Origin: a virus
IMG/VR virus record: IMGVR_UViG_3300021963_000304
Coordinates: 1 to 38,211 of that record
Direction: 5' to 3' (one strand)
Length of the DNA: 38,211 bases
Of this stretch, positions 1 through 38,211 are shown piece by piece; the first letter of the stretch is position 1; every line of letters begins with the position of its first letter. A program made the translations under genes and the position numbers. The notes under the pieces were generated by a model. The model did not search any database, was not told the origin of the DNA, and worked only from the letters and a program-made list of their open reading frames with translations.

Positions 1-252
1 TCTAGTGGAAGCTCTGGTAGCAGTGGTTCTAGTGGAAGCTCTGGTAGCAGTGGTACAAGTGGAACTTCTGGTAGAAGTGGCTCTAGCGGCAGTTCAGGTA
101 GCAGCGGCTCTAGTGGAAGCTCTGGTAGCAGTGGTTCTAGTGGAAGCTCTGGTAGCAGTGGTACAAGTGGAACTTCTGGTAGAAGTGGCTCTAGCGGCAG
201 TTCAGGTAGCAGCGGCTCTAGTGGAAGCTCTGGTAGCAGTGGTTCTAGTGGA
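1..252 (+). repeat. 108-bp perfect tandem repeat encoding a Gly-X-Y stalk
   Basis: Bases 1-108 and 109-216 are identical, and 217-252 repeats the first 36 bases. Each unit encodes 12 Gly-X-Y triplets (GSS, GTS and one GRS) of the fibre stalk. Identity at the DNA level, including third codon positions, indicates recent duplication rather than protein-level conservation alone. Confidence 0.95.
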
Positions 253-3200
253 ACTTCAGGAACTAGTGGTTTGTTAACTTTGACTGGAACTACAAATAAT
301 GGTATTATAACTTTAAATGGTACTGCACCAAGTGGTATTGTAGAAGCTGGTTTTACTTATGATGCTGGTGGTACAGGATATTTAAGTGGTAAATTTGGAA
401 TAAATTTCTCTGGAGCCACTGATGTCTTTGAGGTGCATGGTACAGGAGGTAAATTGTTTAGCGTTACAGATGATCTAAGTGATTCTCTTATGTCTGTAAA
501 TGCTATTGCTGGTTTGCCTATATTTGAAGTATTCGCTAATAATACAATAATTGCAGGACAATATAATAGTGGAGACTTCACAATAAGTGGTAATAATGTT
601 GGTATTGGTGTGAAAATACCAGCGTATAAATTGGATGTAAGTGGAAATATCAGATTTACAGGGTTATCGACAAGTGTCAGTAATAATATTTTAGTAATAA
701 ATTCTGATGGAACAGTAGGAACAAAAATAAATGCTTCTAGTTCAGGAACTTCAGGTTCAAGTGGTTCATCTGGCTCTTCTGGAACAAGTGGTTCATCTGG
801 CTCTTCTGGAACAAGTGGTTCATCTGGCTCTTCTGGAACAAGTGGTTCATCTGGCTCTTCTGGAACAAGTGGTTCATCTGGCTCTTCTGGAACAAGTGGT
901 TCATCTGGCTCTTCTGGAACAAGTGGTTCATCTGGCACAAGCGTCAGCGTTTCAGGAACAAATAATACATTAGTAAAATTCACTTCTTCTTCTACAATTG
1001 GTGATAGTAATACTATAGAATCAAATAATGGCATAAGTGTTAATGGAGTTACTGTTGGTAGAGGTTCAGGAAATATTTTAACAAATACGGTTGTTGGCGG
1101 TAGTTCTTCTTTCGCTGCAAATTTAACTGGTATTGCAAATACTGTTTTTGGAAATGCATCTATGACTAGTAATACTACAGGTACTTATCATAGTGCATTT
1201 GGTTATAAAACATTAACAGCTAGTACAGGTAATTTAGGAAATTGTGCTTTTGGTAGTAATGCATTACAATTAAATGCTATTAGTTATAATAGCGCTTTTG
1301 GTTATAAAGCTTTACAACAAAATACTACTGGAAGAAATATTGCAGTAGGCGCTTTTACGCTAGTATATAATACGACTGGATCTGAAAATATTGCGGTAGG
1401 TTATTTGTCTTTATTTACTAATACTACTGGAGGAAATAATACTGCGGTTGGCAATTCGACTTTATACTTTAATACTACTGGTTCTAGAAACAATGCGTTT
1501 GGATTTCAAGCTCTGTTTAATAATACCACGGATAATATTAATGCTTTTGGTTATAAAGCATTAACTGCTAATACAACAGGTGCGTATAATAGCGCATTTG
1601 GCCATCAAGCATTACAATATAATACAATTGGTTCAGAAAATAGCGCATTTGGTTTTAGAGCTTTGAGATACAATACAACTGGTATACAAAATACTGCTGT
1701 TGGAAGGCAATCTTTACAAAGTAATACTACAGGTAGTTTTAATACGGCTTTTGGTTATAGATCTTTATTCGTTAACACATTTGGCGTATATAATACTGCT
1801 GTTGGTCGTACATCTTTATATAATAATACAACTGGTAAAAATAACAGTGTGTTCGGATATAGCGCTTTGTATCAAAATGTTGTTGGTTCTAATAATAGTG
1901 CATTTGGTTATAGATCGTTGTATGCTAATTTAGCAAATAGTAACAATGCGTTTGGATTTAAATCATTGACCGCGAATACTACAGGTGGTGCTAATAATGC
2001 TTTTGGTAATTTTGCTTTAGCTGCAAATACAACAGGCGTTAGAAACAATGCGTTTGGATATAATGCTTTAAATGCTAACACAATTGGTATAAATAACAAT
2101 GCATTTGGTCATGAATCATTAAAAGCAAATACAACCGGCAGCGCAAATGCTGCATTTGGTGCATATTCTCTAAGAGTTAATACTACTGGTGTTAATAACA
2201 TTGCTATGGGTGTTCAAGCTTTGACATCAAATGTCGTTGGTATAAATAATACAGCAGTAGGTCATCAGGCTTTGTATAGCAATGTTACTGATAGAAATAG
2301 CGCATTTGGTTATAGAGCATTGTATGCAAACACTACTGGTTATAGAAACGTTGCTGTAGGTGATTTAGCTGCAAGGTCAAATACAAGTGGCACATTTAAT
2401 GTTACTGTAGGTGTTGCTTCGTTATATGAAAATACAACTGGTAAAAGAAACAGTGTATTTGGTACGTACGCGATGTTCTTGAATGTTACTGGTAGTTATA
2501 ATAGTGCGTTCGGATTTTATGCTTTGGGTAAAAATTTAGCAAATAATAATAGTGCATTTGGCTATAGATCTTTATTTAATAATACAACTGGTACAAATAA
2601 TAGTGCGTTTGGTTATAAATCTTTGTTTACAAATACAACTGGTTATAACAATACCGCCGTTAGTTATCATACATTAACATTAAATACAGTTGGTTATAAT
2701 AATGTCGCACTTGGTATACAAGCTTTATATAGTAATATATCAGGTGCAAGAAATAATGCAGTAGGCGTTAATTCGTTATTAAACAATACAGGAGGAAGCG
2801 ATAATAATGCTTTTGGTTATTACGCTCTAAAAGCCAACACAACAGGTTATAATAATTCCGCCTTCGGAAAAACATCATTAACCTCAAATACAGTTGGAGT
2901 AAATAATAGTGCATTCGGAACGTATGCATTAAAAAATAATACAACTAGTGCAAACAATAGCGCATTTGGTTATGCCGCTTTATCATCTAATACCACAAGC
3001 AATAATAGTGCATTTGGTTACAAAGCTTTATTTGTAAATACTACAGGTACTAATAATAATGCATTTGGCAATCAATCGTTAGTAGCAAGTGTTTCAGGTA
3101 ATAATAATAATGCATTTGGTTCTTATGCTTTATCTTCTAATGTTGGTTCAAATAATAATGCTTTTGGGAACAGATCTTTACAATCTAACGCGCTTGGTAA

Positions 3201-4491
3201 TAGAAACTCTGCGTTTGGTGGATATACATTGCAAACAAATACTATAGGTACTGGTAATAGCGCATTTGGACATGCAGCTTTAAATGCTAATATTATTGGC
3301 AATAATAATAATGCATTTGGCAGAAGCGCTTTAAGAAATAATACCACAAATAATAATAATGCTTTCGGTTATTATGCTTTAAGAAACAATACCACTGGTA
3401 TAGGTAATAGTGCTTTTGGTCACAACGCATTAGTAAGTAATACAATAGGTGTTAATAATAGTGCATTTGGTTACCAAGCTTTATATAGTAATACTACTGC
3501 TATTAGAAGCTCTGCATTTGGTAACTATTCCTTAAGAAATTCAACGGGTGTAGAAAATACGGGTATTGGTTGTGATATAGGTTATGATATTACAAGCGGT
3601 AGAACAAATACATTACTTGGATTTAATACTGGTCGTGGCATCACCACTGGCAACTATAACACAATTCTCGGCGCAAACGTCACAGGATTAAGCGCCACAA
3701 TTGCCAATAACATTATAATTGCTGACGGCCAAGGTAATAGAAGAATTAATGTTGATAGTAGTGGTTATGTTGGCATAAATACAAATACTCCATCTGGATA
3801 TTTGAATGTAAAAACGAGTAATATAGCTGGTAGAGAAGTTGTGATGGGTGATACTGCTGCTGTTAGCGGCGTATTTAGAGCTAGATTGGATGACAATAGT
3901 CTTTCTTTCATACAGTTGGAAAATAGAGATATTGCTGCAACAACAAATCATGGTGTTGGAATTAGGTTTAATTTAGGAACAAACGTTTCAAATAATGCTC
4001 TTAATGCTGGCGGTATTTATTTAGGAAAAGAACAACAATGGACGGCCACCGCATCAACACAAAATTCATATTTAATATTTAACACATCATTAAACGCTAC
4101 AGCAAGTGAAAAAGTTAGAATAACATCTGGTGGTAATGTTGGTATAAACACAACCACTCCAAGTACCACACTAGAAGTCGTCGGCACAATTACTTGTACA
4201 ACAATGATTGAAACATCAAGTGTTGTCGCCAAAACAAATGTCAAAAAACTAAATAGCCAAACCGCCAAACTATCCAAGCTTGTACCTGTATCTTTCAATT
4301 ATAAAAAAGACAACAAACGCAGTCTAGGATTGATTGCGGAAGAAGTCGCCCAAGTTTACCCAGAATTAGTTGAGTATGAAAATGGTCGTCCTTTAGGTGT
4401 AAACTATTCGAAGCTTACTGCTGTATTAATTAGTACAGTAAATGAGTTGGCCGCTGAAGTTGCAGAATTAAAGAAACAATTAAATAAGTAA
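1..4491 (+). CDS. Giant tail fibre, collagen-like stalk and S74 chaperone tip (5' truncated)
   Basis: The frame is open from base 1 with no ATG in the first 270 bases and collagen-like repeats running off the edge, so the true start lies outside the window; an apparent TTG start at 271 is not credible. Order seen: Gly-Ser-Ser/Gly-Thr-Ser triplets (1-270), a beta-rich head with a NVGIG..P.YKLDVSG motif (about 598-645), a second Gly-X-Y stalk (about 733-945), about 45 copies of a 17-residue unit of the type N(S/T)AFGYxALxxNTTG (1138-3570), two more VGIN..TP motifs, and a C-terminal S74-type intramolecular chaperone (about 4190-4488) containing SLGLIAEEVAQVYPELV and ending in a short coiled coil. 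In this family the S74 domain trimerises and folds the fibre, then usually cleaves itself off. It probably acts as a receptor-binding side or tip fibre. Stop is TAA. Confidence 0.9.
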   Translation, partial: SSGSSGSSGSSGSSGSSGTSGTSGRSGSSGSSGSSGSSGSSGSSGSSGSSGSSGTSGTSGRSGSSGSSGSSGSSGSSGSSGSSGTSGTSGLLTLTGTTNNGIITLNGTAPSGIVEAGFTYDAGGTGYLSGKFGINFSGATDVFEVHGTGGKLFSVTDDLSDSLMSVNAIAGLPIFEVFANNTIIAGQYNSGDFTISGNNVGIGVKIPAYKLDVSGNIRFTGLSTSVSNNILVINSDGTVGTKINASSSGTSGSSGSSGSSGTSGSSGSSGTSGSSGSSGTSGSSGSSGTSGSSGSSGTSGSSGSSGTSGSSGTSVSVSGTNNTLVKFTSSSTIGDSNTIESNNGISVNGVTVGRGSGNILTNTVVGGSSSFAANLTGIANTVFGNASMTSNTTGTYHSAFGYKTLTASTGNLGNCAFGSNALQLNAISYNSAFGYKALQQNTTGRNIAVGAFTLVYNTTGSENIAVGYLSLFTNTTGGNNTAVGNSTLYFNTTGSRNNAFGFQALFNNTTDNINAFGYKALTANTTGAYNSAFGHQALQYNTIGSENSAFGFRALRYNTTGIQNTAVGRQSLQSNTTGSFNTAFGYRSLFVNTFGVYNTAVGRTSLYNNTTGKNNSVFGYSALYQNVVGSNNSAFGYRSLYANLANSNNAFGFKSLTANTTGGANNAFGNFALAANTTGVRNNAFGYNALNANTIGINNNAFGHESLKANTTGSANAAFGAYSLRVNTTGVNNIAMGVQALTSNVVGINNTAVGHQALYSNVTDRNSAFGYRALYANTTGYRNVAVGDLAARSNTSGTFNVTVGVASLYENTTGKRNSVFGTYAMFLNVTGSYNSAFGFYALGKNLANNNSAFGYRSLFNNTTGTNNSAFGYKSLFTNTTGYNNTAVSYHTLTLNTVGYNNVALGIQALYSNISGARNNAVGVNSLLNNTGGSDNNAFGYYALKANTTGYNNSAFGKTSLTSNTVGVNNSAFGTYALKNNTTSANNSAFGYAALSSNTTSNNSAFGYKALFVNTTGTNNNAFGNQSLVASVSGNNNNAFGSYALSSNVGSNNNAFGNRSLQSNALGNRNSAFGGYTLQTNTIGTGNSAFGHAALNANIIGNNNNAFGRSALRNNTTNNNNAFGYYALRNNTTGIGNSAFGHNALVSNTIGVNNSAFGYQALYSNTTAIRSSAFGNYSLRNSTGVENTGIGCDIGYDITSGRTNTLLGFNTGRGITTGNYNTILGANVTGLSATIANNIIIADGQGNRRINVDSSGYVGINTNTPSGYLNVKTSNIAGREVVMGDTAAVSGVFRARLDDNSLSFIQLENRDIAATTNHGVGIRFNLGTNVSNNALNAGGIYLGKEQQWTATASTQNSYLIFNTSLNATASEKVRITSGGNVGINTTTPSTTLEVVGTITCTTMIETSSVVAKTNVKKLNSQTAKLSKLVPVSFNYKKDNKRSLGLIAEEVAQVYPELVEYENGRPLGVNYSKLTAVLISTVNELAAEVAELKKQLNK
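760..936 (+). repeat. 27-bp perfect tandem repeat, 6 copies plus a partial
   Basis: Six identical 27-bp units run from 760 to 921, followed by a partial copy to about 936. Each encodes SGSSGSSGT, so length changes of one unit keep the reading frame. The array lies inside the fibre gene and forms its second collagen-like stalk; it is coding sequence, not a CRISPR array. Confidence 0.95.
1138..3570 (+). repeat. About 45 degenerate 51-bp repeats encoding a beta-helical shaft
   Basis: The encoded protein repeats a roughly 17-residue unit, consensus N-(S/T)-A-(F/V)-G-Y-x-(A/S)-L-x-x-N-T-T-G-x-x, occasionally 16 residues. DNA copies have diverged although the protein pattern persists. Similar NTAVG/NSAFG repeats occur in Hep/Hag or YadA-head-like regions of trimeric adhesins and phage fibres, where they wind into a left-handed trimeric beta-roll. 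The fold is inferred from this resemblance. Confidence 0.85.
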
Positions 4492-4501
4492 CATAATATA
4501 A

Positions 4502-5014
4502 ATTGGTGTCGGTGCGGGTACGTCGTATCCAATTGGAGGTTCAAATAATAGTTTATTTGGTTATAATTCACAAGCTAGTTCAGCCAATGTAAACAATGAA
4601 ATTACACTTGGAAATAGCAGTGTTGCCGCTTTACGTTGTCAAGTAACATCAATTACGTCTTTATCAGATTTTAGAGATAAAGCTGACATTAATAATATTC
4701 AAGTTGGTTTATCATTTATTGAAAAATTGCGCCCTGTAACATTTAAATAGGATAAGCGTGAGTGGTATACTAATGGTAATAGAGATGGCAGTAAAAAAGA
4801 TAATATAATTCAAGTTGGATTCATAGCTCAAGAATTAAAAACTCTACAAGAAGAAACTGGCACTGATTATCTAAAATTAGTATACGAATCTAATCCAAAT
4901 AAATTAGAAGCGACCCCAGCTAATTTATTAATTCCATTAATCAAAGCTGTCCAAGAATTAAATGAAAAAGTAAAAACATTAGAAAATAGAGTGCGAATAT
5001 TAGAGAATAAATAA
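4502..5014 (+). pseudogene. Relic of a second S74-type fibre tip with an in-frame amber codon
   Basis: The frame after TAA 4499-4501 reads a fibre tip: NNSLFGYNSQASS and NEITLGNSSVAALRCQV, then the S74 signature SLSDFRDKADI, GLSFIEKLRPVTFK, TAG (4748-4750), DKREWY, VGFIAQELK and a C-terminal coiled coil ending at TAA 5012-5014. In intact S74 domains the residue after VTFK is usually Trp, so the TAG most simply arose from TGG. There is no start codon, and the frame differs from the intact fibre gene ending 10 bases upstream. It looks like the old tip displaced when a new 3' module was joined to the fibre gene. Expression by readthrough is possible but unsupported. Confidence 0.85.
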
Positions 5015-5021
5015 GTTTTAA

Positions 5022-5651
5022 ATGTCTTATTCTTACGACTATTATTCTCAAATCTGTTTGCTCTTAAGAGATAAAGGTTTTTATCCTCAAAATATATTAG
5101 ATATCGGCGCAAGTGTCTGTCAAACGGCAGACGTTATGCGCCAAATCTGGCCTGTGGCAAACATATTATTATTCGAAGGAAATGCTGAGTGCGAAAAGTT
5201 ATACCAAAAACAACTTTATGATTATCAAATAAAATTGCTTGGTAAAATCAACGGTACAACTAAATTCTATAAAACAAAATGGAGTCCTATTTGTTCTGGC
5301 AATTCTATATACAAAGAAAACTCCTCAACTTATAATGAAGAAAACTTGATAGTCGAAGAGTTGCCGATTTATAAACTAGATGATTGCGTTAATGGCGTTT
5401 TCGATCTAATAAAAATTGATACTCAAGGTAGTGAATTAGATATTATCAATGGCGGATTGCGAACTTTCTCAAATGCCAAAGTAGTTATCGCAGAAGTGTC
5501 TTTAACTAATTACAATGAAGGCGGCTGCACGAAGCAACAGATTATTGATAAAATGATTAGTCTAAATTTTGATCTTGTGTCTATAATAGAATCAGTAGTA
5601 AATGAAAATAATGAACTAATCGCTGAAAGTTTATTATTTATTAGACCTTAA
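5022..5651 (+). CDS. FkbM-type SAM-dependent methyltransferase
   Basis: The 209-residue protein has the SAM-binding motif I ILDIGAS at residues 25-31, an acidic strand end (LLFEGN, about 48-53), and the FkbM-family signature DLIKIDTQGSELDIINGG at about 127-144. FkbM-type enzymes transfer methyl groups to hydroxyls of sugars or polyketides; in phages they often accompany glycosyltransferases. The substrate here is unknown. The gene starts 7 bases after the S74 relic, without a recognisable Shine-Dalgarno site, and converges on the glycosyltransferase gene; both stops use the palindrome TTAA at 5648-5651. A role in methylating a glycan made by the adjacent transferases is inferred from position only. 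Confidence 0.8.
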   Translation: MSYSYDYYSQICLLLRDKGFYPQNILDIGASVCQTADVMRQIWPVANILLFEGNAECEKLYQKQLYDYQIKLLGKINGTTKFYKTKWSPICSGNSIYKENSSTYNEENLIVEELPIYKLDDCVNGVFDLIKIDTQGSELDIINGGLRTFSNAKVVIAEVSLTNYNEGGCTKQQIIDKMISLNFDLVSIIESVVNENNELIAESLLFIRP

Positions 5652-6613
5652 AGATCTAAAATCTTCTTCCACCATTTGATAACCATTTGCGGACGAAAGT
5701 TTCTTGGGCTTTGTTGATTTGAAGCGTAGTTCTTAAAATAGTTTATATAATTATGCATGTCAGAAGTCAAACTATTATTATTTATTAATTCTGGCAACGA
5801 TCCTAGACCATTGAGTCCATAAACATATGGTGTTGTTTGCAAAATATCAGCAAGAACAACGCTAATTCCAAAAGTTTCGGGCATATTATTTACATAAAAC
5901 ATACCTTTGCATTTTGCCATAAGCTCAACGACTTCTTTAAAATTTAACGTACCAAGATAATTAACATTATAGTTTTCGTCGCTGATATTATTGCTTGGAT
6001 TATCATATCCCGGCAAACATACATTTAAAACATCGGTGCCAGATAATATTTTTTCGTCTTTTAAATATTTCCACATCTGCAAAGTATATGGATATCCTTT
6101 CATCAAGCTACTGGCATATATATAATTTTTTTTGTTTTGTGGAATTGGATAGTCGTATACCCAATCAGGAATCATAAAATAAATAATATGCTTGTTCCAA
6201 TGAGCAGGAAACAAACCGTCTTGAAATTTACTGAGAGTAATTAAAGATAATTTCTTTTCCTCAAATAGTTTGTAGAATTTTAGATTGTGAACGCCATTAA
6301 GATCGGTTGCCCACATGAAAGCTTTTTTATGGGCGATCTTTGGGATGTCGCTGTATCTATGAATTATTAAGTTCTTGCATTTTACCTTATATTTATTTAC
6401 TAAAACATTTGGTAAATACAATACATTATTTATGTATGTTTGTCTTTCGCAGTTGTTGAAGCAAATAACTTTATATCCTTCTTTCGCCAACTCTTCAAGA
6501 AGAAGAATAGCTTGAAATTCGCTGCCGCCCATGCCTTTTTCGTGCATGGTGTTGCCAGTATAAGGCATTCCGATACTGTCAAATAAAATTATATCTGCAA
6601 AAATTTCGTTCAT
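5648..6613 (-). CDS. GT-B fold glycosyltransferase (GT4-like)
   Basis: 321 residues. The N-terminal Rossmann-like half carries GMGGSE at residues 27-32, the glycine-rich sugar-acceptor loop of GT4-like enzymes. The C-terminal half has MPETFGIS (244-251) followed by VLADILQ and GLGSLPELI (269-277), matching the nucleotide-sugar binding region with its E-x7-E-like pattern. It probably transfers a sugar from a nucleotide donor in the cytoplasm. The ATG overlaps the TGA of the upstream GT-A gene (ATGA, 6610-6613), so the two are translationally coupled and likely act on the same glycan. Targets could be the Ser/Thr-rich fibre stalks, other virion proteins, or host surface polysaccharide; the sequence does not decide. 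Confidence 0.82.
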   Translation of the reverse strand: MNEIFADIILFDSIGMPYTGNTMHEKGMGGSEFQAILLLEELAKEGYKVICFNNCERQTYINNVLYLPNVLVNKYKVKCKNLIIHRYSDIPKIAHKKAFMWATDLNGVHNLKFYKLFEEKKLSLITLSKFQDGLFPAHWNKHIIYFMIPDWVYDYPIPQNKKNYIYASSLMKGYPYTLQMWKYLKDEKILSGTDVLNVCLPGYDNPSNNISDENYNVNYLGTLNFKEVVELMAKCKGMFYVNNMPETFGISVVLADILQTTPYVYGLNGLGSLPELINNNSLTSDMHNYINYFKNYASNQQSPRNFRPQMVIKWWKKILDL

Positions 6614-7374
6614 ACGAGAACTTTGAAATCGTCATCTGGATCGCTCTTTGCAAAGTATTTAGAAATGTCTGTTACTGGTTGTGGATTGAAAGTTTCTTGT
6701 TTCTTGAAAGAATTAATCCATTTACCTACGTCACCGACAAAAGTCTTCGTGCCTGTGTGCGAGCAGGTAATCTTTGTGTCAAGGTAAACGCTGTTTCCAA
6801 GATTGCGCCACTTTTTGCACATATAAATGTCTTCGCTGATAAGATCGCCGTCTTCGCATACGACTTCGAATACCATGCGTGTGTCGCCCTTTTCAGATGT
6901 GTAAGGTTTTGAGACTTCCCAAAGAGCTTCCATAGCCTTACGCGAGATCTTCATGAAGCCGCAGCCCAATCCAGCAACTTCCAAAAGACCATCTTTGTCG
7001 ATGCTTAGATTTAGTTTGCTGTTATCTTTGTCAAGAGCCTTTACTACATAAAGCTCTTCATTGTCGCTCTTCTTTCTATAGCTGCCGCCAATCAAATCTT
7101 TGTCGCTATTTACTAGCTTATAAAAGTCTAATGGATTCCAACCGACATCACCATCAATAAAAAACAATACATCAATATCGTTACTGTAAGCTAGTTTAAA
7201 TAAATCATTTCGGGCGCGTTGAATAAGAGAATCGTAACAAATAAATAATGGATATACTTCTACATTATTCTTTTCTGCTAAAGATAGAGTGTTTAGAAGT
7301 GAGTCGATGTAATAAACATCAAGTTTGCCGTCGTATGATGGAGTTGCGATTAAAACTTTCTTTTTATCAGCCAT
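6610..7374 (-). CDS. GT-A fold glycosyltransferase (GT2-like)
   Basis: 254 residues. KVLIATPSYDG opens the nucleotide-binding fold; the metal-binding DxD motif is DGD at 74-76 (LFFIDGDVGW), and GLGCGFMKISRKAM (135-148) followed by SEDIYMCKKW resembles the acceptor-side region of GT2-like enzymes common in phages. It would add a sugar from a UDP- or GDP-sugar. It is the first gene of the two-gene minus-strand glycosyltransferase unit. Its ATG follows directly after a terminator-like hairpin (7381-7407): the GAGG ribosome-binding site is in the hairpin's descending arm and the T-tract is the spacer, which suggests regulated translation or transcription. Confidence 0.82.
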   Translation of the reverse strand: MADKKKVLIATPSYDGKLDVYYIDSLLNTLSLAEKNNVEVYPLFICYDSLIQRARNDLFKLAYSNDIDVLFFIDGDVGWNPLDFYKLVNSDKDLIGGSYRKKSDNEELYVVKALDKDNSKLNLSIDKDGLLEVAGLGCGFMKISRKAMEALWEVSKPYTSEKGDTRMVFEVVCEDGDLISEDIYMCKKWRNLGNSVYLDTKITCSHTGTKTFVGDVGKWINSFKKQETFNPQPVTDISKYFAKSDPDDDFKVLV

Positions 7375-7407
7375 AAAAAAACCTCAAGAACGATATGTCC
7401 TTGAGGT
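7375..7407 (-). terminator. Rho-independent terminator overlapping the GT-A ribosome-binding site
   Basis: Bases 7381-7388 and 7400-7407 form a perfect 8-bp inverted repeat (ACCTCAAG / CTTGAGGT) with an 11-base loop. On the minus strand the stem is followed by seven T residues and then the ATG of the GT-A gene at 7374. It ends the minus-strand transcript of the 93-residue gene. GAGG in the 3' arm lies 7 bases from the ATG, so the same hairpin would hide the ribosome-binding site on readthrough RNA. Confidence 0.8.
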
Positions 7408-7442
7408 ATTTTATGTTTTTTATTTGTAGTTTTCTACTTGTA

Positions 7443-7724
7443 TTATCGGGTTAAAGCAGGTGGATATTCACCAGTAACAAGAGTAACTACAGCAGAAGCT
7501 AGTTGCGCGTCAGTCCATTGACCAGCCTGATCGTAAGTGTCGCCAGACCAAACGGTATACCAATTGTGAGCGTAAGGGTTGGTAGATATTTTTACCAAGC
7601 TCTTTACGGTCTTGCCAACTGGATCATCAGTTGTTTGGAGGATTTCGATTTGACTGCTGTTGGCAGCTTGTTGAATTTCTACAGCACTTGGTAGATTAAT
7701 AACAGGAAATACTGGGTCGCTCAT
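7443..7724 (-). CDS. Small protein of unknown function (93 aa)
   Basis: Not recognised. The 93-residue product has no signal peptide, membrane segment or cysteine. It is rich in Val, Thr, Ala and Gln, with an aromatic patch NPYAHNWYTVWSGDTY in the middle and a proline-containing C-terminus. It lies 41 bases downstream of the sulfotransferase on the same strand and ends just before a terminator, so the two probably share a transcript. A GTGTAA sequence lies 21 bases upstream of the ATG. It could be a small virion protein or partner of the sulfotransferase, but nothing in the sequence proves it. Protein-like composition and tight packing support it as a real gene. Confidence 0.6.
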   Translation of the reverse strand: MSDPVFPVINLPSAVEIQQAANSSQIEILQTTDDPVGKTVKSLVKISTNPYAHNWYTVWSGDTYDQAGQWTDAQLASAVVTLVTGEYPPALTR

Positions 7725-7765
7725 ATTTTATATATATTTTTACACTATTTTTATTATTTTAGAAA

Positions 7766-8590
7766 TCAATAATCGTAACTAAATGCTTTATAAAACCAAG
7801 GAAATTTATTGTAAATATTATCGCAGTTTTGTTTTCCAAGGATTTCTATGTAATCATTAGGTACTGGCTTGATTACTTTTTGAATAGTATGATCACCAAA
7901 TGGAATATGCATACGATCATCTTCAAAGGTTTTTTGCTCTACATTATTAAAATCATGTTGATAAAATGGCAACTCTAAATATTCATATACTCGTTGCATT
8001 TCTCTTTGAGGATTGGCGGCGAAGTTCTCAAACTTAATAAATAAACATTTTTTACTTAATTTACGCATAATTGTGTCGTATAATACATCCATGCTTACAG
8101 CAAGTGGCGGCGCTTGCATTAAAAAGTAATCTATTCTTTTATCTACTGTTGTGTTGCGAAGTTCGTTCCAATTCTGAAGACCAGCATCTATGTTTTGGTG
8201 TTGTCGCCACTTTTTTTCCATGCTTGCGACTACTGCTCGCAGATCGCGAACCATAACAATTACCTTTGGATCTGGATAATACCAGTTTAAAAAGTCGTAA
8301 GTAACACTCCAGCCTCTGCTTTTGTCAATAACATATTTCTTATCGGTGATGGCGTTGAAGTATGCGAACATACCTTCTTTGCAAAGAGCTTTAAACGCTG
8401 GTTCAACAACATTGATATCTTGAGCCTTGAATTCTATATTTGTAGAATATATATTTCTGGCATTAAGAAAGATTTCGATCAACCCACTTGTTGGTGTGGC
8501 GTAAAAATCAGGATTTTGCGCCAGCACATTCTGTAACAATGTTGAACCGCTGCGAGGTAGTGAACATTGAAAAAATATCTTTTCAACCAT
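7766..8590 (-). CDS. PAPS-dependent sulfotransferase
   Basis: I take the start at 8590 (MVEKIFFQ, 274 aa). The frame extends 24 codons further to 8662, but that part would overlap the divergent gene and lacks family resemblance. The PAPS 5'-phosphosulfate loop is CSLPRSGSTL at residues 9-18. The 3'-phosphate-binding strand is VIVMVRDLRAVVAS at 110-123, with the conserved Arg115 and Ser123. The family transfers sulfate from PAPS to hydroxyls or amines on sugars, proteins or small molecules; the acceptor is not evident. Its divergent neighbour encodes an APS kinase-like enzyme that could make the donor, and two glycosyltransferases lie downstream. The acceptor might be a virion glycan or a host surface polysaccharide. 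Stop is TGA. Confidence 0.85.
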   Translation of the reverse strand: MVEKIFFQCSLPRSGSTLLQNVLAQNPDFYATPTSGLIEIFLNARNIYSTNIEFKAQDINVVEPAFKALCKEGMFAYFNAITDKKYVIDKSRGWSVTYDFLNWYYPDPKVIVMVRDLRAVVASMEKKWRQHQNIDAGLQNWNELRNTTVDKRIDYFLMQAPPLAVSMDVLYDTIMRKLSKKCLFIKFENFAANPQREMQRVYEYLELPFYQHDFNNVEQKTFEDDRMHIPFGDHTIQKVIKPVPNDYIEILGKQNCDNIYNKFPWFYKAFSYDY

Positions 8591-8600
8591 ACCATATATT
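8591..8600. promoter_or_regulatory. 10-bp gap between divergent sulfotransferase and APS kinase start codons
   Basis: The ten bases accatatatt separate two divergent ATGs. The gap contains TATATT on the plus strand and AATATATGG on the minus strand, close to the A/T leaders seen before other genes here. There is no room for ordinary promoters plus leaders, so promoters must lie inside the opposing genes or the transcripts are nearly leaderless. Confidence 0.45.
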
Positions 8601-9056
8601 ATGCCAATTGGTTCGTTTTTAAAGGTGTTAATTATGGGTTTACCGGGATCTGGTAAAACCACATTAGCGGCAGATTTGTTTTATCTTTTAAGTAGTAATT
8701 ATAAGTGCCATTGGTTAAATGCAGATAAAGTTCGTGAACAATTCAATGACTGGGACTTCAGCGAAGCTGGTCGTGAGCGCCAAGCCAAAAGAATGAAAGA
8801 TCTGGCTGATATGCACGGCCAATATAATGAAATAATTATTTGTGATTTCGTGTGTCCATTACAAAAAACAAGAGATCAATTTAATCCTGATTATATAATT
8901 TTCATGAATACTATTGATGAATCAAGATATGAAGATACGAACAAGGTATTCGAACCGCCGAAAAAGTTTGATGTCGAAGTCAAAAGCAAGAACAGCAACT
9001 ATTATTCTAAAATGATCTATAACGAAATAGTTCATAAGATCAATAAAAAAGTGTAA
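8601..9056 (+). CDS. Adenylylsulfate (APS) kinase-like P-loop kinase
   Basis: 151 residues, slightly shorter than typical CysC (about 170-200). The Walker A motif GLPGSGKTT is at 13-21, preceded by strand FLKVLIM, so the start at 8601 is needed rather than the later ATG at 8634. APS-kinase features follow: WLNADKVR (38-45, D-x-x-R), DFSEAGRERQAKR (52-64), a CDFVCPLQKTR segment matching the SPyrxxR region, and SRYEDTNKVFEPP, resembling the Lys/Thr-rich lid. The expected reaction is APS + ATP to PAPS + ADP, feeding the divergent sulfotransferase. No ATP sulfurylase is present, so APS would come from the host. A related P-loop nucleotide kinase is possible. Confidence 0.75.
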   Translation: MPIGSFLKVLIMGLPGSGKTTLAADLFYLLSSNYKCHWLNADKVREQFNDWDFSEAGRERQAKRMKDLADMHGQYNEIIICDFVCPLQKTRDQFNPDYIIFMNTIDESRYEDTNKVFEPPKKFDVEVKSKNSNYYSKMIYNEIVHKINKKV

Positions 9057-9065
9057 GTATAATAT

Positions 9066-9578
9066 ATGGTAGCTTATAGTGTACATGATTTAGCTGATGA
9101 AATATTCGGAAACGAATTTGAGTATGACAGTGGATATGCTCAATTTTATTATATTTCAGGTTGGCTTGCCAATAACGTTGGTATGTTGAATACAAAAATA
9201 TATAGTCAATTTTCTGTAGAAGGAGCTAATTTCGTTCCAACTGGGACTTTTCAACAAGAAGAAAGAGCTATATATAAGCAAATGTATCTTTATGAGTTTT
9301 ATACAAAAAAGACTCGTCAGGTTTTGCGCGGAGTTGATTCAAGTGTTGATTTCGTTACTTTGCGCGAAGGAGATACAATGATTACTCGTACAAATAAAAA
9401 CGAATTAGCTAAAACGTATCGTGGATTAGCTAACGATGCTAGAGATGAGATGGAAAAGTTGGTTACGTCTTATAATATTTATCGTGCAGCACCAGTGCAA
9501 GTTGCTGGTGAAGATGGTTCACCAATATACACTGGCTCTGGATATTTTTATTATCCTTATGGATATGGAAATCCTTAA
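9066..9578 (+). CDS. Probable head-tail connector or neck protein
   Basis: 170 residues, largely helical by composition, beginning YSVHDLADEIFGNEF and containing the helix-rich stretches EERAIYKQMYLYEFYTKK and KNELAKTYRGLANDARDEMEK. The C-terminus is a Gly/Tyr/Pro-rich tail (YFYYPYGYGNP). Small helical proteins at this place, next to stopper, gp10-like and tail-terminator genes, are commonly head-tail connectors of the gp6/gp15 type; I see no decisive motif, so this rests on size, helix content and context. It starts 9 bases after the APS kinase gene with TATAAT directly before the ATG and no Shine-Dalgarno sequence. A strong terminator follows at 9591-9614. Confidence 0.45.
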   Translation: MVAYSVHDLADEIFGNEFEYDSGYAQFYYISGWLANNVGMLNTKIYSQFSVEGANFVPTGTFQQEERAIYKQMYLYEFYTKKTRQVLRGVDSSVDFVTLREGDTMITRTNKNELAKTYRGLANDARDEMEKLVTSYNIYRAAPVQVAGEDGSPIYTGSGYFYYPYGYGNP

Positions 9579-9583
9579 TAGAT

Positions 9584-9620
9584 AAAAAAGAACCCCAGTC
9601 TTTCGACTGGGGTTTTTATT
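9584..9620. terminator. Bidirectional Rho-independent terminator
   Basis: AACCCCAGTC (9591-9600), loop TTTC, GACTGGGGTT (9605-9614): a perfect 10-bp GC-rich stem. It is flanked by AAAAAAG on the left and TTTATTTTA on the right, so it can stop transcription from both the plus-strand gene ending at 9578 and the minus-strand tail-tube gene ending at 9634. Confidence 0.92.
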
Positions 9621-9633
9621 TTATTCTATCTTA

Positions 9634-10968
9634 TTAAAGTTTTCCAGTGCCTAGCTTGAAGAAGCCAGATGTAATACTATCAAGATAATTTTGATAACTA
9701 CCAGACATAAATAAGCCAGCAGTTGTATCATTTGCACCACCGATTTGAACTGAATAAGTTAGATCGACAGTTTGATTATCTCCAAGATTTTCAGAATATG
9801 TTTCAGACTGCAATAGTGCGCTCTTAATGTCGTATCTAATTTTATTATTGCTAGAACTATCTTTCAATGTTATGGATAGATCGTTATTTTCAGTAATTAA
9901 AGCATCAAATAGATTTTTATCTTGTAGTTCTGAAACAATAGCGCTAATTGTAACATCCATATTAATAGGAACATCTATGACTCTTGCGAAACCAAATGTA
10001 TTTCCAAGTCTTTGTAAAATTGTTCTGCTAAGAGGAAGAGTAAAGCTAAATGATTGGATATGAGCGTCTGATAGACTTGTCATTCCACGACTTGTTCCTA
10101 GAGAAAGAACTATATCTCCAGGTCTTAAAGCGCTGACTGTGCTAACACCAGTTGTAAATCCAGTAAAATTAACTCCAGGAGCAGATCCAATTGCTCCTGA
10201 GTAAGCTCTGCTATAATCTAATTTATAAGCAGTACCAATACTTGTGAGCTTAGTAGCTGGTTGAGCAAAAAGATCAATTGCTGGACTATTTCCAGTTAGC
10301 GTGGTTATATTAGCTCCTACAGAGCTTAATGCTGGTGCGCTACCAGTTGTTAAATTAACTGGAACGTCAATTGCATCTGATTTGATATTAAAAGCCTCAA
10401 CTGTAATAGAGGCAGTTGGAATAGCTCCAACACTAGCTTCAAAACTATATTCACTTATAAATCCATTTCCAATTCCAACAATTGTTGAACTAGGAGCTAA
10501 AGTTCCTCCAACAACGTCTTCGCCTTCATCTACAGTTAGAATATAATAATTATTTCCTTGTAGATCACCTAATAGTCCAGAAATAGCTTGAGCGCCATTT
10601 ACAATATTTGTATCAGTAACTCCTGTAATATTAAATCCAAGTAGTCTTTCATTATATCCATCAGTTACATAGTAACTGAAATCAAGTCCTACTGTTGGAG
10701 CTTCCATAACAATAGAATCGATACGAGCTAGTTTACCGAATTCATTGATATCTTGTCTATTAATTGTAAAATTGAAATTACAATTTTGAATGCGATCCAT
10801 TTTCTTCAAAAGAGAAATACCGGATGCTAGTGAACCTGTGCTAACTGGGGAGAAAGGAGATGCGGAAGCTGCTGTACCAGCAGCATTTACACCGCTAACT
10901 TGAACTCCAGTTGAGCTAGGAGCGATAAATAAAGCTTGACTTTGGTAAATTACACGATTTCTTGCCAT
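9634..10968 (-). CDS. Major tail (tube) protein
   Basis: 444 residues, beta-rich, with no membrane segment. Features of long-tail tube proteins include the early QDINEFGKLARID segment, where tube proteins join beta strands, repeated strand-turn patterns, and a C-terminal SENLGDNQTVDLTYSVQIGG that fits the closing beta-sheet. The middle (about residues 195-290) is low-complexity Ser/Thr/Ala/Gly and may be a surface-exposed insertion. It is the last gene of the minus-strand neck operon, just downstream of the terminator-like protein, as is usual for the tail tube, and is followed by a strong terminator, fitting high expression. The 65 bases upstream are very AT-rich. No enzymatic motif is present. 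Confidence 0.75.
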   Translation of the reverse strand: MARNRVIYQSQALFIAPSSTGVQVSGVNAAGTAASASPFSPVSTGSLASGISLLKKMDRIQNCNFNFTINRQDINEFGKLARIDSIVMEAPTVGLDFSYYVTDGYNERLLGFNITGVTDTNIVNGAQAISGLLGDLQGNNYYILTVDEGEDVVGGTLAPSSTIVGIGNGFISEYSFEASVGAIPTASITVEAFNIKSDAIDVPVNLTTGSAPALSSVGANITTLTGNSPAIDLFAQPATKLTSIGTAYKLDYSRAYSGAIGSAPGVNFTGFTTGVSTVSALRPGDIVLSLGTSRGMTSLSDAHIQSFSFTLPLSRTILQRLGNTFGFARVIDVPINMDVTISAIVSELQDKNLFDALITENNDLSITLKDSSSNNKIRYDIKSALLQSETYSENLGDNQTVDLTYSVQIGGANDTTAGLFMSGSYQNYLDSITSGFFKLGTGKL

Positions 10969-11033
10969 ATGTTTTTATTTGTTTGTTTTTAAAATGTTAA
11001 TATTTTTTACAGCGGTTGTTATTATTTGTGAAA
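10969..11033 (-). promoter_or_regulatory. AT-rich leader of the major tail gene, possible promoter
   Basis: This is the only sizeable gap in the minus-strand neck operon and precedes its most highly needed product. On the minus strand it reads CTGTAAAAAATATTAAC followed by an A-rich leader into ATATGG, resembling the GTGTAA...ATATGG arrangement upstream of other genes here. Promoter activity is inferred. Confidence 0.3.
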
Positions 11034-11894
11034 TTATAATCTAGGATATCGATAAGCTTTAACTTCAAAATCTAAAAATCCTATGTGTAATATAGGATTC
11101 AATTCTTTCAAAACGCTATCTCTTATTTTTGAAGTTTCTACATGTGATATAAAAAGCGTTTCGGAGTTATAAGCATTGCTTACAGAATTATAATTATATC
11201 CAGTAGGATATACGCCTGTTTTTATTTCATTAAATTCTCCAAGAGGATGCGCCGTCATTGGTATAAGACTAAAAATTTCATTATAAGAATCACCAAAAAC
11301 ACTTAATACGCCATCTAATTGATATAAATTTTCGCAAAAAGCTACAACCTTGATAATACATTTAGTTTCATCTTCGCCGCCAAATGCAAAAGCTGTATTA
11401 TGAGCGGTTTCTAAAGAAGCGAATATACAAGGTGTTACAGGATTATATGGAGCTATGCCAGTTTCAGTTACTGTAAATCTACTATTGTTGATATATTTAC
11501 CTTCAATAATTAAATTGTCTTCAGGTTGATCTGTTACATAGCTATTAACTTCTTTTACCGAATAAGTGCCAGATATATTTAAGTTAGTGGAAACTCCGCT
11601 ATTAAATATAATACGCCCATTATCAAAATCAATTGCCATTCCGCTTGTTCCAGTTGGTCTAAAAGCTCCATCAATTGTAAATCCGCTAGGGATAGTTGCT
11701 CCAGTTATGCTTTTATCATATATCCACTGTTTAAATGGAGAGCTGTAAGCGACTTTTCCATTACCTAATCTGAAATCAGGATTGCTATATAATTTTGTTG
11801 TATATGTTTTATAAGCGTCTCCTTTGGTCATTAAAAAATTATCGAACCATAAAAAGAAACTATTTACTACATTGTGTGAAAAAGTGGGTTTCAT
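11034..11894 (-). CDS. Putative tail terminator or completion protein
   Basis: 286 residues. I do not recognise a specific family. The N-terminus (FSHNVVNSFFLWFDNFLMTKG) is hydrophobic-aromatic; the rest is beta-rich with Gly/Asn turns. The C-terminal part, ETLFISHVETSKIRDSVLKELNPILHIGFLDFEVKAYRYPRL region, has a helix then strands, as in tail-terminator folds. Position supports this: it follows the gp10-like gene (ATGA overlap at 11891-11894) and precedes the tail tube, where the terminator lies in many siphoviruses. It is longer than typical terminators (about 130 aa), so an extra domain or another neck role is possible. Confidence 0.45.
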   Translation of the reverse strand: MKPTFSHNVVNSFFLWFDNFLMTKGDAYKTYTTKLYSNPDFRLGNGKVAYSSPFKQWIYDKSITGATIPSGFTIDGAFRPTGTSGMAIDFDNGRIIFNSGVSTNLNISGTYSVKEVNSYVTDQPEDNLIIEGKYINNSRFTVTETGIAPYNPVTPCIFASLETAHNTAFAFGGEDETKCIIKVVAFCENLYQLDGVLSVFGDSYNEIFSLIPMTAHPLGEFNEIKTGVYPTGYNYNSVSNAYNSETLFISHVETSKIRDSVLKELNPILHIGFLDFEVKAYRYPRL

Positions 11895-12481
11895 ATGTTT
11901 AATTTATTTAACTGTTTTAATTCTTTATTGAATCTATTTATTAAATCTGATATGTATTTAGAATTTTTGAACATAACTCCTGTTCTGACTTGTTCTATTG
12001 TGGTTTGAATACCTAAACCAGAGCGACTGTTCTTAGTTTTTTTTAAATAATATCCAAGACCAGAAATTCCTGTTTCTATTCCTCTTGCCCAGCTTCTTCC
12101 AACTGCCCAAGGCATAGGTGTTATTTCGAATATTTGAGCCGCAGTTGGTATATCAAAAATTACTGTTGCATCGACAGATTTATTATTATATATAATTCTG
12201 TAATTTGATTTTTTTAATAACTGTTCAATAGGTCTGATTGGATCAGTGCCTTCATCAAATCCGATAAAAGAATATAAATTAGTTATACCGCCAAGAGTTC
12301 CTGATATGTTTGTTGCGCTTATTCCGCCTTGGATTTCTTGCGTAATTGGGTGATTCATGAATTCGTCAATGAATTCATCTTTTATTTTATTAAATTCTTG
12401 ATCAATTATTCTGTTTATTTCTTTTTGATATTCTTTATCAGCTTGCAAATCTTGAAACATTTTTATCCATTCGGGATTCAT
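11891..12481 (-). CDS. HK97-gp10-like neck/tail completion protein
   Basis: 196 residues. The N-terminal part is a charged helix (KEYQKEINRIIDQEFNKIKDEF) followed by NHPITQEIQGG, NISGTLGGITNLYSFIGFDEG and, near the C-terminus, MPWAVGRSWARGIETGISGLGYYLKK and a RSGLGIQ segment. This helix plus Gly-rich sheet layout and the PW..GRSW element are what I associate with gp10-like neck proteins that sit between connector and tail. It lies directly after the stopper-like gene and before the terminator-like gene in the same operon. Moderate confidence without a profile search. Confidence 0.55.
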   Translation of the reverse strand: MNPEWIKMFQDLQADKEYQKEINRIIDQEFNKIKDEFIDEFMNHPITQEIQGGISATNISGTLGGITNLYSFIGFDEGTDPIRPIEQLLKKSNYRIIYNNKSVDATVIFDIPTAAQIFEITPMPWAVGRSWARGIETGISGLGYYLKKTKNSRSGLGIQTTIEQVRTGVMFKNSKYISDLINRFNKELKQLNKLNI

Positions 12482-12484
12482 ATC

Positions 12485-12940
12485 TTATGGATCAGGTTTG
12501 AGATACATTGTATAGAATTGATTATCAAATAGACCGTGTGGTCTAAAAGTAGAATTTAAAACGAATCTTTTACCGTCTACATCAAAACGGCGACCATCTT
12601 TTATATAATCGTAATCTTCTGCTCTAATTTTAATTCTAACTGAACCAACAACCGCTTCTAGTTTAATTTGAGAAGCTAATCCTGATTCGCTCCAATATTT
12701 TTTGCCAATATCATCATTATATTGGATTCTGACTTTAAATGTCTTGTAAACAGGTGTATTTACATATGAAGTGGTTTGACCAGCAGTATTATATAAAGGG
12801 TTAAAGTTAGGATCAGTAATGATTACGATTTGAGAAGCTTCTTTAAAAACAGTGATTTCGCGAGCAAATGTCTCATGAATATCATCAATAACTGCGTTGA
12901 GCGCAGTTCTTTCAGAAGCAGAGATAAGATTTGTAGCCAT
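12485..12940 (-). CDS. Putative head-closure (stopper) protein
   Basis: 151 residues. It begins with the helix SASERTALNAVIDDIHETFAREITVFKEA and continues as a beta-barrel-like series including YKTFKVRIQYND, SVRIKIRAEDYDYI and KRFVLNSTFRPHGLFDNQFYTMYLKP. A small beta-barrel of this size at the start of the neck operon fits a head-closure protein (SPP1 gp16 / HK97-type stopper). It is the first gene of the minus-strand unit; the ATG is preceded by GTGTAAAAGTAAAT and shares a 55-bp divergent control region with the tail-chaperone gene at 12996. Confidence 0.5.
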   Translation of the reverse strand: MATNLISASERTALNAVIDDIHETFAREITVFKEASQIVIITDPNFNPLYNTAGQTTSYVNTPVYKTFKVRIQYNDDIGKKYWSESGLASQIKLEAVVGSVRIKIRAEDYDYIKDGRRFDVDGKRFVLNSTFRPHGLFDNQFYTMYLKPDP

Positions 12941-12995
12941 ATTTACTTTTACACTGGTTGAAAAACTATAGAATATATATTAGTATAAATAAATT
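12941..12995. promoter_or_regulatory. Divergent control region between neck and tail operons
   Basis: These 55 bases separate divergent operons and must hold both promoters or be flanked by them. On the plus side TATAAATA (12984-12991) lies 4 bases before the ATG. It matches the T4 late-promoter core, but so close to the start that transcripts would be almost leaderless. On the minus side GTGTAA (12954-12949) lies 14 bases before the ATG at 12940. Confidence 0.5.
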
Positions 12996-13775
12996 ATGTC
13001 AAAGTCTCTATATAGTTTCAATATTTTTAAAAATGCCGAGGTCGAAGAAGACAAGACTGAAACGGTCACAAATGAACAAGGTGAGTCGGTTACTCGCACT
13101 TATAAAGAAAAGGTAAAGAAACAGATTCCAGTAGAAATAAATATTTTGCAGCCAAATCGAAAACAAATGCAAGAAGCCGACATGGAATTCAGTATTGAAA
13201 TGAGCAGATGCATCAGAAATGGTATTTTGACAAAAGCAATGTTACTAAATAAGTACAGCGATACTGGTGGTTTGATTAGCGATGCTGATGCTAAGGTAAT
13301 GGTTTCTGCCGCTGGAGAAATTGGGGATCTACAAAGCAGACTTACGATTCTTAATTTGAAGCCAGAATCAGAGCGTGATGAAGACTATAAAAAGAAGATC
13401 GAATCTGTAACTTCTGAAATTTTGCAAAGACGTAAAACGCTTATTGAAAAAGAAACTAGTTATATGACTTTGTTTAATCATACTGCTGATATCAAAGCTC
13501 AGAATAGAGCTATTCTATGGTATGTACTTAATCTTACTCAATTTAAGGATAATAGTAAGAAAAATGCAGAGTTCGAATGGCTATTTCCAGGTAAAACTTT
13601 CGAAGCTAAAGAAGCGGCCATGTTTGATTACGAAGAGAATAAGAATGAAATTTATGAAAAGTGTTATAGTAAGTTAGCAAGTATCATTAGTTATTGGTTC
13701 TTTACTAGCAATACTGAAAAAGAAGAGTTCGATAGAATCATTGGAGAAATAGATGGAACAATCCCAACAGAGTAA
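12996..13775 (+). CDS. Probable tail assembly chaperone, first ORF
   Basis: 259 residues, highly charged and mostly helical. Residues 1-60 contain a short beta-rich start (LYSFNIFKNAEVEED, then KKQIPVEINILQP), followed by long helices including KKKIESVTSEILQRRKTLIEKE. It sits two genes before the tape measure, where siphovirus tail assembly chaperones (lambda G and GT) lie. Such chaperones bind the tape measure during tail assembly and are absent from the virion. Its end overlaps the next ORF by 23 bases, but no slippery heptamer is visible. Assigned by position and composition. Confidence 0.5.
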   Translation: MSKSLYSFNIFKNAEVEEDKTETVTNEQGESVTRTYKEKVKKQIPVEINILQPNRKQMQEADMEFSIEMSRCIRNGILTKAMLLNKYSDTGGLISDADAKVMVSAAGEIGDLQSRLTILNLKPESERDEDYKKKIESVTSEILQRRKTLIEKETSYMTLFNHTADIKAQNRAILWYVLNLTQFKDNSKKNAEFEWLFPGKTFEAKEAAMFDYEENKNEIYEKCYSKLASIISYWFFTSNTEKEEFDRIIGEIDGTIPTE

Positions 13776-14748
13776 ATATAAGAAAGCTTTTCGGGATATT
13801 AAAAATGGATTCTCTGAAATTAAGGTTTTAGAGAATCTTTTTTATTTAAAGCACTTGTCTTTAGAAGATCAGGTCGATATTGATCAGATCTACGATCATT
13901 ATTTTGACGAAGCGAAAAGTAGAGGGGTTCCAACAAATGACGAAACTTTAAAACGTCTTATCGAAGAAAAACAATGGACTAATCGACAAGAATCTTTAAT
14001 TAAACAAGAAGAAGATTTAATAGAAAATTTTCAAAAGCAGAAAAAAACTTTATTCTTGAAATCAGAAATATTAAGAATAAATGCTGATATAGAGTCGGCG
14101 CAAAAACGATTATACGATTTAAAAAATACAAAAGCAGCTTTTTTTAATAGAACTGCCGAAAGCTATGCTGAAGAAAGAGTTAACGATTTTTATATTCTTA
14201 AGTGTTTATATAAAGATAAAAAACTAAGTATGGTCGCTTTTGAAGAAGATCAATTTGATAATATTGATTCAGAAACTCTAACTTGCATCATAAAACAATA
14301 TTCAGAAGTATATAAAAATATAAATGACAACACGATTCAATATTTAGTTTTACAAGATTTTTTTAATTTATACATGCCTTTTGCAGAAAATCCTACTGAA
14401 TTCTTTGGTAAATCAGTATGTGAACTTACTTATAATCAAGTAAAATTACTTATTTATGCTAGATTTTTCAAGAATGTATTTCAGCAGAATGATAAAATGC
14501 CTCAAGAAATTAAAAATGATCCTGATAAGATTATTGATTATGTCAATGCAAATGAAAATGCTAAAAAAGCTATAGAAAATAAAAATAATAAAGAAAATCA
14601 AGCGTCTTCTATCGTTGGAGCAACTTCAGAAGATCTTGAATATATAGGTTTAAAGGCTAAAGGTCAAAAAACTCTTTCTTTGGCTGACGAAGCTAAGAAG
14701 AAAGGTGGTTCATTAAGTATGGATGATATGATGAAAATATTCGGATAA
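13753..14748 (+). CDS. Probable tail assembly chaperone, second ORF
   Basis: 331 residues, helical and charged. A coiled-coil-like stretch covers about residues 75-130 (ESLIKQEEDLIENFQKQKK onward), and the C-terminus is Lys/Gly-rich, ending DDMMKIFG. It overlaps the preceding ORF by 23 bases in another frame. Unlike most genes here it has a good ribosome-binding site, GGAG 6 bases before the ATG, inside the upstream gene, so independent initiation or reinitiation is likely. An in-frame TAG immediately before the ATG means it cannot extend upstream. It ends 28 bases before the tape measure, consistent with a GT-like chaperone or tape-measure partner. Confidence 0.5.
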   Translation: MEQSQQSKYKKAFRDIKNGFSEIKVLENLFYLKHLSLEDQVDIDQIYDHYFDEAKSRGVPTNDETLKRLIEEKQWTNRQESLIKQEEDLIENFQKQKKTLFLKSEILRINADIESAQKRLYDLKNTKAAFFNRTAESYAEERVNDFYILKCLYKDKKLSMVAFEEDQFDNIDSETLTCIIKQYSEVYKNINDNTIQYLVLQDFFNLYMPFAENPTEFFGKSVCELTYNQVKLLIYARFFKNVFQQNDKMPQEIKNDPDKIIDYVNANENAKKAIENKNNKENQASSIVGATSEDLEYIGLKAKGQKTLSLADEAKKKGGSLSMDDMMKIFG

Positions 14749-14776
14749 TCAATAATTTAACGTGTAAATAAGAAAT

Positions 14777-17700
14777 ATGGCAGTTCAAATTAATGTCGCG
14801 GCCAATCAAGCAGCATTAACAGCTTCTATTCAAGCTGGTGTTCAAGCGTATAACCAAAGATTCGCTCAGAACAACCAAATTAATCTAAGCATTAATCAAC
14901 GAGGTTTTTCTCAACCACTAGGAAGAATCACTGGCGATGTTAAAGACTTCGAAGCTGCGCTCGCTGCTTCTAATGCTCGCGTTATTGCATTCGGCGCTTC
15001 TACTGCTGTTCTTGGAGGTGTAATTCGCAGTTTCAAGGAATTAGCTAATGTAACAATTGAAGTTGAAAAAAATCTTGCAGATATTAATCGCGTATTTGGA
15101 TTGACTACAAGTCAGTTACAAAAATTTAGTACAGATTTATTTAATGTAACTAAATTAACAGCTTCTTCATTTGACGACGCTTCTAAAGCTGCTCTTGAAT
15201 TTTCTCGTCAAGGTTTAAAGGCTGAAGATACTCTTCAAAGAACAAAAGATGCATTAACATTAACAAGATTAGCAGGAATTAGTACTGCAAATGCTGTAGA
15301 TGCATTGACATCTACCGTAAACGGATTCGCCGCAACTGGAATTTCTACTACTCAAATTCTAAATAAGCTAGTTGCTGTAGAACAAGATTACGCTGTAGGC
15401 GCTGGAGATTTGGCCGAAGCTTTGTCTCGTACAGGTCAAGCGGCGCAAGAAGCAGGTGTTAGTCTTGATCAATTGAACGCATTGGTCACTTCAGCTCAAC
15501 AAAGTACAGCAAGAGGTGGCGCTGTAATTGGTAACGCATTAAAAACAATTTTTACTCGCTTACAACGTACTGATACTTTAGATCAATTAGAAGCTTTTAA
15601 TATTTCTGTAAGAGATGTTCAAGGTAATATTTTACCAGCCGTCCAAATATTACAAAACTTTGCTGGAGCTTATAAAGGTTTAGCTGACGCTCAAAGAGCG
15701 CAATTGTCAGAACAAGTTGCAGGTGTTTATCAAGTTAACATCTTAAAAGCGATTGTTAATGATTTAAATAAATCACAAGGTACATACGCTGGAGCTTTAC
15801 AAAGAGGCGCAGCGGCAACAAATGAAGCTGAAGTAGCAACTGCAAAATTGAATCAAACTCTTGATGCTTTATTAAAGCAAACTGCAACTTCTACTCAACA
15901 ATTAGCTAATAATATTGGAAAAGTAACATTTGAGCCATTGGCTAAGTATGGAACTGAGCAATTAAAATCTTTTATTGAATCGTTGAATGAAGTTCTCGAA
16001 GGAGAAGGGGTTGGTTCTACTTTTGCAAATGGTTTATTAAAAGGTATTCGTAATGTAATAGCTGGTCCCGGTGCTATTGCAGCTTTCTTTACGCTTTTTA
16101 AGTTAATACAGAATTCTTTTACTTATCTTAGTCAGGCTTTACCTCAGATTGCTGGTATAACGACTGAAACACAAAATAGAAAAAATATTGAACAATCTAT
16201 TTTGCAAATTATGCAGCAACAAGGGCCTGTTTCTCAGGCTCTCGCTGGAACAATGGGTAATCAAGCTGCACAAGCTCAATTATTGCTTCAGTTGGCTAGA
16301 CAACAAACAGCAGAGTATCAAATGCAAACTACCCTTGCTAAACAACTAGCTGTTCAATTAGCTGGACAAGGAGTAAGAGTTAAAGGTTCTGGTGGATTGC
16401 AAGTTACACGCGCAGGTGGATATATTCCTAATGCGACAAAAATGGCTGAAGTTGTTGGCGCACAAGCTGGTGGATATACTCCCGGTAGAGTTGTTTCTTC
16501 TCCTGTTGGTGGGGTGATGAATACTGCGGAAGATGTAAAGTATATTCCCGGTTTTGCTCAACCTTTTATTAATCCTCCTGCGAATTCAAAAGCTGGTCGC
16601 GCACATAGACAAAAAGCTATAAGTAGAACAGGTGTTGATCCATATATGCATGGTGGATTTATACCTAATTTTGTAAATAAAAAAGGAATTAATCCAGGAG
16701 AGAGAGGAAATCAATTTGAAAAATTAATTAATAAATCTTTAACTGGAGTTGAATCTCAAGCTGGATCAGAATTATTAGACTTTCCTTTTGGTAAAAACTC
16801 TTTAAATTCAGCGTCCTTAATTGATAAAAATAGAATCTCTTTAAATAGTAACACTTTTTTTGGTGATGCGAAAATAAAATCAACAAAAGAGGCTCAAAGA
16901 GATTTAGTCAAAAAGTTAGTAGGTTCTTTAGATAGTTTTACATATGGAAAATTAATAACTCGCGCAAATAAAGTAAAATCACATATTATTAATTTAAATG
17001 ATTTTTTACCAATCAAACCATCTTTAATATCTAATAAATCTGTAGTTACTAGCGATAAAGAAAATGCAAGTGTTGAAGCCGTGTTAGGATTTGACGTTAT
17101 AGAGAAATTGGCGCGTTTATATAAAAACAATAAAAATACTGAAAGATTAACAACAGAAATTGCGGAAAATACAATATTGAAATTAAATTTTATTGATGAT
17201 TATGTGACAATACCAGATTTTTCTAATTCTGGTTTTATTCCTAATTTTGCTACTCCAATGACTACTGCAAGTATTCCTTGGTTCAAGAAATATTCTAGTA
17301 AATATAAAAACGCTTCTGGTGATACAGATCTTTTCAAGATGGGAGATTTTCCTACTTATGGAAGAGGTTTAGATCACGAATATGCAAAAAAAGGAAATTC
17401 CGCTATGCTTTCTTACTTGCATGAAGATTTTGTAAGATCTGCATTAAATATAGCTTTAGGTTCAAAAAAAGTAATAAGACCAGCAGAAGTTGGATTTAAA
17501 AATAAACCTGTAAGCGATATAGCAAATGAGAATGATTTTGATTTATTATATAGAATTGCTGATGGTTCATATAGTATGCTTGAGTTGAAACAAGATTTCA
17601 AAAATGTTTCTGGATCAGTCACTGGATTCATGAATAAAAAACTTGCAAACCTCGAAAAAGAAAATCCAGTATTAGCTAAGAAAGTTAGTTCGATGATTGC

Positions 17701-20700
17701 TGTTTCAAATAGACCAAAATTTACTGATCCTACTGGTAGAAATGCTGGTGCAAATTTCAGCGAATTTGAAATGGCCGCTGCATCAATTGTTAAAGATAAG
17801 TATTCGAATGTTGATCCATCAATAAGTGCAAAACTTACAAAAGTTACTGATGGTTTATTAAGAAGATACGAAGCTAAGAAAAACTCATATTCTAAAGGTT
17901 TTATTCCTAATTTTGCTAATTTTATTGATGTAGATACTTTGGGTAAAAATTCAGTTCATTATTCTGGTGACTTAATGAAGTTGATAAAAGATATTGAGTC
18001 TTCTATCGGTCGTAATTTAAGTTCTGGTGAATTAAGATTTTTAACAAATCCAAAAACAAATCTATCAAAGTTAAACGATCCAAAAATATTAAATAGATTT
18101 ATAAATTCTGAAAGAAAAGGTGGATTCGCGCAATTTGCTAAAGGATTTCTTCCTAATTTTAATTCTATAAAAGGAAGAAACTCTTTTCAGAAAAATTGGC
18201 TAATAGAAACAGCAAAGAAAAGAAATTTAAATTTAAACGATCCAAATGTATTTAGTAAATTAGGTGCAGAATTTGCTAAGACTTATCCTAATGATCAAGG
18301 AATGTTTGGTTTGAGTGAAGGCTTTATTCCCAACTTTGCGTATAAACAAGCAGTAATGGGCTTAGAAGAAAGCATGAGCGGTAATAAAGCTATCTTTGAT
18401 ACTAAGCCTTTCCCACACATTAGAAACAGCAGTCAGCCAACATTTAGTTCCGCAATTGCTGATCATGGTGGTTTAGGTAATGCTTTGAGCGATTCAATGA
18501 GAGGACAAAAAGCCGCTGGATTGATGAATAAAGGATTCATTCCAAATTTTGGAAATCTTAAATCTACAAAAAATAAAATTGCAAAAAATAAAGCTGGAAA
18601 TCAGTCTCAAAATACTCAATCAGGTTTTGATCCTAATCAATTGCAGGCGGAAACAGAAAGAATTGCTCAAGATGTTGTTAAAAAAATAAAATATGCTTAT
18701 GATTATGTTAGTGTTTTTGCTGCTTCTTTTGCAGATGTTATAGAGCAAGGATCTCAAAAAGCTAAAACAGCAATAAATTCTGGAATTTCTAAAGTTCAAG
18801 CGTCAGCTAATAATTTCAATCAAACAGTTTCTAATCAAACACAAGGTGGATCTGGAGGAGGAACTTCTAGACTTACGGCACTTTCTCAAAGATTACAAGG
18901 AGCAGGTACTGCTATATCCATTGGAGGACCATTATTAGCTGGTTTTGTAGAACAAGCTTATTTTGGAAATAAAAAACGAACCGAAATGACTTCTACGGAA
19001 AGAAGTTTGCAAAGTGGATTAAGTACTGGTTTAAGTTCAGTTTCAACAGGCGCGGGAATAGGAGGTGCAGTAGCGGGAATTCCCGGTGCAGTAGTAGGAG
19101 GTTTAATTGGAAGTTTAATAGGATTAACTTCTGCTGTTCAAGCTTCTTCTCTAAGCGTTGAAGAATTAACTCAATTAACAGATGAACAAAAGAGTAAAAC
19201 TCAAGAAAATTTGAGTGCTGGTCAAAAATACATTCAAGCTCAAGAAGAATACGCTAAACTTTTAGCTTCTGGAGCTTCATCAACTCAATTGGAAAATGCT
19301 AGTAGAAATTTAACTAATTCTTTTAATGAGATAAAGGATGTTAAATTAGCAGAAGAACTATCTAAAACAAAAGGTGGAGTTGAAGCTTTAAATTCTGTTT
19401 TGGGAAATTTTGAACAAGAGCAGAAAAAACTAACATCTGGTTTAGAATTTGCAACTTTGATTAAAGGCGGTAAAATAGAAAGCGGACTACAAAAAACTGT
19501 TGCTGGAAAAGCTTTAGCTAATTTAGGATTAAATCAAGAGCAGCTTAAACAATTACAAAGCTATAAAAAAGCAACTGAAAGAGTTAAAATTCCAAGATCT
19601 GCGGGAGTTGGTGGTGTTTTTATGCAAGAAATAGATGTTGTTTCGCAAGCGTCAGTTGACCAAGCTAAAAGTATAGCTAAACAAATTGCAGAAAAACAAT
19701 TAGGAGGTAAGGCTACAGCTGCTGAAATAGAGACTGTTCAAGAATCTTTAACTAAAGCTTTATTAGAAGGAACTTTGCCTGACATAATAAATACAATTAG
19801 TAGCAGTGATAATGCAACTAAACAAGCTGTTCAACAAGCAAAAGCTCTTGCCTCATTATATTCTACAAGAAATAAGTTAGAAGCGCAAATTATAAAAGAT
19901 ATTTCTTCTGGTAATCAATTGATAAAACAATCTGAATTTTCTCAAAAACTTCTTGATGCTTTAAATGATTTTCAAGTTTCTATGATGGAAGGGGTTGCAA
20001 ATCCTTTAGAGATTGCAGCTAGAAAAGCGCAATCTCAAACATCTAAATTCGCAAGAGAAACTGAAGATGAACAAAGAAAAGTTAATATAGATTTTGTAAA
20101 ACAAAATTATAAAACTTTATTAGAAAGTTCGCAAAATCCTACATACATTGAACAAAGTATAAAACCAGCAATAGCAGAGATGTTGAAAGGAAATTTTGCT
20201 CCTTTTGAAAGATTGTTAAGTGGATCGCAATCTGTTGGAGCTTTTGCAGAATCATCTGCTTTGGGTGGGCCATCCGCTCTACAGCCTAAAGAATCACAGC
20301 AATTAAAAGAAGCTTATGCAATTTATAAAGCCACCGAAGCGGAAAGAAAATCAAATAATGGAGATCAAAAAAAATTAATTGATCAAGATATTCTTTTGCA
20401 AAATTTAAAAAGTACAACTCTTTTACTTCAATCAAATATAATTAAAGATGAAATATCTTTAACCGCTCAAAGAGAACGCTTAGAAATACAAAGAAAAAAT
20501 ACATTAGATTTAGAGATAGACGCTATAGAGCGTAGACAATCTGATGAGGCTAATTATTTTGGAATGAGTGTAGCAGGAAAAGCTCAAGGTAAAGCTGATT
20601 TTAGAAATCAAATTTTACAAAAAAAACTTATAGATACTGAAATTACTCGTTCTAAATCTACACAAGCAGATTATAGCGAAGTAATAAAAATGCAAAATGA

Positions 20701-22150
20701 AAATGCTTTAAAGGATGCAGATAGACTTCAGAGTCAAGGAAATGTTATTTTAGCTGATAGTCTAAGATCTAAAGCTAGACGTAATACAGGTGTTGAAATC
20801 AAAGATTTAACTTCATTGAATCAGGCCATTACGAGTTTAGAATCAACAAAATTTGCTGATCCAAAACAAGAAGAACAAAGAGTAAAAACATTAGAAAAAC
20901 TTAAAACAGTTCAAACTGAAATAAATGAAGGTAAAATAACACAAATAGAATTGAATGATAGATTAAATAAACAAGAGCTTATTATGGCAGAACGCTCCAC
21001 TTCTTTTAAATATGGAGTTGTTAAAGGATTTGATAACTTGAGAACTGAATCAGAGTTGATGATTGGTCGTTTAGGCGAAGATCTTCCAAAAATGTTTGCT
21101 GATGGGTTGGTTAATGGAATAAAAGCGGCTATAAGAGAATCTGATAATTTAGGAAGTGCTTTGATGGGTATAGCTTCAAGTTTCTTAGATAGTATAAGCA
21201 CAACATTAATGCAATCAGCGGTTTATTCAATATTGGGATCAGCAGGATTTAATATGGCTGGTGCTGCTGGATCAGTACCAGCACCTAAGCAAAAAGGAGG
21301 ATACATACGCGCACAATCTGGTATGTATATTTCTGGAACTGGTTCTGGAGATAAATATCCAGCATTGCTTGAGAATGGTGAATATGTATTAAATAGAAAC
21401 GCAGTTATGGCAATGGGTGGTCCAAGTGAATTAGATAAATTAAATTTTTCAATGGCTCCTCGTTTTGCTTCTGGAGGTTCTTTCGTTACAGAGTTGAATG
21501 ATTTGAATTCTATGGAAGAAGGCATGACAACTTATGGTTTGGAAAATAGTAAATTATACAATGAATTAAGAGATTTAGAAAGAGCTAAACAAGCAGAAAA
21601 AAGACGCAAAGCTTTTGAAAGAAAAAAAATGATTGCTGGTATTGTGGGGTCAGTAGCTGGAATAGCAGCTTCATTTGGAATAGCGAAAGCTGCTGGTAGT
21701 TTTGGCAGCAGTTTGAAAAAAGATTTTGGTGATGTAACTATGAATGTAACTCCTGAGCAATTAGCTCAGAATGCTAATTTGGCTCAAAAAGGTGGTCATA
21801 TCGGAACTCGTTTATCAGATACGATTCCAGCTTATGCAGAAGGCGGATTATATAGTTCGCCAATTATTAAAAAATATGGTGTTGGTATGCAAAATGGAGG
21901 AATGTACGGTGGTTCTTCTAATAATTCTAATACAGTTAGCAATACAAATGCAACTAATTCATTTAATTTCAATACAACAGTAAATAGAGACGGTACTATA
22001 CAAATGGGAGCAGATTCAACAAGTTATAAACAACAAGATGTAGAATTATCTAATAATTTGAATTCTCAAGTGTATAAAACAGTATTGGACGTAATAAAAC
22101 AACAACAAAGATTCGGCGGCACATTAGCTGGAACTCGTAGACCTATCTAA
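14777..22150 (+). CDS. Tail tape measure protein with inserted domains and GFIPNF repeats
   Basis: 2457 residues. The N-terminal third has the TP901-type tape-measure core (about residues 70-340), with VEKNLADINRVFGLT, GISTANAVDALTSTVNGFAATG and ARGGAVIGNALKTIFTRLQ. Residues about 547-1253 are a chain of segments separated by a GFIPNF-like motif; two segments resemble PD-(D/E)xK nucleases. Residues about 1425-1456 are a Gly-rich hydrophobic stretch (GGAVAGIPGAVVGGLIGSLI) and about 2286-2310 another (IAGIVGSVAGIAASFGIAKA), both able to enter a membrane. Between them lie long helices. The C-terminus contains LLENGEYVLNRNAVMAMGG, common in such proteins. It sets tail length and probably exits ahead of the DNA. 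The start has a GTGTAA element 15 bases upstream; the stop overlaps the next ATG (TAATG). Confidence 0.93.
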   Translation: MAVQINVAANQAALTASIQAGVQAYNQRFAQNNQINLSINQRGFSQPLGRITGDVKDFEAALAASNARVIAFGASTAVLGGVIRSFKELANVTIEVEKNLADINRVFGLTTSQLQKFSTDLFNVTKLTASSFDDASKAALEFSRQGLKAEDTLQRTKDALTLTRLAGISTANAVDALTSTVNGFAATGISTTQILNKLVAVEQDYAVGAGDLAEALSRTGQAAQEAGVSLDQLNALVTSAQQSTARGGAVIGNALKTIFTRLQRTDTLDQLEAFNISVRDVQGNILPAVQILQNFAGAYKGLADAQRAQLSEQVAGVYQVNILKAIVNDLNKSQGTYAGALQRGAAATNEAEVATAKLNQTLDALLKQTATSTQQLANNIGKVTFEPLAKYGTEQLKSFIESLNEVLEGEGVGSTFANGLLKGIRNVIAGPGAIAAFFTLFKLIQNSFTYLSQALPQIAGITTETQNRKNIEQSILQIMQQQGPVSQALAGTMGNQAAQAQLLLQLARQQTAEYQMQTTLAKQLAVQLAGQGVRVKGSGGLQVTRAGGYIPNATKMAEVVGAQAGGYTPGRVVSSPVGGVMNTAEDVKYIPGFAQPFINPPANSKAGRAHRQKAISRTGVDPYMHGGFIPNFVNKKGINPGERGNQFEKLINKSLTGVESQAGSELLDFPFGKNSLNSASLIDKNRISLNSNTFFGDAKIKSTKEAQRDLVKKLVGSLDSFTYGKLITRANKVKSHIINLNDFLPIKPSLISNKSVVTSDKENASVEAVLGFDVIEKLARLYKNNKNTERLTTEIAENTILKLNFIDDYVTIPDFSNSGFIPNFATPMTTASIPWFKKYSSKYKNASGDTDLFKMGDFPTYGRGLDHEYAKKGNSAMLSYLHEDFVRSALNIALGSKKVIRPAEVGFKNKPVSDIANENDFDLLYRIADGSYSMLELKQDFKNVSGSVTGFMNKKLANLEKENPVLAKKVSSMIAVSNRPKFTDPTGRNAGANFSEFEMAAASIVKDKYSNVDPSISAKLTKVTDGLLRRYEAKKNSYSKGFIPNFANFIDVDTLGKNSVHYSGDLMKLIKDIESSIGRNLSSGELRFLTNPKTNLSKLNDPKILNRFINSERKGGFAQFAKGFLPNFNSIKGRNSFQKNWLIETAKKRNLNLNDPNVFSKLGAEFAKTYPNDQGMFGLSEGFIPNFAYKQAVMGLEESMSGNKAIFDTKPFPHIRNSSQPTFSSAIADHGGLGNALSDSMRGQKAAGLMNKGFIPNFGNLKSTKNKIAKNKAGNQSQNTQSGFDPNQLQAETERIAQDVVKKIKYAYDYVSVFAASFADVIEQGSQKAKTAINSGISKVQASANNFNQTVSNQTQGGSGGGTSRLTALSQRLQGAGTAISIGGPLLAGFVEQAYFGNKKRTEMTSTERSLQSGLSTGLSSVSTGAGIGGAVAGIPGAVVGGLIGSLIGLTSAVQASSLSVEELTQLTDEQKSKTQENLSAGQKYIQAQEEYAKLLASGASSTQLENASRNLTNSFNEIKDVKLAEELSKTKGGVEALNSVLGNFEQEQKKLTSGLEFATLIKGGKIESGLQKTVAGKALANLGLNQEQLKQLQSYKKATERVKIPRSAGVGGVFMQEIDVVSQASVDQAKSIAKQIAEKQLGGKATAAEIETVQESLTKALLEGTLPDIINTISSSDNATKQAVQQAKALASLYSTRNKLEAQIIKDISSGNQLIKQSEFSQKLLDALNDFQVSMMEGVANPLEIAARKAQSQTSKFARETEDEQRKVNIDFVKQNYKTLLESSQNPTYIEQSIKPAIAEMLKGNFAPFERLLSGSQSVGAFAESSALGGPSALQPKESQQLKEAYAIYKATEAERKSNNGDQKKLIDQDILLQNLKSTTLLLQSNIIKDEISLTAQRERLEIQRKNTLDLEIDAIERRQSDEANYFGMSVAGKAQGKADFRNQILQKKLIDTEITRSKSTQADYSEVIKMQNENALKDADRLQSQGNVILADSLRSKARRNTGVEIKDLTSLNQAITSLESTKFADPKQEEQRVKTLEKLKTVQTEINEGKITQIELNDRLNKQELIMAERSTSFKYGVVKGFDNLRTESELMIGRLGEDLPKMFADGLVNGIKAAIRESDNLGSALMGIASSFLDSISTTLMQSAVYSILGSAGFNMAGAAGSVPAPKQKGGYIRAQSGMYISGTGSGDKYPALLENGEYVLNRNAVMAMGGPSELDKLNFSMAPRFASGGSFVTELNDLNSMEEGMTTYGLENSKLYNELRDLERAKQAEKRRKAFERKKMIAGIVGSVAGIAASFGIAKAAGSFGSSLKKDFGDVTMNVTPEQLAQNANLAQKGGHIGTRLSDTIPAYAEGGLYSSPIIKKYGVGMQNGGMYGGSSNNSNTVSNTNATNSFNFNTTVNRDGTIQMGADSTSYKQQDVELSNNLNSQVYKTVLDVIKQQQRFGGTLAGTRRPI
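16685..17221 (+). other. Tape measure insert A, possible PD-(D/E)xK nuclease-like domain
   Basis: The segment between the GFIPNF copies at 627 and 819 holds GERGNQFEKLI (Glu648), LDFPF (Asp668) and FFGDAKIKS (Asp697, Lys699). The order helix-Glu, then Asp, then D-x-K on a strand resembles the restriction-endonuclease-like fold. The spacing is acceptable but the family cannot be fixed by eye. A structural, non-catalytic role is possible. Confidence 0.4.
17255..17890 (+). other. Tape measure insert B, PD-(D/E)xK nuclease-like domain
   Basis: Between the GFIPNF copies at 819 and 1041: a helix with LHEDFVRSAL (Glu883), then NDFDLLYRI (Asp922), then SMLELKQD (Glu936, Lys938). E...D-x13-ExK with a hydrophobic strand on each side is the expected core of PD-(D/E)xK nucleases. 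No domain of this kind is needed for measuring tail length, so it looks like cargo. Confidence 0.55.
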
Positions 22151-23103
22151 TGAAAAATTCAACACTAAATTACGAAAATAGATTTTACTTAAATGGCAAT
22201 GCTATTTCTGGTATATTATCTGTACAAGGTAATTACTCAGTAAATTATGGTCCTATTAATACTATAGGTGTTGGTTATAATAAACAGGTAATGGCAGAAG
22301 TTCCAAGCGCTTCTTTTAGCGTAAATAAATATTTGTTATATAATGAACCTTTTTTAAGATTCACTGGTGAAAGACCAGATAAGCAAGCCCAAAGATTCGC
22401 TGGAAGTATTGATTATTTTGGCAAATCTTTTGGATTTCAAACTGGTTGCATTAATAGTATAAGTTTAGATTGTTCTGTAGGCGAAGTGCCTCAAACTTCT
22501 ATTGATATACAAGTTTTTGGAGATATAGGTAAAAATATTTCCGCTTCAGGTAATGTAGGCGCTCCTTATATAAGTGTGCCACAAGTAAAAGATATTATTT
22601 TAACATGCAGTGGCTCATCTACTAATAGAATAACTCAATTTAATTATAATATAAATTGTCCTAAAAAACCAATTTATTTATTGCAACCATCTGGATTCGC
22701 TTCTACTAGTGGTCCATCTGGACCTTCTGGTCCTATACCTAATTTTGCGTATGTACCTTATGAAATATTATTAGAATTACCTATTGAAATAGACGCTTCT
22801 TTTAATTTAGAAGTTGATAATTATGAAGCTAAAAAATTATATGAGCAAATGACTAATGATATTGATAGCGCTTTTTCTATATCTATAAACGGAACAGTTT
22901 TTGAAGATGATTTCTTATCTGTAGGCGATTCATCTTTAACGGTTAACGACAATGAAGAGTTATTTGTTATTAGAAAAAGTGTTGGAATAAACATGTTCAA
23001 TCAATCATTCAATGACTTTAAACTTGTATCTCAAGAATTTAATTCAAGTGCTGACGACGTTTTAAGTGTAAAACTTAGTTATAAAGGTTATTTAAACAAT
23101 TAA
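22150..23103 (+). CDS. Distal tail / tube-like structural protein
   Basis: 317 residues, beta-rich, no enzymatic motif. The sequence has tube-like elements: AEVPSASFSVNKYLLY, AGSIDYFGKSFGFQTG and, near the C-terminus, LELPIEIDASFNLEVDNYEAKKLYEQM. A short TSGPSGPSGPIPNFAYVP segment at about residues 187-204 contains IPNFAY, shared with a tape-measure repeat. The ATG overlaps the tape-measure stop by one base, so translation is coupled. Position directly after the tape measure suggests a distal tail protein that joins the tube to the tip. Not assigned to a named family. Confidence 0.5.
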   Translation: MKNSTLNYENRFYLNGNAISGILSVQGNYSVNYGPINTIGVGYNKQVMAEVPSASFSVNKYLLYNEPFLRFTGERPDKQAQRFAGSIDYFGKSFGFQTGCINSISLDCSVGEVPQTSIDIQVFGDIGKNISASGNVGAPYISVPQVKDIILTCSGSSTNRITQFNYNINCPKKPIYLLQPSGFASTSGPSGPSGPIPNFAYVPYEILLELPIEIDASFNLEVDNYEAKKLYEQMTNDIDSAFSISINGTVFEDDFLSVGDSSLTVNDNEELFVIRKSVGINMFNQSFNDFKLVSQEFNSSADDVLSVKLSYKGYLNN

Positions 23104-23104
23104 T

Positions 23105-24901
23105 ATGGGAGTACCTCTTTCATCTTTACCAGAAAAACTAAACACAAATGTTGTGTCGAGTGATATTTTTCTAATATCAAATACAGATTCTACACAAAAT
23201 AATAAAATAACAAGAGATGAATTCTCGCAATCTTTTACAGGTTTTACGGCTCAAGGAAATGATGGTTTCACAATTTTTGAATCTGCTGGGACTATTGGTC
23301 TTTCAGTAAGTGGATCAAATGGTTTTGTAGGAATAAATGATAGAACTCCAGGCGTATCATTAGATGTCGTTGACGTTCCAGGCGCAACTCTAGGTTTAGG
23401 CCAAATAAGAATTAGTGGCGCTACTGATAGAAAAATTGGAATATCTATTACAGATCCTACTCTTTATTATCAATTCTCTAAAAAACCAAACGATAAAAAA
23501 TTATATTTAGAATCTTCAATAAATGCTGGCGCTAGTTTTAGTAATTTAATGGTGATTGATCAAAGCGGTAATTTTGCAATTCATGGCACTACTGGAGCTT
23601 TAACTAATAAATTTTTAGTTAGTGGTGAATTTATTGAATTTCAAAATTCAGGAAATGCTTTAGTTTTTGATCCATACAATACAGAAATAAAAACAAGCGC
23701 AAGCGATGAAACTTTATTTTTAAATTTCAATAATATAGGCGATCTTAATTTAGGTAAAAATGCAATATATATAGACAATGATGTAGTTGCTCCTAAAGTA
23801 GGTGTTGGTCACACAATTCCAGCTTATACAATGCATGTAAGTGGCGCTGTTGCTCAAGTTGCTAGATTTCAAACAAACCAAACAAATACATTATTAAGTT
23901 TAAGAAATTCTACAAATATAGGTTACTTTGGTCTTTCTGCAAATAAAACATTTATTGGTCCAAGTGCTACTTTATCAACTACAAATGCAATTATTGATGT
24001 TGCAGGAAATTTTGGTTTGGGTACTACTGGTCCTCAATTTCAATTAGATGTTGTTACTGATGGAAGCTCTGAAAATACGGTAGCGTCATTTCAAAGCACA
24101 AATATACAAGGAACAACTCAGGTTGTTGTTGCTGCAAATAAAAATGTTTCTTTAGATCCAACTGCAAACAGAAATAGTTTGGTTACATTTTCCCGTTTTG
24201 ATGCGGCAGTTAATACTCCAAAATGGTCAATTGGTAATTTATATAATGATTCTGCTTTGGGTGTTGCTGATAATGATTGTTTTGTTTTTGTAAAAAATGG
24301 TTATTTTGGAGCGAGTCCAGATGTTGTTGCTAAATTGACTAGCGCTGGAAATTTAGATATCGATGGCAGTTATACTTCTAATAATAGTTATTCTAAAGGT
24401 AAATTTGTACAAACATATCAAACACAGGTAACAGGTACTGATATATATTTTAATCCATTGTATCCTAATTCTAGTAATAATCCTTCTGGTAATAATTCTA
24501 TAGCATCGCCATTTACGATAGCAAATTTTAATGGAAGTGTTGAAAGGGTAATGTTTATGACTTCTGATATTGCTGCTGAAACTGCTGGTGGTTATAGACT
24601 TGAAATATCAGCAATTTCACCAATATATAATGAAGATATACCAGATGGTTTTGTGTCTGGTTTTTTTGTTAGTCCTCCGAGTAATCCAGTTACTTTTCCA
24701 ACGAGTGGTATAATTGCTGCAACTACTGTTGCTGGTGTTTCTACAAATTCTGTGATAGTTAAAACTAAAGCTAATTTTGTTGGATCAACTAATTTTACTT
24801 CTGGTCAATTATTACAATATAGATTATGCAATATAAATGGTACTAAAGTGGCTGCTGCTAATTTTAACGTAGTAACAACAATTGCTTATACAATAGTTTA
24901 A
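23105..24901 (+). CDS. Tail fibre-like protein with VGIG..P..LDV repeats
   Basis: 598 residues. The N-terminus, VPLSSLPEKLNTNVVSSDIFLISN followed by KITRDEF, is typical of short phage fibre attachment domains. At least three copies of the fibre motif VGIN..TPG.SLDV, VGVGHTIPAYTMHV and GLGTTGPQFQLDV mark beta-structured head units. The C-terminal 170 residues are Ser/Thr/Gly-rich beta sheet without an S74 domain, so trimer folding would need another mechanism. It lies inside the tail-tip operon rather than with the outer fibres, suggesting an internal or tip-attached fibre. Starts 1 base after the preceding stop; its stop overlaps the next ATG (TAATG). Confidence 0.65.
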   Translation: MGVPLSSLPEKLNTNVVSSDIFLISNTDSTQNNKITRDEFSQSFTGFTAQGNDGFTIFESAGTIGLSVSGSNGFVGINDRTPGVSLDVVDVPGATLGLGQIRISGATDRKIGISITDPTLYYQFSKKPNDKKLYLESSINAGASFSNLMVIDQSGNFAIHGTTGALTNKFLVSGEFIEFQNSGNALVFDPYNTEIKTSASDETLFLNFNNIGDLNLGKNAIYIDNDVVAPKVGVGHTIPAYTMHVSGAVAQVARFQTNQTNTLLSLRNSTNIGYFGLSANKTFIGPSATLSTTNAIIDVAGNFGLGTTGPQFQLDVVTDGSSENTVASFQSTNIQGTTQVVVAANKNVSLDPTANRNSLVTFSRFDAAVNTPKWSIGNLYNDSALGVADNDCFVFVKNGYFGASPDVVAKLTSAGNLDIDGSYTSNNSYSKGKFVQTYQTQVTGTDIYFNPLYPNSSNNPSGNNSIASPFTIANFNGSVERVMFMTSDIAAETAGGYRLEISAISPIYNEDIPDGFVSGFFVSPPSNPVTFPTSGIIAATTVAGVSTNSVIVKTKANFVGSTNFTSGQLLQYRLCNINGTKVAAANFNVVTTIAYTIV

Positions 24902-25710
24902 TGAGTAAATTCATCAAATATGAAAATTTAGATTTTAGAATAAACAATGATATTTTTTATTCTACATCGGTAGAAATTTCTTTGCAATCAAGTATAGAGC
25001 CAGTTTTATTATCAGATGGATCTTTATTGCGATACGCTCCTCAAGGAACTGTGGTTGGTAGTTTGAATACTGAATTTTTTTTAACAGGCGCTTTTCCTGA
25101 TTATTTAAGCCCAACAACAGTCTCAGAGTCTCCTGTAAACGCTGTGTTTGCTGGAGTGCAGATACAAAACTGTTACTTAAAAAGTATATCTTTTCAAGCC
25201 TCTCAATTTTCTCCTATTTCTATAAATGCTGAATTTGAATGGTATGGACAAATAAATGCAGAAGACAGTACTAATAATTTGCGAGCATTTAGAACAAATA
25301 TAAGAAATAGCGCTTTAAATAATATTTCTCACTCAAATAGAAGTTATATATCTGATATAACAAATGTCTTTGGATTTTCAGAAATATTTAGTTTTCAATA
25401 TTCAGAACAATGCAATCGCGCTCCTTTTTTTAAAAATGATGAGATCGTACCATTCAGAGTAGCAAAAACCAATAAAACAAAAAATGTAACAGTAGATGGT
25501 AACTTTTTTAAACAAGTAAACGTTTGCGATATAGAAGGCAAAGATTCTGTTTGCGAATTATTTTTAAAAGATTATAATAATAATATATTAAATACTTTTT
25601 ATGTTACTGGTAAAATAGAATCAAGAGGTTTATCGGCCACTAATAACGGCGTTTTACAAAGCAAATTATCTATGATGCAGCGTTTAGCGCCACTTAGGAG
25701 TACATTATGA
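24901..25710 (+). CDS. Tail tube-like / distal tail protein
   Basis: 269 residues, beta-rich, without known motifs. It begins KFIKYENLDFRINNDIFYSTSVEISLQSS and has paired strands such as SISFQASQFSPISINAEFEWYG. Overall layout resembles the 317-residue protein two genes upstream, hinting at related tube-fold proteins stacked near the tip. Four cysteines are scattered and do not form an obvious metal site. Its stop overlaps the next start as ATGA, and it is part of the uninterrupted tail-tip operon. Function is inferred from position only. Confidence 0.4.
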   Translation: MSKFIKYENLDFRINNDIFYSTSVEISLQSSIEPVLLSDGSLLRYAPQGTVVGSLNTEFFLTGAFPDYLSPTTVSESPVNAVFAGVQIQNCYLKSISFQASQFSPISINAEFEWYGQINAEDSTNNLRAFRTNIRNSALNNISHSNRSYISDITNVFGFSEIFSFQYSEQCNRAPFFKNDEIVPFRVAKTNKTKNVTVDGNFFKQVNVCDIEGKDSVCELFLKDYNNNILNTFYVTGKIESRGLSATNNGVLQSKLSMMQRLAPLRSTL

Positions 25711-27710
25711 GTAAATTTTTAGACACTCAGTTTTCAATTACAGGCATAAAGAATTTTGAAACCACCAATTCTTATTTAAAATATGATTTGGTTGATTTCG
25801 AATATTATACTGGTGATAGTGCGTCCCCAATAAATTTATCAGGATTGTTTGCGTGGTTTAATTTAAATGATTTAAATAATTTAGAATTCAATTCTAGTGG
25901 TAAAATTTATAAATGGTATAACTCTGCTCCAGGTCATGATATTAGTCAAGATTTAAATAATACTAGTTCAGATCAATACTATCCTTCTTACAATCAAAAT
26001 AAAAATTGTATTACTTTTAAAGCTGATTTTGAAAATAAAGAGTTTAATAATTTATTTACTACTGGTAATGGTTTTGTTGGTTTTTTGACTGGAGATCGTT
26101 GTTGGTTTGTCGTTTATGAATTTGATAATTTAAGGCGAGGCGATTACGGTTCTACAATAAAACCAAATATAGCAAGTATAATTGATACAGATTTATACTC
26201 CGCTTCAAGATACCCAACAAATTGTGCAAGCAGCGGTTTTTTAGGGGCCTCCGGTAATACTGATATATACAAATGGAATTTAAATACTTCTGTTGGTTCT
26301 CAGCAGTTTGTGATTAATGCGACAGGAAGCGCCGAGAATAATCCGCTAAATGTAAATTCTGCTTTTTCTGCTTCTAAGGTATTAAATAATAAAAATATCG
26401 TTTCTATTATAAAGAATGATACGACAAATAATTTAAGATTGAGAAACAATGGATATGAATTATTAAATATCAATGGAACAAATCATTTTAACTCTGGGTG
26501 CAGCGGTTTAATGATAGGCGCGGCAAATAATAATCATCCTTCTCAAAATAATGTATTTAATTATGATGGTTCAGATATTTCTTATTATGAAATATTAGGT
26601 TTTGCTAAAGTTCCAACTGATGATGATATATTAGCCATAGAAAAATATCTTTTTGAAAAACATTTTACAAATGATGATGGTTTATATATTTCAACATCTA
26701 ATTTTACAGCTTCTGATTATCGTTATGCTCCTATAAATATAACAGGATCAGAATATTTAACAAAGAATATAGATTCTATTTTTAATAAAACATATGGTTG
26801 TTCTGCGAATTTTAGCACAAAATCTCAAAGAATCGAATACGGAGATAATTATGTAGTAAATGTTATTCCAAATATCAATAATTTGCAATCTCAATTTGAT
26901 TTATCTTATGATGGATTAACAGATAAAGAAGCAAAAGCTTTGATAGGATTTTTTCAAAACACTTTTGAATATACTCCAAAAACGATATTAGATTCTTATG
27001 AAAGTGTAAAAATAGATTTATTCTATCCTTATACGAATAACGCAAAAATATATTTTTCTGATTTACAGTATAATTCAGTAGAAGCTAATTTAAATAAAAT
27101 AAATATAAAATGCGTTTCGAGTTACGATTCTAGTCTAAATTATAAAGGTTTTTTTATCACTGGTGAAAACGTATTAAAACCGTTCGTGGAAAATTCACGT
27201 TATTTTTATAATGATGTCGTTTATTTTGATTCAACTGTGACTAGCCTAAATGGATTTTATTGGTTTACAGGATCTAATAATACATTTATAGATGATACAA
27301 AAAGTCCAACTGGTATAAATTCTTTATTTACTAGAACTTTTTATTTTAAACCTGATTTAAATTTTGAAATGCCAATGTCTCCAAAATTTACAAAAACAGA
27401 ATTTGAAACTTCAGCGGCTGCTTATGAAAATTATGGTATCAATAAAACTTTATTAGATTTTTCATTTAGTTTTAATAACAGAGACGATAAAGAAACATTA
27501 GCTATATTAAAATTCCTTGATTCAAATGCGGGTTTTAAAATTTTTGAAATGATATTGCCAGAACCTTATAATAAATTAATAAATGTTTATTGTCCAGAAT
27601 GGAATCATACTTATAAATTTAAAAATAATCATGATCTATCAGTAAAATTTATAGAATTCAAAGGTAAAACAGATTCTGATATATATTTTAATACTCTATT
27701 ACAATTATGA
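25707..27710 (+). CDS. M-like minor tail protein with inserted LamG-like lectin domain
   Basis: 667 residues. Residues about 45-310 resemble a LamG/concanavalin-like lectin: AWFNLNDLNNLEFNSSGKIYKWYNSA at the start and YYEILGFAKVPTDDDILAIEKYLFEKH at the end are the usual borders of this domain. After it come two units like the lambda gpM (Phage_min_tail) family: FDLSYDGLTDKEAKALIGFF at about 407-426, and FSFNNRDDKETLAILKFLDSN...FEMILPEPY with YCPEWNHTYKF near the end. gpM-like proteins help close the tape measure/tip assembly. A good ribosome-binding site (AGGAG, 6 bases before the ATG) is present. The lectin insertion implies contact with a glycan. Confidence 0.65.
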   Translation: MSKFLDTQFSITGIKNFETTNSYLKYDLVDFEYYTGDSASPINLSGLFAWFNLNDLNNLEFNSSGKIYKWYNSAPGHDISQDLNNTSSDQYYPSYNQNKNCITFKADFENKEFNNLFTTGNGFVGFLTGDRCWFVVYEFDNLRRGDYGSTIKPNIASIIDTDLYSASRYPTNCASSGFLGASGNTDIYKWNLNTSVGSQQFVINATGSAENNPLNVNSAFSASKVLNNKNIVSIIKNDTTNNLRLRNNGYELLNINGTNHFNSGCSGLMIGAANNNHPSQNNVFNYDGSDISYYEILGFAKVPTDDDILAIEKYLFEKHFTNDDGLYISTSNFTASDYRYAPINITGSEYLTKNIDSIFNKTYGCSANFSTKSQRIEYGDNYVVNVIPNINNLQSQFDLSYDGLTDKEAKALIGFFQNTFEYTPKTILDSYESVKIDLFYPYTNNAKIYFSDLQYNSVEANLNKINIKCVSSYDSSLNYKGFFITGENVLKPFVENSRYFYNDVVYFDSTVTSLNGFYWFTGSNNTFIDDTKSPTGINSLFTRTFYFKPDLNFEMPMSPKFTKTEFETSAAAYENYGINKTLLDFSFSFNNRDDKETLAILKFLDSNAGFKIFEMILPEPYNKLINVYCPEWNHTYKFKNNHDLSVKFIEFKGKTDSDIYFNTLLQL

Positions 27711-30418
27711 CTTATGTTAATCTAACTGGAAAAAATATTGGAGAGTGCCTTACGGGTTTTGCTATTAATTATCCATTTACTATATTTAATAGTGGTAACT
27801 CTGATATTTTTTATCAATTTGAAATTCAAGATAATACTAATGGTTTTTTTTCGCTTTCTGATTCAAGTCTTATTTTAAATAATGGGCAAAGTGGAAGTGT
27901 TAGTATTTTGTATTGTCCGCCAGAAACCTCGCCAGCGGCAAATAATACTTGTGATGTTGTTATCTCAAGCGAGTCTATCGAAGATGGGAGCGTAGATCCA
28001 AGTGGAAACATAACAATTGAAATAACTGGATCAAAAATAGTAAACACCACTGGTGGTCATATTAGAAATTTTGTAGCATTGAAAAATTATGATTCTAGTA
28101 AGGGAATAAATTATGATTTTAGATGGTTTCCTCCAACAGGCACAGGGAATTTAAAAAATTATTTTTTTACTGGTTATAGACTAGAAATAGCTACAAATAC
28201 TAATTTTTCAAGTCTTGTTCATGTAGAAGATTTGAATATAACTGAAAACACAAACAATAAACCTAGATTTTCTACATTTTACGGTTATGAAGAAAATGAT
28301 TTGATTATAAAAAACATAAGTCAATTTAATTATCCAACTACTGGTCCTATACAATTAGACACTAATTATTATGCTCGTTTATATACAAATAGTTGCGGCA
28401 ATAGTGGTATAAGTATTTATGCATCTGGTATTGATACTTTGAATGATACCGTATCAAATGAAGTATTTGTTGGTTATTCAGGCGCGACAATACCAAATAT
28501 AAAATTCAATAAAAAAACTTTAGAAGTTATAGTTCCACAAAGCGCAAAATATGAAAATTTTGACTTGTTTAAAAAAATAATAGATTACAATAATGGATCT
28601 GATGATCTAAGTTTTTATTCAGGCATTAATGTTTATTTAAGTGAGGGTTCTCGTTTTTTTTCTTCAGCTAGTGATAAATATGCAATTAATTTGCTTGGCA
28701 TATTCAAAAATTTTACTGGTGATAACACAGATGGTACAGTTGTTAATTTATATGTGCCTCAAAATGTTTTTATTTTTGGCAATCAAGGAAAAGGTGGTGA
28801 TATATCTAACATATTGCCATCAGCGGCTGTTAATAGTTTTGATTTAGCTGGTATATTCAAAGCTAGTGATTACACTAAAAGTTCTAATGGATTAACAGAT
28901 AGTCAGCCTGGTGGAAATGTTTTTGACTTATCTTTACAGACTGATAAAGATGGGTTAAAATCAAATTTAGTTTATAATATATACATTCAAAAAAATACTT
29001 CTATAGTATCTGGTGGAGGAGGTAATAAAGCTGGTTTCGCATCTGTTGGAAATAATGTTCAAGGACAACCTATTATTGGAACAGGTTCTGACTTTATAGA
29101 AAGAAAGGTGGTTTTTCCAATCGCGGGAGCAAATAATACAAGAAATCCTTATTTTCTTCTAAAAGATCCTAGAGGTTTAACTTTAGATAATTTAGCAAAA
29201 CTTATATCACCATCTCCTGAATATGGAGAAGATGCAGTTGACAATATAGTTTTATACGATTTTCCAACACGCTCATATATCACAAATAGCGTTAATAATA
29301 TTAAAGTTTATAATTCAAACGACGAAGGAAATCAACGTTTTACCGTACAAACAAATAATGGTCAAAATAAAGTTTTATATCAAAATGGTAGTCTTGTATT
29401 AAACAAGTATACAGAAACCATGTTTGTTAAACTCAATAATAATGATCCATCATCTTGTGGAAAACTTATTAATAAATTATCAGATTCTACCGTAAAATTA
29501 AATTTTTATAATGATAACATATCTTCAGATTACGTATTTAGATTGAATAATGCAGATTTAAATACTGGTCCTGTATCATGGTCAGGAAAAAATAGTGGTG
29601 GCACAACAATCATAACTTTAGGCACATCAGTTGCTACGCCAGAAGTAGTGGCGGATTTTAGATCATTAGGATATAAATCTTTAAAACTGCAATCGAACGA
29701 TTCATTAAAAGGGGTATTTTCTTCAAATATTTTTGCAGCAGATTTTGATTTATTTATAGTTGGAGCTATAGAAGGTAGTACTGAAAATGTATTTCCATCA
29801 AATAATTCTTCATTTTTTAATTGGTATGCGAATGGAGCTACTGGTTACAATGCAATCACAAATATAATATTAGAAAGTTTTAGAACAACCGTTTATAAAT
29901 CTTTTTCTAAAGAACCAAATATTTTTACATTTTTTTTCCCTTTGCTGTATAATGAAACTTTAAGTGCGGCTACTGCAACGAATTTTTATAACGCAAGAAA
30001 TGAAACTACTGCTAAGGCTTTACAAGTATCTAAACAATTAAACTCGTCAATTGTAGGTGGTGGTTATTATCCTTTTATCCTCAATATACAAAGAGAGCGT
30101 CAATATTATTCTATATATATAAATGGAAATTTAGTTTCTAGTTATTCGTTACCAGTTTTACAAAGTTATTTAACACAATTAAATAATACATGCTTTGATT
30201 TGTCAAATATTCCATTAACTGGCGCTTCAAATGTAAATAATTTATATTTTGATGCTATTTTTTATAATAGAGTTTTATTTAATACTGAAAGAGTTCAAAT
30301 GTTTAATTCATTATCAAAAACTTATCTTAAACTTTTTAGCGGATTTACAGATTCTTCATTGCTATTAAATAGTAGAATACAATTGCCTAATAATTTTAAT
30401 ATCGCGGGTAGAATATAA
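27707..30418 (+). CDS. Large tail-tip protein with Ig-like, FN3-like and LamG-like domains
   Basis: 903 residues. Residues about 10-110 look like an ASH/HYDIN-type Ig domain (IFNSGNSDIFYQFEI, LNNGQSGSVSILYCPP). Residues about 120-255 are FN3-like (YDFRWFPPTGTGNLKNYFFTGYRLEIA). The middle has Gly-rich stretches (FGNQGKGGD, SGGGGNKAGFAS). The last 300 residues resemble a LamG-type lectin: ADFRSLGYKSLKLQSNDSL, YYSIYINGNLVSSYSLP and LYFDAIFYNRVLFNTERVQMF. No named phage family is recognised. Position between M-like and L genes, where small tip genes usually lie, makes it an accessory tip protein and probably a host-surface binder. It overlaps its upstream neighbour by ATGA. Confidence 0.6.
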   Translation: MTYVNLTGKNIGECLTGFAINYPFTIFNSGNSDIFYQFEIQDNTNGFFSLSDSSLILNNGQSGSVSILYCPPETSPAANNTCDVVISSESIEDGSVDPSGNITIEITGSKIVNTTGGHIRNFVALKNYDSSKGINYDFRWFPPTGTGNLKNYFFTGYRLEIATNTNFSSLVHVEDLNITENTNNKPRFSTFYGYEENDLIIKNISQFNYPTTGPIQLDTNYYARLYTNSCGNSGISIYASGIDTLNDTVSNEVFVGYSGATIPNIKFNKKTLEVIVPQSAKYENFDLFKKIIDYNNGSDDLSFYSGINVYLSEGSRFFSSASDKYAINLLGIFKNFTGDNTDGTVVNLYVPQNVFIFGNQGKGGDISNILPSAAVNSFDLAGIFKASDYTKSSNGLTDSQPGGNVFDLSLQTDKDGLKSNLVYNIYIQKNTSIVSGGGGNKAGFASVGNNVQGQPIIGTGSDFIERKVVFPIAGANNTRNPYFLLKDPRGLTLDNLAKLISPSPEYGEDAVDNIVLYDFPTRSYITNSVNNIKVYNSNDEGNQRFTVQTNNGQNKVLYQNGSLVLNKYTETMFVKLNNNDPSSCGKLINKLSDSTVKLNFYNDNISSDYVFRLNNADLNTGPVSWSGKNSGGTTIITLGTSVATPEVVADFRSLGYKSLKLQSNDSLKGVFSSNIFAADFDLFIVGAIEGSTENVFPSNNSSFFNWYANGATGYNAITNIILESFRTTVYKSFSKEPNIFTFFFPLLYNETLSAATATNFYNARNETTAKALQVSKQLNSSIVGGGYYPFILNIQRERQYYSIYINGNLVSSYSLPVLQSYLTQLNNTCFDLSNIPLTGASNVNNLYFDAIFYNRVLFNTERVQMFNSLSKTYLKLFSGFTDSSLLLNSRIQLPNNFNIAGRI

Positions 30419-30422
30419 TAGT

Positions 30423-31472
30423 ATGAATACATTATTCAAATTAAACAATTATGTAGTAATAGATTTGTTTGAAATAGAGCTTGAGCCAAATGAGGGATAT
30501 TTAAGATTTCATGGATCTAAGAATTTTGACAAAAATATAATATTTCAAAATAAAGAATATATATTTATTCCATGCGAATTTACTGATTTTGAAACAACTT
30601 CTGATGGCAGACAAGCTAGGCCTAAATTAAAAATAGGAAACATAAACAATTATTTCTCTAGGGTTTTGCAAGATCGCGGAGATTTAATAGGCAAAAATTT
30701 TAATAGAAAAAAAATATTAGCTAAAGATTTGGATAATGCCAATTTTATAGATGGCAAAAATCCTTTTGGAACTTCTTTTTTCAATACTTATATAGCTTTT
30801 GATAAATTAATAGTGAACTCTAAATTAAGTGAAAACTTAAATTTTGTAGAATTAGAGTTAGTTACTAAGGTGGATGTCGAATCATTAACAGTTCCAGCGA
30901 GAAAAGTTACTAATGATACATGTTCGTGGAATTATAGATGTTATGGTTGCAATTATGGTAATAATAGAAAATATGAAGGACCAGTAGATATAAATGCAAA
31001 AATTTCAACGCCTTCTGGATCAGATCCTGCATTTAATAAATTCTTAGGAGTGCCAGTTGCAGACGAAAATGATAAAGTGTTTATACAAAATTACAATAGT
31101 TTTTCAAATAATGGCAATTATGAAATACCATCATTGAAGTATAAAGGTGAATGGTTATCGACTGTTTCTTATGCAATAGGTGATTTTGTTTATATAGATG
31201 CATTGTCTAATACAAACTTAGAATCAGACGAATCAATTTTATCACCTTTAATTCAAAATAAAAATTATTTTGTTTGTATCATTGCAAATTCAAATAAAAA
31301 TCCTACAAAAAATACTAATCTTTGGAAGCAAGACAAATGTTCAAAAACGCTTCAAGGTTGTATGCTAAGATTTGGAAATAATACTACAAACGCATTTACA
31401 AATGGTAAACCGTTTTTACCTTTTGGAGCATTTCCAGCAACATTCCCGTTTAATAATGACACTAGCGTCTGA
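30423..31472 (+). CDS. L: Minor tail protein L with an inserted carbohydrate-binding-like module
   Basis: 349 residues. The N-terminal half matches the phage tail L fold (LFEIELEPNEGYLRFHGS). The cysteine cluster at 167, 173 and 176 and the C-terminal CSKTLQGCMLRFGNN (306, 313) followed by LPFGAFP reproduce the C-terminal signature of lambda gpL, where four cysteines hold an iron-sulfur cluster. Between the two halves, residues about 238-303 resemble a CBM5/12-type module: YKGEWLSTVSYAIGDFVYI then NYFVCIIANSNKNPTKNTNLW. This separates cysteines that lie much closer together in lambda L. gpL forms part of the tip complex between M and J. The end overlaps the K gene by 17 bases. Confidence 0.8.
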   Translation: MNTLFKLNNYVVIDLFEIELEPNEGYLRFHGSKNFDKNIIFQNKEYIFIPCEFTDFETTSDGRQARPKLKIGNINNYFSRVLQDRGDLIGKNFNRKKILAKDLDNANFIDGKNPFGTSFFNTYIAFDKLIVNSKLSENLNFVELELVTKVDVESLTVPARKVTNDTCSWNYRCYGCNYGNNRKYEGPVDINAKISTPSGSDPAFNKFLGVPVADENDKVFIQNYNSFSNNGNYEIPSLKYKGEWLSTVSYAIGDFVYIDALSNTNLESDESILSPLIQNKNYFVCIIANSNKNPTKNTNLWKQDKCSKTLQGCMLRFGNNTTNAFTNGKPFLPFGAFPATFPFNNDTSV

Positions 31473-31794
31473 AATACTTAACGAAATTAAAGATTACGCT
31501 TTAAGAAATAAAGATGTAGAAGTTTGTGGATTTGTAGTTAAAAACAATGAACAAATAACATTCAAGCCAATTTCAAATAGCCATCCATCAAAAGACTCTT
31601 TTTTTCTTGTTTCTCCGAAAGAGTATCTTGAAATAAAGAGTAAGTACGAAATATTATATTTGTTTCATAGCCATCCGATTGGATTTGATTTTTCAGAAAC
31701 AGATTTAAAATATCAAAAATATCATAATATAAATATGTTACTATTTATAATTCCGTCGCAAAAGTTTATAGAAAGGAGTGTAAATACAATATAA
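31456..31794 (+). CDS. K: K-like tail protein, JAMM (Mov34/MPN) metalloprotease
   Basis: 112 residues from the ATG at 31456 (MTLASEILNEIKDYAL). The frame is open back to 31372, but that part reads as the antiphase of the L gene. The JAMM motif is complete: the catalytic Glu in VEVCGFV, HSHP, and the serine and aspartate of FSETD. Lambda gpK has an additional NlpC/P60 cell-wall hydrolase domain; it is absent here, so only the Zn-dependent protease part remains. Tail JAMM proteins are thought to process a tail protein during tip assembly. It overlaps L by 17 bases and is followed after 1 base by the I-like gene. Confidence 0.82.
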   Translation: MTLASEILNEIKDYALRNKDVEVCGFVVKNNEQITFKPISNSHPSKDSFFLVSPKEYLEIKSKYEILYLFHSHPIGFDFSETDLKYQKYHNINMLLFIIPSQKFIERSVNTI

Positions 31795-31795
31795 T

Positions 31796-32356
31796 ATGGT
31801 AAATATTAAATTACATGGAATTTTTGAAAATTTTGTAAAAACAGATTGGCTTTTGAATGTTAAAACAGTAGGAGAAGCTTTTGAGGCTATTGAGGCTAAT
31901 AGTAATAAATTAATTGAAACTTTAGGAACAATGCAAGACTATTTGAGTCATTTTATTATATATGTAGATGATAAAATCATCGCTCCTGAATATTTAAATT
32001 CTCCAGTATTGAAGAAAAATTCTGTAGTTGAAGTCGTTCCATTAATTTTAGGCGCAGAAATAGGTTTAATGACAATGATTATAGTTATGTTGATAGCTAT
32101 GGGAATTCAGATGCTTATTACTCGTTTGATGAGTCCTAAAGCCCCAAAAGATATTAAAAATAATTCAAGAATGTTTTCTGCTTATGAAAACGTAACTAAA
32201 AGAAATGTGGCAGTACCTATTGGTTATGGAAGATTAAAAATTGGAAGCGTATTGGTTTCAAATGATTTAATAACAACAAGTTTAGTAAATCAGGGCGCTC
32301 AACCTGCAATTCCAATTTTTGGAGGTGGAAGTCGTGGCGTTAGGGTTGCAAATTAA
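31796..32356 (+). CDS. I: I-like tail assembly protein with beta-grasp fold and hydrophobic helices
   Basis: 186 residues. Residues 1-85 look like a ThiS/ubiquitin-type beta-grasp domain (VNIKLHGIFENF, TVGEAFEAIEANS, FIIYVDDKII, NSVVEVVPLILGA), the N-terminal domain of lambda gpI. Residues about 86-108 (GLMTMIIVMLIAMGIQMLI) are a strong hydrophobic segment. The C-terminal part has RNVAVPIGYGRLKIGSVLVS, shared by the family, then a Gly-rich end. gpI is needed for tip assembly and is not usually found in the finished virion. It is paired with the JAMM protein as in lambda K-I. It begins after TATAAT with no Shine-Dalgarno sequence. Confidence 0.82.
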   Translation: MVNIKLHGIFENFVKTDWLLNVKTVGEAFEAIEANSNKLIETLGTMQDYLSHFIIYVDDKIIAPEYLNSPVLKKNSVVEVVPLILGAEIGLMTMIIVMLIAMGIQMLITRLMSPKAPKDIKNNSRMFSAYENVTKRNVAVPIGYGRLKIGSVLVSNDLITTSLVNQGAQPAIPIFGGGSRGVRVAN

Positions 32357-32370
32357 TAATTTATTTTTAT

Positions 32371-35300
32371 ATGAGTAGTGCAAGGGATAATCTAAGACAA
32401 GTAGCAGACGGTGGGGGATCAACTAACGAGCGCGAAGAGCTTGGATTAAACGTTGGTGGAGGATTTGTAAGCACTGTAGTTCCTATACAAACAAACGCAC
32501 AAATAGCCACATCATCTACAACAACTAGTCAAACTGCAAAAAATGATGTATTAATATATTTAAATAGAAATAATTCAGCTATAAGTGTTGCTGGATTTCC
32601 TGGGGACACAGCTAGAAATAATACTTTAGATACAGAAACTTCGTATTATGCTACCGATCTATTGTGCGAAGGTCCAATAGAAGGTTTAGTAGACAGTGAT
32701 GGTAGTATTTTAAATTATATAAGTGTAAGCGATACAATTTCAAACAGAGCTTCTTCATTATCATATGGAATATATTACAATGATAGTCCAATAAGAGACA
32801 AAAGAACAAGTTTTTTAAATTTTTCTTCTGTTAATTTTAACATATCTTTAGGAAATGAAGTGGAAAATTCAAATTCTACTTCAAGCGCAGTTTATAAATA
32901 CGATTCTAAAATTTATGATTTAGAAAGAACTCCTGATGGTATAGTTTTTAATCTCTATCAATTTGATGAAGATTTTTTTATAGATTCTGGTAATAACACT
33001 GATAAGCAAAAAGCTTTAATAAACGCTCGCTCTCTGGCAAGAAATTTTTCTCATTATATAAAAAATAAATACGTTACTAGCGCAACTGTTAATATCAAGG
33101 TTGATAATCTTTTTTATATTGGCGGTAAAGGAGAAACTTTTAGTAATCATTTGCGATTTGTAGTTTGTGTTTCAAATTTAAATACTGGAGTAAGAAGTTA
33201 TTATTTTTTCCAAGGATATTTTGTAGTGAAGGGTAGCCCATCAATGATACCTATTGAAATAGAATTCTTTAAAAAGACAGATTCTAAAGCCACAAATAAT
33301 GAATATATTATAAATGTTTATAGCGTAGAAAAAAGATTTTCTGCTTCTAGTGAAGAATCTAATAATTTTTCTAAAGAGTTTTCTGTAGATAGTATTATAG
33401 AAAGAGTAGATTATTCTTTTTCATATCCATATTCTGCTGTTTGTGAAAACTTAATTAGTTCTAAACACTTTTCTTCTGTTCCTGTGAGAAGTTTTGATTG
33501 TAAACTTTTGAAAATAAAAATTCCTGATATTTATGATGGTGATGTGAGAGAATACAATGGAGACTGGAGCGGTTATTTTAGTAAAACTTTAAAATGGACA
33601 GATGATCCTGCTTGGATTTTTTATGATTTGTGTACAAATGCTAGATATGGTTTAGCAAAAAGTTTTATGACAGAAAACGATTTGAATAAATGGGACATGT
33701 TAAAAATTTCAAAGTTTTGCAATGAATTGGTCCTTACTAACGCTTCAACAAAATATACTGCAAATTCTTTTGATTACAATAATAATGTAAAAAATACTGA
33801 AAAAGATTTTAACGTTATTACTTTTAACTGGACTGATACTTTGCAAAAACTACAACAAGTTTACCCAGAAAAAAGTTTATTATTTTTATATGATGTAAAA
33901 AATGAATTCAATGAAAATATAAAAATAAACTTTAAAAAAATAATTTTATCTACAACTTTAGATGGTAGTACGGCGAAATTAAAGTTATGCAATGATTTTG
34001 GTGTCAGAAGTTTTATTGAATCAGATTTAAATGGAAAATTTTATAAAGCTTTACAGTCTTATGTAGGAGGTAATCCTGCTATATTAAATACTGAAGAGAA
34101 AATAAAAGAATACGCTCTTAACTATGTTTCTCAAAATATAGTTGCTGGAGTAGAAAATATTAACGAAGGTATATCTCAAAAAATATCAAAAACTAAGATA
34201 TTTGATTCATCTTTAAAAATTAAATCAGGAAAATGCGTGGCTCGTCATTACGGTTATTTTGACTTTTTAGAGCCGCGCTTTTCAGCAAATATATATATAA
34301 ATGATGCTACTGAAGGATTAAAAATTCTTTCTGACATGGCGTCAATTTTTAGAGGTGTTTTTTATTTTAGAAATGGCCTTCTCAATTTAACTATCGATGT
34401 AAAAAAACCAGTTGTTTATGTTTTTACAAATTCAAATGTAAAAGATGGTTTTTTCAATTACGCTTCTCCAAATAAAGAAACTTCTTTTACAGTTATAAAA
34501 GTTTCTTATCTTGATAAAACTGACAACTTCAAAGATAAAATCGTATATGTTGAAGATAGCGAGCTTATAAGAAAATACGGTTTAATTGAAAAAGAAATTT
34601 TAGGTTTTGGAATTACTTCTAAGTACCAAGCAGAAAGAATAGGAAAATGGTTCTTAGCTACATCTAAATTAGAATCTCAAACTGTTTCATTTACCACTGG
34701 AATAGAGGCTACAAATTTGAAAATAGGAGATATAGTAAGAATTGCAGATAATTTAAAATTTAATGATCAAAAGTTTGGAAGAGTAACTTCTTTGGATTTT
34801 AATAATAATTATATATATGTTGATAGAGAACTCGGAGAGGATATTCTAGGAAAAAAAATAAAATTATTTTCTATTGTAAACGACGAAGCTTTAGAAACTA
34901 CTTTAACAATTTTTGAATTTAATAATCCAGAATTAAGATTAAAGGTTTTGCCAAAATCATTTATATCATGGAATTTAATATCCAAAACATTTTCTACTGA
35001 TGATGGTTCTGTGGTTTTTGGAGACAATGTTGGTAGCGCTAGTTGGACAAGAAAAGCTTATACAAAACAAAGTTATACAGAAAATTGTCAAATATCTTTT
35101 AAAGTATTTTTCCTTGGTGTCTTTTTAGTGTGTGGTTTAAGCGAAATAAATAATCCTACACTTGATCAAACAGATATTGATTATGGTTTTGAAGTAGATT
35201 CAAGTAATAACTTGTACTATAGAGAAGGTAATACTCAAGTTTCATTTAGCAAAACAATTACAAAAGACGATGTTCTTAAAATAATTTTTGATGGTACTAA

Positions 35301-36060
35301 AATTAAATATTTTTTAAATGATCTGTTTTTGAGAGAAACGAGTCGTTCTGTTGGTAATCAATTGTATGGAGTTGCGGCATTTAACACACCATCTGCAAGA
35401 ATATACGATGTAAATTTTACAACTTATCCAGAAATAAATTATGGTAACTTTGCTAATTTAAGATCAGATGCAAATTTTTCTATTAATTTACGAGACGATA
35501 TAAATGATGAAGATTTATATAGAATCATAACAATCACAGAATCTTCTATAAACGAGTATAATTTGACTTTAATGCGTTTCAGCAATCAAAAATTTGATTT
35601 TGTTGATGAAGATTCATTTATAGATAAAAATCAAAATAATAAAAAACAAATAGTTTTTTCAACTGATGATTATATCAGACCGGCTTTGACTGATTTTCAG
35701 ATACAAGGTGGATTAGGATTTTTAAATATGTCTTATACTGAAGCGGTATCAACTGATTTTGATCATGTATTTTATATAGAAACGGAAGTTTTTAATACAG
35801 ATTTTGGCGCTTTAATTTATGAGTCTATATCGTTAGATTTTATAAAATACTTTAATGATTTATCTGATAATTCTAACGTGTTCGGTTTATATTGTAATAT
35901 AATAAAGGACGGCAAAATTTTAAAATTTAAGGTTTATAAGAATGAAGCTGCTAAAATCACAGTATTTTTAGGGCAAAAAAGAGAAGGTAGTCAAACTTCA
36001 ATTTCTTTTGATATTGATTTATACGCTTTTGATTCAAATATGCGCTTAATCAACGTGTAA
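32371..36060 (+). CDS. J: J-like central tail tip / host-specificity protein
   Basis: 1229 residues. The N-terminus has the J signature YYATDLLCEGPIEGLVDSDG (about 92-111), then WTDDPAWIFYDLCTNARYGLA (about 409-429), then the hub domain with GLLNLTIDVKKP, FTVIKVSYLDK, YQAERIGKWFL and LKIGDIVRIAD. An insert at about 866-1023 resembles a beta-sandwich lectin (GLSEINNPTLDQTDIDYGF, LKIIFDGTKIKYFLNDLFL). The C-terminal 200 residues are another beta-rich module. J caps the tail, binds the host and closes the tube. The lambda J C-terminal FN3 part is missing; FN3-like modules are found in the next gene instead. Starts 14 bases after I without a Shine-Dalgarno site. Confidence 0.85.
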   Translation: MSSARDNLRQVADGGGSTNEREELGLNVGGGFVSTVVPIQTNAQIATSSTTTSQTAKNDVLIYLNRNNSAISVAGFPGDTARNNTLDTETSYYATDLLCEGPIEGLVDSDGSILNYISVSDTISNRASSLSYGIYYNDSPIRDKRTSFLNFSSVNFNISLGNEVENSNSTSSAVYKYDSKIYDLERTPDGIVFNLYQFDEDFFIDSGNNTDKQKALINARSLARNFSHYIKNKYVTSATVNIKVDNLFYIGGKGETFSNHLRFVVCVSNLNTGVRSYYFFQGYFVVKGSPSMIPIEIEFFKKTDSKATNNEYIINVYSVEKRFSASSEESNNFSKEFSVDSIIERVDYSFSYPYSAVCENLISSKHFSSVPVRSFDCKLLKIKIPDIYDGDVREYNGDWSGYFSKTLKWTDDPAWIFYDLCTNARYGLAKSFMTENDLNKWDMLKISKFCNELVLTNASTKYTANSFDYNNNVKNTEKDFNVITFNWTDTLQKLQQVYPEKSLLFLYDVKNEFNENIKINFKKIILSTTLDGSTAKLKLCNDFGVRSFIESDLNGKFYKALQSYVGGNPAILNTEEKIKEYALNYVSQNIVAGVENINEGISQKISKTKIFDSSLKIKSGKCVARHYGYFDFLEPRFSANIYINDATEGLKILSDMASIFRGVFYFRNGLLNLTIDVKKPVVYVFTNSNVKDGFFNYASPNKETSFTVIKVSYLDKTDNFKDKIVYVEDSELIRKYGLIEKEILGFGITSKYQAERIGKWFLATSKLESQTVSFTTGIEATNLKIGDIVRIADNLKFNDQKFGRVTSLDFNNNYIYVDRELGEDILGKKIKLFSIVNDEALETTLTIFEFNNPELRLKVLPKSFISWNLISKTFSTDDGSVVFGDNVGSASWTRKAYTKQSYTENCQISFKVFFLGVFLVCGLSEINNPTLDQTDIDYGFEVDSSNNLYYREGNTQVSFSKTITKDDVLKIIFDGTKIKYFLNDLFLRETSRSVGNQLYGVAAFNTPSARIYDVNFTTYPEINYGNFANLRSDANFSINLRDDINDEDLYRIITITESSINEYNLTLMRFSNQKFDFVDEDSFIDKNQNNKKQIVFSTDDYIRPALTDFQIQGGLGFLNMSYTEAVSTDFDHVFYIETEVFNTDFGALIYESISLDFIKYFNDLSDNSNVFGLYCNIIKDGKILKFKVYKNEAAKITVFLGQKREGSQTSISFDIDLYAFDSNMRLINV

Positions 36061-36068
36061 AGTATATT

Positions 36069-38211
36069 ATGGCATTTATTTCAGGGCTAACAAGTATTTA
36101 TACAGATCCGTTTACGATAAAAAATATTGATTTGTCGTTAAATGGTTTCTTTTCTTCTAAAGATACAACTATAAATGCAGATCAATTTGGTTATGACATT
36201 TCAGTGCCATTCATTAGTGGATTTTTAGCTCAAAGCCAAATAAATTTAAGCTGGGTAGTAGAAGATCCAAAAAGTAGAAATTTAATTAATGGCTTTGTTA
36301 ATGATTCTACTTTTTCAGGATTTCAAATAAATTTTTATGATACTGGAAAAAATTTAATTAGCTCTTTGCCTGGAAGTTTTGCTCAAACTAATTATACTGT
36401 TAATTCTTCGGATTTATTTAACACTTTTGGTTTAGCAACTGGTTTTCAAAATGTAAGTAATTTAAATCAATTTTTAATAGAAGTAATAAGCAAAGACTTA
36501 GAAAATAAAACAAGCACTGGTGTAGCTTTAGTAAATTTTGGTGTTCCTTCGGTTAGTATAAGTGGATATAGCTTGGATACAGCTTTGTCTATTAATCTAG
36601 ACTATGCAGATTCAAGAATTATTGAATCTTTAGATGTTTTTGTAACTACTGGCACTAGCTTTGATCCTAATAATGAAAATAATAATTATCTTTTATATAA
36701 AAAGTATATTTCACCTTCTATAAATCAAGTTTTTATAGAAGATTTGAATCAGTTAGGTTCAAATATAAATTTAGATAATGATGTAAGAATTCCTTATTAC
36801 ACTCATTTAATTCCGTATAATTATTTTACTAGTGGAATTAAAGTAGTTTCTTCTGGCATAAAACCAGGTTCATTTTCTATTTTGGATTTGCCAGAAAAAA
36901 TTGTTGGTTTAACTGGATACGCTTATTTTGATTTTAATAGTGTTTCTAAAGATTTAAATTTAAACAGTTTTGTAAAATGGAATTCTGTTTTAGGATCTCA
37001 AGATTGTTCTTTTCATGTCTTAGTTGAAGAAAGCGGAAAAAATAAAACAAAATACGATTATTTTTTAAATAACAGGTCTTTAGAAAATATAAACGGAATA
37101 GCTTTTGGAACAGGAACGGGCTTAAGCCCAACTGGTAGTGTTTTTAGTAATTATGGTTCTTCAGGTATCCAATGGTCTGGACATACATTGTATGTTGATA
37201 ATTTTGGTTCTTTGCCAACAGGGTTATATGATCAGTATTCTACGGGTATAAATTATATTACTGAAATAAGAATACCATCTGGTTTCACTGATAATAATGA
37301 AATATTTTTATGTTATGGATATACAGGTAATAATTCTTTTAATTTTTTACCATCAGGTGGTTATTATAGTGGAACAATTTATACAGGAACATATTCTGAT
37401 TCAAGATATTTAACAAATACGACTTTAAACAATACAGGATTAACTTATTTAGGCGAATATAATACTGGTATTTGTGTAGCGAAAAGAATAACTGGTTTTG
37501 CTGATTTTACTTATTCGCCAATTGATCCAAGCTTTATATTTCCAATTAACGAAGGAAATGACTATTTTGTCAAAGTTCGTGCAATAAATACTGATGAAGT
37601 TGTATCAGAATTCTCTGATTTATTTTATATATCTTCGGGATATATTAATAATATAATTAATCTTTCGCCATTAAGCGGTAAAAAGATTATTGATGGTTCT
37701 GGTATTAGTGGTTATATACCGAAGTTTTCTGATTCAGATACATTAACAACAGGTACATTATATTATAGCGGTAGCAATAATTTAGTTTTTACAGAATTAC
37801 CTAATACTACATCTACTGTTGGTTTGTATTCTTTGGTTGTCGAAAATAATATAGTAAAGAGACAAGTGGTAAGTGTAGCTGGATCATCTGGCACTAGCGG
37901 TTCTTCTGGTAGCAGCGGATCATCAGGAAGCAGCGGTTCTTCAGGTTCTTCAGGTTCTTCTGGAAGTAGTGGATCATCTGGTACAAGTGGAAAATCTGGT
38001 ACAAGTGGATCTTCTGGAAGTAGCGGATCATCTGGAAGCAGTGGATCAAGCGGTTCTTCTGGTAGTAGTGGAACTTCTGCAACAAGTGGAACTTCTGGTA
38101 CAAGTGGAAAAAATGGTACAAGTGGATCATCAGGAAGCAGTGGATCATCTGGAAGTAGTGGATCAAGCGGTTCTTCAGGAAGCAGCGGATCATCTGGTAC
38201 AAGTGGATCAT
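36069..38211 (+). CDS. Tip fibre with FN3-like modules and collagen-like stalk (3' truncated)
   Basis: The frame is open from ATG 36069 (MAFISGLTSIYTDPFTIKN) to the last base, at least 714 codons, with no stop. FN3-like units include QINLSWVVEDPKSRNL...FSGFQINFYD, ALSINLDYADSRIIESLDVFV and DYFVKVRAINTDEVVSEFSD. Then come ISGYIPKFSDSDTLTTGTLYYSG, a common fibre linker, and Gly-X-Y triplets (GSS, GTS, GKS, GKN) from 37881 to the end. It directly follows J and probably carries the outer part of the tip, as the J C-terminus does in lambda. GTGTAA lies 14 bases upstream and TATATT directly before the ATG; no Shine-Dalgarno site. The product may continue to an S74-type tip. Confidence 0.88.
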   Translation, partial: MAFISGLTSIYTDPFTIKNIDLSLNGFFSSKDTTINADQFGYDISVPFISGFLAQSQINLSWVVEDPKSRNLINGFVNDSTFSGFQINFYDTGKNLISSLPGSFAQTNYTVNSSDLFNTFGLATGFQNVSNLNQFLIEVISKDLENKTSTGVALVNFGVPSVSISGYSLDTALSINLDYADSRIIESLDVFVTTGTSFDPNNENNNYLLYKKYISPSINQVFIEDLNQLGSNINLDNDVRIPYYTHLIPYNYFTSGIKVVSSGIKPGSFSILDLPEKIVGLTGYAYFDFNSVSKDLNLNSFVKWNSVLGSQDCSFHVLVEESGKNKTKYDYFLNNRSLENINGIAFGTGTGLSPTGSVFSNYGSSGIQWSGHTLYVDNFGSLPTGLYDQYSTGINYITEIRIPSGFTDNNEIFLCYGYTGNNSFNFLPSGGYYSGTIYTGTYSDSRYLTNTTLNNTGLTYLGEYNTGICVAKRITGFADFTYSPIDPSFIFPINEGNDYFVKVRAINTDEVVSEFSDLFYISSGYINNIINLSPLSGKKIIDGSGISGYIPKFSDSDTLTTGTLYYSGSNNLVFTELPNTTSTVGLYSLVVENNIVKRQVVSVAGSSGTSGSSGSSGSSGSSGSSGSSGSSGSSGSSGTSGKSGTSGSSGSSGSSGSSGSSGSSGSSGTSATSGTSGTSGKNGTSGSSGSSGSSGSSGSSGSSGSSGSSGTSGS
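37881..38211 (+). repeat. Gly-X-Y (GSS/GTS) collagen-like repeat array at the window end
   Basis: 9-bp-based repeats (gga tca tct / ggt aca agt and synonyms) encode over 36 Gly-X-Y triplets with one interruption (TSA TSG). There is no proline. Codons vary more than in the perfect arrays at 1-252 and 760-936, but short exact repeats recur, e.g. around 38010-38050 and 38145-38175. Confidence 0.93.

Follow-up and report, generated by a model that had tools for sequence, protein, structure and literature searches.

The S74 tip is a trimerizing, self-cleaving chaperone domain. In the Peptidase_S74 or endosialidase intramolecular chaperone, a serine and a lysine are spaced as S578 and K583 (PMC3742443). 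Tail-fiber gene mosaicism has long been known from P2, Mu, lambda and other phages (Haggard-Ljungquist 1992, Sandmeier 1994, both cited in PMC3945230), and the Alteromonas phages A5 and V22 exchange a module made up of fiber and chaperone (PMC10579305). Outside phages, the orphan C-terminal fragments of Rhs in Salmonella Typhimurium LT2 are toxin/immunity pairs that have 522 bp at 95% identity in common with the main gene, and their re-fusion has been shown (PMC3967940). No title listed in literature searches describes a displaced S74 tip, a result that concerns titles and does not imply absence from print.

We analyzed an IMG/VR virus contig of 38,211 bases over its full length (the window), in which a live tail-fiber gene is followed by a second, broken S74 tip, here called the relic. 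Both tips match the S74 family (PF13884), and in both a Ser stands five residues ahead of a Lys, the spacing seen in the chaperone described above; unlike the family, the relic cannot be made as it is, being out of frame, without a usable start and interrupted by a stop, and it therefore does not qualify as an expressed C-terminal fiber end. It resembles the Rhs orphans in that a 3' module of a long surface protein with repeats is displaced to a site downstream of the main gene, where it retains some upstream coding sequence and has no start, and the same module occurs in frame on full-length relatives (loci L056, L051-L053 and L001-L004). Unlike those orphans, the relic has an overlap of only 27 nt at 81%, an internal stop and no known re-fusion; the long near-identical overlap and intact reading frame that accompany re-fusion of the Rhs type are absent from it. 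As in the mosaicism of P2, Mu and lambda, the phages concerned exchange distal fiber parts, and as with A5 and V22, marine phages pass host-recognition modules with a chaperone-like end from one to another. The A5/V22 chaperone is a separate protein, unlike the window tips, and PMC10579305 nowhere uses the word "remnant".

Layout of the live fiber and the relic tip

The features around the relic are as follows.

1-4491, plus strand: live tail-fiber gene, 5' end off the record, stop TAA at 4489-4491
3766-3795, plus strand: first hinge, YVGINTNTPS, upstream of a variable passenger
4135-4164, plus strand: second hinge, NVGINTTTPS, near the start of the live tip (tip A)
4216-4488, plus strand: S74 end of the live tip A; SSVVAK (4216-4233) holds its Ser and Lys, five residues apart
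4498-4502, no strand assigned: join; tip-A homology stops at 4498 and the relic frame starts at 4502
4502-5011, plus strand: relic tip, consisting of a shaft end, a complete S74 domain and a coiled-coil end; stop TAA at 5012-5014, no start
4664-4681, plus strand: SDFRDK, holding the preserved Ser and Lys of the relic, five residues apart
4748-4750, plus strand: in-frame TAG codon, at a position that is Trp in 8/8 in-frame tips compared
5022-5651, plus strand: methyltransferase-like gene (phrog_8156), 7 nt after the relic

The live fiber runs from collagen-like SSG repeats through shaft repeats of the NNxAFGY type and the variable passenger to tip A with its S74 domain. It matches Collagen and Peptidase_S74 in Pfam, and its shaft matches phrog_23837, phrog_6002 and phrog_4636. 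The true start is not the listed TTG at 271, the frame being open to base 1 of the record; the missing fiber beginning (MANFDITV...) is carried by L024, a record that reaches further upstream and matches window 4-4446 at 99.1% identity. L024 stops at window 4446, 52 nt short of the join, and its last 900 bases show 0 differences. A six-frame search placed the live S74 domain at 4228-4371 (44.4 bits to PF13884, no internal stop), and among PDB entries the live end matches 6f45, a long tail fiber distal subunit, at E 0.00018 and 7dc3, a myelin regulatory factor, at E 0.0031.

In alignments with relatives, tip A has the character of a module. Over the stretch from 4107-4129 to 4498 its identity with L026 and L028 is 87.5-91.9%, against 66-74% for the shaft upstream of it. 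Tip A begins at a hinge, GNVGI.TT.PST.LEVVGT, of which a second copy lies 369 bases upstream (3766 vs 4135), and the stretch between the two copies is different in each of five fibers aligned. This passenger between near-identical hinges (VGINT.TPS) looks like a slot for swapping the receptor-binding part. L030 has, near its position 6001, a single hinge and no passenger, as expected from crossover between hinge copies. The long inverted repeats of an invertible fiber cassette were not found within 3400-5700, where the inverted pairs number six, at 15-19 nt and 74-87% identity.

Behind tip A, the relic frame (4502-5014, plus strand) comprises 170 codons with one internal TAG, right behind VTFK, and a TAA terminator. 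The first-pass annotation had described it as a second S74 tip that is out of frame, lacks a start, belongs to a subtype other than the live one and has TAG in place of the conserved Trp, and our results agree on each point. With X at the stop, the relic scores 39.4 bits against Peptidase_S74 (PF13884), above the curated cut-off of 22 and so within the family by score; its halves, scored separately, reach 20.2 and 16.8 bits, both below 22. The six-frame search of the whole record also detected it, independently, with "1 TAG" within the match and a score of 41.2 bits. Its frame differs from that of the live fiber, the codon before it is TAA (4499-4501), and no in-frame ATG, GTG or TTG precedes the TAG except the TTG of codon 76, within the S74 domain. 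The best PHROG matches of its halves are phrog_23837 and phrog_4636, against phrog_33119 and phrog_28992 for the live S74 end; in the PDB nothing credible matched the relic (best E 0.09). Judged by the S74 scores and by matches over 170/170 residues to in-frame homologues, a chance origin is excluded. The longest stretch found in common with the shaft covers 27 nt (4537-4563); it aligns with shaft 3447-3473 at 81% identity and in matching codon register.

Relatives bearing either tip

Relatives were gathered by scans with three window proteins, namely the methyltransferase (12 loci), tip A (15 loci) and the product of a glycosyltransferase-like gene at 6610-7374 (19 loci), several of these loci being the same contigs. 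The relic tip type occurs at full length in four of the 19 loci of the last scan (L051, L052, L053 and L056). A search for relatives with this tip fused in frame had been proposed at the outset, and L056 is one: here a relic-type tip with the Trp intact, 73.5% identical over 170/170 residues, ends an 875-codon open frame with collagen-like repeats, a shaft head as in the window fiber and a similar shaft. The two fibers have a common non-repeat shaft head (SVSGTNNTLVKFTSSSTIG in the window, SVSISGTNNTIVKFTSASTIG in L056) and are 48-50% identical over about 600 residues. The methyltransferase gene starts 6 nt behind the tip stop in L056, and 7 nt behind the relic in the window. Because L056 combines this shaft with a relic-type tip and the methyltransferase gene, the relic appears to sit at the former tip site of its own fiber. 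Together with the presence of tip A in other loci (L025-L030), this supports the original proposal of a tip replacement that left the old tip downstream.

The relic and the L056 tip differ at 133/507 nt (about 26% in tip DNA), with dS of 0.93 and dN of 0.21, and L056 is not the parent. In L051-L053 the relic tip type ends fibers elsewhere in the genome, and in L001-L004 in-frame relic-type tips are 50-52% identical. A search with the relic protein matched 31 phage records, all below 60% identity, and the genome collection yielded 11 distant relic matches at 26-39% identity; megablast of window 1-12000 against isolated phages found no direct DNA relatives. By eye, from translations, a DNA-ligase-like gene in L052 (10624-13064) seems to be split by an intein-like insertion together with other open frames, and in L053 it is in one piece.

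Other DNA lies behind tip A in L025-L030. In 6/6 loci inspected, another gene starts directly behind tip A and marks the beginning of what we call block B, which opens with a large gene (MAILNHGST...) 10-26 nt past the tip A stop and has smaller genes at its end. We take block B to be fiber-like, judging by its YYDSNDTAYY repeats. Tip A and the methyltransferase gene are 8.2-9.9 kb apart in five contigs holding both, and about 10.5 kb apart in a sixth (L038/L020), whose edge shows 17 residues of tip A; in the window nothing but the 0.5-kb relic separates the two. L013 has at 3-5867 one 1954-codon open frame with shaft repeats at its start and a block-B-type end, tip A being gone, which may represent an in-frame fusion of the first fiber with block B. 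Relic sequence was detected at E <= 1e-4 in 0/27 of the loci L012-L038. In L022, 44 nt (2966-3009) that lie ahead of the methyltransferase gene and behind block-B genes resemble the last codons and stop of the relic tip type, with p = 0.006 vs the relic and 0.015 vs L056 and none of seven other relatives below 0.3, values uncorrected for eight sequences and two references; as a sign of a non-chance relic remnant the stretch is suggestive only.

Homology by blastn with L026 and L028 stops at 4498, 7 nt beyond the live fiber stop, and with the relatives compared it is regained inside the methyltransferase gene, at 5027, except in L022, where it starts again at 4997. The methyltransferase gene begins ATGTCT in the window, L022 and L056, and ATGGGT or ATGAGT in ten other relatives, so that the relic and this gene start look inherited together. 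The downstream flank is nearer to the block-B phages L012 and L023 (92%) than to L056, and the lineage is therefore a mosaic. The methyltransferase gene is itself mosaic, its best-matching relative switching along its first 300 bases (window 5022-5300).

Age and rarity of the broken tip

The first reading had also held that the relic is otherwise intact and the event recent. Forty-eight columns are invariant in eight in-frame tips (L056, L051-L053 and L001-L004), and the relic departs at one of them, Trp to TAG; because it violates the invariant columns at the stop alone, inactivation looks recent. The four nearest tips give 110 invariant columns, from which the relic departs at 10, the stop counted. 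Without the stop this is 9/109, vs 5/105, 2/102, 1/101 and 6/106 in leave-one-out controls of the four nearest tips, so that mild relaxation before the stop is possible. Eight of the nine non-stop departures fall in the shaft part of the relic, which is variable anyway. When the relic was randomly substituted in a neutral simulation, about 10 changes in 510 nt were the maximum that fits (P = 0.05 at 10). Since more neutral changes would usually hit an invariant residue or make a stop, most of the divergence would have arisen while the relic worked, in support of a recent event.

Broken tips are rare among the relatives covered. In 21 related records there are 11 S74 matches, one apiece, none of them (0/11) with an internal stop; the window record has two, one broken. 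From viral_contigs the best 80 of 237 tip relatives were kept, and a full tip was defined as one of over 150 bits. These 80 loci, among which are near-copies out of separate samples and four contigs counted above, hold 86 full tips, 0/86 with an internal stop, and the window relic is the one broken match in 240. Successive intact S74 ends of the relic tip type, in separate open frames, number three in L123 (3912-7018) and L129 (3294-6407) and two in L093 and L132.

Origin of the join and its meaning

We consider it likely that the relic is the former C-terminal tip of the same fiber, disabled by insertion of tip A between shaft and relic. A tip-A-bearing relative and a phage with a layout like that of L056 would have recombined during co-infection, the left crossover falling in homologous fiber sequence, either the shaft or the repeated NVGI.T..PS hinge, and the right end just past the donor stop, inside the recipient fiber and with no visible homology. 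Because the right end would have landed inside the recipient fiber, the recipient tip would have been stranded without a start. As an S74 tip is its own chaperone, the new tip would have supplied the chaperone and made the old one dispensable; released from selection, the old tip would have gained one nonsense codon so far.

The same arrangement would result in two steps if tip A arrived with the 8-10 kb block B and the block was later deleted, the relic again being the displaced tip and the join marking the later deletion. Tip A is directly followed by block B in the 6/6 loci inspected and the join lies within that spacer, the closest relatives of the downstream flank (L012 and L023) carry block B, and L022, with its block-B genes and 44-nt relic-like stretch, would be an older case. 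However, the recent death of the relic would squeeze gain and loss of block B into a short time, and relic sequence is found in none of the 10 block-B relatives inspected besides L022 (0/27 in L012-L038). Both routes explain the place of the join equally well and are indistinguishable; the recency of the relic's death mildly favors the direct swap, and we regard a passage through block B as possible but doubtful. A different history, in which the relic is the end of a separate second fiber gene downstream whose remainder was deleted, would fit the second large fiber-like gene that other relatives have at that site and the several successive intact S74 fibers borne by some phages (L123, L129, L093 and L132). 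Yet the second gene ends in another tip type in L013-L015, L018 and L020-L023, and L056 bears the relic tip type on its first fiber, adjoining the methyltransferase gene, and we judge such an origin unlikely. Deletion of a second fiber as the full account, suggested by the 8-10 kb block in L012-L030, was overturned by L056.

A single assembled record is the source of both the join and the TAG; viral_contigs, which may leave out near-identical records, yielded 0 exact matches to the join and 0 to the TAG site. An assembly artefact, with the tip-A end of one strain joined to the fiber end of another or with the TAG as a base error, would fit a join seen in this record alone, next to which the near-identical L024 stops 52 nt before, as assemblies do where strains diverge. 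It is quite improbable given that no long common sequence at the join that could mislead an assembler was seen among relatives, and even with the TAG as a base error, the relic would lack a start and be out of frame. The first-pass annotation had further suggested that the tip may still be recruited by recombination, as a living reserve kept for return onto the shaft in the manner open to Rhs orphan tips. Although the relic retains shaft sequence, with the 27-nt stretch 81% identical to the shaft, this stretch is short and diverged, the TAG would travel along, an alternate join turned up in no record, and 0/80 other loci with the relic tip type hold a spare broken copy; the suggestion finds no support and is very improbable. 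A related notion, which we mention with very little confidence, is that the fibers of this group may change tips by insertion and that discarded tips pile up beside the methyltransferase gene as a short-lived store for shaft-repeat recombination. Such a store would be a phage counterpart of the Rhs orphan tips, two stages of decay being represented by the full relic of the window and by the 44-nt stretch in L022.

Read as a displaced tip of its own fiber, the relic makes the window a clear case of known fiber mosaicism and alters no general view. Such mosaicism is usually inferred from finished genomes, whereas here the replaced part is still in place, one nonsense codon old. With the old tip on site and L056 showing the prior state, the direction of the exchange (old vs new tip), its right-hand joint and a rough clock can be read, the joint lying a few bases at most from the stop codon of the new tip. 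The arrangement suggests that S74 ends travel with the part they fold.
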